A DNA stretch of 64,000 nucleotides, from contig NZ_QVMT01000005.1 in NCBI RefSeq assembly GCF_003418935.1, positions 124,279 through 188,278 of the forward strand. Reading direction: 5' to 3'. The stretch comes from Emticicia sp. C21 (GTDB lineage Bacteria; Bacteroidota; Bacteroidia; Cytophagales; Spirosomataceae). Shown one piece after another: positions 1 through 64,000 of the stretch. The notes below the pieces were generated by a model. The model did not search any database. It was not told where the DNA came from and was given only the letters and a program-made list of their open reading frames with translations. Numbering within the stretch: position 1 is the first letter of the stretch; the number at the start of each line of letters is the position of its first letter. A program made the translations under genes and the position numbers.

Positions 1-1
1 T

Positions 2-673
2 TATACTTCTGGTAATGTAGATCGCGCTTTGATTCAACTGGCATCGGGTCTTGATTGGAATATAAGCAAAATATTGAATTTGTCGAGTAGTCAATCATTT
101 ACTTATGGCCAGCAAAATAAGCTCTTGAGTGAAAGGGAGTTTTTTATCGATGCCCGAGGGACAATTCTACCCGAGAAAACACTTTATAGTCTTGGTTTCA
201 CTTCCTATGAAAAAAGCAATCTGCGGCTAATTCATAACCGTTTTATCTGGGCAGCAGGCTTAGGTTTAAAACTGATTCAAAAGAAGAATGCCTATCTGTC
301 GGTTACGAATGTAGTTCTTTATGAATGGACAGATTTTATAGTGAATAATGAATTTCCTGATAAAGATCTCTGGCGTAATTCTACCCGCATTCAAGGGGAA
401 TATACTGTGGACGGAGGAAAGTTATTTATCTCGCACATGTTACTTTTCCAACCTGGTTTTACACAGAAGAACCTTCGGTGGAATGGCAACCTGACCTTTC
501 GCTATCAGATAACCAAACGAACAGGTATCAGAAGTACTATCGAAAATTCTTATGAAAGCGTAGTAGTAGAAGGGAGGAAGAACAACGATTTCCGTTTGAC
601 ATTCGGCGTTGAATTTGAAAATAAATTTATTTTTGATTTCACTGATACTTTTAAAAAGTATATTACTTTTTAA
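2..673 (+). CDS. DUF481-type outer-membrane beta-barrel protein, 5'-truncated by the window edge
   Basis: The reading frame is open from base 2 and the start lies upstream of the window; the TTG at 29 is only the first start-like codon. About 223 residues are visible. The pattern is alternating aromatic and polar beta-strands with turns and an end rich in aromatic residues (FDFTDTFKKYITF), as in DUF481 (YdiY-like) outer-membrane barrels. Features such as a WRNS turn followed by a strand beginning with GEYT, and an NSYES...GRKNNDFRLTFG strand near the end, fit my memory of Bacteroidetes DUF481 proteins. Function is unknown; outer-membrane location is inferred. It ends 60 bp before a convergent aminotransferase, with a shared terminator hairpin between them. 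Confidence 0.7.
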   Translation, partial: YTSGNVDRALIQLASGLDWNISKILNLSSSQSFTYGQQNKLLSEREFFIDARGTILPEKTLYSLGFTSYEKSNLRLIHNRFIWAAGLGLKLIQKKNAYLSVTNVVLYEWTDFIVNNEFPDKDLWRNSTRIQGEYTVDGGKLFISHMLLFQPGFTQKNLRWNGNLTFRYQITKRTGIRSTIENSYESVVVEGRKNNDFRLTFGVEFENKFIFDFTDTFKKYITF

Positions 674-685
674 TGTAAAATAAAA

Positions 686-718
686 GAAAAAAGCACCTGA
701 TAATCAGGTGCTTTTTTC
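686..718. terminator. Bidirectional rho-independent terminator
   Basis: The stem GCACCTGA/TCAGGTGC has a 3-nt loop and is flanked by A6 and T6, so it can work in both directions. It sits between the convergent DUF481 gene and the aminotransferase gene. Confidence 0.9.
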
Positions 719-733
719 AGATACTTCTAAATA

Positions 734-1948
734 TTAATTCAAAGTAGCTAATGCTGCTTTTACTCTGTTCATTGCTTCAATTAATGCTTCATCAGAAGCC
801 GCTGTTGAAATTCTCAAACAGTTAGGTGCTCCGAAAGAACCACCACCAACCATGGCTACATGTGCAGTTTCTAATAACCACATACATAGTTGGTCTGCAT
901 CTTTGATAATTACATTACCATCTGATTTTCCGAAATAGAAACTGATATCAGGGAAAGCGTAGAATGCGCCATCAGGAACATTTACTTTCACACCAGGAAT
1001 ATCTCTCAATAGGTTAATTACTAAATCTCTGCGACGTAAATAAGCCAGTTTCATCATTTCCGGTGCGGACATATCTTCCCATGCTACAACCGCTCCACGT
1101 TGCGAAATAGAGCTTGTACCAGATGTTACCTGACCTTGTAGTTTCTCAACGCCATCAGCTATCCATTTAGCGGCTGCAATAAACCCTAAACGCCAGCCGG
1201 TCATGGCAAATCCTTTTGCAAAACCATTGACAGTAATTACTCTGTCTTTGATTTCAGGAATTGAGCCAATGCTGAAATGACCTTCTTGCGTAAAGTTGAT
1301 GTATTCGTAGATTTCATCCGCTAATATAAAAACGTTCTCGTGGTATTTAATTACTTCCGCTAGTGCTCTTAGTTCAGCTTCGCTATAAACAGAGCCGGTA
1401 GGGTTGTTTGGCGATGCGTACATCACTACTTTCGTGCGGTCAGTGATAGCTGCTTCTAATTGCTCAGGTGTTACTTTGAAATCGTTTTCAAAAGAACCCT
1501 CAACAATTACAGATTTACCATCTGCCAACTTTACCATTTCAGAATAGCTTACCCAGTAAGGTGCAAGAATAACAACCTCATCACCCGGATTTACTAGACA
1601 TTGTATTACGTTTGCTAATGAATGTTTTGCTCCTGTAGAAACAACGATGTTTTCAGGTTTCCAATCCAGATTATTTTCACGCTTGAGCTTGTCTGCGATT
1701 GCCTTGCGGAGTTCTGGAATACCTGCTACTGGTGTGTAGTGGTGGAAACCGTTGTCGATGGCTGCCTTGGCAGCATCACAAATATGCTTTGGAGTTTTGA
1801 AATCTGGCTCTCCGACAGATAAATTAATGACTTTATGCCCCTGCGCGGCTAATTCGCGCGATTTTTTCGACATACCAAGCGTGGCTGATTCTTCCAACGC
1901 GTTGATTCTGTCAGCGAGTAGGTTCGCTGTTTCAACTAATGCAGACAT
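734..1948 (-). CDS. aspC: Aspartate aminotransferase (PLP-dependent, class I)
   Basis: This 404-residue fold-type I aminotransferase should transfer the amino group between aspartate and 2-oxoglutarate in the cytosol. Visible family motifs are the substrate-side SVGEPDF (44-50), the NNPTG loop (181-185), the ADEIY aspartate that binds the PLP nitrogen (D211), the Schiff-base lysine in NGFAKGFAMTGWRLGF (K245) and a C-terminal R in NCLRIS that would bind the alpha-carboxylate. Length and order match the AspAT Ib subgroup, which in some bacteria also accepts prephenate or aromatic substrates, so exact specificity is not settled. The lysine is preceded by FA rather than the more usual S/SK context. 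It is monocistronic, with a Bacteroidetes -7 element about 100 bp upstream. Confidence 0.9.
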   Translation of the reverse strand: MSALVETANLLADRINALEESATLGMSKKSRELAAQGHKVINLSVGEPDFKTPKHICDAAKAAIDNGFHHYTPVAGIPELRKAIADKLKRENNLDWKPENIVVSTGAKHSLANVIQCLVNPGDEVVILAPYWVSYSEMVKLADGKSVIVEGSFENDFKVTPEQLEAAITDRTKVVMYASPNNPTGSVYSEAELRALAEVIKYHENVFILADEIYEYINFTQEGHFSIGSIPEIKDRVITVNGFAKGFAMTGWRLGFIAAAKWIADGVEKLQGQVTSGTSSISQRGAVVAWEDMSAPEMMKLAYLRRRDLVINLLRDIPGVKVNVPDGAFYAFPDISFYFGKSDGNVIIKDADQLCMWLLETAHVAMVGGGSFGAPNCLRISTAASDEALIEAMNRVKAALATLN

Positions 1949-2348
1949 GATTTTTTGAAATGAAAAGTATAAAATTGTTTACCTTTTAGCTATAATTCTT
2001 AGCCTGTCTATTGATAGCTAAGTACTTATCACTAAAATTCGGGTGCAAAATTAGTTCCTTTCTAAGAAAAATACCATTTTTTTCTACTCTTTTCGAAATT
2101 AATATTCTTTGCACTGTCTATTGTAAATGAATTTAAGGCAAATTAATACATAGTATTTTAAAAAATATTTATCTATACTTTTAATACTTTTATATTTTAT
2201 TTAAAAGAAATTTTAGGTTTTTGATTGAATTTGTTTTAGATGTTTCATTCAAAAATATTATTTCTGTCATCAGTTAAATTTAATATCTTGCCCGCCGAAA
2301 ATAATAGTGATTAAATAAGGTTTACCATTTAAACGTCTATTCCATCAC
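1949..2348. other. 400-bp AT-rich divergent intergenic region
   Basis: This gap separates the aminotransferase (minus) from the DUF4261 gene (plus). It holds the -7 element at 2046-2053 and an imperfect 12-bp inverted repeat at 2218-2229 and 2244-2255 (one mismatch, 14-nt spacer). I see no gene. The plus-strand promoter of the DUF4261 gene is not obvious; TAAATTTA near 2275 is the nearest thing to a -7 box. Confidence 0.5.
2046..2053 (-). promoter_or_regulatory. Bacteroidetes -7 promoter element for the aminotransferase gene
   Basis: On the minus strand the sequence is TAATTTTG, an exact match to TAnnTTTG. It is about 98 bp upstream of the ATG. No clear TTG was found at the -33 position. Confidence 0.45.
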
Positions 2349-3206
2349 ATGGGATTATTTGACATCTTCAAAAGGAAACCATCAGAAGTACCGCCTCAAG
2401 TAGCAGCACAAGAACTTGTTCCAAATGAACCTACTCTTCAATTTGTGAATCTGTTTTATGACAACAAACCGGAAATAAATAAAGATGACATTATTTCGGA
2501 GTTAAAATTGAGATTTAAAAATGTTGATTCTCCGGAAAGTGAAGACTCGTTAGCCTTTTTCTTTCCGGAATATATAGTCAGCATTACCGATAGCTCTGTT
2601 CCTGCGCAAGGAGCGATTTTAAGTCCTGATGCTGAAGTTAATCTGGATAGATTTACAAAAGCTTTTCCGCAGTCATGGCATTGGTCTGAGATAAAAGGCG
2701 TGATGGAAAAATGTAATTTTGAAATCAACCTGACAGACCGTATGTCAAAAAATCTGGCTCATCAGGCAAGATTAGAGTTCTTTCAGAAGTTTTTATGTGC
2801 AGTAGTAACGGTTACTAAGCCTTCAGTAATTTATTTCAGAAATAGTGAAAAGTTTATAAAGCCCGATGATTTTCTTGAAGCCTGTGATAAAGAACAAGGG
2901 GATTTCTTACATGGTGCAATGAACATTCGCTTGTTTAATATAGGGGATGGAGAAGTCTTGATGGATACATTCGGCCTGCATGCCTTTGGCATAGCCGACT
3001 TCGAATGCAGATTTACCAGAAAATACGACCCGGGCGAGATAGCAGGTGTGCTAACCAATATAGCTTATTATGTTTTTGAAACTGGTGATTTAATCAGAAA
3101 CGACACAACTATTCAAGGCATTGGCAAAAATCCGATCTGGAAAACCCGATATAAAGAATCAATGGCTGAGCCTAAGAGGTTGGTAGTGAATGTGATTCCG
3201 AACTGA
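2349..3206 (+). CDS. DUF4261 domain-containing protein
   Basis: The protein is 285 residues, soluble, with no signal peptide. It starts with a short charged tail (MGLFDIFKRKP) like those of small adaptor or immunity-type proteins. The C-terminal half carries what I recognise as the DUF4261 signature: MDTFGLHAFGIADFEC, then a Y/F-rich helix (AYYVFETGDLI), a TIQGIG turn and an ending close to EPKRLVVNVIPN. The biochemical role of the family is unknown; relatives often sit beside toxin or immunity genes, but I see no toxin here. It is followed 85 bp later by an AT-rich unknown gene, and the two may have arrived together. Confidence 0.7.
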   Translation: MGLFDIFKRKPSEVPPQVAAQELVPNEPTLQFVNLFYDNKPEINKDDIISELKLRFKNVDSPESEDSLAFFFPEYIVSITDSSVPAQGAILSPDAEVNLDRFTKAFPQSWHWSEIKGVMEKCNFEINLTDRMSKNLAHQARLEFFQKFLCAVVTVTKPSVIYFRNSEKFIKPDDFLEACDKEQGDFLHGAMNIRLFNIGDGEVLMDTFGLHAFGIADFECRFTRKYDPGEIAGVLTNIAYYVFETGDLIRNDTTIQGIGKNPIWKTRYKESMAEPKRLVVNVIPN

Positions 3207-3225
3207 ATCTTGTGGGACGAACCGC

Positions 3226-3266
3226 GCGACGGTCGCATCCAGTTCACCAAAATCCGGCAGGATTTT
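3226..3266. repeat. Two small hairpins in a GC-rich spacer
   Basis: GCGAC-G-GTCGC (3226-3236) and AAAATCC-GGCA-GGATTTT (3249-3266) lie in an 85-bp spacer that is much more GC-rich at its left end than its neighbours. They resemble a fragment of a dispersed palindromic repeat rather than a normal terminator, since the second stem is not followed by a long T tract. Confidence 0.45.
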
Positions 3267-3291
3267 ATTAATCCCCAATGACCTGAAAATA

Positions 3292-4068
3292 ATGACTGAA
3301 CAAAAATTCTATATAAATAGTGGAACGGAAAAAATCGTTAATTTGGATACCGACCAATTCGGCAATTACATTGTCATTACAAATCAAAATACCATATTAA
3401 CTAACGAATATACAATAAAGATAGATGGAGACGTAAAATATTCCATTATTCGTAAACTTAATAATGATTTTTTTCTATTAACCCATAGCCAAACAAATGG
3501 ATTCAATAATGCATCTATTTTTAATTTCAATAGTCAACTTATATCTTCGTTTAATTTAGATAATGGTATAAAAGATGTCTTAATCCAACAAGATAAAATC
3601 ATTATTAGCTATTTTGATAGATGGGTATTAGCAGGTAAAGGAGCAAGTGGGGCAGGTGTAGCAGTCTTTGATTTTAATGGTCAACAACTATTTGGATTTA
3701 ATTCGAGTGCCATATATGGAAAAATAACAGAGTGTTATTGTATGTGTAAACATGGCACCAATAGAGTGCTACTTTATATTTACTCAAATATGAAATTTCA
3801 TTTAGTAGAATTAAATATTGACACTATGCAAATAGAAATATTTGAGACCCCGACTGAGTTTGATGGAGCTTCTGCTATAGTTAGTAATACAAAAAATATC
3901 TATTTTCATTCATTATTTAAACACACATATGGCTTATTCCTTTATGACAAACTTAACAATAAAGTTAAACGTTATGGTGAATATCCATCATTTTTGAAAG
4001 GAATTAAAAATGGTGTTTTTAATTCTTTCGATGACAATGGGTTTACATTGGTTGATATAAAAGAGTAA
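3292..4068 (+). CDS. Uncharacterised AT-rich gene, possible beta-propeller-like protein
   Basis: I do not recognise this 258-residue protein. It has no signal peptide and no membrane segment. It consists of short beta-strands alternating with Asn/Asp turns in units of roughly 40 residues (for example NFNSQLISSFNLDN, FDFNGQQLFGFNSS), a pattern that suggests a beta-propeller-like fold, but no blade motif is clear. Base composition is visibly more A+T-rich than the flanking housekeeping genes, with many AAT, ATT and AAA codons, consistent with recent acquisition. It follows the DUF4261 gene in the same direction and is closed by a strong bidirectional terminator shared with msrA. Confidence 0.6.
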   Translation: MTEQKFYINSGTEKIVNLDTDQFGNYIVITNQNTILTNEYTIKIDGDVKYSIIRKLNNDFFLLTHSQTNGFNNASIFNFNSQLISSFNLDNGIKDVLIQQDKIIISYFDRWVLAGKGASGAGVAVFDFNGQQLFGFNSSAIYGKITECYCMCKHGTNRVLLYIYSNMKFHLVELNIDTMQIEIFETPTEFDGASAIVSNTKNIYFHSLFKHTYGLFLYDKLNNKVKRYGEYPSFLKGIKNGVFNSFDDNGFTLVDIKE

Positions 4069-4083
4069 AAGCATTCTAAACAA

Positions 4084-4119
4084 AAAAACTCTTCCCACCC
4101 AACGACAGGAAGAGTTTTT
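4084..4119. terminator. Bidirectional rho-independent terminator
   Basis: The stem AAAAACTCTTCC/GGAAGAGTTTTT has a 12-nt loop. It separates the convergent unknown gene (plus) and msrA (minus). Confidence 0.85.
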
Positions 4120-4134
4120 GCATATCAGCCAAAA

Positions 4135-4785
4135 CTACTGATTCTTCTTAGCCAATTTATCCTTAAACACCTTCTCAAATTTTTCTACTTTAGGTCTTAC
4201 TACCAATTGGCAATAAGGTTGGGTACCGTTCAGGTTATAGTAATCCTGGTGATAGTTTTCAGCTTTGTAGAAAGTCTGAGCAGGTTCAATGGCCGTTACG
4301 ATAGGGGAATTGAAAATACCTGCTGTATTTAACTCGGCTTTATATTTCTCTGCCAATGCTTTTTGTTTGTCGTCATGATAGAAAACTACTGAACGGTATT
4401 GCGTACCAACATCATTTCCCTGACGGTTCAAAGTAGTAGGGTCGTGGGTTTTCCAGAAAACTTCCAGTAGTTCTTCAAAAGATATTTTCTGAGGATTATA
4501 AGTAATCTCGGTAACCTCGACGTGTCCAGTCAAACCTGAACATACTTCTTTATAAGTTGGGTTTTTACTTGCGCCACCCATGTATCCCGACTCCACTTTA
4601 GTAACTCCTTCTAATCTTTGAAATACCGCTTCTACACACCAGAAGCATCCGGCACCGAAAGTGGCAACAGCTTTATCTTGTCCTGTTTCTTGATTCATTA
4701 TCGTTTCTTTTTTGTTGAATTTGTAACCTGATAGGGCAATGACACCAATGGCGGCCCCCAATAAAATGATTGATTGTATCTTCAT
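4135..4785 (-). CDS. msrA: Peptide-methionine (S)-S-oxide reductase MsrA, membrane-anchored or exported
   Basis: It reduces the S epimer of methionine sulfoxide in proteins, repairing oxidative damage. The catalytic motif GAGCFWC places the nucleophile at C47, followed by typical MsrA segments (GYMGG, GHVEVTEITY, FWKTHDPTTLNRQGNDVGTQYRS, NYHQDYY). Residues 5-20 form a hydrophobic segment (IILLGAAIGVIALSGY), so the enzyme is probably anchored to, or exported across, the inner membrane rather than cytosolic. The length of 216 residues is usual for a leader plus one MsrA domain; there is no fused MsrB. It is monocistronic. Confidence 0.93.
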   Translation of the reverse strand: MKIQSIILLGAAIGVIALSGYKFNKKETIMNQETGQDKAVATFGAGCFWCVEAVFQRLEGVTKVESGYMGGASKNPTYKEVCSGLTGHVEVTEITYNPQKISFEELLEVFWKTHDPTTLNRQGNDVGTQYRSVVFYHDDKQKALAEKYKAELNTAGIFNSPIVTAIEPAQTFYKAENYHQDYYNLNGTQPYCQLVVRPKVEKFEKVFKDKLAKKNQ

Positions 4786-4963
4786 TAGTTTAACAAAATT
4801 TCTTGATTGAACGTTTTATTGAATAAACGAATTATTAACGATTTGAGTTTGCTTATCGTATCTTTTACTCAATTACGCAATTTATAAATTTCTTATTAAA
4901 AACAATCGCCTATATTTAGCAGAAGTTTTTTAATGCTATCTATGCCTAATTATTTTGACACCC

Positions 4964-5845
4964 ATGAAAAAAATTGACGTTGATGATTTTGTATTTGATG
5001 GAAAAGGAAAGTTTTCGATTAGTGATACTAAAACGAAAATTAAAGATTTTTATGAAGATAAAGAAGATTATGAAACTGCTTTAGCCGACCTGAATAAGCA
5101 GATGGATGAGTTGCAAAGTATGATGTATGCTCATAATCGCTATGGTCTTTTGGTCATATTTCAGGCAATGGATGCGGCCGGAAAAGACGGAACTTTGAAA
5201 GCAGTTTTCTCAGGCGTGAATCCCCAGGGGTTGAATGTGTACTCTTTCAAGCGCCCATCTGATTTAGAGTTGGAGCATGATTTCTTATGGCGCACGGTCT
5301 TGCAATTGCCTCATAGGGGAAGCATCACCGTTTTCAATCGTTCCTATTATGAAGAGGTTTTGGTAGTAAAAGTTCACCCCGAAATTGTAACAAATAGTCA
5401 ACGGCTGCCGTTAGAATTGACTGACGATATGGAGAAGCTCTGGAAAAATCGTTATGAAGATATAACTAACTTAGAGACGTATCTTCATCGCAACGGAATC
5501 AGGGTTGTAAAGTTTTTTCTCAACGTTTCAAAAGAGGAGCAAGCCGAAAGATTAATAGAGCGAATACAGGATCCAACCAAAAACTGGAAGTTCGATGAGC
5601 AGGATGTAAAGGAGAGAGGCTTCTGGAACGATTACCAACAGGCATACGAAGATCTGATTAATGAGACCTCGACTCATAAGTGTCCCTGGCATATTATCCC
5701 GGCAGATGATAAGAAAAATATGCGCCTGATAGTGGCCAAGACTATAGTGAATGAACTGAAAAAGTTAAATATGAGTTATCCTGAATCGGATGCAGAGCGC
5801 CATAAAGAGTTAAAAAGCCTGATTCAAATCATCGAATCGCAATAA
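4964..5845 (+). CDS. Polyphosphate kinase 2 family protein (polyphosphate:nucleotide phosphotransferase)
   Basis: PPK2 enzymes use inorganic polyphosphate to phosphorylate nucleoside mono- or diphosphates. The ATG at 4964 is preferred over an in-frame TTG nine bases upstream, giving 293 residues. Visible are the Walker A-like MDAAGKDGT loop (D70, K74, D75), the FKRPSDLELEHDFLWR segment, and FNRSYYEEVLV (124-134) corresponding to the Walker B region. Length and motifs fit the short one-domain PPK2 group that includes AMP/ADP-phosphorylating class III enzymes; exact nucleotide preference cannot be told. It stands alone upstream of mfd. Confidence 0.85.
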   Translation: MKKIDVDDFVFDGKGKFSISDTKTKIKDFYEDKEDYETALADLNKQMDELQSMMYAHNRYGLLVIFQAMDAAGKDGTLKAVFSGVNPQGLNVYSFKRPSDLELEHDFLWRTVLQLPHRGSITVFNRSYYEEVLVVKVHPEIVTNSQRLPLELTDDMEKLWKNRYEDITNLETYLHRNGIRVVKFFLNVSKEEQAERLIERIQDPTKNWKFDEQDVKERGFWNDYQQAYEDLINETSTHKCPWHIIPADDKKNMRLIVAKTIVNELKKLNMSYPESDAERHKELKSLIQIIESQ

Positions 5846-5970
5846 TTTAAACATGCGCTATAAAATCTAATATTTAACAAAATACGATATAATTAGACCC
5901 TAAAATCGACTTTTTAGTGTAAATTAACAAAGTATTAATACCTCTGAAAGACAGTTTTAGGTTTATTTTT

Positions 5971-5978
5971 TAAATTTG
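5971..5978 (+). promoter_or_regulatory. Bacteroidetes -7 promoter element for mfd
   Basis: TAAATTTG matches TAnnTTTG exactly. It is about 64 bp upstream of the mfd start. The -33 element is weak. Confidence 0.5.
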
Positions 5979-5990
5979 TAATAATATTCA

Positions 5991-6015
5991 GGACGCAGGA
6001 AAACCTTTTGCGTCC
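5991..6015 (+). promoter_or_regulatory. Leader hairpin upstream of mfd
   Basis: GGACGCA pairs with TGCGTCC around an 11-nt loop that can itself fold (AGG-AAAA-CCT). It is followed by a pyrimidine-rich stretch, within the predicted mfd 5' leader and ending 26 nt before the GTG start. It could act as an attenuator or simply end an upstream transcript. Confidence 0.45.
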
Positions 6016-6041
6016 CTTTCTTATTTATAAAACTCTGAAAG

Positions 6042-9000
6042 GTGGAAGTAAAAGACTTATTAAAAATCTATAGTGAAGACGCTTTTATTCGTACGGCTAT
6101 TGAAAGCGTAAAGACGAGTTCTGCCATACAACTGAAAGGTTTTGCCGGAAGTTTAGACGCCATTTTCGCCAGCGTCAATTATCAGGTTAATCCTCAACAC
6201 AATCTTTTTATACTCAACGACAAGGAAGACGCGGCCTATTTTTATAACGACTTGCAAAATCTGCTCGGTGAAGAAAATGTATTCCTTTTTCCGATGTCTT
6301 ATAAAAAACCTTATCAATATGAGGAAATTGATAATGCAAATGTACTTCAAAGAGCCGAAATCCTTAATCAATTGAATAATGACAAGGCCAACCTCATGAT
6401 TGTGACTTACCCTGAGGCACTATCAGAAAAAGTAATCAATAAGAAATCACTCATTGCGAATACCCTGCAAGTGAAAGTCGGCGAGAACTTCGACATCAAT
6501 TTTATTTCAGAGTTGCTCATTGGGTATGATTTCGAAAAAGCGGACTTTGTTTATGAGCCGGGGCAGTTCTCTATCCGTGGGGGTATAGTTGATATTTTCT
6601 CTTACGCCTCTGAATATCCTTATCGTATCGAACTTTTTGGCGATGAAATTGATAGTATCCGTTTATTTAACCCTGAATCTCAATTATCGATGCAAGCGGT
6701 TAACCAAATCAACATTATACCCGATGTTCAGAGCAAGTTAACCCAGGAAACAAGAGAGACTTTTTTCAATTTCATTCGCAATACGAGTAATATATGGATA
6801 AAAGACGCAAGTTATACTTTTGATGCCATTGACGATTGTTTTAAAGTGGTAGAGCAACATTTTCAGGAAATTGTGGGTAGAAGCGGAGGTATAAAAGTCA
6901 TTGAAAATCCTGAGGCTTTGTTTGAAACCCGCCGAGGCTTTCAGAATGAACTCAAAAAATTTAAAATCATAGAATTCGGTACAAAGAGCTACTATAAAGA
7001 TGCTGAAAAATTAACTTTCCAGAGTAAAAGTCAACCCTCATTTAATAAAGACTTCAAGCGCCTGATTGATAATATCAAAGAAAATCAGTCGAAACATTTT
7101 ACTACTATTATCTCGGCTGAATCTTTGAAACAGCTGAGTCGACTCAATGCCATTTTTGAGGAGATTGACCCCTTCACTAAATTCAATTCCTTGCAGATGT
7201 CTTTGCGTGGTGGTTTCATAGACGAGCAAACTAAAGTAGCCTTTTATACTGACCATCAAATCTTCGATCGTTACCACCGTTTCAAGGTGCGTGACAAATT
7301 CAGCAAGTCAAAGGCCTTAACGATGAAAGAGTTAAGGGCATTACAAACAGGTGATTTTGTGACACATATTGATTATGGTATCGGCCGCTTCGCAGGGCTG
7401 GAAAAAATAGTAGTAGGTGATAAAGAGCAAGAAGCCGTGAGATTGATTTATAGAGACAATGATATCCTGCTAGTAAACATTCACTCCCTACATAAGATTG
7501 CCAAATACTCAGGCAAAGAGGGTACACCTCCGGTGATGAGTAAGCTAGGTTCTGCCGAATGGGAAAATAAAAAATCAAGAGTCAAGCGACAGGTAAAAGA
7601 CATTGCCAAGGAACTCATTGGCCTTTATGCCAAGCGCCGCATGGCTCCCGGTTTTGCTTTTGCAAGAGATGGTTTCATGCAAGCTGAATTGGAGTCGTCA
7701 TTCTTTTATGAAGATACCCCAGACCAGGCAAAAGCCACTGCCGATGTAAAAGAAGATATGGAAAAACCGTATCCAATGGACAGATTGGTTTGTGGCGATG
7801 TTGGCTTTGGTAAAACAGAGGTGGCTATCCGTGCAGCATTCAAAGCTGTGGCTGATAGCAAGCAGGTAGCTGTTTTAGTACCGACTACCATCCTGGCTAT
7901 GCAGCACCATAAAACCTTTGCCGAACGATTATCTAAGTTGCCAGTAAATGTAGACGAAATAAGCCGTTTCAGAAGTACTAAAGAGATTAATGAAACCCTT
8001 AAAAAGCTCAAAGAAGGCAAGATAGATATTCTGATAGGTACACATCGTATATTAAATAAAGATATAGAATTTAAAGATTTAGGCTTGCTTATTATTGATG
8101 AAGAGCAAAAATTTGGAGTAAAAGCCAAAGATCGTCTGAAAGAAATGAAACTGAATGTAGATGTTCTGACGCTTACTGCTACACCAATTCCCAGAACCTT
8201 ACATTTCTCTTTAATGGGTGCACGAGACTTATCGGTTATTTCTACGCCTCCACCAAACCGCCAGCCCGTTACAACAGAGGTTCATGTATTTAAAGAAGAG
8301 TTTATCAGAGATGCTATCAGCTATGAATTGAAACGTGGCGGGCAGGTATATTTTGTGCATAACCGTGTAAATGATATTGAATCAATCGCTAATATTATAT
8401 TACGGTTAGTGCCTGATGCGAAAATTGGTATTGCGCACGGACAAATGGAGGGAGATCGTTTGGAAAAAGTCATGATGAAATTCATTGAGGGCGACTACGA
8501 CGTATTGGTTTCCACGAACATCATTGAATCTGGTTTGGATATTCCGAATGCGAATACCATTATTATAAATCAGGCACAAAACTTTGGTATGTCAGATTTG
8601 CACCAGATGCGCGGTAGGGTAGGGCGTTCGAATCGTAAAGCTTTCTGTTATTTATTAACTCCACCAATATCTGTTTTATCAAGCGATGGACGTAAACGTC
8701 TACAAACCTTAGAAGAATTCTCAGATTTAGGTGATGGTTTCAAGGTTTCTATGCGAGATCTGGATATCAGAGGGGCCGGAAATTTATTAGGCTCAGAACA
8801 AAGTGGGTTTATAAATGACTTAGGCTATGAGACTTACCACAAGATTCTGGATGAAGCCGTGCAGGAATTGAAAGAAAATGAGTTTAAGGACTTATTTATG
8901 AAAGAAATGAACGGCTCTTCAGCTGGTTTACATTTACCAGATTGCCAGATTGAGACTGATTTACAAATTATCATTCCAGAAAATTATGTGAGTAATATCT

Positions 9001-9392
9001 CTGAAAGGCTTTCGTTATATAATCAATTAGATAATATTGATAAGGAAGGAGAACTACGGGAATTCCAGAAATCTATTATCGACAGGTTCGGTCCGATGCC
9101 ACAGGAAGTAGAAAATTTAGTTAAAATGGTGAGAATCAGATGGAAAGCAGAGCAATTAGGATTTGAAAAATTAACTTTAAAAAACAATATCCTAAAATGC
9201 TTCTTCGTTTCTTCAGAGAAAACCGAATATTTTCAGGCAGATAAGTTTGGCAGAATTCTTGATTATATCAAAAATAATCCAAAAAGGTGTTCGCTAAAGG
9301 AAATTAAATCTAAGCTTCTTCTTACTGTTGAAAATACGCAAAGTATCGACGATTTAGATAAATTATTGAGTGGATTTGTCGGGAAAGACTAA
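6042..9392 (+). CDS. mfd: Transcription-repair coupling factor Mfd
   Basis: Mfd pushes stalled RNA polymerase off DNA lesions and recruits UvrA. The 1116-residue protein has the expected order: a UvrB-like N-terminal region, a CarD-like RNA-polymerase-interaction domain (LQTGDFVTHIDYGIGRFAG, near residue 435), a superfamily 2 translocase with Walker A GDVGFGKTE (near 584) and DEEQ box IIDEEQKFG (near 683), a TATPIPRTL motif III, an MRGRVGRS motif VI, and a C-terminal TRCF domain. The start is GTG: an in-frame TGA lies two codons upstream and no other start intervenes. It has its own promoter-like element and leader hairpin, and gldJ follows 95 bp later. Confidence 0.97.
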   Translation: MEVKDLLKIYSEDAFIRTAIESVKTSSAIQLKGFAGSLDAIFASVNYQVNPQHNLFILNDKEDAAYFYNDLQNLLGEENVFLFPMSYKKPYQYEEIDNANVLQRAEILNQLNNDKANLMIVTYPEALSEKVINKKSLIANTLQVKVGENFDINFISELLIGYDFEKADFVYEPGQFSIRGGIVDIFSYASEYPYRIELFGDEIDSIRLFNPESQLSMQAVNQINIIPDVQSKLTQETRETFFNFIRNTSNIWIKDASYTFDAIDDCFKVVEQHFQEIVGRSGGIKVIENPEALFETRRGFQNELKKFKIIEFGTKSYYKDAEKLTFQSKSQPSFNKDFKRLIDNIKENQSKHFTTIISAESLKQLSRLNAIFEEIDPFTKFNSLQMSLRGGFIDEQTKVAFYTDHQIFDRYHRFKVRDKFSKSKALTMKELRALQTGDFVTHIDYGIGRFAGLEKIVVGDKEQEAVRLIYRDNDILLVNIHSLHKIAKYSGKEGTPPVMSKLGSAEWENKKSRVKRQVKDIAKELIGLYAKRRMAPGFAFARDGFMQAELESSFFYEDTPDQAKATADVKEDMEKPYPMDRLVCGDVGFGKTEVAIRAAFKAVADSKQVAVLVPTTILAMQHHKTFAERLSKLPVNVDEISRFRSTKEINETLKKLKEGKIDILIGTHRILNKDIEFKDLGLLIIDEEQKFGVKAKDRLKEMKLNVDVLTLTATPIPRTLHFSLMGARDLSVISTPPPNRQPVTTEVHVFKEEFIRDAISYELKRGGQVYFVHNRVNDIESIANIILRLVPDAKIGIAHGQMEGDRLEKVMMKFIEGDYDVLVSTNIIESGLDIPNANTIIINQAQNFGMSDLHQMRGRVGRSNRKAFCYLLTPPISVLSSDGRKRLQTLEEFSDLGDGFKVSMRDLDIRGAGNLLGSEQSGFINDLGYETYHKILDEAVQELKENEFKDLFMKEMNGSSAGLHLPDCQIETDLQIIIPENYVSNISERLSLYNQLDNIDKEGELREFQKSIIDRFGPMPQEVENLVKMVRIRWKAEQLGFEKLTLKNNILKCFFVSSEKTEYFQADKFGRILDYIKNNPKRCSLKEIKSKLLLTVENTQSIDDLDKLLSGFVGKD

Positions 9393-9444
9393 CCTTTCTA
9401 TATTATTGATTCTTAAGACATTAAGATATTTACATCAAATAACC

Positions 9445-9452
9445 TATTTTTG
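9445..9452 (+). promoter_or_regulatory. Bacteroidetes -7 promoter element for gldJ
   Basis: TATTTTTG matches TAnnTTTG and lies 35 bp upstream of the gldJ ATG. It suggests gldJ is transcribed independently of mfd. Confidence 0.5.
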
Positions 9453-9487
9453 CAAAACGAATTCTATTAACAAAAATCATTCCGAAA

Positions 9488-10774
9488 ATGAAAAGAATAC
9501 TTTTTAGTTCGATTACGGGTGCGTTGGCTTTTGCGCTTATCCTGAGTGGCTGTTCGAGCAAAAAAAGAACGAGTATCGACCCGGGTCGCAGCAGTACCGC
9601 TACCGGGATTGCCTATTCTAAAGACAACAAAGGTAAAAAACCTAAAAAAGGTCAGCCTGCACAAGCTGACGGTTTTCAGGTAAATGCTTTTAAAGGTCAG
9701 CCTGCAGGTCCAAACCTTGTTTATATTGAGGGTGGACGTTTTACGATGGGAACTGTGGAAGAGGATGTGACCTTTGCACGTGATAACCTGGAAAGAACTG
9801 TAACCGTTTCTTCTTTCTATATGGACGAAACTGAAATTACTAATCTACACTGGCTGGAGTATTTACATGGTATTCAAAAGGATTCGTCGCAGGAATTTTA
9901 TGAAACAGCATTACCTGATACATTGGTTTGGATGAATAAACTTTCGTTCAATGACCAATTTACAGAGCAATATTTACGTTACCCTGGCTTCAGATTGTAT
10001 CCGGTAGTAGGTGTTTCATGGGTACAAGCCTCTGATTATTGCAAATGGAGAACTGGTGCTGTAAATGGTGAAATGGCTGTTCGTTTTGGTCCTAAAGCAA
10101 AAACATCTAAAAAAGACAGAAGTGCGCCAACTACCGAAGCTCCACAAGCTAAAGCAGGTGGTCGTTTAGCTATTGAATCTGGTAATGTATTACCTGGCTA
10201 TCGTCTTCCAACAGAAGCTGAGTGGGAATATGCTGCTAAAGCCATGATTGGAACACAATATATGGACGAAAACCAGTCGAGCCAACGTATTTATCCTTGG
10301 GATGGTTCTTCTATGCGTAAGCCTAAAGGTGGCCAGAAAGGAACGATGTTAGCTAACTTCAAACGTGGTCGTGGTGACTTTGCTGGTATTGCCGGACACC
10401 AAAATGATGGTGGTATCATCACAATGGAGGTTTACGAATTCCCTGCTAACGACTTTGGTCTTTACAATATGGGTGGAAACGTAAATGAGTGGGTATATGA
10501 CTTATATCGTCCGAACTCATTCCAGGATATGAACGATTTGAACCCGATCCGTCGTAGCGATTATCTTGATGAAGAAAATCTTTATGACAAAAAGAACTTT
10601 AACTCTTTAGTAGACAACAAATTACGCGTTTACAAAGGTGGTTCTTGGAACGATGTAGCCTATTGGTTATCTCCAGGTACTCGTCGTTATTTAGATCAGG
10701 ATTCAGCAACAGCAACTATCGGTTTCCGTTGCGCAATGATTGCGATTGGCCCTAAAGGCAAACGCAAACTGTAA
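9488..10774 (+). CDS. gldJ: Gliding motility lipoprotein GldJ
   Basis: GldJ is needed for gliding motility and for stability of the type IX secretion motor and track in Bacteroidetes. The protein has a lipobox LSGC (C22), a basic Gly/Lys linker, then a formylglycine-generating-enzyme/sulfatase-modifying-factor (SUMF1) fold: FTMG, YMDETEITN, YPVVGVSW..A..YC.W, YRLPTEAEWEYAA, NMGGNVNEWVYD, YKGGSWND and GFRCA. The DETEITNLHWLEYL segment and the overall length of 428 residues favour GldJ over GldK, the other SUMF1-like gliding protein. Enzyme activity is not expected. It stands apart from any other gld gene in this window. Confidence 0.85.
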   Translation: MKRILFSSITGALAFALILSGCSSKKRTSIDPGRSSTATGIAYSKDNKGKKPKKGQPAQADGFQVNAFKGQPAGPNLVYIEGGRFTMGTVEEDVTFARDNLERTVTVSSFYMDETEITNLHWLEYLHGIQKDSSQEFYETALPDTLVWMNKLSFNDQFTEQYLRYPGFRLYPVVGVSWVQASDYCKWRTGAVNGEMAVRFGPKAKTSKKDRSAPTTEAPQAKAGGRLAIESGNVLPGYRLPTEAEWEYAAKAMIGTQYMDENQSSQRIYPWDGSSMRKPKGGQKGTMLANFKRGRGDFAGIAGHQNDGGIITMEVYEFPANDFGLYNMGGNVNEWVYDLYRPNSFQDMNDLNPIRRSDYLDEENLYDKKNFNSLVDNKLRVYKGGSWNDVAYWLSPGTRRYLDQDSATATIGFRCAMIAIGPKGKRKL

Positions 10775-10795
10775 GATTCGAAATGATTTTCATAG

Positions 10796-10824
10796 AAAAA
10801 CCCTTTCTCACGAAAGGGTTTTTT
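10796..10824 (+). terminator. Rho-independent terminator after gldJ
   Basis: AAAAACCCTTTC pairs with GAAAGGGTTTTT around a TCAC loop, ending in a T tract. It lies between the convergent gldJ and comF genes. Confidence 0.9.
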
Positions 10825-10886
10825 ATTTTATATACTTCTCATTATATACTTCTTAGCACTTCATTCAATCGAAAAGTTTCACGCTG

Positions 10887-11573
10887 TTAATCAGCAATTG
10901 CAATGGTTATCACTGAAATTTCACTACAGCCATTATCCAGTAAAGTCGTAGCAAAAGATTCAATCGTTGAACCTGTCGTTAAAACATCGTCTATAATCGC
11001 AATACGCTTGCCCTTGATTTTCTCCTTATCAGTTAGTTCAAAAGCATCTTTTACATTCATAAAGCGCTCAAAACGGCTCTTTTTAGTCTGTGTTTCAGTA
11101 TTGACTACTTTTCTGGCGATTGTAACGTCATAAGGCACTTCTAAGGCGTTAGAAAGCCCTTCTGCAATACAATTGGCCTGGTTATAACCTCTTTGCTTTT
11201 CTTTCTCTATATGAAGCGGCACGCCAATGATTAAGTCTATATGCTTATCAAAATCAGCGGCTTTTAATTCTTGTCCGTACAATTCTCCTAAAAGAACTCC
11301 TAATTCAGGTTTATTTTTATATTTTAGTTGGTGTAACAGGTATTGAACTTTGCTTTTTTTCGAAAATCTGAGATAAGCTATGGTATGTGAAACAGTTATT
11401 TTACCCCAGAATCTCCTTTCGATTAATTCGTCCGTTTGCAAATGGCTATTTGTTCTGGGCAAATTAACCAGACATTGCGTACAAATCAGTTTTTCTCCTC
11501 CTAAAAGCGGTTCTCCACAGGCGTCACAGGTTTTAGGATAGATTATATCTACTAAATGATTGAGCCAATTCAT
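10887..11573 (-). CDS. comF: ComF family phosphoribosyltransferase-like protein
   Basis: ComF proteins assist DNA uptake in competent bacteria; their biochemical activity is still uncertain. The 228-residue protein has an N-terminal four-cysteine zinc ribbon (C16, C19, C31, C34) and a C-terminal type I phosphoribosyltransferase domain with the PRPP-binding motif IAIIDDVLTTGST (191-203) and the ComF hallmark KQRGYNQA near 126-133. Family naming is firm, but a competence role in this organism is inference. The gene is divergent from the small conserved gene at 11610, with about 36 bp between starts. Confidence 0.9.
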   Translation of the reverse strand: MNWLNHLVDIIYPKTCDACGEPLLGGEKLICTQCLVNLPRTNSHLQTDELIERRFWGKITVSHTIAYLRFSKKSKVQYLLHQLKYKNKPELGVLLGELYGQELKAADFDKHIDLIIGVPLHIEKEKQRGYNQANCIAEGLSNALEVPYDVTIARKVVNTETQTKKSRFERFMNVKDAFELTDKEKIKGKRIAIIDDVLTTGSTIESFATTLLDNGCSEISVITIAIAD

Positions 11574-11609
11574 ACGCTTTCATTAAGTTTGTATATAAAA
11601 AATTTGAGA

Positions 11610-11966
11610 ATGGTAGAAGACGACAAATTAAAAGAAAACTGGCAAACATTATTATTATTTCTGAAACAAAATCTCGGAAAGAAACCTGTTGATTTAAATG
11701 GTGTATTATTTGTAATAGGTGTACAAGAACTAGGGCAGGGAAAAAAATTCTTTACAAAAGAAGAAAAACAGGATCTCATGCATATAGCAATTTGTAAGGT
11801 TTTAAGCTATGGTGGATATTATGAGTTAGAAGGCATAGACGAAGCTGGTTGGCCTCATTGGAAATTGGTGAAACCTTTACCGAGTTTTGATTTATTATCG
11901 CAGGAAAAATTACTTAAACACTTTGTTATAGAATATTTCAGAAAAGAAATCGGACTACACGTATGA
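11610..11966 (+). CDS. Conserved small cytosolic protein of unknown function, coupled to exodeoxyribonuclease III
   Basis: This 118-residue protein has no known domain that I can name, but segments such as FVIGVQELGQG and KEEKQDLMHIAICKVLS look like a family conserved across Bacteroidetes. It is soluble, with no leader or membrane segment. I chose the ATG at 11610 (MVEDDKLKENW) because a longer frame starting at 11556 would overlap the divergent comF start and adds an unlikely extension. Its stop codon overlaps the exonuclease start by 4 nt (ATGA), so the two are probably co-translated, but whether it works with the nuclease is unknown. Confidence 0.8.
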   Translation: MVEDDKLKENWQTLLLFLKQNLGKKPVDLNGVLFVIGVQELGQGKKFFTKEEKQDLMHIAICKVLSYGGYYELEGIDEAGWPHWKLVKPLPSFDLLSQEKLLKHFVIEYFRKEIGLHV

Positions 11967-12730
11967 AAATCATTAGCTACAATGTGAATGGCATTCGTGC
12001 CGCCATCAAAAAAGGATTATTAGAGTGGCTTAAAAACCATCAACCTGACGCTATTTGTCTTCAGGAAATTAAATTATCAGAAACCGAAGTAGTTGAAGAC
12101 GATTTTAAAGCCTTAGGGTATCATTGCTATTGGTATCCCGCTCAAAAACGAGGCTACAGCGGAGTGGCTATCCTTACTAAGGTAAAACCAAACCATGTTC
12201 AGTATGGAATGGGTATTAAAGAATATGATTTTGAGGGTAGAATGATTAGAGCGGATTTTGATAATTTCTCGCTGGTTTGTACTTATTTCCCCTCAGGTAC
12301 GTCAGGTGACGAACGTCAGGGAATAAAAATGAAATTCGTAGAAGATTTTTTCGTTTATATTGAAAAACTCCGTAAAACTATACCCAACCTTGTATTGAGC
12401 GGAGACGTAAATATCTGTCATCAGGAGATAGATATCCATAATCCTAAGGCCAATGCAAAATCGTCTGGCTTTTTGCCTGAAGAACGGGCATGGGTTGGCA
12501 GGCTTATTGATGAAGGTTATATTGATACTTTCAGGTTTTTTAATAAGAGCCCTCATAATTATACCTGGTGGTCTTTAAGATTTGGGGCGAGAGCAAAGAA
12601 TCTGGGTTGGCGTATCGATTACCATTTTGCTTCCAAACCTTTGGAGCTTAATTTAAAGAGTGCGGCCATTTATCCGGAATTACATTTTTCTGATCATTGC
12701 CCGATTGAGCTTTGTTTAGAATTTGCTTAA
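11963..12730 (+). CDS. xth: Exodeoxyribonuclease III (AP endonuclease, EEP family)
   Basis: This enzyme cuts DNA at abasic sites and degrades strands 3' to 5' in base-excision repair. The 255 residues show the complete endonuclease/exonuclease/phosphatase fold: the N-terminal SYNVNGIRAA with its metal-binding Asn, CLQEIK with the metal-binding Glu, GYSGVAIL, SGDVNICHQEIDIHNPK with the DxN pair, TWWS, WRIDYHF, and the final FSDHCPIE with the catalytic Asp-His. The start overlaps the preceding gene by 4 nt. A strong terminator follows about 140 bp downstream. Confidence 0.95.
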   Translation: MKIISYNVNGIRAAIKKGLLEWLKNHQPDAICLQEIKLSETEVVEDDFKALGYHCYWYPAQKRGYSGVAILTKVKPNHVQYGMGIKEYDFEGRMIRADFDNFSLVCTYFPSGTSGDERQGIKMKFVEDFFVYIEKLRKTIPNLVLSGDVNICHQEIDIHNPKANAKSSGFLPEERAWVGRLIDEGYIDTFRFFNKSPHNYTWWSLRFGARAKNLGWRIDYHFASKPLELNLKSAAIYPELHFSDHCPIELCLEFA

Positions 12731-12869
12731 AAACTACCTAATAAGTTCGATTGAAGCATTTTCGTCGACAGAATAATTATTTATACCTATTGTTTCGGCT
12801 AATTAAAGTGTCTTTCCGTTAAATTAGAGTTATATTAATTCTTGGTTTTATAGAAAAAGGCTTATTACT

Positions 12870-12910
12870 ATCTCATTACGGTTAGAATGTCTAGCCGTAA
12901 TGAGATTTTG
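12870..12910 (+). terminator. Strong hairpin terminator after xth
   Basis: A 17-bp stem with one G-T pair and an ATG loop (12870-12886 with 12890-12906) is followed by TTTTG. It lies 140 bp after the xth stop, so the intervening 3' region would be transcribed. Confidence 0.8.
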
Positions 12911-13000
12911 ATATTAAGAATTCTTAAATTTCAGAGTTTTTAATACTGGTCTATTCAGTCTTTACCTATTGAAAAATCCTTAATCTTTTATTATACAATC

Positions 13001-16000
13001 ATGTCAAGTTCAGTTAAAGCTCTTTTTGAGAAGATTGATGATTACAAACGTCAGTATTACAAAAACCTCCTTATTAAAGGTTCTTTGTTTACATTAGCTT
13101 TGTTATTATCCTCGTTTCTGCTACTCAATACCATTGAGTACTTTGGCCGTTTTAGCTCTGTTATCAGAGGCGCTTTACTTTTTGCATTTATAGGAATAGT
13201 GCTTTACTCACTTATTTTTTGGGTAATCAAGCCAATCCTTTATCTGATGCATTTCAATGAACCACTTACTTATGAAAAAGCAGCTAACGAAATTGGAAAG
13301 TTCTTCCCTGAGGTAGGGGACAGGCTTTTAAACACACTTCAACTAGCGCAGTTTTCTGAAAGAGAAAATGCTCTATTACAAGCGAGTATCGACCAGAAAT
13401 CGCAGGATTTAAAGTTTGTCCGTTTTGCTGACGCTGTAAAATTCGGCGAAAACAAAAAGTATTTGAAATACGCGATACCTCCTTTGGTATTAGTGTTATT
13501 AATTGCGGCTGTTTCACCTAAATTTTTCAAGAATAGCACAGAAAGAATTGTGTACTTCCAGAAAGATTTCGCTGAAGAAGCTCCTTTTAAGTTTGAGATT
13601 ACTAACGATGAACTAAAAGCTGTAAAAAACGAAGATTTTATACTGAATCTTAAATTAATTGGTAACGCTGTACCAGAGGCTGTTTACCTGGTAGCTAATG
13701 ACAGAAAGTTCAAGATGAACTCTGCAGATAGCAAGACCTATTCATTTACATTCTCGAAAGTTCAGAACCCTGTTGATTTTCATTTTCTGGCTTCCGGCTA
13801 TAAATCAAATGAATTCGAATTGGAGTTAATTAGCCGTCCTAACTTACTTTCATTTGATGTTGCTTTAAATTATCCTTCTTATCTGAATAAATCTAATGAG
13901 GCTTTTAATAATGTGGGTAATCTGGTAGTACCGGAAGGAACGACTATTCAATGGAATTTTAAAGCTGTAAATACTGATTCTTTATATTTAAGCTTTGATA
14001 GTGAGGGTAAAGTATTGGCTAAAGACGGTTTTGGCGATAATTTCTCTTATGTCAAGCGTCTAAAAAATTCGTCTTCTTACCAGATACATTTGAAGAATGA
14101 GTTTAGCTCTAATCGCGAAAATGTTGATTTCTATATCAATGTAATCCCTGACCGTTATCCACAGATTCAATTAGAACAGTTAAGGGATTCTACACTCTTT
14201 AATTATATTGTTTTAGGAGGTAATATAACTGATGACTACGGATTATCCCAATTCAAGCTTTTCTATAAGGCTATTAGAGATAATAACCAGAATCAGCCAT
14301 TTGCAGAGGCAAATGTAGCATTTAATAAATCACAGGTATCTCAAAGCTTCTATTATCAAATGCCTCTGGCAGATTTACAGTTGAATCCGGGCGATAAAGT
14401 TGAGTATTATCTGCAGTTGTGGGACAATGACGGCGTAAACGGCGCAAAAAGCACTAAAACCCCTACAATGACGCTAGCACTTCCTTCGGCTAAAATGTAT
14501 GATGCCGAAATAGAGAAAGCAACAGAGAAAACCGAAGATATGCTGGAGAAGCTGAACGAGAAATCGAAGAAGCTGAAAACAGAACTGACTAATCTTGAAA
14601 ATCGCTTGAAAAGCAAAAAGGATTTAGACTTTCAAGAGAAGAAACAATTGGAAGAATTGATTCGTAAACGCGACGAATTAAATAATGAGTTGAAAAACTT
14701 GCAACAACAGTTCGATGAAATGCAGGAGAAGGCTAATCGTTTCCAACAACAAAGCCCGCAATTGCAGGAAAAAATGCAACAGTTGAAAAAGCTAATGAAT
14801 GAGTTAATGAACGATGAAACCAATAAGATGTATGAAGAGTTGAAAAAATTGCTTGATAAGGATATGGACGAAAAGACCATTGAGCAATTGGAGAAATTGA
14901 AAAACAAAGAACGTAATATGGACAAGGAAATTGACCGTACGTTAAAACTCTTCAAACAATTACAATTGCAACAAAAGGTTGAAAAGACTGCGAAAGAATT
15001 GGAGAAATTAGCTGAGAAACAAGATAAATTGGGTGATGAAACCAAAAAAGAAGAGGAGCTAAATAAAGATAAGGAGAAAGACTCTGCCAATAAGGATAAA
15101 GAGCAAGGGAAAGATAAAGACAAGGAAAAATCTGATAAGGAAAAGTCTGACGAAAATAAAGATGGCAAGAAAGACGACTCGAAGGACGGAAAGAAGGATG
15201 ATTCTAAAGATGGTAAAAAGGAAGACTCTAAGGATAATAAAGACCAGAATCAGGATGGTAATAAGGATAAAAGCGACGAGTTGAAGAAAGAGCAGGAGAA
15301 ACTTTCGAAGGAGTTTGAGGATATGAAAGAGAAAATGAAAGACATTGAGCAATTGAGTAAAGACCTCAAAAAAGATTTAGACCCTCAGAAAGAAGACCAG
15401 GAAGAAATTTCCAAAGAGCAGAAGAATGCTGAAAAACAACTCGACCAGAAGCAAAATAACTCGGCTTCTAAGAGTCAGAAGAAAGCGGCTAATAAAATGA
15501 AGAAGATGGCGCAAGAAATGTCTGAATCTATGCAAAGCCAGGAGATGAAAGAAATGGATGAAGATATGGATGCCTTAAGAGCCATTTTAGAAAACCTAGT
15601 TAAGCTTTCTTTTGACCAGGAGGGCTTAATGAAAGACTTTAGAAATATGACGGTTTCAGACCCAAGATTTGTAAAACTTTCGCAAGACCAATTGAAATTA
15701 CAGGATGATGCTAAAATCATCGAGGATAGCCTTTACTCATTAGCTAAGCGCGTGATGCAGATTCAATCTTTTATTACAAGAGAAGTAACCACTATGCGTA
15801 ACTCAATGGATGAAAGCGTAAAGTTTATTAAGGAGCGAAAACTGAATGTAGCATCAGCTAAGCAACAGTTTGCCATGACTTCTATTAATAATCTTGCCTT
15901 AATGCTAAGTGATACGTTTAATCAGATGCAACAAATGATGGCGAATGCTATGCCAGGTAGTGGTAAGAAAGGTAAGAAAAACAAGAATCCTGGTCAAATG

Positions 16001-16504
16001 CCATTGGGTGAAATGCAACAGAAAATAAATGAGGGCATGGAGAAAATGGGGCAGGGGAATAAACCTGGTAGACAAATGTCGGAAGAAGCTGCCAGATTAG
16101 CTCAGGAACAAGCGAAACTCCGCAAGATGATTCAACAGTTGCAGGAAGATTTAAAGGGAACAGAAGCGGGCAAAAAACTTGGCAATGAACTGAAAGAACT
16201 TGAAAAGAAAATGGATGAGAACGAAACTGACCTGGTGAACAAACGTGTAAACCCTGAATTGATGAAACGCACCAGAGAATTGCAGACCCGTTTGCTAGAG
16301 GCAGAAAAAGCTATTAAGCAACAAGAAGAGGATCCAACGCGCCAGTCTCGTACTGCACAGCAATTTAATCGTCAAGCTCCTCCATCTATGGAAAAGTTCT
16401 TACAGGAGAAAGTAAAACAAGTGGAATTAATTAGAACAGTTCCGCCTAATTATACACCATTCTATAAGAAACAAACTGATAATTATTTCAGAAAAATCAA
16501 GTAA
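13001..16504 (+). CDS. DUF4175 family large membrane-anchored coiled-coil protein
   Basis: The 1167-residue protein has three predicted membrane segments (about 27-44, 56-77, 155-172), a beta-rich presumably periplasmic region to about residue 490, and then a very long Lys/Glu/Gln-rich coiled coil. Residues of about 715-760 are an almost pure Lys/Asp/Ser tract with three near-identical KDGKKDDS units. The N-terminus (EKAANEIGKFFPEVGDRLLNTLQL) is characteristic of Bacteroidetes DUF4175 proteins. Function is unknown; the shape suggests a scaffold between membrane and envelope. The coiled coil also contains Met/Gln-rich stretches (EMSESMQSQEMKEMDEDMD). It is monocistronic with its own terminator. 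Confidence 0.85.
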   Translation: MSSSVKALFEKIDDYKRQYYKNLLIKGSLFTLALLLSSFLLLNTIEYFGRFSSVIRGALLFAFIGIVLYSLIFWVIKPILYLMHFNEPLTYEKAANEIGKFFPEVGDRLLNTLQLAQFSERENALLQASIDQKSQDLKFVRFADAVKFGENKKYLKYAIPPLVLVLLIAAVSPKFFKNSTERIVYFQKDFAEEAPFKFEITNDELKAVKNEDFILNLKLIGNAVPEAVYLVANDRKFKMNSADSKTYSFTFSKVQNPVDFHFLASGYKSNEFELELISRPNLLSFDVALNYPSYLNKSNEAFNNVGNLVVPEGTTIQWNFKAVNTDSLYLSFDSEGKVLAKDGFGDNFSYVKRLKNSSSYQIHLKNEFSSNRENVDFYINVIPDRYPQIQLEQLRDSTLFNYIVLGGNITDDYGLSQFKLFYKAIRDNNQNQPFAEANVAFNKSQVSQSFYYQMPLADLQLNPGDKVEYYLQLWDNDGVNGAKSTKTPTMTLALPSAKMYDAEIEKATEKTEDMLEKLNEKSKKLKTELTNLENRLKSKKDLDFQEKKQLEELIRKRDELNNELKNLQQQFDEMQEKANRFQQQSPQLQEKMQQLKKLMNELMNDETNKMYEELKKLLDKDMDEKTIEQLEKLKNKERNMDKEIDRTLKLFKQLQLQQKVEKTAKELEKLAEKQDKLGDETKKEEELNKDKEKDSANKDKEQGKDKDKEKSDKEKSDENKDGKKDDSKDGKKDDSKDGKKEDSKDNKDQNQDGNKDKSDELKKEQEKLSKEFEDMKEKMKDIEQLSKDLKKDLDPQKEDQEEISKEQKNAEKQLDQKQNNSASKSQKKAANKMKKMAQEMSESMQSQEMKEMDEDMDALRAILENLVKLSFDQEGLMKDFRNMTVSDPRFVKLSQDQLKLQDDAKIIEDSLYSLAKRVMQIQSFITREVTTMRNSMDESVKFIKERKLNVASAKQQFAMTSINNLALMLSDTFNQMQQMMANAMPGSGKKGKKNKNPGQMPLGEMQQKINEGMEKMGQGNKPGRQMSEEAARLAQEQAKLRKMIQQLQEDLKGTEAGKKLGNELKELEKKMDENETDLVNKRVNPELMKRTRELQTRLLEAEKAIKQQEEDPTRQSRTAQQFNRQAPPSMEKFLQEKVKQVELIRTVPPNYTPFYKKQTDNYFRKIK

Positions 16505-16526
16505 TACTATTTATTCGTAAATTTGT

Positions 16527-16556
16527 AAGGGCACTCATTTGAGTGTCCTTTTTTAT
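16527..16556 (+). terminator. Rho-independent terminator after the DUF4175 gene
   Basis: AAGGGCACTCA pairs with TGAGTGTCCTT through a 2-nt loop and is followed by T6. Confidence 0.85.
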
Positions 16557-16652
16557 TTTTATAGAGAACCTTCTTTTAACTTCTGTCGTTTTATACTTTT
16601 TATCGGATATAAGTTCGGAAGTTTTTTCTCCAAAAGTGAGTATCAATTTTTC

Positions 16653-16668
16653 TGTTCCACGTGGAACG
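16653..16668. promoter_or_regulatory. parS: parS-like ParB-binding site 1
   Basis: TGTTCCACGTGGAACG contains the perfect 14-bp palindrome GTTCCACGTGGAAC. It matches the well-known parS core (TGTTNCACGTGNAACA) at all but the last base. It lies 56 bp upstream of mnmG, the gene often beside oriC and parAB. Confidence 0.75.
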
Positions 16669-16683
16669 TGGAAAAATTCCACG
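16667..16683. repeat. Inverted repeat between the two parS-like sites
   Basis: CGTGGAA-AAA-TTCCACG is a perfect 7-bp inverted repeat that reuses the GTGGAA half of parS in split form. It may be a degenerate third site or an extra ParB contact. Confidence 0.5.
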
Positions 16684-16690
16684 ACCAAAA

Positions 16691-16706
16691 AGTTTCACGT
16701 GGAACC
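16691..16706. promoter_or_regulatory. parS: parS-like ParB-binding site 2
   Basis: AGTTTCACGTGGAACC carries the core GTTTCACGTGGAAC, differing from the 16-bp consensus only at the outer bases. Its centre is 38 bp from that of site 1 and its end is 18 bp before the mnmG ATG. Confidence 0.75.
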
Positions 16707-16723
16707 ATAAACAATTTTAAATA

Positions 16724-18586
16724 ATGTTTCAAGAATACGATGTTATAGTAGTAGGAGCCGGACACGCAGGATGCGAAGCAGCATCGGCCGCAGCCACTAT
16801 GGGTTCCTCGACACTATTGATAACAATGAATATGCAAACCATCGCACAGATGTCATGTAATCCGGCAATGGGTGGTGTAGCTAAAGGACAAATAGTTCGT
16901 GAAATAGACGCTTTAGGGGGTCGCTCAGGGATTATTAGTGATAAGACTATGATTCAATTCAGAATGCTGAACCGTTCTAAAGGACCAGCTATGTGGAGTC
17001 CTCGTTGCCAGAGTGATAGAATGCTTTTTGCCCAGGAGTGGAGAGATACATTGGAAAGTATTCCAAATCTGGATATCTGGCAAGATATGGCTGTGGGGAT
17101 ATTGGTAGAAGATAATAGAGTAGTGGGGGTTAAAACTTCGATGGGCGTTGAAATAAGAAGTAAATCTGTTGTACTTACTAATGGAACATTCCTGAATGGT
17201 AAGATTCATATTGGTGAAAAAACATTCGGGGGTGGTAGAACAGGAGAGAAGGCGGCTCATGGAATTACAGAACAATTAGTCGAGTTAGGGTTCGAATCCG
17301 GGAGAATGAAAACCGGAACACCGCCAAGAGTAGACGGGAGGTCGTTAGACTGGGATGAAATGGAGGAACAAAAAGGAGACGAAAATCCTGAAAAGTTTTC
17401 TTATACTGATACCCCAAAATTAGCCAAACAAAGAAGTTGCTATGTAACCTATACCAATGAGAAGGTTCACCAGGCGCTAAGAAAAGGCTTTGATAAGTCG
17501 CCTATGTTTAGTGGTAGAATAAAAGGATTAGGACCACGTTACTGTCCATCGGTAGAAGACAAAATTAATCGCTTTGCCGATAAAGACCGCCACCAGATAT
17601 TTGTAGAGCCAGAAGGATGGAATACAGTTGAAATGTATATCAACGGTTTCTCGACATCTTTACCCGAAGATGTACAATATGAAGCTTTGCGGTTAATTCC
17701 AGGTTTTAAGAACGCCAAGATGTTCAGACCAGGATATGCCATAGAATACGATTTTTTCCCTCCAACACAATTAAAATTAACATTAGAAACGCATCTGATC
17801 GAGAATCTTTTCTTTGCCGGGCAGATCAATGGAACCACAGGCTATGAAGAAGCAGCTTGTCAGGGTTTAATTGCAGGTATTAATGCGCATAATAAAGTGC
17901 AGGAAAAAGAGGCATTCATCTTAAAACGCAACGAAGCTTATATAGGTGTATTGATAGATGATTTAGTAAACAAGGGCACAGATGAACCATACCGAATGTT
18001 TACTTCAAGGGCAGAGTTTCGCACATTGTTAAGACAAGACAATGCCGATATAAGATTGACTCAAAAAGGTTATGATTTAGGCTTAGCTTCTCAAAGTCGT
18101 CTGGATAGAATGATCCAGAAAAGAGAAGAATCTGAAAAGCTAATTAAATCTTTAAAGGAAATGAAGATTTCACCAGACCAGGCTAATGGTTTTCTTGAAT
18201 CAATAGAATCGGCAGGTTTAAGAGAAAAGTCTTCTTATTATAGTATTCTGAAAAGACCTGAGATTGAGCTGGATGATATAAAGAATCTAAGCAATGAAAT
18301 AAAAACATATCTTGAGAGTTATGATGATGAAGTATTGGAACAAGCTGTAATTCATGTCAAATACGAAAGTTATATCGATAAGGAATTATTAATGGCTGAA
18401 AAGATGGCGAAGTTAGAAAATCTAAGTATTGTTCCTACTATTGATTACGATAAATTAACATCCATCTCAATAGAGGCAAGACAAAAGCTTAAAAAGCTGA
18501 AACCGCAGACATTAGGACAAGCTTCTCGAATAAGTGGCGTTTCACCTGCCGATATTTCAGTACTGATGGTACATCTCGGAAGATAA
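16724..18586 (+). CDS. mnmG: tRNA uridine-5-carboxymethylaminomethyl modification enzyme MnmG (GidA)
   Basis: With MnmE, MnmG builds the carboxymethylaminomethyl group on wobble uridine 34 of certain tRNAs, using FAD and a folate one-carbon donor. The 620-residue protein is full length: the FAD-binding [10 protein letters not shown] (11-20), the signature [23 protein letters not shown], the second family signature [14 protein letters not shown] near 370, and the C-terminal helical MnmE-binding domain ending [22 protein letters not shown]. Two parS-like sites lie directly upstream. The old name gidA reflects its frequent position next to oriC, which fits the origin candidate 5 kb downstream. 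Confidence 0.97.
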
Positions 18587-18608
18587 GAAATATTAAATTT
18601 TGTTAATT

Positions 18609-18640
18609 ACCCTCAAATAACATTTGAGGGTTTTATTTTT
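18609..18640 (+). terminator. Rho-independent terminator after mnmG
   Basis: ACCCTCAAAT pairs with ATTTGAGGGT around an AAC loop, followed by TTTATTTTT. Confidence 0.9.
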
Positions 18641-18660
18641 GAAGTTCAAAGCTAAACAGG

Positions 18661-20292
18661 ATGTTAAAGAATAATTTATATCAAGTAGTAACATTTTTAA
18701 TCATCAGTAATTTATTATTAAGTTGCGCACAGTTCGTTCCACCAACTGGCGGAAAGCGGGATGAGGTAGCACCTAAATTAATAAAGTCCATTCCTCAGAA
18801 CAAGCAGACTAATTTTAAAGGACAACAAATAGAACTCTATTTTGATGAATTAATAGATGTTACATCTTTAAGACAAGAATTAGTAATTATTCCCGAACAG
18901 GAGGGATACTTCGATGTAAAACCCAAGTCAAATAGTGTCGTCTTAAAATTCGACAAACCCTTTAAAGATAGTACTACTTATACACTTAATTTTAAGAAAG
19001 GAGTTAAAGACCTAAACGAAAGGAATGAAGTACAAAATCTAAAACTGGCTTTCAGTACAGGAGCTAAAATCGACTCATTAGAATTATCAGGAAACGTGAA
19101 AAATTTATTCACTAATCAGCCAATCCTGGATGCACAGGTGTCTTTATATCAGGTACAGGATTCTTTAAATCTTAAAAAGACAAAACCCAATTATTTCTTA
19201 AAAACTGATTCAAGCGGCAATTTTAAGTTTGAGAATTTAAAGAAGGGAAGATATCGTCTCTATGCCTATACAGATAAAAATAATAATCTAAGATTCGATG
19301 CAAAATCAGAACTGATTGCTTTTGTAAAAGATACTATCAAACTGGATTCAAATATATCGAATATTGACTTAGCCTTATATTTGGCCAATAATGATAAACC
19401 AAAGAATCAGAAGACCTTACAAAGAGCAGAAGATTTTACAGTAATTTATGATAAGAATATCAAAACCTATGAGGTATCTTTTGTGAACCCTGCTGATAGC
19501 CTTCCTTATTCGGCTATCAGAAATGAGATAAAATTTTACAATATTCCTTTAAAGACAGATACGGTAAAAGTGAATATCACGGTAAGAGATTCCGCAGATA
19601 ATGCCTTGACACATTTGCAGAAAATAAAATTCAGAGATGCTGAAAGAAGAACTACACGTAGAACCAACCAGAAAAATTTCTCCTTTCAGACTGATCCTAA
19701 ATCAAGAGAAGCAGTAGAAAAAAATCTGATTATTGATTTATTCTTTGATACCCCAATTGTTAAGACAGACTTCAGCAAAATAAAACTCTTAAGTGATACC
19801 ATAAAAAATGAGCCATTAGATGAAAAAGCTTTTGTGTGGAACATGTTTAAAACTCAGGTAAAAATTACGAAAGCTATTTCAGCTACAAGAGAAATAAAAT
19901 TCGAATTTCAGACTGGAGCATTTATAGATATCAAAGGAGATTCAAGTCAGGCTACAACCTTAAGAAATCCGATTTTACAACCCGAAGATTATGGAATTGT
20001 TGAGGGAAGTATCGACGGAAATAAGGCGAATAAAATCGTACAATTGGTAGACGAAAATTATAAGGTTGAAGCGGAGCAAAAAACAAAAGACAATAAATTC
20101 AATTTCCTAAACGTGAAACCTGGCGCATACCTTATTCGAATAATCGTAGATAGCAATGGTAATGGCCAATGGGATTATGGAAATGTAGAGCAAGACATAG
20201 AACCTGAAAAAGTTTACTTTTCAGAAGAAGTTATTCGAGTCAAAGCTAATTTCGAATTGAGAGGACTTAAACAAAGTATTCCGGAGAAGTAG
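18661..20292 (+). CDS. Ig-like-domain lipoprotein
   Basis: The 543-residue protein begins with a signal peptide and lipobox ending LLLSC (C22). Just after it, VPPTGGKRDEVAPKL is the typical opening of a widespread Bacteroidetes lipoprotein family with a bacterial Ig-like (Big_5/SbsA-type) domain (about 40-125). A carboxypeptidase-regulatory-like beta-sandwich follows (about 135-225, with DSSGNFKFENLKKGRYRLYAY and NNNLRFD), a middle region of unknown fold, and a second similar C-terminal unit (VKPGAYLIRIIVDSNGNGQWDYG). The two DxNxNxxxD-type loops may bind calcium. It probably sits in the outer membrane; function is unknown. Confidence 0.8.
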   Translation: MLKNNLYQVVTFLIISNLLLSCAQFVPPTGGKRDEVAPKLIKSIPQNKQTNFKGQQIELYFDELIDVTSLRQELVIIPEQEGYFDVKPKSNSVVLKFDKPFKDSTTYTLNFKKGVKDLNERNEVQNLKLAFSTGAKIDSLELSGNVKNLFTNQPILDAQVSLYQVQDSLNLKKTKPNYFLKTDSSGNFKFENLKKGRYRLYAYTDKNNNLRFDAKSELIAFVKDTIKLDSNISNIDLALYLANNDKPKNQKTLQRAEDFTVIYDKNIKTYEVSFVNPADSLPYSAIRNEIKFYNIPLKTDTVKVNITVRDSADNALTHLQKIKFRDAERRTTRRTNQKNFSFQTDPKSREAVEKNLIIDLFFDTPIVKTDFSKIKLLSDTIKNEPLDEKAFVWNMFKTQVKITKAISATREIKFEFQTGAFIDIKGDSSQATTLRNPILQPEDYGIVEGSIDGNKANKIVQLVDENYKVEAEQKTKDNKFNFLNVKPGAYLIRIIVDSNGNGQWDYGNVEQDIEPEKVYFSEEVIRVKANFELRGLKQSIPEK

Positions 20293-20312
20293 GGTTTCCT
20301 ACTTCTTTTTTC
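20286..20312 (+). terminator. Rho-independent terminator overlapping the stop codon of the Ig-like lipoprotein gene
   Basis: GAAGTAGG-GTTT-CCTACTTC is followed by T7. The TAG stop codon (20290-20292) lies inside the left arm of the stem, so the last ribosome would cover part of the hairpin. Confidence 0.85.
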
Positions 20313-21300
20313 TATTCATAATTAATAGAACAGCTTCCCAGAATCATAGTATAAAAGATTAAAGAATCGTTTTATACAGTATACTACCACAAAACTCCAT
20401 GTACTTTGCTTAACGCTGAAGTTGTTTAGCATTATTTCTCTCCTTTAAAAAATGTATTACTTCTGCCGCTCCTGCATTAAATGATTTTAACGTTTGGCGG
20501 AGAGTAACACAATAGTATGATTTTACCAGAAACCTCTTCGAACACTTTGATAAAATAATCCTAAGTCAGAATTTTAGGGGGACGCTTAGCTAAAACGCCC
20601 AGTCGGGGACGCCCAGTCCTGGATAAAAATCCACAACTGGCTGCTCACAACTAGCGGTCTGCAACTAGTAGTCTACATAACAATTATTGATATGTAGAAT
20701 AAAAAAAACTTAAGCGCAATACACATGGCAGGATCATAACTGACTAAATATCTTAAAATGATGAGCCAACCTACAATTATTGGCGAACGATTAATTCTTG
20801 CCAGGGAAGCCTCACCAGTTTTTTCTTCAACTATCATAAAAAATAAAAAAGGAAGTATATGGGCTTTAGGGAATCTACCAGAACCAGGAAAGAACTGACT
20901 AATATAAAGGTAACTGGAAGTCTGTTTAAAAGATGTATTAGCTATAATTACCAACAGATAGTGTCGGAGTATTTCAAGGTACCAACCACTCACGTGGAAT
21001 CGGAAAAGGTTACCAATACGGTGGGAACCTTTTTGAATGGGGTAAAAAAGAAAGCCATTTTAAAAGAGCGATTGGCCATACATATCAGCAGGTAGTTTCA
21101 GCGTCTGTGAAAGTATCAGCAACTCAAACAGTATCAGAAAATGTAGCCAATACGGTTGATACATTTTATCTGATAACTTGTATGCTATGCATATCATAAC
21201 GGCAATAAGGCTACCAAACTAATCCACTAAAAGAGCTAAATAGAATCATTTTTTTACCAAAACCCAAAAGGTCAATTCAAAATAAAAAATATCCAAAAAA
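20293..21300. other. Gene-free stretch with degenerate repeats, left part of the putative origin region
   Basis: About 1 kb has no convincing gene. It contains a short direct repeat ACGCCCAGTC at 20595 and 20609, a TGGAT-AAAA-ATCCA inverted repeat at 20619-20632, clustered CAACTAG/CACAACT motifs to 20670, and a degenerate tandem repeat of about 134 bp whose copies cover roughly 20910-21042 and 21044-21175. Small frames at 20758-20898 (46 codons) and 20859-21095 overlap these repeats and look accidental. Some of it may be decayed coding sequence. Confidence 0.6.
20910..21175. repeat. Degenerate direct repeat, two copies about 134 bp apart
   Basis: The segment starting near 20949 (TACCAACAGATAGTGTCGG) aligns without gaps to that starting near 21083 (TATCAGCAGGTAGTTTCAG) over about 90 bp at roughly two thirds identity by eye, including a shared CCAATACGGT. 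The similarity extends leftwards through TTTAAAAGA. Read in the two matching frames, both give YQQ(I/V)VS...KV..T...SE.V.NTV.TF, but the 134-bp offset is not a multiple of three, so no single frame covers both copies. Confidence 0.55.
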
Positions 21301-21710
21301 ATCTGTTGACAAGTATGTGGACAGTATGAGGATAGTGCGCGTAGTATAGTGGAAGGGCTTGTGGAGAATTGAATAGGGCTAGTGGAAAGAATATCTACAC
21401 TGTGGAATACACCCAAAAATACCCTGATTTCCCCAATTCACACCAGGTGGATTAACGTGGAAACATACTGTGGATAGTGGATTCAAATATCAACACAAAT
21501 AATTTTTTTCAGAATGTAAATAAGTGGTATTAGAATTGATTATCAATAAAATAAGTGTGGATGAGTATACTAAAACTGTGGAAAAACAGATTATTTATGT
21601 GAATACTTGGAAAGCCATTATCCACAGATTATATTTATTCACATTTCCACAGGGCTAATAATTTAAAACAACAATAAAATATTATTAATTTTTATTTTTT
21701 TTATTAAAGC
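21301..21710. other. oriC: Candidate chromosomal replication origin (oriC): DnaA-box cluster plus AT-rich unwinding region
   Basis: Consensus DnaA boxes are TTATCCACA (21618-21626) and TTATTCACA (21635-21643). One-mismatch boxes on the opposite strand are TGTGGATAG (21469-21477), TGTGGATGA (21556-21564), TGTGGAAAA (21577-21585) and TGTGAATAC (21598-21606). Weaker TGTGG sites occur at 21316 and 21401. Directly after the two consensus boxes comes a tract of about 55 bp that is almost pure A/T (21655-21709), a likely DNA unwinding element. Proximity to mnmG and parS-like sites supports the call. The AT tract also abuts the next ATG and could serve as its promoter. Confidence 0.7.
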
Positions 21711-23510
21711 ATGAAAAGGTATCTGTTACTTGTTTTGATGATGATTGTCGGAGTAAGTCTAAAAGCTCAAGACCTTGAATTGGCCAATGAATATTTCAAA
21801 CAAGGAGAATATGAAAAAGCCAAAGAGATTTATGTAAAGTTGTCGAAAGATAAAAATACGGTCAAGCTTGTACACACCAATTATCTGCAAACACTCTACA
21901 AATTAAAAAATTGGGACGAGGCCGAAAAATTTCTGAAACGCCAGATTAAGGCTAATGAAAATCTCATTAGCTACAAGGCAGACTATGCCCTTTTGTTAGA
22001 AATGACAGGCAAACCTGACGATTCTCAAAAGGAATTCAACAATGTGATTGATTTGGCGGCCAAGTCAGACGGTACTCTTTACGAAATGCAGGACTTTCTC
22101 TATCGTAATAGTAAGACAGAGCAGGTTATTCAGTTGTTGAAAAAAGGAAGAGAAATTGCCAAAGACGATAATAAATATGCCATATTCTTCGCCAGAGCCT
22201 ATTTATACAACGGTCAGAAGGAACCGATGATTGACGAAATGTTAAAATATGGTTTGACCGAGGGTAATACAGATTACGTAAAAGCAACATTCCAGGATAA
22301 TCTGAAAACCGATGCAGAGATAGATATGCTCGAAAAGGTGCTTTACAGCAAGGTACAGAAGTTTCCGAATGAACAATACTATGCCGATATCTTAATCTGG
22401 CATTTGATTCAACAGAAAGAGTTTTACAAGGCTTTTGTACAAACCCGTGCTTTAGACAGAAGATACAAACTGGAAGGACAAAGAGTTTTTGAACTGGCTC
22501 AGACAGCTTTGGTGAATAAGGATTTTAAGAATGCTATTCAGATGTACGAATACGTGATGAAAGAGTATCCTCAAGGCCAGTATTATCCTTATGCCAGGCG
22601 TAATGCCATCTTCTGCAAAGAAGAAGTGATTAAGACCACTTATCCGGTCGATTTAGGCTCTATCAGAACGCTCATAAAAGACTACCAAAGTCTCTTTACT
22701 GACCTTGGACAAAATCAGAAAACAATGGAGGCTATGCGTAATACAGCACAGCTCTATGCATTCTACTTAAACGAAAGAGATACGGCTATTACAGTCCTTG
22801 AAAAAGCTATCAGCATTTCAGGAGCAGATAACAATTTCAGAGATAAATGTAAACTGGATTTAGGCGATATTTATATCCTGAGAAACGAACCATGGGAAGC
22901 TACTCTGCTTTATTCACAAGTAGAGAAATCGCAAAAAGAAGATATGCTCGGTCAGGAAGCTAAGTTAAAAAATGCGAAGTTGCATTATTACAATGGCGAG
23001 TTTGATTTATCAAAAGAGATTCTGGACATTCTGAAAAAAGCGACTACCCGTGAGATAGCCAATGATGCTATGCAACTAAGTTTACTGATTCAGGATAATA
23101 TTGGGTTGGATACTACAGAAGCAGCCATGCGTGAATATGCGGCTATTGACCTTTTGCTTTTTCAGAACAAAAATCAGGAAGCTTTGGCTGCCTTAGATAA
23201 CGCTTTCCAGAAGTATAAAAGTCACAGCTTAGCGGACGAAATTCTCTGGTTACGCGCCAATACCTATGTTAAAATCAATCAGCCTAATAAAGCTCTGGAC
23301 GACCTTGAACTATTGCGCAAAAACTATAACTTCGATATATTAGCTGACGATGCTTTATATCTGGAAGCTAAAATTTATCAGGAGAAATTAGGACAGAAAG
23401 ATAAAGCAATGGATTTATACCGTCAAATCCTTCAGAACTTCCCTGGAAGTATCTATAGTGCTGATGCCAGAAAAAGATTCAGAAATCTGCGAGGCGATAC
23501 AATAAACTAA
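21711..23510 (+). CDS. Exported tetratricopeptide-repeat protein
   Basis: The 599-residue protein has a signal peptide (MKRYLLLVLMMIVGVSLKAQ) and then repeated helix pairs with the TPR pattern, for example DLELANEYFKQGEYEKAKEIY, a tandem near 265-290 (ALVNKDFKNAIQMYEYVMK), and a C-terminal series ending KAMDLYRQILQNFPGSIYSADARKRFR, which resembles YbgF/BamD-type repeats. It is probably periplasmic and likely a protein-protein scaffold; partners are unknown. It begins immediately after the AT-rich end of the putative origin and is closed by a hairpin terminator. Confidence 0.8.
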   Translation: MKRYLLLVLMMIVGVSLKAQDLELANEYFKQGEYEKAKEIYVKLSKDKNTVKLVHTNYLQTLYKLKNWDEAEKFLKRQIKANENLISYKADYALLLEMTGKPDDSQKEFNNVIDLAAKSDGTLYEMQDFLYRNSKTEQVIQLLKKGREIAKDDNKYAIFFARAYLYNGQKEPMIDEMLKYGLTEGNTDYVKATFQDNLKTDAEIDMLEKVLYSKVQKFPNEQYYADILIWHLIQQKEFYKAFVQTRALDRRYKLEGQRVFELAQTALVNKDFKNAIQMYEYVMKEYPQGQYYPYARRNAIFCKEEVIKTTYPVDLGSIRTLIKDYQSLFTDLGQNQKTMEAMRNTAQLYAFYLNERDTAITVLEKAISISGADNNFRDKCKLDLGDIYILRNEPWEATLLYSQVEKSQKEDMLGQEAKLKNAKLHYYNGEFDLSKEILDILKKATTREIANDAMQLSLLIQDNIGLDTTEAAMREYAAIDLLLFQNKNQEALAALDNAFQKYKSHSLADEILWLRANTYVKINQPNKALDDLELLRKNYNFDILADDALYLEAKIYQEKLGQKDKAMDLYRQILQNFPGSIYSADARKRFRNLRGDTIN

Positions 23511-23533
23511 GGGTTTTCCACATTAATATTGTT

Positions 23534-23568
23534 AATAAGTCTCATAAGTTCGGCTTGTGAGACTTATT
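23534..23568 (+). terminator. Hairpin terminator after the TPR gene
   Basis: A 15-bp stem with one G-T pair (AATAAGTCTCATAAG with CTTGTGAGACTTATT) and a TTCGG loop. The T tract is short. Confidence 0.75.
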
Positions 23569-23658
23569 TGTTAAAATATTGTTAAGTGAACCTCTACATA
23601 CCTATTGATAAGAACTTTCCTCGTTATTCTTCATATAAGCTAAACAAAAAATCACACC

Positions 23659-24933
23659 ATGAAAGGTAGGTTATTCACATTGTCCACAATGTTATGCACA
23701 TTGAGCTTCGTGGCCAATGCACAATCTGAACAGACAAGAACTTTAGGCTATAATTATTATGGTCAGCGCATTAACGAAAAGGCCATTTGTAACATGGTAA
23801 GCTTTCGTTCGAAAGAGGTAGCAGAAAAAGCAGTAGATGAGATAGTGCGCAGAAGTGGATTAAAAAGGAATTTTTATGTGATGGAGTGCCCTAATACAGA
23901 CAACTGTTTTGCCGCAGTAAACGGACAAACCCGTTTAATTGTATATGATGGAAATTTTATGAAGAAAGCTAATGATATAGCTAAAACAGACTGGGGTGCA
24001 CTAAGCATATTAGCCCATGAAATAGGACATCATTTGCAAGGACATACGATTATTGAAGGTGGTAGCGACCCGCAAAAAGAATTAGAAGCTGACGAGTTTT
24101 CAGGATTTGTGATGTACCAAATGGGTGCTTCCCTTAAAGAAGCACAGGCAGCTATCAGTAAATTAACTTCTGATTATGATGGGGGTACTCACCCGCCAAG
24201 AAGTAGACGTTTAGCCTCTATTGAAAAAGGTTATAATAATGCACAGGAATTATACCCGAATGTGAAGAAAAACGACGGAAGTACGATTACCTCTTTACCA
24301 AATAAAAAATTACCGGAAGTACAATACCCAACACAGCCACAACCTCAAACCCAACAAAGGCCTGTAATTGTGGATAATGTGGATAAAAATGTGAATAAGC
24401 CGATTGACCCTATCAGAAGGACCGATGGAAATATGAGTGGTGCACCGGAAGTTGGCAGAATTGACCCAAATGCCGGGGATAACTCAACAACTGGATCACG
24501 TAGTCCGGCATGTATTGAAGGAGATTGCGATAATGGTTTTGGTAAAATGATTAATACACGCTCGCAAGAAAGATATGAGGGTGAATGGAGAGACGGCAAA
24601 CGTGAAGGCAGAGGAGTTGAGTATTATGCTGATGGGGAAAAAAAATATGTGGGTAATTTCTTGGGTGGCAAGTATAGTGGTAATGGGACTTATTTCTACA
24701 AAAATGGGGATAAGTATGTGGGTAAGTATAAAAACGGAATGATGAATGACGAACGAGGCTATTTTATTTATAATAATAATATGCGCGTAGTGGTAAAAGT
24801 AGAAAATAATAAGAAAACTGGAAGGGCCCTGCGATTGTACCCGGATGGACGTAAAGAAGAAACGTATTTTGATAATGATGTGGAAAGAAAGACTTATCGG
24901 GATGCCAGTGGACGGATTATCAATACGTTTTAA
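23659..24933 (+). CDS. Exported M48-like zinc metalloprotease with C-terminal MORN repeats
   Basis: The signal peptide ends near FVANAQ (22). A gluzincin protease domain follows, with HEIGHH (H120, E121, H124) and the downstream glutamate in ELEADEFSGF (141-150), the arrangement of M48-type peptidases. After a Pro/Gln-rich linker (about 210-250) come three or four MORN repeats (about 304-366: YEGEWRDGKREGRG, YVGNFLGGKYSGNG, YVGKYKNGMMND). MORN repeats usually bind membranes or partner proteins. The combination of a secreted protease and MORN repeats is uncommon; substrate unknown. It is monocistronic with a strong terminator. Confidence 0.82.
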   Translation: MKGRLFTLSTMLCTLSFVANAQSEQTRTLGYNYYGQRINEKAICNMVSFRSKEVAEKAVDEIVRRSGLKRNFYVMECPNTDNCFAAVNGQTRLIVYDGNFMKKANDIAKTDWGALSILAHEIGHHLQGHTIIEGGSDPQKELEADEFSGFVMYQMGASLKEAQAAISKLTSDYDGGTHPPRSRRLASIEKGYNNAQELYPNVKKNDGSTITSLPNKKLPEVQYPTQPQPQTQQRPVIVDNVDKNVNKPIDPIRRTDGNMSGAPEVGRIDPNAGDNSTTGSRSPACIEGDCDNGFGKMINTRSQERYEGEWRDGKREGRGVEYYADGEKKYVGNFLGGKYSGNGTYFYKNGDKYVGKYKNGMMNDERGYFIYNNNMRVVVKVENNKKTGRALRLYPDGRKEETYFDNDVERKTYRDASGRIINTF

Positions 24934-24943
24934 TTAAAATGTG

Positions 24944-24975
24944 AAAGCGGAGACTAATTAATCTCCGCTTTTTTT
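24944..24975 (+). terminator. Rho-independent terminator after the M48/MORN gene
   Basis: AAAGCGGAGA pairs with TCTCCGCTTT across an 8-nt loop, followed by T7. Confidence 0.9.
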
Positions 24976-25040
24976 ATCGGATTAGTGATAAGGTTTGGAA
25001 AAAAATAAGAAAAAACTTTTAAATCAGACCCTATCCTATT

Positions 25041-25048
25041 TACCTTTG
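25041..25048 (+). promoter_or_regulatory. Bacteroidetes -7 promoter element for accD
   Basis: TACCTTTG matches TAnnTTTG and lies 26 bp before the accD ATG. No good -33 TTG was found. Confidence 0.45.
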
Positions 25049-25074
25049 ACCCCTCAAAATGATTTTTTTCTGAT

Positions 25075-25917
25075 ATGTCTTGGTTTAAGCGTACTGTCAA
25101 AGGAATTCAGACACCAACCGAAATGAAGCGTGAAGCGCCTGACGGTTTATGGTATCAATGTCCGAACTGCAAGAAAGCAATGCATACACGTGAGCATAAA
25201 AATAATGCCTATACATGTATCCATTGTAACTACCACGAAAAAATCGGCTCCGAAGCCTATTTTTCATTATTATTTGATGATGGAAAATTTACTGAATTAG
25301 ACGCTAATCTACGTTCGGGAGACCCGCTTAACTTCACAGATACAAAACCGTATCCGGATAGAATCCGCTCTACCGAAAAGAAATCAGGTTTAAAAGATGC
25401 TGCTCGTACGGCCTACGGAAAAATGTCAGACCTTGACATTGTGGTTACCTGTATGGATTTTGCTTTTATAGGTGGTTCAATGGGTTCGGTTGTAGGTGAA
25501 AAAATCGCGAGAGGAATTGAGTATGCTTTGAAGAATAAAATCCCATTTCTTATGATTTCGCGCTCAGGTGGCGCAAGAATGATGGAAGCAGGATTCTCAT
25601 TGATGCAAATGGCAAAAACTTCTGCCCGATTAGCTCAATTAGCTGAAGCAAAAATCCCATATATATCACTTTTAACTGACCCGACAACCGGAGGCGTAAC
25701 AGCTTCATATGCCATGTTGGGAGATTTCAATATATCTGAGCCGCAAGCATTAATCGGATTTGCAGGGCCGCGTGTTATTAAAGAAACTATTGGTAAGGAA
25801 TTACCAAAAGGCTTCCAGACGGCAGAATTTATCTTAGAGCATGGCTTCCTCGATTTTATTGTCGATAGAAAAGATTTGAAAGATAAACTGGCAAGTTTGT
25901 TGAAAATGCTGGCTTAA
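25075..25917 (+). CDS. accD: Acetyl-CoA carboxylase carboxyltransferase subunit beta
   Basis: AccD and AccA form the carboxyltransferase that moves CO2 from carboxybiotin to acetyl-CoA, giving malonyl-CoA for fatty-acid synthesis. The 280 residues show the N-terminal four-cysteine zinc ribbon (C29, C32, C48, C51), the crotonase-like core with [14 protein letters not shown], the [19 protein letters not shown] segment, [18 protein letters not shown] and the [12 protein letters not shown] oxyanion region. Length is standard. A radical SAM gene follows 51 bp later in the same direction and may share the transcript. Confidence 0.96.
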
Positions 25918-25968
25918 TTCTCTTATTAATAGGGTAAATCATACTTATCAATCATCAGCAAAGCAAGT

Positions 25969-26946
25969 ATGAGACTTATCAAGCATCCTGTATTGTGCAA
26001 TTACTACGTTACGTATCGCTGTAATGCTACGTGTAGTTTTTGTGATATATGGGAAAAGCCTTCACCCTATATTACGCTCCAGAATTTTAGAGAGAACCTT
26101 CGTGACCTAAAGAAATTAGGAGTAAAAGTTATTGACTTTACTGGAGGTGAACCTCTTCTACACCGCGAGTTAGATCTTTTGCTAGATGAAGCAAAGAAAG
26201 CAGGTATGATAACTACAGTTACTACCAATTGCCTGCTCTACCCCAAATATGCTGAGCGCTTGAAAGGAAAAATAGACATGCTTCATTTCTCTCTGGATTC
26301 TCCAGATGAAGAAGAACATAATGTTTCACGTGGCGTCAAATGCTTCGATAAAGTAATAGAATCGATTAGTATTGCTAAAGCAAATGGCGAAAGACCGGAT
26401 GTATTATTCACAGTTTTTGAACAAAATGTGGATAAGATAGAACGCGTGTGGAAAGAAATCACGCAGCCTAATGACTTGGTTTTGATACTCAATCCGGTGT
26501 TCGATTACAATAGCGTACAAACAGGAGGAAGTCTTTCTGAACAGTCGCTTAAGCAATTACAATGGTGGGGCAAACAAAAGAACGTTTATCTCAATGAAGC
26601 CTTCATTTCACTTAGACAAAACGGTGGAAATCATGTGGATAATCCCGTTTGCAAGGCCGCCTCTACTACTTTAGTTATTTCTCCAGAGAATAAATTAGTC
26701 CTCCCCTGCTATCATTTAGGTACAAAAGATTTTACTATTAACAATAATCTCTACGAATTATACCAATCAGCTGAGGTACAGGAAATTGTAGCTTTAGAAG
26801 GAAAATTGAAGGAATGTGAAGGATGTGTAATTAACTGCTATATGCAACCCTCTTTTGCCGTAGAAATCAATAAATACTTCTGGAAAGCGCTTCCTAGTAC
26901 GCTTAAGTATAATTACATTAAGAGTACCTGGAAGCAATTTATATAG
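25969..26946 (+). CDS. Radical SAM protein with SPASM-like C-terminal cysteines
   Basis: The 325-residue enzyme has the radical SAM CxxxCxxC cluster motif (C18, C22, C25), GGEP (59-62) for SAM binding, and a TIM-barrel core. Five more cysteines near the C-terminus (C228, C247, C283, C286, C290) resemble a SPASM/twitch auxiliary iron-sulfur site, as in peptide-modifying or MoaA-like enzymes. No short precursor peptide gene is evident in the flanks, so the substrate is unknown; HpnH-like lipid modification is another possibility. Linkage to accD is close but need not be functional. Confidence 0.8.
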   Translation: MRLIKHPVLCNYYVTYRCNATCSFCDIWEKPSPYITLQNFRENLRDLKKLGVKVIDFTGGEPLLHRELDLLLDEAKKAGMITTVTTNCLLYPKYAERLKGKIDMLHFSLDSPDEEEHNVSRGVKCFDKVIESISIAKANGERPDVLFTVFEQNVDKIERVWKEITQPNDLVLILNPVFDYNSVQTGGSLSEQSLKQLQWWGKQKNVYLNEAFISLRQNGGNHVDNPVCKAASTTLVISPENKLVLPCYHLGTKDFTINNNLYELYQSAEVQEIVALEGKLKECEGCVINCYMQPSFAVEINKYFWKALPSTLKYNYIKSTWKQFI

Positions 26947-27008
26947 AGTCTGATAGAAATATTTTCTTTTATTATTAAGAATATATAATCTGAAAAGTGC
27001 CTGGTTTG

Positions 27009-27037
27009 GTAGAGACAGGGGACTGCCCTGTCTCTAC
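27009..27037. repeat. REP-like palindromic element
   Basis: GTAGAGACAGGG and CCCTGTCTCTAC form a perfect 12-bp stem around a 5-nt loop (GACTG). It is in a 157-bp gap between genes and is more GC-rich than its surroundings. Its form (GTAGAGAC...GTCTCTAC) matches short palindromes scattered through many Bacteroidetes and cyanobacterial genomes. It could also stop transcription, but no T tract follows. Confidence 0.65.
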
Positions 27038-27103
27038 GGAAATATAAATTTGAGAGGCCTACGATGAGCCTTTTAATATATAAATTACGATAAATAAGAC
27101 TTT

Positions 27104-27394
27104 TTATAATTGTACTTTCGAAAGAAAAAACAATTCCGCAGGTTCTGCCAATAAATCATCTGCCTTTGCTGAAAAAGCTGCTACATGCTCATTTGCCAGA
27201 TGATTTTCCAGACTTTCTTTATCTGTCCAGTTTTCATAGAAGAAAAACAATTGAGGGTTGTCGTTGCTTTGGTGCAATACGTAATCAATACAACCCTGTT
27301 CTTTTAAGGTAGGTGCGATTAAGGCCAATAAGCCGCTTTTGGCCTCGTCTATTTTATCGGCCTTGACAATGATTTTAGCTATGACTGTTAACAT
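27104..27394 (-). CDS. Antibiotic biosynthesis monooxygenase (ABM) family protein, putative quinol monooxygenase
   Basis: This 96-residue single-domain protein has the dimeric ferredoxin-like ABM fold: MLTVIAKIIVKADK first strand, GCIDYVLHQSNDNPQLFFFYENW (core FFFYENW) and the C-terminal HLANEHVAAF helix. YgiN-type relatives oxidise quinols, but many members have no known substrate. It is a lone minus-strand gene between plus-strand operons. Confidence 0.85.
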   Translation of the reverse strand: MLTVIAKIIVKADKIDEAKSGLLALIAPTLKEQGCIDYVLHQSNDNPQLFFFYENWTDKESLENHLANEHVAAFSAKADDLLAEPAELFFLSKVQL

Positions 27395-27569
27395 ACAAAA
27401 GTTTAGAGATGAAATATAATAAAGTCAAAAATAGGATTTTATTTCTTTGATGGCAGCCTTTTTATCAACAAATTAAAAAATCTCTCTCCCCTACGTTATT
27501 TTGACAATAGCTTCAAATCAACTAATTTTAACGGCTTATTCTATTTTAACCAATTCAACCTTTAAATGA

Positions 27570-28244
27570 ATGAAAAATACCCTGAAATCTCTTACCCTTA
27601 TTCTACTTTCCCTATTAATGTTTTCGCTTACACAAGACAAACCGACCAAAATCATTTTATTTGGTGATTCCATTACCCAGGCAGGTGTTGGTCCGACAGG
27701 TTATATTACCAAAATGAAAGAAACTCTTGAAAAACAAGGCATTAAAGATAAATACCAATTGATTGGTGCAGGTATTGGCGGAAATAAAGTATATGACTTA
27801 TTCCTACGCATGGAAGATGATGTATTGAATCAGAATCCGGATGTAGTAGTGATTTATATTGGCGTAAATGATGTATGGCATAAGTCAAGCCACGGAACAG
27901 GAACTGATGCAGATAAATTCACAGGTTTCTACACAGCCATCATCAAGAAACTACAATCGAAAGGTATTAAGGTTATTTGCTGTACTCCGGCAGTTATTGG
28001 AGAACGTAATGATAATAGCAATTCACAAGATGGAGACTTGAACCACTACTCAAACCTGATTAGAAATATCGCCTCAAAATTCGATTGTCCATTAGTTGAT
28101 TTACGAAAAGAATTTACAGCATACATCATAAAAAATAACCCACAAAATAGAGAGTCAGGGATTTTAACAACTGACCGCGTACACCTGAACGAAACTGGGA
28201 ATCAGATGGTAGGAGATTTGATATTAAAAGCTATTGTAAAATAA
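27570..28244 (+). CDS. Exported SGNH/GDSL-family hydrolase
   Basis: The 224-residue protein has an N-terminal hydrophobic leader, then the four SGNH blocks: FGDSIT (nucleophile S34), GAGIGGNKV (block II Gly/Asn), YIGVNDVWH (block III Asn) and TDRVHLNETG (catalytic D202 and H205). These enzymes are esterases or lipases acting on acylated sugars or lipids. The export signal suggests cell-envelope or polysaccharide substrates. A polysaccharide deacetylase gene follows 42 bp downstream, so the two may together remove acyl groups from a glycan. Confidence 0.88.
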   Translation: MKNTLKSLTLILLSLLMFSLTQDKPTKIILFGDSITQAGVGPTGYITKMKETLEKQGIKDKYQLIGAGIGGNKVYDLFLRMEDDVLNQNPDVVVIYIGVNDVWHKSSHGTGTDADKFTGFYTAIIKKLQSKGIKVICCTPAVIGERNDNSNSQDGDLNHYSNLIRNIASKFDCPLVDLRKEFTAYIIKNNPQNRESGILTTDRVHLNETGNQMVGDLILKAIVK

Positions 28245-28286
28245 GCAAACTATTAGCCTCAGCATCCCGGTGGCTCACTTTTTATT

Positions 28287-29213
28287 ATGAAAAAACTAAA
28301 ATTCTTTTCCCTACTATTCGTCTTTTTCTTGATATTAAATGCGAATGCGCAAAACCAGATAGCTATTACTATTGACGATTTACCATTTGTTTCAGAACTA
28401 AATCTGAAACATGCAGAAGAATCTACCGACAAATTGTTGGATAAAATCAAAAAAAATGGCATTAAAGCCGTCGGGTTTGTCAATGAAAAATCAGTAGTAA
28501 AGCTTGGTGAAATGGATAATCGGGCAGCTATGCTTGAAAGGTGGTTATTCAATGGCAATCAATTAGGAAACCATACTTTTTCTCATCCTTCTTTTAATAC
28601 TACGAGCCTCGAAGATTTCAAAACTGAATTATTGAAAGGCGAAGTAATCACTTCTGAGTTAAACAAAAAGTATAGAGAAACTAAAAAGTACTTCCGCTAT
28701 CCTTTTCTACAAACCGGGCCTGATAGTTTGAAAAAATATGGTTTCGAAAAAGTATTGGCTGAGCAAGGTTATATCAATGCCCCTGTAACAATTGAAGCTG
28801 ACGACTGGTATTTTAACAAAGTATATATGGATGCCATGCGCGCAGGCAGTAAAGAATTGATGAAAACCGTAGCCGAAAAATATATCCAACACAACAAAGA
28901 GTATTTTGATTACTACCTCAAACTGACGCAAGAAGTAGTCGGCCGGCCTATCAAACACATTTTCCTTTGCCATGCCAATGCGCTCAATGCAGATTATTTT
29001 GACGAATTGTGTAAGGTAATGACTGATAAAGGTTTTTCATTTATTAGTTTGGATGAAGCTTTAACTGATGAGATTTACAAGCATAAAGAAACTGTTTTAA
29101 CTACCGGAGGCTTCCCTTGGTTGCATAGATGGAGAATGACAGACAAGAAGAAAACAACCATAAAGGATGTGGAAATTCCGGCTGATATTAAAGCATTATA
29201 TGAGAAAAAATAA
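28287..29213 (+). CDS. Exported polysaccharide deacetylase (carbohydrate esterase 4 family)
   Basis: The 308-residue protein has a signal peptide (to about ANAQ, 22) and the NodB-type deacetylase fold: motif 1 ITIDDLPF (catalytic and metal Asp at D30/D31), motif 2 HTFSH (H96, H100, metal ligands), motif 3 near YFRYPFLQTG, and late motifs around HIFLCHANALNAD. It should remove N- or O-acetyl groups from a glycan such as peptidoglycan or chitooligosaccharide; which one is not visible. Tight spacing after the SGNH hydrolase gene suggests co-transcription. Confidence 0.88.
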   Translation: MKKLKFFSLLFVFFLILNANAQNQIAITIDDLPFVSELNLKHAEESTDKLLDKIKKNGIKAVGFVNEKSVVKLGEMDNRAAMLERWLFNGNQLGNHTFSHPSFNTTSLEDFKTELLKGEVITSELNKKYRETKKYFRYPFLQTGPDSLKKYGFEKVLAEQGYINAPVTIEADDWYFNKVYMDAMRAGSKELMKTVAEKYIQHNKEYFDYYLKLTQEVVGRPIKHIFLCHANALNADYFDELCKVMTDKGFSFISLDEALTDEIYKHKETVLTTGGFPWLHRWRMTDKKKTTIKDVEIPADIKALYEKK

Positions 29214-29392
29214 AAGCACTTTGTATGAAAGCACTTCTTTAGAATCGATTAAAACTATACACATTATTGCAAATTTTCAGCATTTTGAGCACCAATATTT
29301 TTAAAATTAGCTAATTTGCGTAAAAATTGAGTATTAGGCTTCATTGACAGTTATAATAATATTTTTTCTTTTTAAAATTCAAAATACTTACC

Positions 29393-30475
29393 ATGAGTCA
29401 ATCTTTGATTAAGCCGGGCGTAGTTACAGGTGAAGCACTTGCTGCTCTGTTACGCCACGCTAACGAAAATGATTATGCCCTACCCGCTGTTAATGTTGTA
29501 GGAACTAATTCAGTAAATGGTGTGATGGAAGCTGCTAAAGCTGTTAACTCACCAGTTATTATTCAATTCTCAAACGGTGGTGCTTCATTTTATGCCGGTA
29601 AATCTTTACCAAACAAAAATCAGGAAGCGGCAATCGCCGGAGCAGTTTCAGGTGCTATCCACGTACATCAGATTGCCGAAATGTATGGCATTCCGGTAGT
29701 TTTACATACTGACCACTGTGCGAAAAAATTATTGCCCTGGATCGACGGTTTACTAGATGCAGGTGAAAAATATTTTGCGCAACATGGCAAACCATTATTC
29801 AGCTCTCATATGATTGACCTTTCAGAAGAGCCAATCGAAGAGAATATCGAGATATGTGTTAAATATTTTGAGAGAATGGCCAAAATGGGTATGACTCTTG
29901 AAATCGAACTAGGTGTAACAGGTGGCGAAGAAGATGGTGTAGATAATTCGGACGTTGATAGTTCAAAACTATATACTCAACCATCAGAAGTAGCTTTTGC
30001 TTACGAAGAGCTATTGAAAGTTTCTCCAAACTTCACAATTGCGGCGGCTTTCGGTAACGTTCACGGGGTTTATAAACCAGGTAATGTGAAATTGCAACCA
30101 ATCATTCTGAAAAACTCTCAGGATTATATCCAGGAAAAATTTGGAACAGGTGAATTACCAGTGAACTTCGTATTCCACGGTGGTTCAGGTTCTTCACGTG
30201 AAGAAATCAGAGAGGCCATCAAATACGGCGCAGTAAAAATGAACATCGATACCGACGTACAATGGGCAACCTGGGAAGGTATTCTAAAGTACTACAAAGA
30301 CAAAGAAGGATACCTACAAGCACAATTAGGTAACCCTGAAGGTGCCGACTCACCAAATAAAAAATATTACGACCCACGTGTATGGTTGCGTAAAGGTGAA
30401 GAAAGCATGATTAGCCGTTTGAAAGTTGCTTTCGAAGATTTAGATTGTATCAACCGTTGCGAAGGTCTTTACTAA
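29393..30475 (+). CDS. fbaA: Class II fructose-bisphosphate aldolase
   Basis: This zinc aldolase interconverts fructose 1,6-bisphosphate with glyceraldehyde 3-phosphate and dihydroxyacetone phosphate in glycolysis and gluconeogenesis. Visible are the catalytic HTDHCAKK (D107, H108), EIELGVTGGEEDGVDN, FGNVHGVYKPG, VFHGGSGS phosphate loop, and MNIDTDVQWA. At 360 residues it is the long Escherichia coli FbaA-like type. It is monocistronic, with a terminator shared with the convergent DUF2520 gene. Confidence 0.97.
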   Translation: MSQSLIKPGVVTGEALAALLRHANENDYALPAVNVVGTNSVNGVMEAAKAVNSPVIIQFSNGGASFYAGKSLPNKNQEAAIAGAVSGAIHVHQIAEMYGIPVVLHTDHCAKKLLPWIDGLLDAGEKYFAQHGKPLFSSHMIDLSEEPIEENIEICVKYFERMAKMGMTLEIELGVTGGEEDGVDNSDVDSSKLYTQPSEVAFAYEELLKVSPNFTIAAAFGNVHGVYKPGNVKLQPIILKNSQDYIQEKFGTGELPVNFVFHGGSGSSREEIREAIKYGAVKMNIDTDVQWATWEGILKYYKDKEGYLQAQLGNPEGADSPNKKYYDPRVWLRKGEESMISRLKVAFEDLDCINRCEGLY

Positions 30476-30496
30476 GAACTAGTAATTAGCATATAT

Positions 30497-30530
30497 GGAA
30501 GCCATTAGCCTTTAAACTGATGGCTTCCTT
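30497..30530. terminator. Bidirectional hairpin terminator
   Basis: GGAAGCCATTAG pairs with CTGATGGCTTCC around an 8-nt loop. It separates the convergent fbaA and DUF2520 genes. Confidence 0.75.
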
Positions 30531-30535
30531 GTTTA

Positions 30536-31330
30536 TCAGGCATGCCATTTCTGAATGCTCTCGCTCATAATTTCATAGATTTCAAATAAATCAGTCCGGT
30601 CTTTCAGGTAAATCAAATGATTATTTATGGTTGACCTATCCCCTCTTATAGCCGGGCCTGTCTGTACATCAGCAGGGTGCTCGGCCGTTAAAGCCTTTTG
30701 AAAAGTTTCATTGATTAAGGGTTTCAACAAGTCAAACTCTAGCTCTTCATCATTAGTGATTTCTTTAGCTAAAGCCAATAGGTGATTAGTAAAATTACAG
30801 GCAAATACGGCTGCCACATGCAACACTTTTCTTTCTTTTGAATTAACCAGATAAACAGTTTTGCTTAATCCCTGCGCCAGCTTAACCAATTGATTTTCGG
30901 CCACTTCCTCATCTGCTTCAATACAAAAAGGCACTTCGCTTATATTGATTTTTTTCTGCTTGCTGAAAGTCATTAATGGATAAAACACGGCGCATCTGAT
31001 GGGTAAGTCATGATGAGTTAACATTAACTTCTGTAAATCTTCCAGACTCTTTGAGCCCGAAGTATGCGCCAGAATAGCATTCTCAGGTAAAACCAACATT
31101 GAACAAACCTCAGCAATGGCATCATCTGATACAGCCAGTATAAAAAGTTCGGCTTCACTCTCTGAGAAATCCAATTCGGTTTTTGCTTCCGCCTGATAGA
31201 GCATCGATGTGAGTGCCTTAGCTTTTGCTATCTGGCGACTATACACTTCACATACCTGATGATGGTGATTTTCGAAAGCCATGCTTAAATGCCAGGCTAC
31301 ATTACCAGCACCAATCATTGAAATTTTCAT
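30536..31330 (-). CDS. DUF2520 Rossmann-fold oxidoreductase-like protein
   Basis: The 264-residue protein starts with a dinucleotide-binding Rossmann motif (MISIGAGNVAWH type, here SMIGAGNVAWHLS), followed by ILAVSDDAI, LAHTSGSKS and YPLMTFS, and ends with a helical DUF2520 domain (NFTNHLLALA...GPAIRGD). The pattern resembles F420H2:NADP oxidoreductase or ketopantoate-reductase-like proteins, but the family has no settled substrate. Monocistronic and divergent from the thioredoxin gene. Confidence 0.82.
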   Translation of the reverse strand: MKISMIGAGNVAWHLSMAFENHHHQVCEVYSRQIAKAKALTSMLYQAEAKTELDFSESEAELFILAVSDDAIAEVCSMLVLPENAILAHTSGSKSLEDLQKLMLTHHDLPIRCAVFYPLMTFSKQKKINISEVPFCIEADEEVAENQLVKLAQGLSKTVYLVNSKERKVLHVAAVFACNFTNHLLALAKEITNDEELEFDLLKPLINETFQKALTAEHPADVQTGPAIRGDRSTINNHLIYLKDRTDLFEIYEIMSESIQKWHA

Positions 31331-31478
31331 AATGACAACTCCTGTTTAACCGTTATTAAAGTGGTTTACAAAAATCAGGAAAAAAATGGCTTAATATTTG
31401 TAATTGATTAAAAATATCAGTTTTCGGGTCTTTTACGTGTTTTATGGCCCCATTTATTAACAGAAACTCATAAAAATA

Positions 31479-31949
31479 ATGAAACTTAAAGTGCTAGGCT
31501 TCTTAGGAATAGCGCTAATCGTGTTAGCTTCCTACAAAAATGAAAAAAAACTTGAGCTCAATGAAGTAAAATTTTACGACGGCTCCTACGACGAACTTCT
31601 CCGGGAATCGAGAAAGCAAAAGAAACCAATTATTCTCGAATTCTGGGCTACGTGGTGTATACCCTGCCGCAAACTGGAAAACGAGACGTTTGCCAATCCT
31701 GATTTTGCCGCATATATTAACAAAAACTTTTTGGTATATAAGGTAAATATTGATACCTTTGATGGCATGGAAATAGCAGACAGATATAATATCGATGCTT
31801 ATCCAACCCTGGTTCAATTAGATATAAAGAATAAATACGTCAACCGATATAAAGGCGTTTTTCCGGCCTACTACTTAAAGAAAGAACTGGAAAAGAATAA
31901 ATCCCGCACAGGAAAGGATTTTATTACGTCAGATGCTGTAAACAATTAG
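31479..31949 (+). CDS. Exported thioredoxin-family protein
   Basis: The 156-residue protein has an N-terminal hydrophobic segment (LGFLGIALIVLASY) and a thioredoxin fold with the redox motif WATWCIPC (C60, C63). VNIDTFDGMEIADRYNIDAYPTL supplies the cis-proline (YPT). It resembles DsbD-gamma/thioredoxin_7 proteins that work on the periplasmic side, reducing or exchanging disulfides. The client is unknown. It ends at a strong palindromic terminator before hemE. Confidence 0.85.
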   Translation: MKLKVLGFLGIALIVLASYKNEKKLELNEVKFYDGSYDELLRESRKQKKPIILEFWATWCIPCRKLENETFANPDFAAYINKNFLVYKVNIDTFDGMEIADRYNIDAYPTLVQLDIKNKYVNRYKGVFPAYYLKKELEKNKSRTGKDFITSDAVNN

Positions 31950-31990
31950 AATCGTAAACACCTAGTAAAATTCAACGGTTTTAAGGAATT

Positions 31991-32017
31991 GCCATGAGCT
32001 AGCTCATGGCTTTTTTT
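31991..32017 (+). terminator. Palindromic terminator between the thioredoxin gene and hemE
   Basis: GCCATGAGCT/AGCTCATGGC is a perfect 20-bp palindrome followed by T7. The ATG at 32006, an apparent upstream start for hemE, lies inside this element. Confidence 0.88.
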
Positions 32018-32033
32018 ATGTCTGATGGGTTGA

Positions 32034-32064
32034 TTGGAGAATCAGCCTTTCATTCTTATCTTTG
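32034..32064 (+). promoter_or_regulatory. Bacteroidetes promoter of hemE with near-leaderless start
   Basis: TTG (32034-32036) and TATCTTTG (32057-32064) are separated by 20 bp, an ideal match to the Bacteroidetes -33/-7 pattern. The predicted transcription start falls within a few bases of the hemE ATG at 32069. Confidence 0.65.
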
Positions 32065-32068
32065 CGGC

Positions 32069-33094
32069 ATGAAATTACAGAACGATTTGCTTTTACGTGC
32101 GGCAAAGGGTGAGCACGTAGAACGTGTGCCAGTCTGGATGATGCGTCAGGCAGGTAGAATTTTACCCGAATACCGCGAGGTAAGAGCAAAAGCCGGAAGT
32201 TTTATCACCTTAGCTACTACGCCTGCATTAGCAGCTGAAGTAACTATTCAGCCGGTTGATATTCTGAAAACAGATGCAGCCATTATCTTCTCTGATATTC
32301 TGGTTGTACCCGAGGCAATGGGTTTGCCCTACGAAATGATAGAAGCCAAAGGCCCAATCTTCCCAAAGGTAGTTCGATCAAAAAAAGACATTGATTTATT
32401 GAAAGTAAGCAACCCTGAAACAGACCTTGGATATGTGCTTGAGGCAATTGATATAGTAAAGAAAGAACTCAATGGCAGAGTGCCTTTAATTGGCTTTGCA
32501 GGGGCGCCTTTCACTATCTTTTGTTACATGGTTGAGGGTAAAGGCTCAAAGACTTTTTCTACAGCCAAGAAGATGCTGTACTCTCAGCCCAAATTAGCCC
32601 ATCTGCTGCTTCAAAAGATAACCGATAGTACCATAAGCTATTTGAAAGCCCAAGCGAGTCACGGAGCCGATTTATTACAGATTTTCGATTCATGGGCAGG
32701 CATCCTCTCACCAGAACAATACAGAAAGTTCTCTTTACCGTATATTGCCCAGATTTGTAATGCCATTGATGAAGTTCCTGTAACAGTTTTTGCCAAAGGT
32801 GCTTTCTTTGCCCGTAAGGACATGGCCAAGTTGAATTGTAATGTAGTTGGCCTGGATTGGAATATGGATATTAAAGAATCAAGAAAGATGATTCCTAATA
32901 AAACTTTACAAGGTAATTTAGACCCTTGTGTGCTGTACGGCTCTTTTAAAGATATTGAAAAAGAAACCAAAAAGATGCTAAAAGCATTCGGAACGCAACG
33001 GTATATAGCTAATCTGGGACATGGTGTTTACCCTGATACAGACCCTGAAAAAGTGAAGTGTTTCTTTGAAACTGTTAAAGCGTATTCGGCATAA
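32069..33094 (+). CDS. hemE: Uroporphyrinogen decarboxylase
   Basis: HemE removes four carboxyl groups from uroporphyrinogen III to make coproporphyrinogen III in haem synthesis. The start at 32069 ([15 protein letters not shown]) is chosen because the upstream in-frame ATG lies inside a terminator and its added 21 residues match nothing typical. The resulting 341-residue protein has the [16 protein letters not shown] signature near 21-36, the [14 protein letters not shown] segment with the catalytic Asp, [15 protein letters not shown] and the [12 protein letters not shown]-terminal motif. Monocistronic, with its own promoter and terminator. Confidence 0.96.
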
Positions 33095-33099
33095 AAGAC

Positions 33100-33128
33100 A
33101 AAGCCTTTCAGAATTTCTGAAAGGCTTT
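33100..33128. terminator. Bidirectional hairpin terminator
   Basis: A 13-bp stem AAAGCCTTTCAGA/TCTGAAAGGCTTT with a 3-nt loop separates convergent hemE and the epimerase gene. A T-rich tract follows on the plus strand. Confidence 0.82.
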
Positions 33129-33153
33129 CGATTTTTTATAAACCTGTTAGATT

Positions 33154-34215
33154 CTATTTAAGTATCGGTTCCAAAGCTTCTCTGTTTTCCGCCAGCCACT
33201 CATGAATTTCCGTTACAATCTGCTCAACACCAATTTCAGGTTTCCAGCCAGTCAGGGCAGTTACTTTAGAATTGTCGGTCACATATAATCTTATATCTGC
33301 CGGACGATTCTCTGCTACAGTATTGATAGGAATGGTTTTACCAGTTACTTTCTGACAAATCTTAGTTAATTCCTGTAACGATACGCTTACCTCTACTCCA
33401 CCACCTGCGTTCAGAATCTCTCCGTTTACTTTGTCGATATTATGTAATTGCCAGTCAATCAAACGATACAAATCGGCCACGTGCAATATATCACGGGTTT
33501 GTTTCCCTGTTCCGCCATAACCAATATAAGCTAATTGTTGCTCAAAGAAGTGTTTGGCAATCCAAAGAACCATTACACCCTGGTCAACTTTACCCATTTG
33601 CCACGGGCCTGTTAAAACTCCACAACGATTAATAACCGTTTTTAGGTTGTAGAACTCATTATATTCCTGAATGATTAATTCAGAAGCCAATTTGGTTGTT
33701 CCATACAAAGATCTAGCGCTATCTAAAGGAAAATCCTCCGCAATACCTTTTGAAGAAACCCCTTTTACTTTCTGACTATCAGTTAATTCAAAGCGAGTTT
33801 CAGATTCAATGAAATCTAAGGTTTCAATCGTTTTTATCGGATAGATACGGCTCGTAGAAAGAAAGATAAAAGTAGCTTTACATTTCACTGCATAATTCAG
33901 ACAGTTTACTGTACCGAAAAGATTGGTATTTATCAGATAATCAGGGGAACCATTTAAACCTGCCAATACTGATGGCTCAGCCGAGGCTTCAATAACAGAA
34001 TCCACAATGGGTAAAGCATCAAAATCTTCTTTACTGCGGATATCGCCATGAATGAAATTAATACCTTGTTTTCCCAGACGAGCTACATTGAGTTCTGAAC
34101 CTTTTCTTTTAAGATTATCTAAACAGAAGATTTCGTAAGAGGGATAATTTTGTTTTAACGCAATAGCTAAAGAAGAGCCTACAAAGCCCGCTCCTCCCGT
34201 GATTAAAATACGCAT
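33154..34215 (-). CDS. NAD-dependent nucleotide-sugar epimerase/dehydratase (CDP-paratose 2-epimerase-like)
   Basis: The 353-residue extended short-chain dehydrogenase has the NAD-binding GGAGFVGSS loop (7-15), an STSRIYP serine segment and a catalytic YGTTK (Tyr-xxx-Lys) motif near 171, with a long insertion between them. The N-terminal sequence and the insertion resemble CDP-paratose/tyvelose 2-epimerases (RfbE), so a role in surface polysaccharide or lipid sugar synthesis is plausible, though exact substrate is unproven. It lies 17 bp downstream of the Kup gene on the same strand, probably in one operon without an obvious functional link. Confidence 0.8.
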   Translation of the reverse strand: MRILITGGAGFVGSSLAIALKQNYPSYEIFCLDNLKRKGSELNVARLGKQGINFIHGDIRSKEDFDALPIVDSVIEASAEPSVLAGLNGSPDYLINTNLFGTVNCLNYAVKCKATFIFLSTSRIYPIKTIETLDFIESETRFELTDSQKVKGVSSKGIAEDFPLDSARSLYGTTKLASELIIQEYNEFYNLKTVINRCGVLTGPWQMGKVDQGVMVLWIAKHFFEQQLAYIGYGGTGKQTRDILHVADLYRLIDWQLHNIDKVNGEILNAGGGVEVSVSLQELTKICQKVTGKTIPINTVAENRPADIRLYVTDNSKVTALTGWKPEIGVEQIVTEIHEWLAENREALEPILK

Positions 34216-34232
34216 ATGTGAGGTTTTATGTA

Positions 34233-36224
34233 TTAATTATTGGCCTGCCACGGAACACGTTTCAAGTTCACGTTTTCTAACTGGCGTATTACTAAAGGCA
34301 CTTTTTCTACTTTTACGGAGCTACTATCCAAACCAAACCACTTATCTTCTGATGGCGTGAAGCCCTTAATGAAGAAATACGCTTTCATAATCAGGTTTTC
34401 GAAAAACGAAAGCTGGTTATCATAAGAAAGGAATTTCTCTAATACAACAAAGCGGAAATCACCGATTACATTGTGTTTATTCAAAGACTCATAACGGCTT
34501 CTGATATCTACCTCTCCACATTTCACCATATCTTCCAATACTTTCTTAAAGTATAGATTTACCTTATGAGGCACACGGAAACCTAATCGGAAATTCACTT
34601 TATAAACATCATCAGGGGCAATGGTTTTTACTTTATATTCCATAGTGTATGGATCATCTAAAGTATCCACATGCACAAACCAATACACATCAGCACGTTT
34701 AGGGCGTTTCTGGAAAATAGAGTAAATAATCTTGTTTTCTATTTCTGTAGCACGGGAAGCATTACTCAAAAAGACGAGGTGTGTAGCATATTTTGGAACC
34801 GTAATGTCATTACTCAGTTCTTGTAAAGACTCTACATACTTATCCAGCTTCTCATATTCTGTCAAACGTGCTTTAATTTTAGAGGCGCTTAACCAGATAT
34901 ACATCACTGAAATCATAATAACTGCAATTAACATCGATACCCAACCGCCGTGTGTAAATTTTTGTAAGTTAGCCAGCAGAAAACAGCTTTCAACAAACAT
35001 AAATAAACAGAAATAAGCCAGAATAAGCCACATATTCACTTTCTTGGCATACAGATAATAACTAAACAAGAATGTAGTCATCATCATGGTAAGCACGATA
35101 GCCAGACCATAGGCAGCCTCCATTAAAGATGATTTCTGGAAATACAATACTACGCCTACGCAACCAATATAAAGCAATATATTCAAGCTCGGAACATATA
35201 TTTGCCCTTTCTGGTCTGATGGGAAGTTAATTTTGATTTTAGGCCATAGATTCAGACGAATAGCTTCTGAAATCAGGGTAAATACACCCGTCAACATAGC
35301 CTGGCTGGCAATAATAGCTGCCATTGTTGCAATACCAATACCGAAAGGCAAGAACCACTCAGGCATAATGTCGTAAAATGGATTACGGGTATCAATAGTT
35401 TGTCCTTTCAGACTCATGACATATACTCCTTGTCCGAAATAATTTAGCAACAAACATATTTTAACAAAGCCCCACATAATACGGATATTGGCACGACCTA
35501 CATGACCCATATCTGAATAAAGTGCTTCTGCTCCAGTAGTACACAAGAAAACCGACCCTAGTAAATAGAACCCACCCGGATGGTGAGTTAATAATCTAAG
35601 ACCGTACATCGGGTTAATGGCTCTTAATACCTCCAGATCCTTTACTACATTGATAATACCAAAAATACCCAACATCACAAACCAAATCAACATGATAGGC
35701 CCGAAAGCCTTGCCAACCACATTTGTACCTAAAGCCTGTACTAAAAACAATATTGATAAAATAACGATAACAATAGGTACCGTTTGAATATCAGGATATA
35801 GCTTAGTCAAACCTTCAACTGCAGAAGATACCGAAATAGGCGGTGTGATAACACTATCTGCCAACATCGTACTACCCCCGATAATAGCCGGAATCGTCAG
35901 CCATTTGGCATGGCGACGTACCAGTGTATATAATGAGAAAATGCCACCCTCACCCCGGTTATCTGCTCTTAAAACCAGCACCACATATTTGAAAGTAGTT
36001 TGAAGTGTCAATGTCCAGAATACACAAGATAAAGCCCCAAGGATAATCTCTTCATCCACTTTTTCTGTGCCTGCAATAGCTTTTAATACATATAGAGGAG
36101 ATGTACCAATGTCACCAAAAACAATACCTAATGCGATGAGTAGCCCTGCAGCAGAAATTTTGTCAAGATTATGGTTGTGGTGATGACCATTACCATTACC
36201 GTTTAACGGTTGATTCACTTCCAT
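34233..36224 (-). CDS. kup: KUP/HAK/KT-family potassium uptake protein
   Basis: The 663-residue protein is an inner-membrane K+ (proton-coupled) transporter. It has the family opening GLLIALGIVFGDIGTSPLYVLKA, about twelve hydrophobic segments, the RADNRGEGGIFSLY loop, and a C-terminal cytosolic domain with VPKYATHLVFLS and the PKRADVYWFVHV segment. An unusual His/Asn-rich stretch precedes the first membrane helix (NGNGHHHNHN, residues 9-18). Length is typical. A TATATTTG -7 element is 28 bp upstream. The epimerase gene follows 17 bp downstream. Confidence 0.93.
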   Translation of the reverse strand: MEVNQPLNGNGNGHHHNHNLDKISAAGLLIALGIVFGDIGTSPLYVLKAIAGTEKVDEEIILGALSCVFWTLTLQTTFKYVVLVLRADNRGEGGIFSLYTLVRRHAKWLTIPAIIGGSTMLADSVITPPISVSSAVEGLTKLYPDIQTVPIVIVILSILFLVQALGTNVVGKAFGPIMLIWFVMLGIFGIINVVKDLEVLRAINPMYGLRLLTHHPGGFYLLGSVFLCTTGAEALYSDMGHVGRANIRIMWGFVKICLLLNYFGQGVYVMSLKGQTIDTRNPFYDIMPEWFLPFGIGIATMAAIIASQAMLTGVFTLISEAIRLNLWPKIKINFPSDQKGQIYVPSLNILLYIGCVGVVLYFQKSSLMEAAYGLAIVLTMMMTTFLFSYYLYAKKVNMWLILAYFCLFMFVESCFLLANLQKFTHGGWVSMLIAVIMISVMYIWLSASKIKARLTEYEKLDKYVESLQELSNDITVPKYATHLVFLSNASRATEIENKIIYSIFQKRPKRADVYWFVHVDTLDDPYTMEYKVKTIAPDDVYKVNFRLGFRVPHKVNLYFKKVLEDMVKCGEVDIRSRYESLNKHNVIGDFRFVVLEKFLSYDNQLSFFENLIMKAYFFIKGFTPSEDKWFGLDSSSVKVEKVPLVIRQLENVNLKRVPWQANN

Positions 36225-36251
36225 TTTGGAGAATTATTAAAAAAAAGTTTG

Positions 36252-36259
36252 CAAATATA
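36252..36259 (-). promoter_or_regulatory. Bacteroidetes -7 promoter element for kup
   Basis: TATATTTG on the minus strand matches TAnnTTTG; its 3' end is about 27 bp before the kup ATG. Confidence 0.5.
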
Positions 36260-36408
36260 TTGCATCAATGTGAATTCCTATAAATATTCAATAAAAATGT
36301 TTTGTAAAGTCACATTAGTTGGCAATTTTGTGTATCTATTGTTTATTTAATATAACAATTTTTAGATACAATAAATTTTATCAGTTAATAAAAACTTGAC
36401 TATCAGTT

Positions 36409-37191
36409 ATGTACGATAATATCATCTATGAGGTTTCGGAGGGTGCTGTAACAATAACACTTAACAGGCCGCAAGTGTTTAATGCCCTGAGCACTGAATT
36501 AATAAAAGAAATAACCAAAGCTGTTGAAACGGCTAGTCAAGATGAAACTATCAGAGTAATTGTACTCACTGGTACGGGCGATAAAGCATTTTGTTCAGGT
36601 GCTGATTTAAAAGCAGGATTAGATAAAGGACTGACTTCATTAGGAGACTCTCTTAGAGAAAACTATAACCCAATGATTAAGGCTATCAGAAATGCTGAAA
36701 AGCCAGTTATCTGTCGCCTGAATGGAATAGCTGCCGGGGCTGGTATGTCTTTAGCTTTGGCTTGTGATATAATCATTGCTAATCAGGATGCTTATATGAG
36801 TGAGCTTTTTGTAGGTATTGGTTTAATGCCTGATGCCGGTTCAATGTTTTTCCTGCCGCGTACTATAGGTATACAAAAGGCCTTTGAATTATGTAGCACA
36901 GGCCGCAAAGTATATATGGAAGAAGCACTGGGGTTAGGATTAGTGACCAAAGCCGTTGCTTTCGAAGAACTAGATGCAGCAGTGGGTGAATTAGTAGATA
37001 TTTATAAAAACTCGGCTACCAGGTCAATTGGATTAATGAAAAAGGTTTTGAATCAATCTCTCAATAGCAATTTGGATGAAATATTGGAGCAGGAAGCTAT
37101 CAATCAGGATTTATTGGGTAAAACTCATGATTTTGCGGAGGGAATAATGGCTTTCTTACAAAAAAGAAAAACGGCTTTTAAGAATAAATAG
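36409..37191 (+). CDS. Enoyl-CoA hydratase/isomerase family protein, PaaG-like
   Basis: The 260-residue crotonase-fold protein has CSGADLKAG (62-70), GIAAGAGMSLALACDI (106-121; oxyanion-hole region) and GLMPDAGSMFFLPRTIG (138-154). The second catalytic position holds Asp (D142) and the first glutamate of true hydratases is replaced (GAG), the pattern of PaaG, the ring-oxepin isomerase of phenylacetate degradation. That makes an isomerase more likely than a standard hydratase. No other paa gene is present in the window. Confidence 0.82.
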   Translation: MYDNIIYEVSEGAVTITLNRPQVFNALSTELIKEITKAVETASQDETIRVIVLTGTGDKAFCSGADLKAGLDKGLTSLGDSLRENYNPMIKAIRNAEKPVICRLNGIAAGAGMSLALACDIIIANQDAYMSELFVGIGLMPDAGSMFFLPRTIGIQKAFELCSTGRKVYMEEALGLGLVTKAVAFEELDAAVGELVDIYKNSATRSIGLMKKVLNQSLNSNLDEILEQEAINQDLLGKTHDFAEGIMAFLQKRKTAFKNK

Positions 37192-37238
37192 AATAATAAA
37201 CGGCTGATAATCAGAACTTTCTGACCGTAGAATGAAAG

Positions 37239-37268
37239 TTGTTATGATTATTTTTTTTTGTAATTTTG
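37239..37268 (+). promoter_or_regulatory. Bacteroidetes promoter for the RHS-like lipoprotein gene
   Basis: TTG (37239-37241), a 19-bp spacer and TAATTTTG (37261-37268) fit the Bacteroidetes consensus. It lies 32 bp before the chosen start at 37301, which argues against starting at 37232. Confidence 0.65.
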
Positions 37269-37300
37269 TTAGAAATTTAACAAACACTAAATATTGTCTT

Positions 37301-38191
37301 ATGAAAAAAACTTTACTGTCTGTGATTATTGCGACTTTAACGACATTTACCTTATTATCTTGTGGTGACGAGGGAGGAATGTTGGCTAACCCTGATGCAA
37401 CGATTAATCCTTCAGACCCAAATGGAAACCCAAATAATCCGAATAATCCTAACAACCCGAATAATACGCCAAAGTGCTATGTAAGTGAGATAAAAAACAC
37501 AGAAGACGGGCAGTCTTATACTACAAAGTTTACTTACAACTCAAAAAATCTACTTGAGACTAAAGACGAAGACGGATTTGTAACCAAATATGAATATGAT
37601 GCCAATAATCGTATTACGAAAATGATTATTGACGATAGTGGTGTGGGTACTGTAGAAACATTTAGCTATGAATATGATGGCAAGGGGAATATATCAAAAG
37701 TAAAATATGATTCAGAAGGAGGTATGGCTGAATTATTAATAAGCGAGTATATTTATACGACTAATGCCAAAGGACAAGTAGAGAAAATACAGGCAGTTTC
37801 GCCTGATGGCCCAATTGATTTATTATTTGAGTATGACGCCAATAGTAATATTAAAAAAATATCTGTTACAGATGGTGCTCAGAAAATAACATTATTGGAA
37901 AATCTGAAATTTGATACTAAATCAAATGTATATACTAACACAAACCTGTCAAAGGCATACCTTCCGCATATTGTTGTAACAACTCTTTTTGGAATAAATA
38001 TGACCTATTTATTTAATACCAATAATATATTAAGTGACAGTGTTATTTCTTTTTTAACAGGAGAAGCAGAAGTTTCTACCTATGATTATGGATATACTCC
38101 CGAGGGATTCCCTTCAAAAATGACAGCAGTCCGCAAATATGATGGGGAGACTTATAAAGAAGAAGAAACCTATAATTATACCTGCAAATAA
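37301..38191 (+). CDS. Lipoprotein with RHS/YD-like repeats
   Basis: Starting at the ATG after the promoter gives 296 residues with a signal peptide and lipobox LLSC (C21). A low-complexity Asn/Pro linker follows (about 36-53, repeated NNP), then repeated beta-hairpins of RHS/YD type, for example TKYEYDANNRITKM, YEYDGKGNISKVKYD and FEYDANSNIKKI. RHS-like repeats form shells or fibres on cell-surface proteins, but this short version lacks a toxin tip. Function is unknown. It ends at a strong bidirectional terminator. Confidence 0.75.
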   Translation: MKKTLLSVIIATLTTFTLLSCGDEGGMLANPDATINPSDPNGNPNNPNNPNNPNNTPKCYVSEIKNTEDGQSYTTKFTYNSKNLLETKDEDGFVTKYEYDANNRITKMIIDDSGVGTVETFSYEYDGKGNISKVKYDSEGGMAELLISEYIYTTNAKGQVEKIQAVSPDGPIDLLFEYDANSNIKKISVTDGAQKITLLENLKFDTKSNVYTNTNLSKAYLPHIVVTTLFGINMTYLFNTNNILSDSVISFLTGEAEVSTYDYGYTPEGFPSKMTAVRKYDGETYKEEETYNYTCK

Positions 38192-38192
38192 G

Positions 38193-38226
38193 AATAAAAG
38201 CCCTGACCGATGTCAGGGCTTTTATT
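38193..38226. terminator. Bidirectional rho-independent terminator
   Basis: A 15-bp stem AATAAAAGCCCTGAC/GTCAGGGCTTTTATT with a CGAT loop separates the convergent lipoprotein and VWA genes. Confidence 0.92.
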
Positions 38227-38230
38227 TTGC

Positions 38231-40117
38231 TTAATTATCACGGGCTAAGTCTTTACTTGATAGCAATTGCGCCATCTTTACCAGCTTAATAAATTCTGCT
38301 CTGTATCCTTCCTCATCATTCCCTTTGGCCGATCTGGCAGTAGCGATAATATGTTCATAATTAGCATTCCCTTTAAAATTTGATTGTCTCAATAGTAAAC
38401 CAAACTCTGCTATGGATGCCGCCAAGCGGAAATTATCAGAGGTTTTGTCAAAAGCTGTATGTTTGTCTAATACTATCTGTTCAATCAGTTTACTTGTATT
38501 TTCTTCAGGCAGTTTATAACGCAGTTTGATAGTCAACACTTCATTTGAATTACCTTCATTAGTCAGGTTTTTATTCTCCTGGTATTTTAAAGGGTCAACT
38601 TTAGCTAAATACTGGCTTTCAACACCAGTCGGAACAATCTCGTAAATGGCAGTTACAGTATGTCCTGAGCCCATTTCTCCTGCATCTTTTTTGTCATCAT
38701 TAAAATCTTCATTGTTTAAGCGGCGATTTTCGTAGCCAATCAAACGGTAAGCTTTTACATATTTTGGATTAAACTCCAGTTGCAATTTTACATCCTTGGC
38801 TACAGTAAAGAGTGTTCCACCAAATTCGGTAACAAATTCTTTCTGAGCTTCCTGCAAATCGTCGATATAGGCATAGTTGCCATTCCCTTTATCGGCCAGG
38901 GTTTCCATTTTATTATCTTTGTAATTACCCATACCAAAACCCAGAACACTCAGATAAACACCCGATTCCCTTTTATCTTCAATCAGGGTTTTTAAATCAG
39001 CCTCACTTGATGTGCCGATATTGAAGTCTCCGTCAGTAGCTAATATTACTCTGTTATTACCACCTTTAATGAAATTATTCAGCGCAATTTTATACGCTAG
39101 TTTAATTCCCTCTCCCCCCGCTGTTGAGCCTCCAGCCTGCAGATTTTCTAAAGCTTCTTTGATTTTTGTCTTTTCGTTTCCTGAGGTAGAAGGTAATACC
39201 ATTCCGGCAGCACCTGCATAAACTACTATGGCTACATGGTCTTTCGGGCGTAATTGATCCACTAATAGCTTAAAGCCTTGTTTCAATAGAGGTAACTTGT
39301 TATAATCACCCATTGAACCCGATACATCAATCAGAAAAACCAGATTAGAAGCAGGTAGGTTATCAGTAGGTATTTTCTTTGCTTGTAAACCAATATGCAA
39401 GAGTTTCAAACCTTTGTTCCAGGGAGAATCTGAGATTTCAGTCTGGAAACTTACAGGGTCTTTGCCCTTAGGTTGCTCATAGCTATAATCAAAATAGTTA
39501 ATCATTTCTTCGATTCTAATAGCATCTTTAGTAGGTAAAGCTCCGTTATTGATCATTCTACGCATATTACTATAAGCAGCTCTATCTACATCAATCGAGA
39601 ATGTTGTTAGTGCATCTTTCTTGGTTTCATGAAAAACATTTTCTTCAAAAGTGCTGTATTCTTCCGTATTATAATTAGCAACCTGACTATTCATTATTGG
39701 CGAAGGCGCATACAAACCGCCACCTGGCATTGATTTGGCTTTACTCATGGATAAGGATCTTGCTTCTCTATCATACGTCTGTTGGTCATATCCTGTCACA
39801 ACGACCTCTTCTAAAGCTTGTGTACTTACTTCTAACTTTACATTCCATTCAGCTTTTTTGTCTGTCACTTTAATTTCTTTAGTAGCATAACCAATAAGAC
39901 TAAAAACCAGAGTGCTACGCAAGGTCGAAACATTGATACTATATTTACCATTGGCATCAGTTACTGTGCCTGTACTTGTTCCTTTTACTTTTATCATAAC
40001 CCCCGGTAAAGGAAAGTTATCATCGGCAGAAGTAACAGTGCCCGTAATAGTACGTTCTTGGGTAAAAATAAACCCTAAATAGAGGGTCAAAGTCAGAAGC
40101 AATAATTTAATTCCCAT
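38231..40117 (-). CDS. VWA-domain protein with SusC-like N-terminal carboxypeptidase-regulatory domain
   Basis: I start at the ATG at 40117 (MGIKLLLLTLTLYLGF signal peptide), not at the TTG seven codons upstream, giving 628 residues. Residues 22-96 form a CarboxypepD_reg-like domain (GTVTSADDNFPLPGV..KGT..GTVTDANGKYSI), followed by ALEEVVVTGY (101-110), the segment that in SusC-type receptors leads to the plug. There is no plug or barrel here; instead comes a von Willebrand N-terminal helix (RIEEMINYFDY), a VWA domain with the metal-ion motif DVSGS (264-268) and a DUF3520-type tail. It is divergent from the ECF sigma/TonB_C pair. Confidence 0.85.
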   Translation of the reverse strand: MGIKLLLLTLTLYLGFIFTQERTITGTVTSADDNFPLPGVMIKVKGTSTGTVTDANGKYSINVSTLRSTLVFSLIGYATKEIKVTDKKAEWNVKLEVSTQALEEVVVTGYDQQTYDREARSLSMSKAKSMPGGGLYAPSPIMNSQVANYNTEEYSTFEENVFHETKKDALTTFSIDVDRAAYSNMRRMINNGALPTKDAIRIEEMINYFDYSYEQPKGKDPVSFQTEISDSPWNKGLKLLHIGLQAKKIPTDNLPASNLVFLIDVSGSMGDYNKLPLLKQGFKLLVDQLRPKDHVAIVVYAGAAGMVLPSTSGNEKTKIKEALENLQAGGSTAGGEGIKLAYKIALNNFIKGGNNRVILATDGDFNIGTSSEADLKTLIEDKRESGVYLSVLGFGMGNYKDNKMETLADKGNGNYAYIDDLQEAQKEFVTEFGGTLFTVAKDVKLQLEFNPKYVKAYRLIGYENRRLNNEDFNDDKKDAGEMGSGHTVTAIYEIVPTGVESQYLAKVDPLKYQENKNLTNEGNSNEVLTIKLRYKLPEENTSKLIEQIVLDKHTAFDKTSDNFRLAASIAEFGLLLRQSNFKGNANYEHIIATARSAKGNDEEGYRAEFIKLVKMAQLLSSKDLARDN

Positions 40118-40251
40118 AATTTTATAGTCCCCAATCAATAAGTGTTAGAAGTTTTCATGGTGTTGGGGTAATTTTAAAAACATGAAATCTTCGTGATTTT
40201 CCCTATTGATGAAGACTTCATAAAAATTCCATAAAAATTTTAGAAAAAAAT

Positions 40252-40259
40252 TAAATTTG
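40252..40259 (+). promoter_or_regulatory. Bacteroidetes -7 promoter element for the ECF sigma gene
   Basis: TAAATTTG matches TAnnTTTG and lies 29 bp before the ATG. Confidence 0.5.
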
Positions 40260-40288
40260 TTTTCTGAACTTCCGAAAACGCTTAACAA

Positions 40289-40864
40289 ATGCAATTTTTC
40301 AAACGTAAATCAAAACCTCAGACTGATGCCGAATATATAGAGGCATATCAGGTAAGTGGCGATTTGAACGTATTGGGAGAATTGTATGAGCGCAATATGG
40401 AAATGGTTTTTGCGGTTTGTTACAAGTATCTGCGAGATGAAGAAGAAAGTAAAGATGCTACGATGGAGATTTTCGAGCAGTTGATAGGCGATTTAAAGAA
40501 GCATCAGGTAAGTAATTTTAAGAGTTGGTTACATAGTGTTGCGCGTAATTATTGCCTGATGCAACTGAGATCCAGGAAAATAGAAGTCGGTGGTTTAGAA
40601 ATTTCGGAAGATGATTTTGTGGAAAATGAACCCTTTATGCATCTAATAGATGATGAAGTAGATTTAGAGGGTGATTTACAAAAACTGGAAAATTGTATTG
40701 GCAAGTTGGAACGTGAACAGAAATCGTGTGTAGAATTGTTTTACCTACAGGAAAAATGTTACAAAGATATTGCCGACCAGACAGGGTTTGATTTGAATAA
40801 GGTGAAAAGCTATATTCAGAATGGGAAGCGGAATTTGAAAATTTGTATGGAAAAGAACCAATAA
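40289..40864 (+). CDS. ECF-type RNA polymerase sigma factor
   Basis: The 191-residue protein has region 2 (about 32-98, with FAVCYKYLRDEEESKDATMEIF and NFKSWLHSVARNYCL) and region 4 (about 133-185, CVELFYLQEKCYKDIADQTG..LNKVKSYIQNGKRNL, the DNA-binding helix-turn-helix), with no region 1.1 or 3, as expected for an extracytoplasmic-function sigma factor. It should direct RNA polymerase to a small regulon. Its stop codon shares one base with the next start (TAATG), so it is translationally coupled to a membrane protein that probably acts as its anti-sigma factor. Confidence 0.9.
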   Translation: MQFFKRKSKPQTDAEYIEAYQVSGDLNVLGELYERNMEMVFAVCYKYLRDEEESKDATMEIFEQLIGDLKKHQVSNFKSWLHSVARNYCLMQLRSRKIEVGGLEISEDDFVENEPFMHLIDDEVDLEGDLQKLENCIGKLEREQKSCVELFYLQEKCYKDIADQTGFDLNKVKSYIQNGKRNLKICMEKNQ

Positions 40865-42201
40865 TGGCAAAGAAAAAGCACATATTTACTCCTGAACGAA
40901 ATACACTCTCAGCTGAAGACCTGAAAAGGTACGAAGCAGGAGAAATGACCGCTCAGGAAATGCATCGGGTAGAAAAAATTCTGCTTGAACAACCTTTCTA
41001 TGCCGATGCTGCCGAGGGATTCTTTGAAATCAAAAAAGACAAAGTTTCAACCGATAAAAACCTTACTGATTTAAAAGCACGATTAGGAAACAGAATTAAC
41101 CAAGATGCCAATAACCAAACACCTGTTTTTACCGTAAGTAGAGCCTGGAAACCTGTAAGCATAGCTGCCGCATTGATACTTGTTTTTGCCGGAACGTATT
41201 ATGTAATAGATGATAAGCAGAACGAAGCGGATACTGCTTTAATGGAAATCAGGAAAACTTCTACTGATAATTTATCAGAACCAGCGGCTAGTGCTCCTAT
41301 TGCCAAAGAAGACAATACAGCTTTGAGTAAGCCAGGAAATATTTCTCAGGCAACTGAAAAACAGAAACAATCCTATAATAATAGCAATGAGGCAGAGGCA
41401 GTAGTAAGTGAATTACCGTCACCAGCTATAGAGGAGGCTGAGTCGAGCGTAATTTCAACAAAAAATGTGACTGATAAAATAGCAGCCGAAGCGCCACCCC
41501 CTGCACCGGCAGCCTCAGCCCCTATAGCGGTAGAAAAGAAAACGGTAGCAGACAGAGATGATGAAGCAAAGGTAGAAAGTAAAAGCAGGGCTTTAGGAGG
41601 CGCAGGCCGACTGGCAGGGTCAGCTATATCAGGCATTGTAGTAGATGGTGATAATGAGCCGATGAAGGATGTAACTATTAATATCAAAGGCAAAGCAGAC
41701 GGAATCAAGACAGATGAAGAGGGGAAATTTAGCTTAAGAGATGCTCGAAGAGGAGATATAATTGTCTTTAACAACCGGTTTATGCCTCAAATGGAAGTGC
41801 CTTTTAATAATTTGCCGAATAAAATTATTTATAGCGAGCATAATATTAATCTGCCAAGTAAGTCTAAAGTTCCTGCAGGTGTCCCGAGTGATGGCATGTT
41901 TGAAAAAGTAATTACTGATGCCAAACCTGAATTTGGTTGGGAAGCATTTGAGGTTTATCTGAATGAAAATACAAAACGCCCACCAAGAGCCGTACAAGCG
42001 AATATTCAAGGAAGAGTAATAGTGAACTTTAAGGTTAATGAAAAAGGGGACTTATCTGACTTTACTATTGTAAAAAGCTTAGGTTATGGTTGTGATGAAG
42101 AAGCTATCAGAATTATAAAAAATGGCCCTAAATGGTTTCCGGCTACTAAAGAAGAAAAACCTGTATCAAGCTCGAAACATGTAATTGTTCGGTTTAAGTA
42201 A
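40864..42201 (+). CDS. Membrane protein with carboxypeptidase-regulatory and TonB C-terminal domains, putative anti-sigma partner
   Basis: Starting at MAKKKHIF gives 445 residues. The cytosolic N-terminus (1-95) has a helix resembling small Bacteroidetes anti-sigma proteins (LSAEDLKRYEAGEMTAQEM). One membrane segment follows (about 97-115, PVSIAAALILVFAGTYYVI), then a long Ala/Pro/Glu/Ser linker (120-250), a CarboxypepD_reg-like domain (about 254-330) and a TonB C-terminal domain (about 375-445, QGRVIVNFKVNEKGDLSDF and EEAIRIIKNGPKWFPA). The start overlaps the sigma stop codon by one base. An anti-sigma role is inferred from order and topology; no ZAS zinc motif is visible. Confidence 0.78.
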   Translation: MAKKKHIFTPERNTLSAEDLKRYEAGEMTAQEMHRVEKILLEQPFYADAAEGFFEIKKDKVSTDKNLTDLKARLGNRINQDANNQTPVFTVSRAWKPVSIAAALILVFAGTYYVIDDKQNEADTALMEIRKTSTDNLSEPAASAPIAKEDNTALSKPGNISQATEKQKQSYNNSNEAEAVVSELPSPAIEEAESSVISTKNVTDKIAAEAPPPAPAASAPIAVEKKTVADRDDEAKVESKSRALGGAGRLAGSAISGIVVDGDNEPMKDVTINIKGKADGIKTDEEGKFSLRDARRGDIIVFNNRFMPQMEVPFNNLPNKIIYSEHNINLPSKSKVPAGVPSDGMFEKVITDAKPEFGWEAFEVYLNENTKRPPRAVQANIQGRVIVNFKVNEKGDLSDFTIVKSLGYGCDEEAIRIIKNGPKWFPATKEEKPVSSSKHVIVRFK

Positions 42202-42325
42202 TCTCTGAGAACCGTTTTCTTGATCGTTGCTCTTATTTTTCCATATTTTTTAGTACGCTAACTTCATATAAATTCAAAAACTTTTTACTCCCTTTTGTTG
42301 CCGAACGATATTCAGATACAACAAT

Positions 42326-42751
42326 TTAGTATCCATACATTTTGGAATTAAAATAATAGGCTCTAATCCCATTTTTTGGGAACTCCGTCTTATCCGCTTC
42401 AAAACCTGACTGCTTAATTTGTGTTAAAATAGATTGGTACTGCTGAGTAATATTGGTCCTGAAAAAAGTTTTAACAGATAAATTATTAGGAAAAAGTATT
42501 CCTGTTTCATTTTTAACCAATGAGTCAGTAGCTAAAAATTCATCATTTGAGATATAATTATAAGATATTTCTCTTGAAAGAGACTTTTCAGATTTTAAAA
42601 AACGAAACCCTTTTTTTAATATATAATTATCAAAACATTCATGATTCCTACATTTTGCTAAATTCATTAACTCTTTAAAAGTTAGTATCTGAGAAAATAC
42701 AGGATTTAAAATCAGTAAGTAAAACACAGAAAAAATTATTAGTTTTTTCAT
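42326..42751 (-). CDS. Small exported protein of unknown function
   Basis: The 141-residue protein has a clear signal peptide (LIIFSVFYLLILNPVFSQ) and a mature part of about 120 residues with two cysteines close together (CRNHEC) and no recognisable domain. It lies 32 bp after the gliding-associated secreted protein gene on the same strand, so they are probably co-transcribed. Base composition is low in G+C. Confidence 0.65.
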   Translation of the reverse strand: MKKLIIFSVFYLLILNPVFSQILTFKELMNLAKCRNHECFDNYILKKGFRFLKSEKSLSREISYNYISNDEFLATDSLVKNETGILFPNNLSVKTFFRTNITQQYQSILTQIKQSGFEADKTEFPKNGIRAYYFNSKMYGY

Positions 42752-42783
42752 AGGTAAAGACTAAAGGAAAGGCAGAATCACCC

Positions 42784-44154
42784 CTATTTTATCAACATAA
42801 TAGTCCCTTGCAAGATAACTTCCTTATTATTTATATTTTTAAACTTCAAAAGATACTCATATAAACCCGCAGGCTGGTCATCTCCACTCCAGGCTTCAAA
42901 TGGAAAGTTGATAGATTTTACCACATGCCCACGACGGTTATATATTTTCAGACTGATAAACCTCTCTAAATCCCCAAACAGGAATAATTTATCATTAATC
43001 CCATCGCCATTCGGACTAAAGGCCGTAGGAACATGAATAGGATTATCACCTGTTTCACATGGAACCACGTTATTTTTAACGCAAAGTCTTTCGCTGATAA
43101 AGCTACTGCCATTACTGGTAAAACGTATCTGATAGCAATTTTCTTCTTTGCAAACAATCTCTTTATCTGTATAAGAACTGCTACTAACAGAAATTGGAGT
43201 ACTGTTATTCTTAGTCAATATAAAGTCTTTAATAGACTCGGTAGCAGGTTTTAACCAGGTCAATTCATTTCCCTCGGCTGTAGGGGTTAGTTGGAAGTTA
43301 ATATCGCAGACTTCTTTCGAAATGGTATTGGTAAAACAGGAATTTTGTAATTGGATACTATAACAGGTATTAGAGTTTGGGTTATCGAACGAAAACTTAG
43401 TTTGTCCAAGTTTGCCTTTTTGAGAAAGTAATACTTGACCATTGGCTAAAATAGTATAGTCATCTCCCGTTTCATTATTAAAACTGATGGAGAACTTATT
43501 TGCCCCCGTTTTATTAAGCTCCTGAATTTTTGGCTCGTTAATAGTCGGAAATTTCAGATTTATACTATTGCTTCCGCCACAATCTTCTACAATATAACCT
43601 CCTTTAACCGTGATTTTTTTATCCGTTTTATTAGCATAGGTATGAGGAACGGGATTAGCAGGAAGATTAACCTTTTCAAGTATTGATCCATCACCCCAAT
43701 TAATATAGCAGTAATCATACGGAATTGTTCCGTTTTTTCTTATATCACTTAAGCTTAAACTAACAGTATTATTACAGATTTTAGGATTGATTTTAATTTT
43801 TGCGGTATCCAGTACAGTAATTACAGCGCAGATTCTTAGTTCTTGTCCATTATCTTTTCTGAACGAAATCTGCATAAGCTTATAGGCACCAGGTTTTGTA
43901 TAAGTAAAGATCTTTTCGGTGACTGTATTCGCAGGCAAGCCGCCGGTGTAGTTAAATATATATTGGTGGTCTTTAGAGTTACCGTCTGTTTTTTCTACTA
44001 TTACTGTAAATGGCACACAACCTACGGTTTCTTTGGTGAATAAAGCACCTGTACCTATGTTAGGACCAATACATTGATCATTCCCCTGGCAAAGTGCCAA
44101 TAAGGGTATGAAGAAACAGAGTAGAATGAGAATGGTATGTAGAATACCTTTCAA
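42784..44154 (-). CDS. Secreted protein with gliding motility-associated (type IX secretion type B) C-terminal domain
   Basis: The 456-residue protein has a signal peptide (to about LALCQ, 22), PKD-like beta-sandwich units (FTVIVEKTDGNSKDHQY, INWGDGS..PHTYANK) and a C-terminal CHU_C/gliding-associated domain: IHVPTAFSPNGDGINDKLF, SLKIYNRRGHVV, WSGDDQPAGLYEYLLKF. That last domain directs export through the type IX secretion system. It is likely a surface or secreted adhesin-like protein; no enzyme domain is seen. A small exported protein follows 32 bp later. Confidence 0.88.
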   Translation of the reverse strand: MKGILHTILILLCFFIPLLALCQGNDQCIGPNIGTGALFTKETVGCVPFTVIVEKTDGNSKDHQYIFNYTGGLPANTVTEKIFTYTKPGAYKLMQISFRKDNGQELRICAVITVLDTAKIKINPKICNNTVSLSLSDIRKNGTIPYDYCYINWGDGSILEKVNLPANPVPHTYANKTDKKITVKGGYIVEDCGGSNSINLKFPTINEPKIQELNKTGANKFSISFNNETGDDYTILANGQVLLSQKGKLGQTKFSFDNPNSNTCYSIQLQNSCFTNTISKEVCDINFQLTPTAEGNELTWLKPATESIKDFILTKNNSTPISVSSSSYTDKEIVCKEENCYQIRFTSNGSSFISERLCVKNNVVPCETGDNPIHVPTAFSPNGDGINDKLFLFGDLERFISLKIYNRRGHVVKSINFPFEAWSGDDQPAGLYEYLLKFKNINNKEVILQGTIMLIK

Positions 44155-44184
44155 GATTTGGTTGACAGGTTAAAGTAAACAAAA

Positions 44185-44221
44185 AAAGGCTTTCTAAGCA
44201 TTTCGAACTTAGAAAGCCTTT
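44185..44221 (-). terminator. Hairpin terminator after the PVC-type cytochrome gene
   Basis: AAAGGCTTTCTAAG pairs with CTTAGAAAGCCTTT around a 9-nt loop; on the minus strand a T7 tract follows. Confidence 0.88.
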
Positions 44222-44237
44222 CTGGATATAAAGCTAA

Positions 44238-47200
44238 TTACTTTTTCAGACTAGACAAAAATTCTACCACATCTCTCACTTCTCTTTTCGTCATCAATGT
44301 TCCCATAGGAGGCATTGCTGATGGGAAATTTTCTCTTTTCGCAATACGTGCTATCGGGATTACTAATGGCTCTGCATCAGAAGTAGTGATCGTTAATTCG
44401 CTTTCTGTTTCTTTAGCCAAAGTTCCGGTTACTTCCTGACCGTCTTTAAGCTTAACTGTAACGCTACCAAAACCCGGAGAAATTCTGGCGCTTGGCTCAA
44501 TCAAAGCCTGCAAGATTTGTTCCCGGGTCAATACATCACCGATATTTGATAGATTAGGCCCAACGGTACCACCGGTACCACCAATAGCGTGACATCTGAC
44601 GCATTCTCCAGTTGAACTAGTCATGAAATACTGGCGCCCTGCAAAGCGATTTCCACCAAACAATGATTCTCTGAATTCGTCCATAGGCGAATTATGAGCA
44701 CTATTAGCAGCCAATTTAGCCTTCAGGCTTTCAGAACCTGTTGCATTTACGGCTTCTGTTAATTCTAGAGAGATATTGGGAGAAAGTTTTTTATCGATTA
44801 ACTGCGTAACCAGATTGTCGAGAATTACCTGAGTTTTATCAGCTTCCATCTTCGATAATACTACCAACATTTGTTGTTGCTCTCTGATACTTCCTTTGGT
44901 AAAGATAGAGTTAACAATTACAGGTAAAGACTCTTTCGTAACATTCGAACTATTCAATAAACCTAAAGCTGCTGTTCTTACGGTTTCGTCCTTATCATCC
45001 ATGCCCTTTTTTATCAAGGCATCTATTCCAGGATATTTCAGGGTGTTTAAAGAAGCTAGAATCGCCGTTTTTACTTTGTTTTCGGTAGTAGCATCATAGA
45101 TCGCTACTAATTGATTATTGGCATCAGTAATGTTCAAATCTGCTAATAAACCAGCGATAGCAACCTGGGTATCAGGATTTTTTTCTTTCAAAAACTCTGC
45201 AATATGCGGTTGTACTTTATTTCTTGCCATAGCCGCGTCTCTTTGAAGTTTACCACGGTAACGACCATCAACGCGGTCTAATACCGATGGGTTCACCCAC
45301 GAACCTAAAGTAGCCAAAGCATCTGCTTTAATCTCATCTTTGATATCAGTTCTTTTAGAGAAAGCAATCAGCATATCCAATTCTTTTTCACCTCCTACTC
45401 TTAATGCTGCGTTGATAGCTCTTCTCAAAACCACTTCTGATTTCAAACGAGTATCTTTCAAAGTAGCTGCCAAAGCAGGTAAAGCTGCCTCAATAGACGT
45501 ATCATCATTGATGCCTCTTGCTGCTTCTGCTACAATGTATTCGTCAGCATCATTTAAGAAAACGCTGATATTAGTATCTTTCAATCTTCTTAGAACCAAT
45601 ACTGCAGCTGTTCTTAATGCTTTGCTTGAATTATTCGATAAAGCAATGATAGGCTCTACTTTACCGATTCTTGAAAGTGCCAACACAGCCGCATGTCTGA
45701 TATAAACATCTTCATCATTATTGGCTTTCAATAAATCAATCAAAGGTTGTACTGCATCGGGGTTAGCTGTTCTTCCCAAAGCTTCTGCAGCAAAGAATCT
45801 AACACGTGCATTTGAGCTTTTCAATAGCGGAATTAATTGACCGCTTAAAGATTTCACACGTGCATCACCTATAATTTTAGCGGCTTGTGCGATAATCTCC
45901 TCATCTTTATCAGTCAATAATGCACCTAATGCAGAAGAATAAGTAGCGTTCATGCGCGTTAATTGACCGATACCCCAGATACCATGCACACGAGCCAATT
46001 GGTTTTCTCTTTGAGCAATGGCTTTGCTGAAAACGGCAAAACCGCGTTTATCTCTCTTTGCCAACTCCATCTGCGCTTTCTGACGGATACGCATATCCAC
46101 ATTCATTAACAATCCATATAGCACATCGTCCGTTTGCGCAGGATATTTCATTTGCATCAAACGTTTGGTTTCTTCGCGTTGTGCTTTCCAATCATTTTTA
46201 TCATTAGATACGTCAATTTTCCAGACTCTACCATAGTTTTTAGTACCCCATCCGTTAATCCAGTCAGCTACGTAAAGCGCACCATCCGGACCAAAACGAA
46301 TACCAGTTGGTAGAATACCACTTACTACGTCTTTTTCGCTATCAAAATCAAACGAAGCACCTTTAGGCTTCAAGCCAAACGACCAGATATGTGAGCGGTT
46401 AGGCGCTCCTACGAACTCCACAAGGAAGAATTTGTTTTTCCAGGCAGAACCTAAAGCTGTTCCAGGATTGTAAACCATACCAGTCGGACCATTGTGGTAG
46501 TTTCTGATTGGCGGAATGATGTAAGCGGCCTGACCGTCCCAGCGGGGTTTAGATAAACCCTCATCCATCCACACTTTGTATTTGTTGTTTTTAGGGTCCG
46601 TATATTTACCATATTGCCAGTTTGAACGCCAACCGGCATCAGAACCCTCAACTACGTGTACTAATCTTTCGCTTTCGCCCGGGTGGTCACCATCATTATC
46701 TGATGAAATCAGGTTGCCATATTCATCAAAAACGAATTCGTGGGTATTACGGAGTCCTGCTGCAAAGATTTCAAAATCGCTTCCATCAGGATTTGAACGG
46801 GCAATGATCCCTGAGTTTGGATGCTCGTATTTCTTGCCATCTTTAGTGGTAATATTAGCACCAATATCTCCGATATTCCAGTAGATTCTTCCATCTGGCC
46901 CTTCAATCAAACCAGACATACCGTGGCCACTAAAGCCAATATGCACCCCATAACCATGGCTAATAGAGGTTTTCTGGTCAATAATACCATCACCATTGGT
47001 ATCTTTTAAACGCCAGACATCAGGTGCGATGCCTACAAACATATCATCTTCACGGGCTAAGATACCACCTGCTACGTCAGTGATTTCTTCGTTGAAATCG
47101 CTCAGGATGCGGGTTGATACATCAGCAATACCATCACCGTTTTTATCTTCTAAACGCCAGATTTCGTCTTGTTCAACGGCTAAGTCTTTCCAGTCGTGAG

Positions 47201-47645
47201 AACCATCTTCGTTCAGGTCTTTTACCCATGAGTTTTCTTTGCTTTTTTCAGGCGCAAAAGTGGCTCTTAAAAAAGCACGACGGTCTTCAACGGTCTGTAA
47301 ACCAATCGAAGGCGTCATCCAGTCACGGTGCCCACGAATATCAAACTCTGAGTTTTTCTGTCTGTTAGTTCTGGTCAGGTACACGCGTCCCTGGTCATCC
47401 ATAGTCATTGAAACAGGATCAGGAGCCAATGAGTCAGATGCCCAAAGGGTCATTTGAAGGCCATCAGCTAATTTAGCTGCAGTTTTTTCACGGATTTCTT
47501 TAGCTTTGCTAACCGCTTTGGCAGGGTCTTCGGTAATGACTATCGGTTTAGTTTTGGTTGTAGAAGTGCGCATACACGAAACAACCAAACCGACTGATAC
47601 AAGCAAGAGCGAAACCTTGCTTTTGAAGAGGCTTTTAAAGGTCAT
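44238..47645 (-). CDS. PVC-type lipoprotein: beta-propeller dehydrogenase-like domain, HEAT repeats and cytochrome c
   Basis: This 1135-residue lipoprotein (lipobox C24) belongs to the large "PVC-type" family also common in Cytophagales. It has a six-bladed propeller of glucose/sorbosone-dehydrogenase type (about 45-480; EDKNGDGIADVS, RNTHEFVFDEYGNL, GIRFGPDGALYVADW), then many HEAT repeats (about 520-960) and a C-terminal cytochrome c domain with CVRCH (1015-1019) and a probable Met ligand near MPPMG. It is presumably an outer-membrane-linked redox enzyme passing electrons through one haem. The substrate is unknown, perhaps a sugar. Confidence 0.88.
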   Translation of the reverse strand: MTFKSLFKSKVSLLLVSVGLVVSCMRTSTTKTKPIVITEDPAKAVSKAKEIREKTAAKLADGLQMTLWASDSLAPDPVSMTMDDQGRVYLTRTNRQKNSEFDIRGHRDWMTPSIGLQTVEDRRAFLRATFAPEKSKENSWVKDLNEDGSHDWKDLAVEQDEIWRLEDKNGDGIADVSTRILSDFNEEITDVAGGILAREDDMFVGIAPDVWRLKDTNGDGIIDQKTSISHGYGVHIGFSGHGMSGLIEGPDGRIYWNIGDIGANITTKDGKKYEHPNSGIIARSNPDGSDFEIFAAGLRNTHEFVFDEYGNLISSDNDGDHPGESERLVHVVEGSDAGWRSNWQYGKYTDPKNNKYKVWMDEGLSKPRWDGQAAYIIPPIRNYHNGPTGMVYNPGTALGSAWKNKFFLVEFVGAPNRSHIWSFGLKPKGASFDFDSEKDVVSGILPTGIRFGPDGALYVADWINGWGTKNYGRVWKIDVSNDKNDWKAQREETKRLMQMKYPAQTDDVLYGLLMNVDMRIRQKAQMELAKRDKRGFAVFSKAIAQRENQLARVHGIWGIGQLTRMNATYSSALGALLTDKDEEIIAQAAKIIGDARVKSLSGQLIPLLKSSNARVRFFAAEALGRTANPDAVQPLIDLLKANNDEDVYIRHAAVLALSRIGKVEPIIALSNNSSKALRTAAVLVLRRLKDTNISVFLNDADEYIVAEAARGINDDTSIEAALPALAATLKDTRLKSEVVLRRAINAALRVGGEKELDMLIAFSKRTDIKDEIKADALATLGSWVNPSVLDRVDGRYRGKLQRDAAMARNKVQPHIAEFLKEKNPDTQVAIAGLLADLNITDANNQLVAIYDATTENKVKTAILASLNTLKYPGIDALIKKGMDDKDETVRTAALGLLNSSNVTKESLPVIVNSIFTKGSIREQQQMLVVLSKMEADKTQVILDNLVTQLIDKKLSPNISLELTEAVNATGSESLKAKLAANSAHNSPMDEFRESLFGGNRFAGRQYFMTSSTGECVRCHAIGGTGGTVGPNLSNIGDVLTREQILQALIEPSARISPGFGSVTVKLKDGQEVTGTLAKETESELTITTSDAEPLVIPIARIAKRENFPSAMPPMGTLMTKREVRDVVEFLSSLKK

Positions 47646-47745
47646 GAGGTAATATAATGATTAGAAATTGAAATAGAGCCGAAAAATAGTGAATTCTCAT
47701 TAAATTCAGACCATTGCTAAAGCGTTTTTAGCAAAATTCTACCAA

Positions 47746-50151
47746 TTAATTGCTGTTTCTTTCCAGATTCTCAAAATTGAAAGGATTATTCCGCTCTTCT
47801 TTCTTTCTGAAACCAAAATTATAGCGAAGATTCAACCCCACCCGACGGGTATCTCCCTGACGGAAACCAAAGGCCGAAATGCTTCCCTGATTAATTGTGA
47901 AGTTGTTTTTATTGGTATAGAAAACATCGTTCATGCTAAGCGTAGCCGTCAGTTTTTTATTGAAGAACTGGCGGTTGATATTCAGGTTCAGATTACCGAA
48001 ATTACTTAACTCATAAAATTGTTGTTGCCCTTTCAGGCGGAAGAAGCCATTCAGGCTGATATTGGTGAGTTTATCCAATTTGAACTGATGAAAGGTAAAG
48101 AATGTCCAACTACCACGTTGGAATTTTAGCGGAGCATTTTCGTACAAACCATTGTAATCATTATAATTAAACTGCGCACCAGCCACAAAGAAGTATCGGT
48201 TAATCGGAGGCACAGCTCCTAAAAGCCTGAAATAAGTCTCCTGATTTTTACCTAAATTATTATAAGTGCGATAGGCTATACTCGAGTTATCAGGATTCTG
48301 ATAAATCACATTGGTAAAAATATCCTGTGTATAGTTGCGGCCAATAGCAAAGATTGGTCGGTCTTCTACGCTTATATTCACCTCAAAATTTCGGGTGAAT
48401 TGTGGCCTTAGCGAAGGGTTTCCTGCTTCATATAAATACTGATCTATGAAACGTGGCGAAGGATTGAGATATTCATAAACCGGACGAGTAATAGACCTGC
48501 GGTGAACCAGATAGGCACGTAATTCATACCCTGCAATCTTGGTCACTTTCCTGCTCAGATAGATATAAGGAAATAAGTCTGTTCTTTTAACCTTGAAAGA
48601 AGTATCAGAAGGTATCAGCTGATGCCCGTTCATATTGGTGTTTTCCAGGCGGGTACCTGCTTTCAGGATAAATTCACCCCAGGTTTTGGATAACTGAACG
48701 TAAGCTGCATAAATGCTTTCATTATAATTGAACTGATTAGTTCTTGATATATCAATATTTTGTTGCTCACCAATTTTGGTATAATAAGCAGTCGTACTTC
48801 TGAATAGCTGATAAGTAGCTTTCAAACCGGACTCTAAAGTAAGTTTATGTGGAAACTTGTATTTAATATCCGTTTGTGCTGAAACAAAATTCCGATTATT
48901 CCCTAAATCTCCTTTACCAGCCATATTCGCAACACTTGGGAGAACATAAGCCGTATTAAAAACCTGGTCGGTTTGGTTATTGAAGTAATTATAAGAAATA
49001 TCGGTAATCCATTCTGAGCCCAAAGTATCCAGTTTATACTTTGCATTAATTCCCTGATTAATACCATAGTTGTTTCCTTTGCTATTGGTCGTGTTGATAT
49101 TGTTGGTTAAAACCTCTAAAGAATTAATCTGGCGAATGGTGCTTTCGTTATAGGCAGATGAATTATTCTGATTATAACTCAAACGGGCATCATAATTCAA
49201 CTCCCATTTTTTGCTGGCTTCATAACCTAAACCAAAACCTACATAAGCCTGACTCCCCGGATAGGTAGTATAAGCATTCTGAAATATTTCTTTATCTGCC
49301 GAAAAACGACGGGTGGTTTGTATCTGCTCAAAGCTATTCCGGTGAGAATAGTTGACGTTCAGAAAAGAAGTTAGCTTGCCACTGCTATTATTCAGGCTGA
49401 CACCGATAAACTGATTGCCGTAATGTCCCTGGTTCATTCCGGCATTTAAACTTCCGGTAAAACCAATCTTTACGCCTTTTTTCAGAATCACGTTCACTAC
49501 TCCACCACTCCCACTGGCATCGTATTTAGCTGAAGGCGTGCGCAGGATTTCTACTTTCTCGATGCTATTGGGTGGCAAGCTCTTCAAAATTGCTGCAATA
49601 TCAGCCGTACTCATTTTTTGTTCGCGGCCATTAATGTAAATAGTTGCAGGTGTAGAATTACTTAGGTATATATTACCATCCTGATCAACAAATAGCCCCG
49701 GAATCTTTTCCATGATTTCATAGGCGCTCGTACTGGTATTGGCGATGGGTTCCGGGTCTACAATCGTTTTATCGTCTTCCTGTTGCATCAGGGGTTTTCT
49801 GGCAGTTACTACCACATCACCCAATAATTTATTATCCGTTTCCATCACAAATTTCAAAACAGATTGCTTGCCAGAGGCATTGATTCCTTTTATGATGGTT
49901 TTATAACCCACCGAAGTAGCCGTCATGCTATATTGCTGATTGGGTACCAGATTAAATCGGGCTATACCAACAGTATCTGTAGTGCTGTTGAAAATTTTGG
50001 TAGTATCCGTACGACTCACAATTCTGATAGTAGCGCCAATAATAGGAGACTGATTATTTTCTGTCAGTTGAATGCTGATAGGGGTTGTTTGAGCAAAAGA
50101 AAGGCAAGGAAATGCAAGTAAAAGGTGTAATAGTAAAATAGCTTTTTTCAT
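47746..50151 (-). CDS. TonB-dependent receptor-like outer-membrane protein (OMP_b-brl_3 type)
   Basis: The 801-residue protein has a signal peptide (to FAQ, 21), a carboxypeptidase-regulatory-like domain (about 24-105), a plug-like domain (DVVVTARKPLMQQ, YEIMEKIPGLFVDQDGNI, EKVEILRTPSAKYDASGSGGVVNVILKK region) and a long C-terminal beta-barrel rich in aromatic and Asn residues. It lacks the full SusC signature and fits the outer-membrane-barrel family 3 receptors. The cargo is unknown; no SusD partner is adjacent. A TAGCTTTG -7 box lies 29 bp upstream. Confidence 0.87.
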   Translation of the reverse strand: MKKAILLLHLLLAFPCLSFAQTTPISIQLTENNQSPIIGATIRIVSRTDTTKIFNSTTDTVGIARFNLVPNQQYSMTATSVGYKTIIKGINASGKQSVLKFVMETDNKLLGDVVVTARKPLMQQEDDKTIVDPEPIANTSTSAYEIMEKIPGLFVDQDGNIYLSNSTPATIYINGREQKMSTADIAAILKSLPPNSIEKVEILRTPSAKYDASGSGGVVNVILKKGVKIGFTGSLNAGMNQGHYGNQFIGVSLNNSSGKLTSFLNVNYSHRNSFEQIQTTRRFSADKEIFQNAYTTYPGSQAYVGFGLGYEASKKWELNYDARLSYNQNNSSAYNESTIRQINSLEVLTNNINTTNSKGNNYGINQGINAKYKLDTLGSEWITDISYNYFNNQTDQVFNTAYVLPSVANMAGKGDLGNNRNFVSAQTDIKYKFPHKLTLESGLKATYQLFRSTTAYYTKIGEQQNIDISRTNQFNYNESIYAAYVQLSKTWGEFILKAGTRLENTNMNGHQLIPSDTSFKVKRTDLFPYIYLSRKVTKIAGYELRAYLVHRRSITRPVYEYLNPSPRFIDQYLYEAGNPSLRPQFTRNFEVNISVEDRPIFAIGRNYTQDIFTNVIYQNPDNSSIAYRTYNNLGKNQETYFRLLGAVPPINRYFFVAGAQFNYNDYNGLYENAPLKFQRGSWTFFTFHQFKLDKLTNISLNGFFRLKGQQQFYELSNFGNLNLNINRQFFNKKLTATLSMNDVFYTNKNNFTINQGSISAFGFRQGDTRRVGLNLRYNFGFRKKEERNNPFNFENLERNSN

Positions 50152-50179
50152 AGAAGCAGTAATCGGTGTATTTTTTTAA

Positions 50180-50187
50180 CAAAGCTA
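50180..50187 (-). promoter_or_regulatory. Bacteroidetes -7 promoter element for the TonB-dependent receptor gene
   Basis: TAGCTTTG on the minus strand matches TAnnTTTG, 28 bp before the ATG. No -33 TTG at the right distance. Confidence 0.4.
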
Positions 50188-50384
50188 AGTAAAAAGCAAT
50201 CGCTTCGCCGATTAAAAAAACTTAAAAGCGTATTGATAAAATGCGTATTGTAATAATTAAATAAAAATTTGTAATTAATAAAGATAGGCCAAAAACAAGG
50301 CTACAGAGCCGTTTTTTATGAGAAATGAGCGAAAAATAGTCAAAACAGCAACGAAAACAAAAATAAAAAATTTTAATAATTCTG

Positions 50385-50413
50385 TTGTATTTCATAAAAA
50401 AGCCATATATTTG
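50385..50413 (+). promoter_or_regulatory. Bacteroidetes promoter for a putative small RNA
   Basis: TTG (50385-50387), an 18-bp spacer and TATATTTG (50406-50413) fit the consensus. It points into a stretch with no open reading frame and a hairpin terminator about 60 bp later. Confidence 0.6.
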
Positions 50414-50419
50414 ACTTGT

Positions 50420-50503
50420 CATTTCAGAAAACAAGCAATAAACCTAAACTAAATCATAATTTTTGACGAAGAAAACCTCTGCCCCAAAGCAGGGGTTTCT
50501 TTA
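50420..50503 (+). ncRNA. Putative small RNA, unit 1 of a tandem pair
   Basis: From the predicted start near 50420 a transcript of about 84 nt would end at the hairpin AACCTCTGC-CCCAAA-GCAGGGGTT (50474-50497) followed by TCTTTA. The same arrangement recurs exactly 100 bp downstream, with conserved AGCAAT, CCTAAAC, GAAAACCTC and GGTTTCT blocks. No Rfam family could be assigned by eye. Confidence 0.5.
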
Positions 50504-50519
50504 TATGATTTAGAAAACG

Positions 50520-50606
50520 ATAACACCTTTTTGAGCAATTATACCTAAACACTAGTACATTTATAAACAAGAAAACCTCCACTGCAAAGTAGAGGTTTCT
50601 TTTTTG
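50520..50606 (+). ncRNA. Putative small RNA, unit 2 of a tandem pair, ending in a terminator
   Basis: This repeats unit 1 at a 100-bp offset: AGCAATTATACCTAAAC (50534-50550), GAAAACCTC (50571-50579), CAAAG loop and GAGGTTTCTTTTTT (50592-50605). The stem arms differ from unit 1 at several loop-proximal positions while pairing is kept. No separate TAnnTTTG promoter is clear, so it may be read through from unit 1. On the minus strand the same hairpin could end yceI transcription. Confidence 0.45.
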
Positions 50607-50632
50607 ATTCTGACTCCCGGAAAAGTAAGGAA

Positions 50633-51160
50633 TTAACCTTTCACAACCTGAATGTTTAGTACGAGTTTCACTTCGTCACTTACCACAATTCCACCTGCCT
50701 CAGTTACTGCACTCCATGCCAAGCCAAAATCCTGGCGATTAATTTTACCTTGTATATCAAATCCAGCTTTTGTTTGTCCGTAAAAATCCGTCATAATTCC
50801 GCCAAACTCAGCTTTCAATGTTGCAGGTTTAGTTACGCCTCTTATTGTTAAATCACCGTTAACAATATAAGTATCATCACCTGATTTTTCAAAAGAAGTA
50901 GAAACAAAAGTCAATTTCGGGAAATTGGCTGCATCAAAGAAATCAGCAGATTTCAAGTGACCGTCTCTTTGCTCCTGTCCGGTTGAGATACTGTCGATGT
51001 CAGCCGAGAAATTAACGGTTGCACCTTCAAAATCGTTGTCGTTTGTAGTTTCTACACTACCTTCATAAGAACCGAAAGTTCCGGTTACTGTTGAAATCAT
51101 TAAGTGTTTTACCTTAAAATGCACTTCTGAGTGAGAAGCGTCGATAGTCCATTTTGCCAT
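50633..51160 (-). CDS. YceI family protein
   Basis: YceI proteins are small lipocalin-like beta-barrels that bind isoprenoid or other lipids; their physiological role is unclear. The 175-residue protein has the family pattern WTIDASHSEVHFKVKHLMIS..GTFGSYEGSV, FSADIDSISTGQEQRDGHLKSADFFDAANFP and GDLTIRGVTKPATLKAEFGG. There is no signal peptide, so this version is probably cytosolic, unlike Escherichia coli YceI. Monocistronic. Confidence 0.93.
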   Translation of the reverse strand: MAKWTIDASHSEVHFKVKHLMISTVTGTFGSYEGSVETTNDNDFEGATVNFSADIDSISTGQEQRDGHLKSADFFDAANFPKLTFVSTSFEKSGDDTYIVNGDLTIRGVTKPATLKAEFGGIMTDFYGQTKAGFDIQGKINRQDFGLAWSAVTEAGGIVVSDEVKLVLNIQVVKG

Positions 51161-51263
51161 TGTAATAAATGTTTTATAAATAATAATGAATGAATCGTGT
51201 TTTTACATTGTATGTATATACATATAAAAACAAAACCATCTCAAAATAGTTTCCAAAAATAAA

Positions 51264-51292
51264 AAAATCATGCCAGACCTGACATGATTTTT
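51264..51292 (-). terminator. Hairpin terminator after pyrD
   Basis: AAATCATG..CATGATTT with an inner CAG/CTG pair forms the stem; on the minus strand a T-rich tract follows. It ends pyrD transcription before yceI. Confidence 0.75.
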
Positions 51293-51322
51293 CTGTTAAG
51301 TATTGATTATCAATTGATTAAT

Positions 51323-52366
51323 TTAAAATTTTTCTTTCAATATCCCTTCACATATATCTTTTACAATTCCCGGGCCTTCGTAGATGAATCCTGAATAGAC
51401 CTGAACTAAAGATGCCCCGGCTTTCAGTTTCTCAATTGCATCTTCTGCTGAATGGATACCACCTACCCCGATAATAGGGAATGCCTTCTTGGATTTTTCA
51501 GACAAGTATCTGATAACTTCAGTCGAACGTTTCGCTAAAGGTTTACCACTTAATCCACCCGCACCAATTTCGTCTACTTCTGCTTTATCGGTTACCAGTC
51601 CTTCGCGGCTGATGGTTGTATTAGAAGCAATCACACCCGAGATGCGGGTTTCTTTGACAATCTCTATTATATCATCTAATTGTTCGTCAGTCAAATCCGG
51701 AGCTATTTTTAATAAGATAGGTTTCGGTTTTGATTTACGGCCATTATCTCTTTCTAATGTTTTTAACAGATACTTCAATGGATCTTTCTCCTGCAAGGCA
51801 CGCAGACCGGGAGTATTTGGTGAACTTACGTTGATAACAAAGTAATCGACATAAGGATATAGGTCGTTGAATGATTTCAGATAATCATATACGGCATCAT
51901 CATTTTTGGTGAGTTTGTTTTTACCAATATTTCCTCCAACAATGATTTTTGTCTTACGTTTACGCAATTGGTTAGCCGCTGCGCCTGAACCCTCATTATT
52001 AAAACCCATACGGTTGATAAGCGCTTCGTCTTGTTTTAATCTGAAAAGGCGAGGTTTGTCATTGCCCATCTGCGCTCTGGGTGTAACCGTACCAATTTCA
52101 ACAAACCCGAAACCCAGGTTTGACAATTCGTCTGTCCACAATCCATTTTTATCAAAGCCCGCCGCTAACCCTACAGGATTCTTGAAACGCAAACCAAAGA
52201 CCTTGCGCTCCAGGCGAGGGTCTTTCTTTTCATAAATCAATCTTAAGATAGCAGGCATGAATGGAATCTTACACGCAAACTTCAACACGTCCATTACTAA
52301 ATAGTGAATCTTCTCGGCGTCCTGGCGAGTAAGGTAAGGGAAGACAAATTTTTTATAAAAACTCAT
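51323..52366 (-). CDS. pyrD: Dihydroorotate dehydrogenase (quinone), class 2
   Basis: It oxidises dihydroorotate to orotate in pyrimidine synthesis, passing electrons via FMN to quinone at the inner membrane. The 347 residues include the class 2 N-terminal amphipathic extension ([22 protein letters not shown]), [38 protein letters not shown], the catalytic-serine segment [12 protein letters not shown] (179-190), [16 protein letters not shown] and [10 protein letters not shown]. Length is standard. The gene has its own terminator. Confidence 0.96.
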
Positions 52367-52794
52367 GAAGAATCAGGTGCCCTGCGCAGGCATTGTTGTA
52401 CGTAAAATAATTGTTAAATATCTATAAGGTGGGAGAAATAAGACTCATGTACAAAATTACTATTTAGCGCTCAAATTCCTTTAAATTTTGACGAATAGAT
52501 TTATTTTAAAAACTCTATATTAGAAAAGTTCAAATTTTTATTGATATATAAATACTGTAGGTATGGGACTTTTTATGGCAAAAAGGCTTTATGATCCTAT
52601 AAACTAAGCTCATCCCCAAATTTTTGCGGTTCATCATAATTTTCTAGCGATTTATCTGCTCCTATACCAATTTTGTCCCATCAAAAACAGTTCTAAAAAA
52701 AATTATAAAAACTTTGAACCTTTTGAAAGTTTCCACAGTTTCTGTCTCTAGATAACCTTACTATCATGATAGCATAAAGACAGAAAAAATGTAA
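52367..52794. other. 428-bp divergent region upstream of the efflux operon
   Basis: It lies between pyrD (minus) and tetR (plus). It is AT-rich with no gene. The last 60 bp hold nested inverted repeats described as a candidate TetR operator. I found no exact TAnnTTTG box on the plus strand. Confidence 0.5.
52739..52786. promoter_or_regulatory. Candidate TetR operator upstream of the efflux operon
   Basis: The perfect palindrome CTATCATGATAG (52761-52772) is nested within a wider inverted repeat TTTCTGTCT (52739-52747) / AGACAGAAA (52778-52786). The end is 8 bp before the tetR ATG. Autoregulation by the encoded TetR protein would be usual for this family. Confidence 0.5.
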
Positions 52795-53421
52795 ATGGAA
52801 ATCAGAGACAGAATTTTACAGACCGCTGAAGCACTCTTCCGGAAATTCGGTATCAGGAGTGTAACAATGGACGATATAGCGTCCGAATTAGGGATTTCAA
52901 AAAAGACAATTTACCAGAATTTTGAAGATAAAGATTCTATCGTTCATGAGATTGCCCGTCATAATATGATGTGTGATATGGAAGAATCAGAACGAATACA
53001 TAAAGAATCGGCCAACCCTATTGAGCAGGTCGTTAGAGAAGCGTCGCTGCTTCGCAAACAAGCGTCGACAATTAATCCAGCTGTATTTTACGATTTAAAG
53101 AAGTATCATCCCAAAACCTGGCAATTTTTTCTGGAATACAACAAAGTTAATTTTCTGGAAATTGTGAAGAAGAATCTCAGAGAAGGGATTGAACAAGGAC
53201 TTTATAGAGCAGACATCAATGTTGAAATTCTGGCACGATTAAGGATGGAAGAAGTAGAGTTTGCCTTTAACCGCGATGTTTTTCCACCAGAAAGATTTAA
53301 TCAGACAGACGTTCACACCACATTCATAGACCATTATTTAAGAGGAATCATGAGCCCGAAAGGCCTGGAGTTTTACGAAAAATGTAAACAGGACGCGGAG
53401 CTTGAGCATATCAAACTTTAA
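52795..53421 (+). CDS. TetR/AcrR family transcriptional regulator
   Basis: The 208-residue protein has an N-terminal TetR helix-turn-helix (about 8-50: RILQTAEALFRKFGIRSVTM, IASELGISKKTIYQNFEDKD) and an all-helical ligand domain. It opens an operon with TolC, adaptor and RND pump genes (16 bp before tolC), so it most likely represses the pump until an inducer binds. A palindromic operator candidate sits directly upstream. Inducer unknown. Confidence 0.9.
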   Translation: MEIRDRILQTAEALFRKFGIRSVTMDDIASELGISKKTIYQNFEDKDSIVHEIARHNMMCDMEESERIHKESANPIEQVVREASLLRKQASTINPAVFYDLKKYHPKTWQFFLEYNKVNFLEIVKKNLREGIEQGLYRADINVEILARLRMEEVEFAFNRDVFPPERFNQTDVHTTFIDHYLRGIMSPKGLEFYEKCKQDAELEHIKL

Positions 53422-53437
53422 TTAAACAATCAACTAT

Positions 53438-54766
53438 ATGAAAATAAAGTACCTGATTTTTTTCCTAATCTGTGGGATATCCGTACAAGCCCAGCAAGCA
53501 TTTACCTTGCAGGAGGCCGTACAGTACGGAACGAAAAACCACCTATCCGTAAAAAATGCCGAGTTAGATATTGTAGGGGCTGAATTAACCATCAAACAAA
53601 TCAAAGCCTCCGGATTGCCTCAGATAAATGGTAATTTCTCCTATACCTACAATGCAATTATCCCGACACAGCTACTAGATGCCAAAAACTTTGACCCTAC
53701 TGCACCAGAGGGCGCTGTAACCAAATTCAAGTTTGGTGTTCCGTGGGCAGGGCAGGCAGGTGTTGGTGTAAACCAGTTGATTTTTGATGCTACTTGGTTG
53801 GTAGGTCTGAAAGCAGCTCCGGTATACCGTGAATTAGCGCGTAAAGGTGTAACCAACTCAAAAGTGGTTGTGGCCGAAAACGTAGCTAAAGCTTATTATT
53901 CAGTGTTGGTAGCCGAAGAAAGAAGCAAAATTCTGGATTTAAACATTGCGCGCATCGATTCATTAATCAAAGAAATGAGAGTGATGAATCAACAAGGCTT
54001 TATCGAAAAACTGGATCTTGACCGTCTGGAAGTTCAACGTAACAACCTGGTTACTGAAACACAAAAGGTAAAGAATCTGATTTTATTAAGCGAGACATTG
54101 CTGAAATTTCAGATGGGTATGAAATTAGATGAACCGATTGTATTGAAAGATAAATTATCGGATGTCGACATCAGACCATTGGCTCTATTAGAGTATCAAC
54201 CCGTTGATTACGCCAATCGTATAGAGTACTCTACTTTAATGGTACAAAGACAATTAACATTGTTAGATAAAGAACGTACTCAGAAGGGAGCTATTCCAAA
54301 GGTTTCGTTCAATGGTTCATTGGGCGCAGGGCATAGCAATACCAGGTTCAATCCATTTGAACGTTGGTTTGGCTCTTCGGCTTTAACCCTGGGTGTACAG
54401 ATACCTATTTATGATAGTGGTTTAAGAAAGATACAGTTGCAACAACAAGACCTTGCTTTACTCAAACTTGACCAGAACGCTTTATTGTTAAGAGAATCGT
54501 TCGATTTACAATCAAAGTCAGCGGGTATCAATCTGAAAAATGGTTTAGAAAGTCTGAATGTACAACAACGCAATATGGATCTGGCGACAGAGGTGGTGAG
54601 AGTAACCAAAATCAAATATCAGGCAGGTCAGGGTTCAAATATTGAAGTAGTGAATGCAGAATCGGCATTGAAAGAAGCACAAACCAATTATTTTGCTGCT
54701 TTATATGATGTATTGATTGCTAAAGTAGATTTAGACAAAGCCATGGGAAAACTATTATCAGAATAA
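53438..54766 (+). CDS. TolC-family outer-membrane efflux protein
   Basis: The 442-residue protein has a signal peptide (to SVQAQ, 19) and two halves of the outer-membrane efflux protein repeat, starting FTLQEAVQYGTKNHLSVKN, with long coiled-coil helices and beta-strand pieces (NGNFSYTYNAIIP, FNGSLGAGHSNT). It should form the trimeric channel through the outer membrane for the RND pump encoded downstream. It lies 16 bp after tetR and 57 bp before the adaptor gene. Confidence 0.92.
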   Translation: MKIKYLIFFLICGISVQAQQAFTLQEAVQYGTKNHLSVKNAELDIVGAELTIKQIKASGLPQINGNFSYTYNAIIPTQLLDAKNFDPTAPEGAVTKFKFGVPWAGQAGVGVNQLIFDATWLVGLKAAPVYRELARKGVTNSKVVVAENVAKAYYSVLVAEERSKILDLNIARIDSLIKEMRVMNQQGFIEKLDLDRLEVQRNNLVTETQKVKNLILLSETLLKFQMGMKLDEPIVLKDKLSDVDIRPLALLEYQPVDYANRIEYSTLMVQRQLTLLDKERTQKGAIPKVSFNGSLGAGHSNTRFNPFERWFGSSALTLGVQIPIYDSGLRKIQLQQQDLALLKLDQNALLLRESFDLQSKSAGINLKNGLESLNVQQRNMDLATEVVRVTKIKYQAGQGSNIEVVNAESALKEAQTNYFAALYDVLIAKVDLDKAMGKLLSE

Positions 54767-54823
54767 TAAACTTCTAAAATCACCATAGTTCACGATTATA
54801 AGCATTAAATAAAACACATTCGT

Positions 54824-55999
54824 ATGAAAAATATATCTCTTATTTATTACGGGGCTAAATCACAGTTTTCACGTATAGCTTTTGCCTTAACATTTATAGT
54901 ACTGGTTGCTTCTTGCTCAAAAGGTGGCGGTGGTAATACGGTAGAAGGAAAGAAAGCGGAATTAGCCAAACTACAAGCGGAAGAAAAAACGCTTTCAGAA
55001 AAAATCCAGAAGCTACAAGCTGAACTCAATATCATTGATCCGAACAAAGAAGAAGAGAAGGTTATCAGTGTAACTACTACAGCTATTGCGGCGCAGAACT
55101 TCAAACACTTCGTTGAGTTTCAGGGTAGATTAGATGCTAAAAATAATATTCTTGTTTCTCCACAAGTGGGTGGCGCTATTACTAGTTTGAATGTAAAAGA
55201 AGGTGATTACGTTAAACAAGGTCAGTTAATAGCGACTATCGATAACTCGGTAATGAAACAATCTCAACAGGAGATTGAAGTTCAGTTAGAGACTGCAAAA
55301 GTATTCTATCAAAAACAAAAGAACCTTTGGGATCAGAAAATCGGTACAGAGGTACAATACATCCAGGCTAAAAGTAATGTAGAAGCCCTTGAAAAACGTC
55401 TGGCTACTCTACAAACGCAATTGGGCATGACTAAAGTAACGGCTCCGATGAATGGTTTTATTGATGAAATCCGTCAACGTGCTGGTGAATTGGCTGCTCC
55501 AGGCTTAGGGATTGTAAGACTTGTTAATTCTAATGATCTTAAAGTAGTAGCTCAGGCGGCTGATACTTATGCAGGAACGGTGAAACAAGGTGATATGGTA
55601 ACAATCAAGTTTCCTGATTTAGGTAAAGAAACTACTGCCAGATTGACTTTTGTAAGTCAAACAGTTAATCCTGCCTCACGTACCTTTACGATTGAAGCAT
55701 CGGTTCCGAAAATTGATCCTCAGTTAAAACCAAATATGACTGCCGTAATGAATGTAAACGACCAGTCGAAAGCCAGTGCGATTATTATCAATAGAAATCT
55801 TATTCAACAAGATGAATCTGGTAATATTGTATATGTAGCCGTAACTGAGGGAGGCAAGAAAGTAGCACGTAGCCGTAAAATCAGCACTGGTCTTACTTAT
55901 GGTGGTGATATTGAAATTGTATCAGGATTACAAGCGGGAGATTTGTTAATTACCCAGGGCTATCAGGATTTAGTAGATGGTCAGGCGGTAAGTTTCTAA
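54824..55999 (+). CDS. RND efflux periplasmic adaptor (membrane fusion protein), lipoprotein
   Basis: The 391-residue protein has a lipobox ending LVASC (C31), an N-terminal coiled coil before the usual fold (AELAKLQAEEKTLSEKIQKL), a lipoyl-like half (FVEFQGRLDAKNNILVSPQ..GAI..LNVKEGDYVKQGQLIATID), a helical hairpin, the second half (VTAPMNGFIDEIRQRAGEL) and beta-barrel and membrane-proximal domains. It links the RND pump to the TolC-type channel. The extra coiled coil before the first lipoyl half recurs in Bacteroidetes adaptors. Confidence 0.92.
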   Translation: MKNISLIYYGAKSQFSRIAFALTFIVLVASCSKGGGGNTVEGKKAELAKLQAEEKTLSEKIQKLQAELNIIDPNKEEEKVISVTTTAIAAQNFKHFVEFQGRLDAKNNILVSPQVGGAITSLNVKEGDYVKQGQLIATIDNSVMKQSQQEIEVQLETAKVFYQKQKNLWDQKIGTEVQYIQAKSNVEALEKRLATLQTQLGMTKVTAPMNGFIDEIRQRAGELAAPGLGIVRLVNSNDLKVVAQAADTYAGTVKQGDMVTIKFPDLGKETTARLTFVSQTVNPASRTFTIEASVPKIDPQLKPNMTAVMNVNDQSKASAIIINRNLIQQDESGNIVYVAVTEGGKKVARSRKISTGLTYGGDIEIVSGLQAGDLLITQGYQDLVDGQAVSF

Positions 56000-56117
56000 C
56001 CAGAAAAGAGAAGGTATGGTGTTGAATCCACGAGAAACTCAATATAACCATACTTTTTCTGTGTCTTCATATCAAAATATTTAAACAATCATAAAAGCCT
56101 TTATAGGTTTTAAGATT

Positions 56118-59100
56118 ATGGAAAAAGACAAATTTCAAGAATTACAAGAACAAGATCTTCCTCATGGTAGTGGGATGATCTACAATATGGTTCGTTGGTT
56201 AGGAAACAACCAGACCACGGTCTATATTTTCACGACAATGATATTCCTGGCAGGTTTAGGTATCTACTTCAATCTCCCGAAAGAGCAGTTCCCTGATATT
56301 AAAGTACCACAGATTTATGTACAAACTATTTACTTTGGTACAACCCCTGCAGATATTGAGAACGTAATCAATAAACCCATTGAGAAGCAGTTAAAGACTA
56401 TCACAGGTGTAAAACGTATCAAATCAAATGCTTTGCAGGACGTATCGGTTATTCTGGTTGAATTTAACCCGGATGTACAGATTGAAGCAGCCTTGCAGCG
56501 TGTACGCGATGCGATTGATAAAGCAAGGAGAGATTTACCAACCAAAGTTGATAGCGGTCCTACGGCACAGGATGTAAACTTTTCGGAGTTTCCTATCATG
56601 AACATCAACTTGGCAGGTAATTTTCCATTAGAAAAACTGAAAGATTATGCAGAAGAACTACAAGATGATATAGAGTCGTACCCAGAGATTACGAAGGTTG
56701 ATATTGTTGGTACCTTGAAGAGAGAAATCCAGATTAATCTTGATTTATACAAGATGCAATCAACCGGATTGACTTTTTACGACATTCAGACAGCTATTCA
56801 GGGTGAAAACATCAATATCTCTGGCGGTGAATTAAATGTAGACAATGTACGTCGTACGATTCGTGTAAAAGGGGAGTTCAAGGATGTATATCAGATTCAG
56901 GATGTACAAATCCGTAGCTCAACGGGAGCAACTGTGAGATTGGGCGATGTGGCAGAAGTAATTGACAGCAGCGAAGAACAACAGGATTTTGCCCGTTTGG
57001 ATAATAACCGTGTTGTAACCCTGAACGTAATTAAAAGAGCCGGAGCGAGCGTAATTGATGTATCCGAACGTATTGAAGTGCTATTAGAGAAATATCGTAA
57101 CGAACGTTTCCCTAAAGGATTAGAGGCTAGAATCACAGCCGATACCTCAGAACGTGTGAAAAGTGAAATTGCCGACCTGATTAATACGGTTGTACTAGGC
57201 TTTATATTCGTAGTAATTGTATTGATGTTCTTTATGGGTGTGAGAGATGCGATTTTCGTTGGTCTTTCAGTACCTCTATCAGCATTGATTGCCTTTATTC
57301 CTTTATGGTTCTCAGGTTTTACCTTGAATACCATCGTTCTCTTTGCCTTCTTACTAGGATTGGGTATTGTAGTAGATGATGCGATTGTGGTAATTGAAAA
57401 TGCTCACCGTCTATTTAATAGATTTAAGAACCTGAGCATTAAAGAAGCTGTGAGTCTGGCGGCATCAGAGGTATTCCTACCTGTATTATCTGGTACTTTA
57501 ACGACTATTGCGCCTTTCTTCCCACTATTATTCTGGCCGGGTATCGTAGGTGAGTTTATGAAGTTCCTGCCGATTACCTTGATTTATACGCTATTTGCCT
57601 CATTAATTGTGGCATATGTGATAAACCCGGTATTTGCTATCTCATTTATGAGACGCCACGAAGACGAACAACACGAAGATACGAGCTTTAAAAGTATCCG
57701 TCGCCCGTTAATTATCCTGGCTGTTGTAGCTTTACTTGGTTATATAATTAATGTAGGTATTGGTAACCTGATCGTATTGTTTGCTATTCTGTATGTGTTT
57801 AATCATTTTGTATTGACACCAAAAGTAATTATTCCTTTTCAGGATAAAGCATTACCTAGCTTTAAAAATGGATATAGAAAATTGATTGCCTGGATTATTA
57901 CAGGTTATCGTCCGGTATTTGCGGTAATCAGTATGTTTGGTTTGTTGATTTTCACTTTTGTTATGTTGGGTATTGTACAGCCTAAGGTGATTTTCTTCCC
58001 AAGTGGTGATCCTGACTATATCTATGTATATAACGTAATGCCAGTAGGTACTGATGCCAGAGTAACAGACTCGGTAACTAAGGTAATTGAAAAGAAAGTA
58101 TTTGGGGTTATTAAGAAAAATAAAGCTGAAACAGCTATTAACTCAGTTATCTCAAACGTTGGTAAAAACGCCGGAGACCCATTCAATCCGGATCGATCGG
58201 CTACACCACATAAATCGAAAGTAACTGTTGCCTTTGTGAAAAAAGAAGAGCGTGGAGATATTTCTTCACAAAAGCTTCTGGATGAAATGAGAAACGAGAT
58301 TAAGGGTATTCCGGGAACTGAGATATCGGTACAACGCGAAAACAATGGACCACCAACCGGTAAACCGATTTCGATTGAGATTATGGGTGATGATTTCAAT
58401 ACCCTGATTAAACTCGAAAAACAAGTTCGTAAAGAAATCCAGAAAGAGAATATCAAAGGTATTGAAGAGTTAAAATCTGATTTGATTACCAATAAGCCTG
58501 AAATCATTGTTGATGTAGATAAAGTAAAAGCACAACGTGAAGGTATCAGCACCTCGCAGGTAGCCATGGCTATTCGTACGGCCTTATTTGGTGCTGAAAT
58601 ATCTAAATTCAGAGATGATAAAGATGAATACCCGATTCAGTTACGCTTAAAAGCTGATGACCGTAATCAGGTTGAGAAACTTCTGAGTATGAACATCACC
58701 TACCGTGATATGAATATGGGTGGGGTATTGCGCCAGGTTCCTTTGAACTCAATTGCCAATATCAGTTATTCAACCACTTTTAGTCAGATTAACCGTAAAG
58801 ACCAATCCAGAATCATTACTTTAGGTTCAGAGGTATTGAATGGATATAACGCCAACGAAATTGTGGCAGAAATCCAAAGCAAGGTTATTGACAGAATGGA
58901 GGTACCAAGCGGATACTCTGTGAAAATGGGAGGGGAGCAGGAAGAGCAGATGGAATCGATGATGTTCTTAATGGGAGCTTTGGGTGCAGCGGTATTGCTT
59001 ATCTATTTAATTCTGGCAACGCAGTTTAACTCAGTGGTAAAACCAATTATCATCTTTGTAACCATCTTACTATCGTTTATCGGGGTATTCTTAGGTTTCA

Positions 59101-59567
59101 TGGTATTCGGTATGACCTTCTCAATCATCATGTCGGGTGTAGGTATCATTGCTTTGGCTGGTATTGTGGTAAAGAATGGTATCCTCTTGATAGAGTTTAC
59201 TGATGAGTTGCGAGAAAGAGGTTATCCATTGAAACAGGCTATTATTGAAGCAGGTGGTGTTCGTTTGACTCCGGTATTGTTAACAGCCTCTGCAGCTGTA
59301 TTAGGTTTGGTGCCTCTGGCCTTAGGTTTAAGTATGGACTTTGTTACCTTGTTTACTGAATTTAATCCTCACATTTTCATCGGTGGTGATAGTGCGGTAT
59401 TCTGGGGTATTCTGGCCTGGACGATTATCTTCGGTCTGACATTCTCTACTGTACTTACGTTGGTTATCGTGCCTTGTATGTACTATATTAATGAGAGAGT
59501 AAGAGATAAATATTTCCGTAAAAATAAGAAAGGAACATCTCCTAAAACTAAAGAGGTTGTTGCTTAA
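56118..59567 (+). CDS. RND-family efflux transporter permease
   Basis: The 1149-residue protein is an AcrB-type inner-membrane, proton-driven pump. It has twelve predicted membrane helices in two halves, each with a large periplasmic loop. The proton-relay aspartates lie in GLGIVVDDAIVVIE (D420, D421); GLMPVGTDA-like periplasmic sequence and the second-half signatures QFNSVVKPIIIF and GIVVKNGILLIEF are present. It is about 100 residues longer than typical AcrB; an extra hydrophobic pair lies in the middle (about 530-575). Substrate (drugs, solvents or lipids) unknown. Last gene of the efflux operon. Confidence 0.93.
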   Translation: MEKDKFQELQEQDLPHGSGMIYNMVRWLGNNQTTVYIFTTMIFLAGLGIYFNLPKEQFPDIKVPQIYVQTIYFGTTPADIENVINKPIEKQLKTITGVKRIKSNALQDVSVILVEFNPDVQIEAALQRVRDAIDKARRDLPTKVDSGPTAQDVNFSEFPIMNINLAGNFPLEKLKDYAEELQDDIESYPEITKVDIVGTLKREIQINLDLYKMQSTGLTFYDIQTAIQGENINISGGELNVDNVRRTIRVKGEFKDVYQIQDVQIRSSTGATVRLGDVAEVIDSSEEQQDFARLDNNRVVTLNVIKRAGASVIDVSERIEVLLEKYRNERFPKGLEARITADTSERVKSEIADLINTVVLGFIFVVIVLMFFMGVRDAIFVGLSVPLSALIAFIPLWFSGFTLNTIVLFAFLLGLGIVVDDAIVVIENAHRLFNRFKNLSIKEAVSLAASEVFLPVLSGTLTTIAPFFPLLFWPGIVGEFMKFLPITLIYTLFASLIVAYVINPVFAISFMRRHEDEQHEDTSFKSIRRPLIILAVVALLGYIINVGIGNLIVLFAILYVFNHFVLTPKVIIPFQDKALPSFKNGYRKLIAWIITGYRPVFAVISMFGLLIFTFVMLGIVQPKVIFFPSGDPDYIYVYNVMPVGTDARVTDSVTKVIEKKVFGVIKKNKAETAINSVISNVGKNAGDPFNPDRSATPHKSKVTVAFVKKEERGDISSQKLLDEMRNEIKGIPGTEISVQRENNGPPTGKPISIEIMGDDFNTLIKLEKQVRKEIQKENIKGIEELKSDLITNKPEIIVDVDKVKAQREGISTSQVAMAIRTALFGAEISKFRDDKDEYPIQLRLKADDRNQVEKLLSMNITYRDMNMGGVLRQVPLNSIANISYSTTFSQINRKDQSRIITLGSEVLNGYNANEIVAEIQSKVIDRMEVPSGYSVKMGGEQEEQMESMMFLMGALGAAVLLIYLILATQFNSVVKPIIIFVTILLSFIGVFLGFMVFGMTFSIIMSGVGIIALAGIVVKNGILLIEFTDELRERGYPLKQAIIEAGGVRLTPVLLTASAAVLGLVPLALGLSMDFVTLFTEFNPHIFIGGDSAVFWGILAWTIIFGLTFSTVLTLVIVPCMYYINERVRDKYFRKNKKGTSPKTKEVVA

Positions 59568-59591
59568 AAATAGCCTTTTCTGAGGTACTCG

Positions 59592-59632
59592 AACCCCACA
59601 AGATATACGTTTCTTGTGGGGTTTGTTTTTTT
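59592..59632 (+). terminator. Rho-independent terminator of the efflux operon
   Basis: A 12-bp stem AACCCCACAAGA/TCTTGTGGGGTT with an 8-nt loop is followed by TGTTTTTTT. Confidence 0.92.
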
Positions 59633-59805
59633 AAATCAGACTTTTTTCTAAAAAAACATGCTTTTTTTTTAGAAAAATTTTCAATACATAACTTGTTTAT
59701 AATCAAAGATTTGTAAATTTAATTATAGGAAGAGACAATTTTTTTGCCTAAAAATTTGTTCGTTAATAAAAAATTATATTCCTTTAATTATTGTCTCACA
59801 TTCTT

Positions 59806-59823
59806 TTGGCACGAAAAATGTGG
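59806..59823 (+). promoter_or_regulatory. Possible sigma-54 promoter upstream of rpoN
   Basis: TTGGCACG is an exact -24 element. The -12 region at the right spacing reads ATGTG instead of TTGCA/T, so only half of the element is good. It would start transcription about 40 bp before the rpoN ATG. Confidence 0.35.
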
Positions 59824-59825
59824 AG

Positions 59826-59844
59826 AGGGTCTATAAAAGACCCT
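59826..59844 (+). promoter_or_regulatory. Hairpin in the rpoN 5' leader
   Basis: AGGGTCT pairs with AGACCCT around ATAAA, 29 bp before the rpoN ATG. It is not followed by a T tract, so a role in mRNA stability or translation is more likely than termination. Confidence 0.45.
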
Positions 59845-59873
59845 ATTATTAATGAAAAAACTCTACGTCTCAC

Positions 59874-61352
59874 ATGCAGAAATTAAGTCTCAATCAATCC
59901 CTTCAACAGCGGCTGTCTCCTCAACAGATTCAGTTTATCAAGCTGTTGCAAATTCCTACTGCTGAACTAGAACAAAGAATAGAAGAGGAACTCGAAGTAA
60001 ATCCGGCTCTGGAAGAAGGCATGGACATGGACGATCGTGTGAAAGACGAGTATGAGGAGGACGATTATAGTAATGATGACTACGATGAATATGGAGAATA
60101 TGAGCGTTACGAGGGACTTGACGTAAAACAATACTTAGATCAAGACGATTACGCGGGCTATAAAATGTATGGCGATGGTTGGGGCGATGATGATAGAGAC
60201 GTAATGCCCGTAATTGCTACCAGTACATTGGCAGAATCATTGGTGCAGCAATTAGGCTATCTACGCTTAGATGCCAGACAGGAATCTATAGGGTTACAAC
60301 TGATAGGCAGTATTGAAGAAGATGGCTATATCCGCCGCCCGCTTCGTTCCATTTGCAATGATTTAGCTTTCACGCAAAATATTTATACTACTGAAGAAGA
60401 ACTTTCAGTCATTCTTAAAAAGGTACAGACTTTTGAGCCTGCTGGTATTGGTGCCAGAGATTTGAGAGAATGTCTTTTACTACAATTAGAAAGAAAAGAC
60501 TTTGAAGATATTGAGGTAGAAATTGCCATTAAGATTATTACTGATTTCTTCGACGAGTTTACCAAGAAACATTACGAGAAAATACAGAGACGCCTGGATG
60601 TGGATGATAGCATCATGAAAGAGGCTATAAGAGTTATTACGCGTCTGAATCCTAAACCGGGTAATACAGGTAGTGGTGATAGCACTGCAGCTTATTTGAT
60701 GGCAGATTTTATCGTAACTAATAATAACGGTAAACTGGATGTGATTCTGAATTCTAAAAATGCACCGGAGCTTCGTGTAAGCCGCTCATTTGCCGAAATG
60801 CTCGATACCTATGATAAAACCGATAAAAACGGTTCTGCACAGCATAAAAGCATTAAAGAGACAGTAACCTTTGTTAAGCAGAAATTAGATGCGGCTAAAT
60901 GGTTTATAGATGCTATCAAACAACGCCAGCAAACGCTTTTAAAAACCATGAAAGCGATTGTTGAATACCAAAGAGATTTCTTTTTGGATGGTGATGAATC
61001 TAAACTGAGACCGATGATTCTGAAAGATATTGCGAACCGTATCGAAATGGATATTTCAACTGTTTCACGTGTAGCAAATAGCAAGGCTGTACAGACCGAC
61101 TTCGGTATTTATCCCCTAAAATACTTCTTCTCTGAGGGTATTGCTACTGATTCAGGTGAAGATGCCTCAAGCCGTGAAGTAAAAAATATTCTGAAAGAAC
61201 TGATTGAAAACGAGCCGAAAAACTCACCACTTTCTGACGATAAATTAGAAAAAATGCTGAATAAACGTGGGTATAATATCGCCCGCCGTACCGTTGCTAA
61301 ATACCGTGAACAATTGAATATCCCGGTAGCGCGTTTGCGTAAGCAATTGTAA
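59874..61352 (+). CDS. rpoN: RNA polymerase sigma-54 factor RpoN
   Basis: Sigma-54 directs RNA polymerase to -24/-12 promoters and needs an ATP-driven activator. The 492-residue protein has region I (QKLSLNQSLQQRLSPQQIQFIKLLQI, shown in part: LSPQQIQFIKLLQIP), an acidic region II (Asp/Glu/Tyr-rich, about 45-100), the core-binding domain, the helix-turn-helix (DISTVSRVANSK, about 397-408) and the RpoN box ARRTVAKYR (470-478) near the end. All domains are intact. It may be autoregulated given the upstream -24-like element. It has its own terminator. Confidence 0.96.
   Translation: MQKLSLNQSLQQRLSPQQIQFIKLLQIPTAELEQRIEEELEVNPALEEGMDMDDRVKDEYEEDDYSNDDYDEYGEYERYEGLDVKQYLDQDDYAGYKMYGDGWGDDDRDVMPVIATSTLAESLVQQLGYLRLDARQESIGLQLIGSIEEDGYIRRPLRSICNDLAFTQNIYTTEEELSVILKKVQTFEPAGIGARDLRECLLLQLERKDFEDIEVEIAIKIITDFFDEFTKKHYEKIQRRLDVDDSIMKEAIRVITRLNPKPGNTGSGDSTAAYLMADFIVTNNNGKLDVILNSKNAPELRVSRSFAEMLDTYDKTDKNGSAQHKSIKETVTFVKQKLDAAKWFIDAIKQRQQTLLKTMKAIVEYQRDFFLDGDESKLRPMILKDIANRIEMDISTVSRVANSKAVQTDFGIYPLKYFFSEGIATDSGEDASSREVKNILKELIENEPKNSPLSDDKLEKMLNKRGYNIARRTVAKYREQLNIPVARLRKQL
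61061..61076. promoter_or_regulatory. Degenerate parS-like site inside rpoN
   Basis: TGTTTCACGTGTAGCA matches the parS consensus TGTTTCACGTGAAACA at 14 of 16 positions and keeps the central CACGTG. It lies in the codons for the conserved TVSRVA helix of RpoN, so the match may be due to protein constraint. Confidence 0.3.
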
Positions 61353-61391
61353 TTTTTCTTACTAAATCTCTATAAAGACCTTAAAAAAACG

Positions 61392-61420
61392 AAAGTCAGC
61401 TATTGCAGCTGACTTTTTTT
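61392..61420 (+). terminator. Rho-independent terminator after rpoN
   Basis: AAAGTCAGCT pairs with AGCTGACTTT around ATTGC, followed by T7. Confidence 0.92.
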
Positions 61421-61483
61421 GTGGCGTGAGCTGGAAGCTCGTCACAATCATCAAAACCGCGAGTTGGAAGCTCGCTCCACAAA
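61421..61483. repeat. Dispersed-repeat-like element with two GAGYTGGAAGCTCG units
   Basis: GAGCTGGAAGCTCG (61428-61441) and GAGTTGGAAGCTCG (61461-61474) are 33 bp apart. Each can form a short hairpin, and the ends GTGGCG and CTCCAC are near-complementary, so the whole element can fold on itself. It resembles short repeats scattered in related genomes. It sits between convergent rpoN and the response regulator. Confidence 0.6.
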
Positions 61484-61489
61484 TATTTT

Positions 61490-62170
61490 CTACACGATCA
61501 ACTTAAATCCTTCCCCATGCATATTCATGATTTGTATCGATGAATCATCTCTCAGATGCTTGCGTAGTTTAGTAATATACACATCCATACTACGAGCATT
61601 AAAATAACTATCGTCGCCCCATATGAGTTTTAAAGCAAAGCTTCTGCTGACTGACTGGTTTTTGTTCTGGCAAAGCAATTTCAGCAATTCAGATTCTTTC
61701 GTTGTCAACTTATTCTGGCTGCCGTTATGCGCCAAGGTATTTGTTTGGGCATCAAAAGCATATTCCCCAATCTGGAAAGTGTTTGATGGTATATCGGATT
61801 CCTGTTTATTGATGCGCCGGAGAATCGCTTTCATACGCATCAATAACTCTTCCATGCTGAAAGGCTTCGTGATATAATCATCTGCCCCCACTTTAAAGCC
61901 CTGAATGGTATCTTCTTTCATCGATTTTGCGGTCAGAAAGATAATCGGAACGTCTTTGTCTTTCATGCGTATTTCTTTCGCCAGAGAGAAGCCATCCTTT
62001 TTAGGCATCATCACATCGCAGATGCATAGATCATAATTGCCTTTCTCAATAAACATTTTGATGCCTTCTTCGCCGTTTTTCGCTAAGTCAGTGTCAAATC
62101 CTTTGGCGTTCAGGTACTCTTGCAAGAGCATACCTAAATTAGGGTCATCTTCTGTCAATAAAACTTTCAT
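61490..62170 (-). CDS. OmpR-family response regulator
   Basis: The 226-residue protein has a receiver domain with the acidic pair (E7, D8, D9 region), the phosphoacceptor D52 in CDVMMPKKDG, T/S in FLTAKS and K in YITKPFS, then a winged-helix DNA-binding domain (LTTKESELLKLLCQNKNQSVSR, NARSMDVYITKLRKHLRDD). It should respond to the histidine kinase encoded 32 bp upstream on the same strand. Target genes are unknown; the domain set resembles Bacteroides RprY. Confidence 0.93.
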   Translation of the reverse strand: MKVLLTEDDPNLGMLLQEYLNAKGFDTDLAKNGEEGIKMFIEKGNYDLCICDVMMPKKDGFSLAKEIRMKDKDVPIIFLTAKSMKEDTIQGFKVGADDYITKPFSMEELLMRMKAILRRINKQESDIPSNTFQIGEYAFDAQTNTLAHNGSQNKLTTKESELLKLLCQNKNQSVSRSFALKLIWGDDSYFNARSMDVYITKLRKHLRDDSSIQIMNMHGEGFKLIV

Positions 62171-62202
62171 ATCGTAGCCCTCATGGGATTTAAGTACAAC
62201 AA

Positions 62203-64000
62203 TTAGACTCTTCTGTTCAAAGGCAGATAAACTTCAAAGCTACTGCCCTCTCCTATTTTACTTTCAACATTTATCATCCCCTGATGCGATTCTACCATTT
62301 TCTTCACATAGCTTAAACCTAAGCCAAACCCTTTTACATCGTGCAGGTTTCCGGTTGGTACTCGATAAAAACGTTCGAATATCTTGTTCAGTTGCTCTTT
62401 GGTCATACCTATACCTTTATCAGCAATGATTATTTTCAGGAAGCCTTCCTCGTTCTCTGTTTTAATAGTAATCTCTGGGTTTTCCGGCGAATACTTATTG
62501 GCGTTGTCAAGCAAGTTATAGATAATATTGGTTACATGCACATCATCTGCCTCTATTTCGGGGTTATCAGCATCCAGTTCCAGATTTACGGTACCGTTCT
62601 TTTGCTCAATCTGTACGCTCAGGTTATGCAATACCTGCTCAATGGTTTCATGGATATTTACCCTTTCCAGTTTTAGTTTCACATCTCCTTTATCCAATAA
62701 TGCCATTTGTAATACCTTTTCTACCTGCGTACCCAATCGGCGGTTTTCATCCTGAATAATATTCAGATACCGATTCATTTTGCTGCTATCTTTCTTCACT
62801 TCGTTATCTTTCATTACTTCTACTGCCAATGAGATAGTAGAAATAGGTGTTTTAAACTCGTGAGTCATATTATTGATGAAATCATTCTTGATAGTAGCCA
62901 GTTTTTTCTGTTTCAACATCGTATTAACTGATGTATAGAAAATACCGCCAATCATCAGAATCAAAAAGACAGAGCTCGCGAAAACCGTCCACATATTACG
63001 AAGGATGAATCCTTGTGTATTTGGGAAGTGTACATATAAGTAATGATTCTGAGGCTGTAAGTCACTAGGGAAAAGTTGTGCTTTATACGCATCTCTCACA
63101 AAATTCGGAATAGAGTTTTCAGCAAAAGAGGCGAAAATCATATTCGACGGATTCTTTACAATATATTGATAAGGAATAGAAATACCTCTGCTCTTCAACT
63201 CTTTTTTCAAAAGCGTATCTAAAGAAATACGGTCGAGGCGTTCGTGTATATCACGTGAACCATGAATTACATCAGTTAATACATCCTTTACCAACTCTGC
63301 TTTGTTTTTCGTACGTTCCATGTTCTCCTGTTCAACCGTAGCTATTGGTTCCGCTTTCGGTGCTTGAGTCACCCTCTTTTTCCTGGGTTTTGTATAAACT
63401 ATGTGCGAACTATCGATCACTGGTGTCGTAAAGGTATAACCAAAACTAATTCCGGTACTATGCTCATCAATTCCATCAATACTTAATATCTGATGGCTTT
63501 CGTTCATATTTTTATTCAAAACAAGTACCTGACGATTAAACTCTTTGACTAAATCTTCGGCGGTTTTCTGCCGCATCAGGTTATTTCGCATCGGTTGGTT
63601 TAAATCTTCTAAGGCTATATTTTGCTCTTCCAGCATTTCTTTGATTAAATCCATCTGACGGCCGGGAATTTCAAGCAAACGGGTAGCACCAAATACATCA
63701 GTAACAGCTACTGTATTGTTCCCTCTGCCTGCTCTTGATCTTACTTTTGCCAGAGGTTCTATGCCTTGTGGCGTATAATAGGCATTATAGCCCTTGTACA
63801 TTTGCGGCTGAACAGGACTTTCGGGTGATTCCGGGGCAAAGATTACACCGAAATCTTCTGGGTGTTCAACTTTTGCGGGTTTATATACTCGTTTCTTTTC
63901 CTGCTTCTTTTGTGTAATAGCCAGAAGCTTTTTCTGCTCCTCTATTTTCATTTTCTGATTAGCCAGAAAAATAATCTCTTGCTTCTCAATTTTCTTGACC
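62203..64000 (-). CDS. Sensor histidine kinase, 5'-truncated by the window edge
   Basis: The frame stays open to the last base; the ATG at 63951 is internal, since 16 in-frame codons precede it with sequence (KKIEKQEIIFLANQK) that continues the same helix. The start and probably a first membrane helix lie outside the window, leaving about 598 residues. They comprise a large presumed periplasmic sensor region, a membrane helix (about 336-358), a HisKA dimerisation domain with the phosphorylated His in NMTHEFKTPIS (about residue 380) and an HATPase with IIYNLLDNANKYSPE, ADKGIGM and GFGLGLSYVKKMV. It pairs with the OmpR-type regulator downstream. Confidence 0.9.
   Translation of the reverse strand, partial: VKKIEKQEIIFLANQKMKIEEQKKLLAITQKKQEKKRVYKPAKVEHPEDFGVIFAPESPESPVQPQMYKGYNAYYTPQGIEPLAKVRSRAGRGNNTVAVTDVFGATRLLEIPGRQMDLIKEMLEEQNIALEDLNQPMRNNLMRQKTAEDLVKEFNRQVLVLNKNMNESHQILSIDGIDEHSTGISFGYTFTTPVIDSSHIVYTKPRKKRVTQAPKAEPIATVEQENMERTKNKAELVKDVLTDVIHGSRDIHERLDRISLDTLLKKELKSRGISIPYQYIVKNPSNMIFASFAENSIPNFVRDAYKAQLFPSDLQPQNHYLYVHFPNTQGFILRNMWTVFASSVFLILMIGGIFYTSVNTMLKQKKLATIKNDFINNMTHEFKTPISTISLAVEVMKDNEVKKDSSKMNRYLNIIQDENRRLGTQVEKVLQMALLDKGDVKLKLERVNIHETIEQVLHNLSVQIEQKNGTVNLELDADNPEIEADDVHVTNIIYNLLDNANKYSPENPEITIKTENEEGFLKIIIADKGIGMTKEQLNKIFERFYRVPTGNLHDVKGFGLGLSYVKKMVESHQGMINVESKIGEGSSFEVYLPLNRRV

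Follow-up and report, generated by a model that had tools for sequence, protein, structure and literature searches.

The E. coli-type replication origin lies between gidA and mioC (PMC10225481), and in the bipartite origins of Bacillus subtilis and Helicobacter pylori, as far as the available text of the source describes them, two zones of DnaA boxes, one of them with an A/T element, are split by a spacer gene that is usually dnaA (PMC4285127). An oriC beside mnmG (gidA) is already predicted in print for Flavobacteriaceae, where Ori-Finder placed it there in Mariniflexile (PMC11278836) and Algorimicrobium (PMC12843772) with GC-skew support; the Mariniflexile report states explicitly that the origin is not at dnaA, and in its available part a figure legend swaps the oriC and ter labels relative to the text. 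As far as the available text of these reports goes, the predictions concern single genomes of another order and come without a box map, parS sites or a conservation study. Searches of a limited literature collection found no paper on Cytophagales origins, although DoriC may hold Cytophagales predictions; in the available part of the Fibrivirga paper, oriC appears only within the name of the helicase PriA. ParB-parS complexes are described, in the text available, as acting as the centromere of the origin (PMC7022226).

Here, we describe a computational analysis of a locus in Emticicia sp. C21 (Bacteroidota, Cytophagales), carried out on a 64,000-nucleotide stretch of its genome (the window; all coordinates refer to it unless stated). 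We predict that positions 21266-21710 are very probably the oriC of the Emticicia chromosome (Table 1). An earlier note, made from the letters of this DNA, had proposed a candidate origin here, and three agreeing lines of evidence now support that reading: the conservation of a DnaA-box cluster across 29 genera, a change in the sign of the GC skew around the locus in complete relatives, and adjacent parS-like sites of the origin type. The locus combines the features of a DnaA-dependent oriC, namely a box cluster, an A/T element (by composition), a skew change, a conserved place and a genome-encoded DnaA. The site positions and their conservation, the neighbourhood skew change, the parS-like sites and the excess of boxes inside genes are computed results. 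As at the E. coli-type oriC, in the part of that description available, the predicted origin lies near mnmG; in contrast, its right-hand neighbour in Emticicia is a gene for a tetratricopeptide repeat (TPR) protein, and in those relatives where the distance was measured dnaA is separated from it by over 1 Mb.

Table 1. Features of the predicted origin region (window coordinates).
Feature	Position	Strand	Basis
Putative parS-like site TGTTCCACGTGGAACG, just upstream of mnmG	16653..16668		palindrome match, position kept in relatives
Second putative parS-like site AGTTTCACGTGGAACC	16691..16706		palindrome match, position kept in relatives
mnmG (gidA), left of the predicted origin in 29/29 loci	16724..18586	+	Pfam GIDA, synteny
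Ig-like-domain protein, left flanking gene; own copy without exact box	18661..20292	+	domain and codon-shuffle tests
Predicted oriC core, conserved block	21266..21710		alignment and family enrichment
Putative left-border element AAAAGGTCAATTCAAAATAAAAAA..	21266..21295	+	alignment; AAGGTCAAT at same place in relatives
DnaA box CTATCCACA, one mismatch to TTATNCACA	21469..21477	-	pattern match
DnaA box TCATCCACA, one mismatch to TTATNCACA	21556..21564	-	pattern match
DnaA box TTTTCCACA, one mismatch to TTATNCACA	21577..21585	-	pattern match
DnaA box GTATTCACA, one mismatch to TTATNCACA	21598..21606	-	pattern match
DnaA box TTATCCACA	21618..21626	+	pattern match
DnaA box TTATTCACA, first of tandem pair	21635..21643	+	pattern match, alignment
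Weaker DnaA box ATTTCCACA, 8 bp after preceding box	21643..21651	+	loose pattern
CTAATAA followed by an A/T tract (presumed DNA unwinding element)	21655..21710		91% A+T
TPR protein gene beside the predicted origin, spacer between two box zones	21711..23510	+	Pfam; family matches
DnaA box TTATTCACA inside TPR gene	22910..22918	+	pattern match; alone not above codon shuffles (66/500 reach count)
Array of three DnaA boxes at offsets 0, 9 and 21 (single mismatch in the middle box), first M48 codons	23671..23700	+	pattern match
Three exact DnaA boxes, offsets 0, 9, 21, inside M48 gene	24369..24398	-	pattern match
Facing pair of exact DnaA boxes inside radical-SAM gene	26404..26435		pattern match
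Exact DnaA box, same radical-SAM gene as preceding pair	26634..26642	-	pattern match

The box map of the earlier note was reproduced in full. Both consensus boxes (21618 and 21635, plus strand) and all four single-mismatch boxes on the opposite strand (21469, 21556, 21577 and 21598) are present, and further single-mismatch sites were found at 21360 and 21515. The weaker TGTGG sites, said to extend leftward to 21316, occur at 21316, 21360, 21401, 21469, 21556 and 21577 within 21251-21660, and the nearly pure A/T tract to the right is borne out by its composition; its stretch 21660-21709 has three G/C, a count as low in only 10 of 63950 such 50-mers, itself included. The cluster does lie 3 kb past the end of mnmG, which terminates at 18586 and whose product is a GidA protein by Pfam, and it closes a gene-free stretch of 1418 bp (20293-21710), given earlier as about 1.4 kb, that is the longest between open reading frames of at least 110 amino acids. 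Seven sites with at most one mismatch fall within 175 bp, against a maximum of four in 200 simulated windows (dinucleotide Markov). Over the whole window, matches to TTATNCACA at this threshold are not enriched (91 sites vs 83.4 expected), so only local and comparative tests count. Exact copies of TTATNCACA number 13 in the window, and 11 of them lie within 21.6-26.6 kb, a concentration absent from the earlier note; 11 exact boxes in 5.1 kb were reached in none of 200 simulations.

Comparative evidence came from 90 loci carrying the TPR gene, five of which (L013, L020, L194, L199 and L200) were left out for contig ends or partial or distant matches, giving a count of 85 genomes in 29 genera; NCBI places Emticicia in the Leadbetterellaceae, order Cytophagales, and "family" and "order" counts given here follow the groupings of the genome tool. 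In these genomes, 290 exact boxes fall in the 600 bp preceding the TPR gene, compared with 15 matches to the reversed control, and the kilobases farther left hold few. Within 700 bp, a count from which L230 was excluded (85 family genomes and 23 order loci), at least one exact box is found in 81 of 85 family genomes and at least two in 65, leaving four genomes without an exact upstream box. Unsupervised discovery of 8-mers, which like the TPR codon-shuffle, tandem-pair and trio tests used one genome per genus, recovered GTGGATAA in 28 of 29 genera (1.0 expected). The order sample comprised 98 genomes, 84 of which matched, and 23 loci from outside the family, taken from the best matches, were examined: 16 have at least two boxes within 700 bp, with up to 19, and seven have none. 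Three Cytophagales origins (L234, L235 and L237) carry 14-19 exact DnaA boxes per 700 bp, and in L237 the spacing is mostly 11 or 21 bp, as though the boxes shared one face of the helix.

Gene order around the cluster is also conserved. In all 29 loci mnmG shares the strand of the TPR gene and starts 3.3-5.4 kb to the left of the TPR start; the Ig-domain gene was detected between the two in 25. Of 101 family genomes, 98 contain a match to the TPR gene itself, whose nearest named relatives are those of Emticicia agri and Emticicia sp. BO119 (95%). At class level, 92 of 99 genomes yielded a match to it, in some cases a weak one, and its Pfam matches are to TPR-type or related repeats only. Many draft contigs of the family stop some 3.3-3.7 kb beyond the TPR gene, and rRNA genes were seen about 9 kb right of the predicted origin in two of six loci searched (G003 and G038), so rRNA repeats may break assemblies there.

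An alignment of nine close relatives sets the left limit of the conserved block at about 21266, where the putative border element lies. In 26 of 85 genomes, representing eight of 29 genera, AAGGTCAAT followed by an A-rich stretch stands 437-467 bp before the TPR start, and at no other place within the 900 bp preceding that start. Outside this interval the loci contain 12 more sites, and the background is 32 per 1.6 Mb of sampled stretches on both strands. The motif occurs in two of the 23 order loci, not at the place it takes in the family. Sequence to the left of this border, 20300-21262, is not part of the origin: the E. aquatilis group lacks it, and it has 104 further genome matches at 68-95% identity. 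It is a hairpin-forming dispersed repeat, with repeated units holding AAAAGGTTACC....GGGAACCTTTT, and is also found at L081 3560-3800 and L100 10050-10260. Within the core, a palindrome ATTGATTATCAAT (21535-21547) is kept in eight of nine aligned close relatives. The core palindrome ATTGATNATCAAT, likewise kept in eight of the nine, was rejected as a general element, the shorter TTGATNATCAA occurring upstream of the TPR gene in only three of 29 genera.

In the basal unwinding system (BUS, PMC8287927), it is the loading side that the right end of the core resembles. As in the available description of that system, tandem boxes are followed by a short spacer, mostly starting with G, and the first trio, 3'-[G/A]AT-5', is in register in 15 of 29 genera. 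A loose pattern, scored without a shuffle control, picked up the tandem pair in its 8-bp register in 21 of 29 genera, and [CT]TA occurs at +4 to +6 past the last box in the 15 genera just mentioned, compared with 2.2 expected. The likeness has a limit relative to that part of the BUS description, since runs of three or more trios within 16 bp are not above chance here (16 of 29 genera vs 14.8 in shuffles).

Sites resembling parS mark the same neighbourhood. The 16-bp consensus is a matter of general knowledge, and its exact core TTYCACGTGRAA occurs at three places in the 6.64-Mb genome (reversed control, one), all of them on the contig that contains the window (C29), at 108.3, 140.93 and 140.97 kb, or 37.6, 5.1 and 5.0 kb from the TPR gene. 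The latter two correspond to window positions 16655 and 16693, directly before mnmG. With at most two mismatches, the full consensus has four places in the genome, two on C29 and two on other contigs, and at three mismatches the window has five sites against 0.36 expected. Core sites are found in 25 of 29 loci of relatives, where 41 of 47 lie 22-136 bp before the mnmG start and a control palindrome has no site; 80 sampled stretches (1.6 Mb) contain a single core site, about 14 kb from the G004 locus. The likeness of these putative sites to ParB-parS centromeres consists in the palindrome TGTTTCACGTGAAACA, exact in some relatives, and its nearness to the predicted oriC.

GC skew had been named in the earlier note as a means of testing the origin. 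Because the Emticicia sp. C21 genome is in 33 contigs, it was judged on sampled stretches of relatives instead of a genome-wide curve, and the result is twofold: the sign does change around the locus, and the test did not refute the assignment, but the place of the change is resolved only to tens of kilobases. In Emticicia sp. 21SJ11W-3 (G049, one contig), the skew is positive in 10 of 11 stretches between 0 and 2.62 Mb and negative in nine of nine between 2.86 and 4.96 Mb. The stretch at 5.153-5.175 Mb is negative on both sides of the locus, which is at 5.163 Mb. With the end of the record at 5.177 Mb, the change would fall about 10-35 kb to the left, in the reading direction of the TPR gene. 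In four further relatives (G034, G048, G073 and G004), left stretches are negative in 17 of 20 cases and right stretches positive in 20 of 20; G021 has patchy skew with many sign changes. On the contig of Emticicia sp. C21, GC3 skew is weakly negative to the left and mostly positive to the right, and its cumulative curve has a broad minimum 30-75 kb to the left of the locus, reaching -201 at 72 kb and having risen only to -186 by 115 kb. Plain skew in the window is positive to either side of the cluster. When 10 kb on each side are compared, 26 of 29 loci have positive skew on the left, and the right exceeds the left in only 20, so that the skew indicates the neighbourhood and not the exact place; left-hand genes running towards the origin (DUF4175, mnmG) may pull it.

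This leftward displacement in the contig of Emticicia sp. C21 and in G049 is what one would expect if the cluster were a DnaA-binding regulatory or titration site, either datA-like or a promoter through which DnaA controls the TPR gene, with replication starting at another place in the vicinity, such as 10-75 kb to the left. The boxes do sit immediately 5' of a gene, and boxes inside genes across 5 kb resemble titration. However, no comparable box cluster shared across genera exists elsewhere in the 20-kb loci, the parS-like sites concentrate at this locus, and the positioned [CT]TA and the A/T tract come right after the core. We consider a regulatory site very unlikely, though the failure of the fine skew to pin the place makes it a little less so and takes a little from our still high confidence in oriC.

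The absence of dnaA from the vicinity, and its expected separation from the origin in this phylum, were both upheld. The single DnaA match in Emticicia sp. C21 is on contig C1, the window being on C29 of 33, and the protein is complete, with N-terminal, ATPase and HTH domains. The two loci are apart in nine of nine single-contig relatives (G004, G021, G026, G034, G045, G048, G049, G073 and G089), by 1.08-1.77 Mb the shorter way round, distances worked out by hand from the positions with the length of G026 rounded. An origin at dnaA is what automatic rotation of genome records assumes, and dnaA does fall in the first 1.1 kb of the record or contig in G073, G027, G080, G001 and G021; these five records have probably been rotated to dnaA. 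Against an origin there, G049 has negative skew on both sides of dnaA (dnaA at 3.39 Mb; stretches at 3.12, 3.38 and 3.64 Mb), and none of the exact boxes listed for Emticicia sp. C21 lies in C1:315037-392912, around dnaA at 340004. We give this placement almost no credence.

DnaA boxes extend up to 5 kb to the right of the core, within genes. In TPR homologues of 28 genera, one of the 29 representatives having been dropped as not open in frame, there are 35 boxes inside the gene compared with 5.4 under synonymous codon shuffling, a count reached in none of 500 shuffles. The M48 gene of Emticicia sp. C21 has five boxes vs 0.97 expected and its radical-SAM gene three vs 0.23 (0 of 500 shuffles each); its TPR gene, with one box, is not significant by itself, and its mnmG, accD and Ig genes have no exact box. 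Codon shuffles in other genomes gave an excess for the TPR gene (20 vs 4.1, 20 genomes), the Ig gene (8 vs 1.5, 16 genomes) and the M48 gene (4 vs 0.76, eight genomes), and none for mnmG (1 vs 1.5, 20 genomes), DUF4175 (3 vs 1.7, 17 genomes) or accD (0 vs 1.1, seven genomes); the radical-SAM gene has no box in the two other genomes where it was found. The 33-bp three-box array at 24369-24398 is kept in 21SJ11W-3 at 32 of 33 bp (97% identity), in a 21.8-kb locus in which no M48 match was found and where the only other matches at E < 0.001 are close to its two ends, beside the terminator of the TPR gene and the start of accD. Persistence of the array without its host gene suggests that boxes inside genes are kept for themselves, as DnaA-binding sites.

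These right-hand boxes suggest a bipartite-like or titrating second part, with the TPR gene and not dnaA as spacer. A second subregion of a bipartite oriC would account for the excess over synonymous shuffling in TPR homologues and in the M48 and radical-SAM genes of Emticicia sp. C21, for the array that outlives its gene, and for a peak of boxes at +1800 to +2099 (62 vs 2). As sequence, a second box subregion beyond a spacer gene is indeed present in part of the family, as in the available account of B. subtilis and H. pylori; the spacer differs, being the TPR gene in Emticicia. Yet exact boxes at 1797-2300 number at least one in 42 of 85 genomes and at least two in only 23, their position differs by genus, and the TPR gene of Emticicia sp. 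C21 adds nothing significant alone, so we put forward the bipartite arrangement tentatively. The boxes may instead titrate DnaA near the origin and so time initiation, a function that would allow them to be scattered over several genes at varying places, as they are; the 0, 9, 21 spacing of the Emticicia arrays and its gene-less persistence in 21SJ11W-3 rather suggest a defined complex. To us titration has nearly an even chance of being their role.

By analogy with known DnaA and ParB biology, binding, melting, helicase loading and segregation at the predicted oriC can be pictured as follows. DnaA from the distant dnaA gene would bind the boxes in 21316-21651, and the minus-strand boxes on the left together with the plus-strand tandem pair at 21635-21651 would build a right-facing oligomer. 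This oligomer would melt the A/T tract rightward over 21655-21710, where helicase would be loaded to set up two forks. The new origins would afterwards be separated by ParB acting on the parS pair at 16653-16706. The outer boxes at 22.9-26.6 kb would be a DnaA-binding part that either aids assembly or holds DnaA back. On a wider and more doubtful view, the origin may be an extended, family-wide structure, with parS before mnmG, a core with its left-border element and a codon-embedded second box part, bipartite with a TPR spacer and with the initiator gene about half-way down a replication arm.

The module parS - mnmG - oriC - TPR as a family-wide arrangement, the boxes kept within codons and the border element may be new. 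The codon-embedded binding sites and the border motif are directly testable. The prediction gives oriC a position in a group some of whose records begin with dnaA, very probably the wrong place here. That position matters for the choice of start points, for replication-rate (peak-to-trough) estimates and for studies of gene dosage. With dnaA 1.08-1.77 Mb from the predicted origin, dosage of the initiator gene would not track the origin closely in these bacteria.
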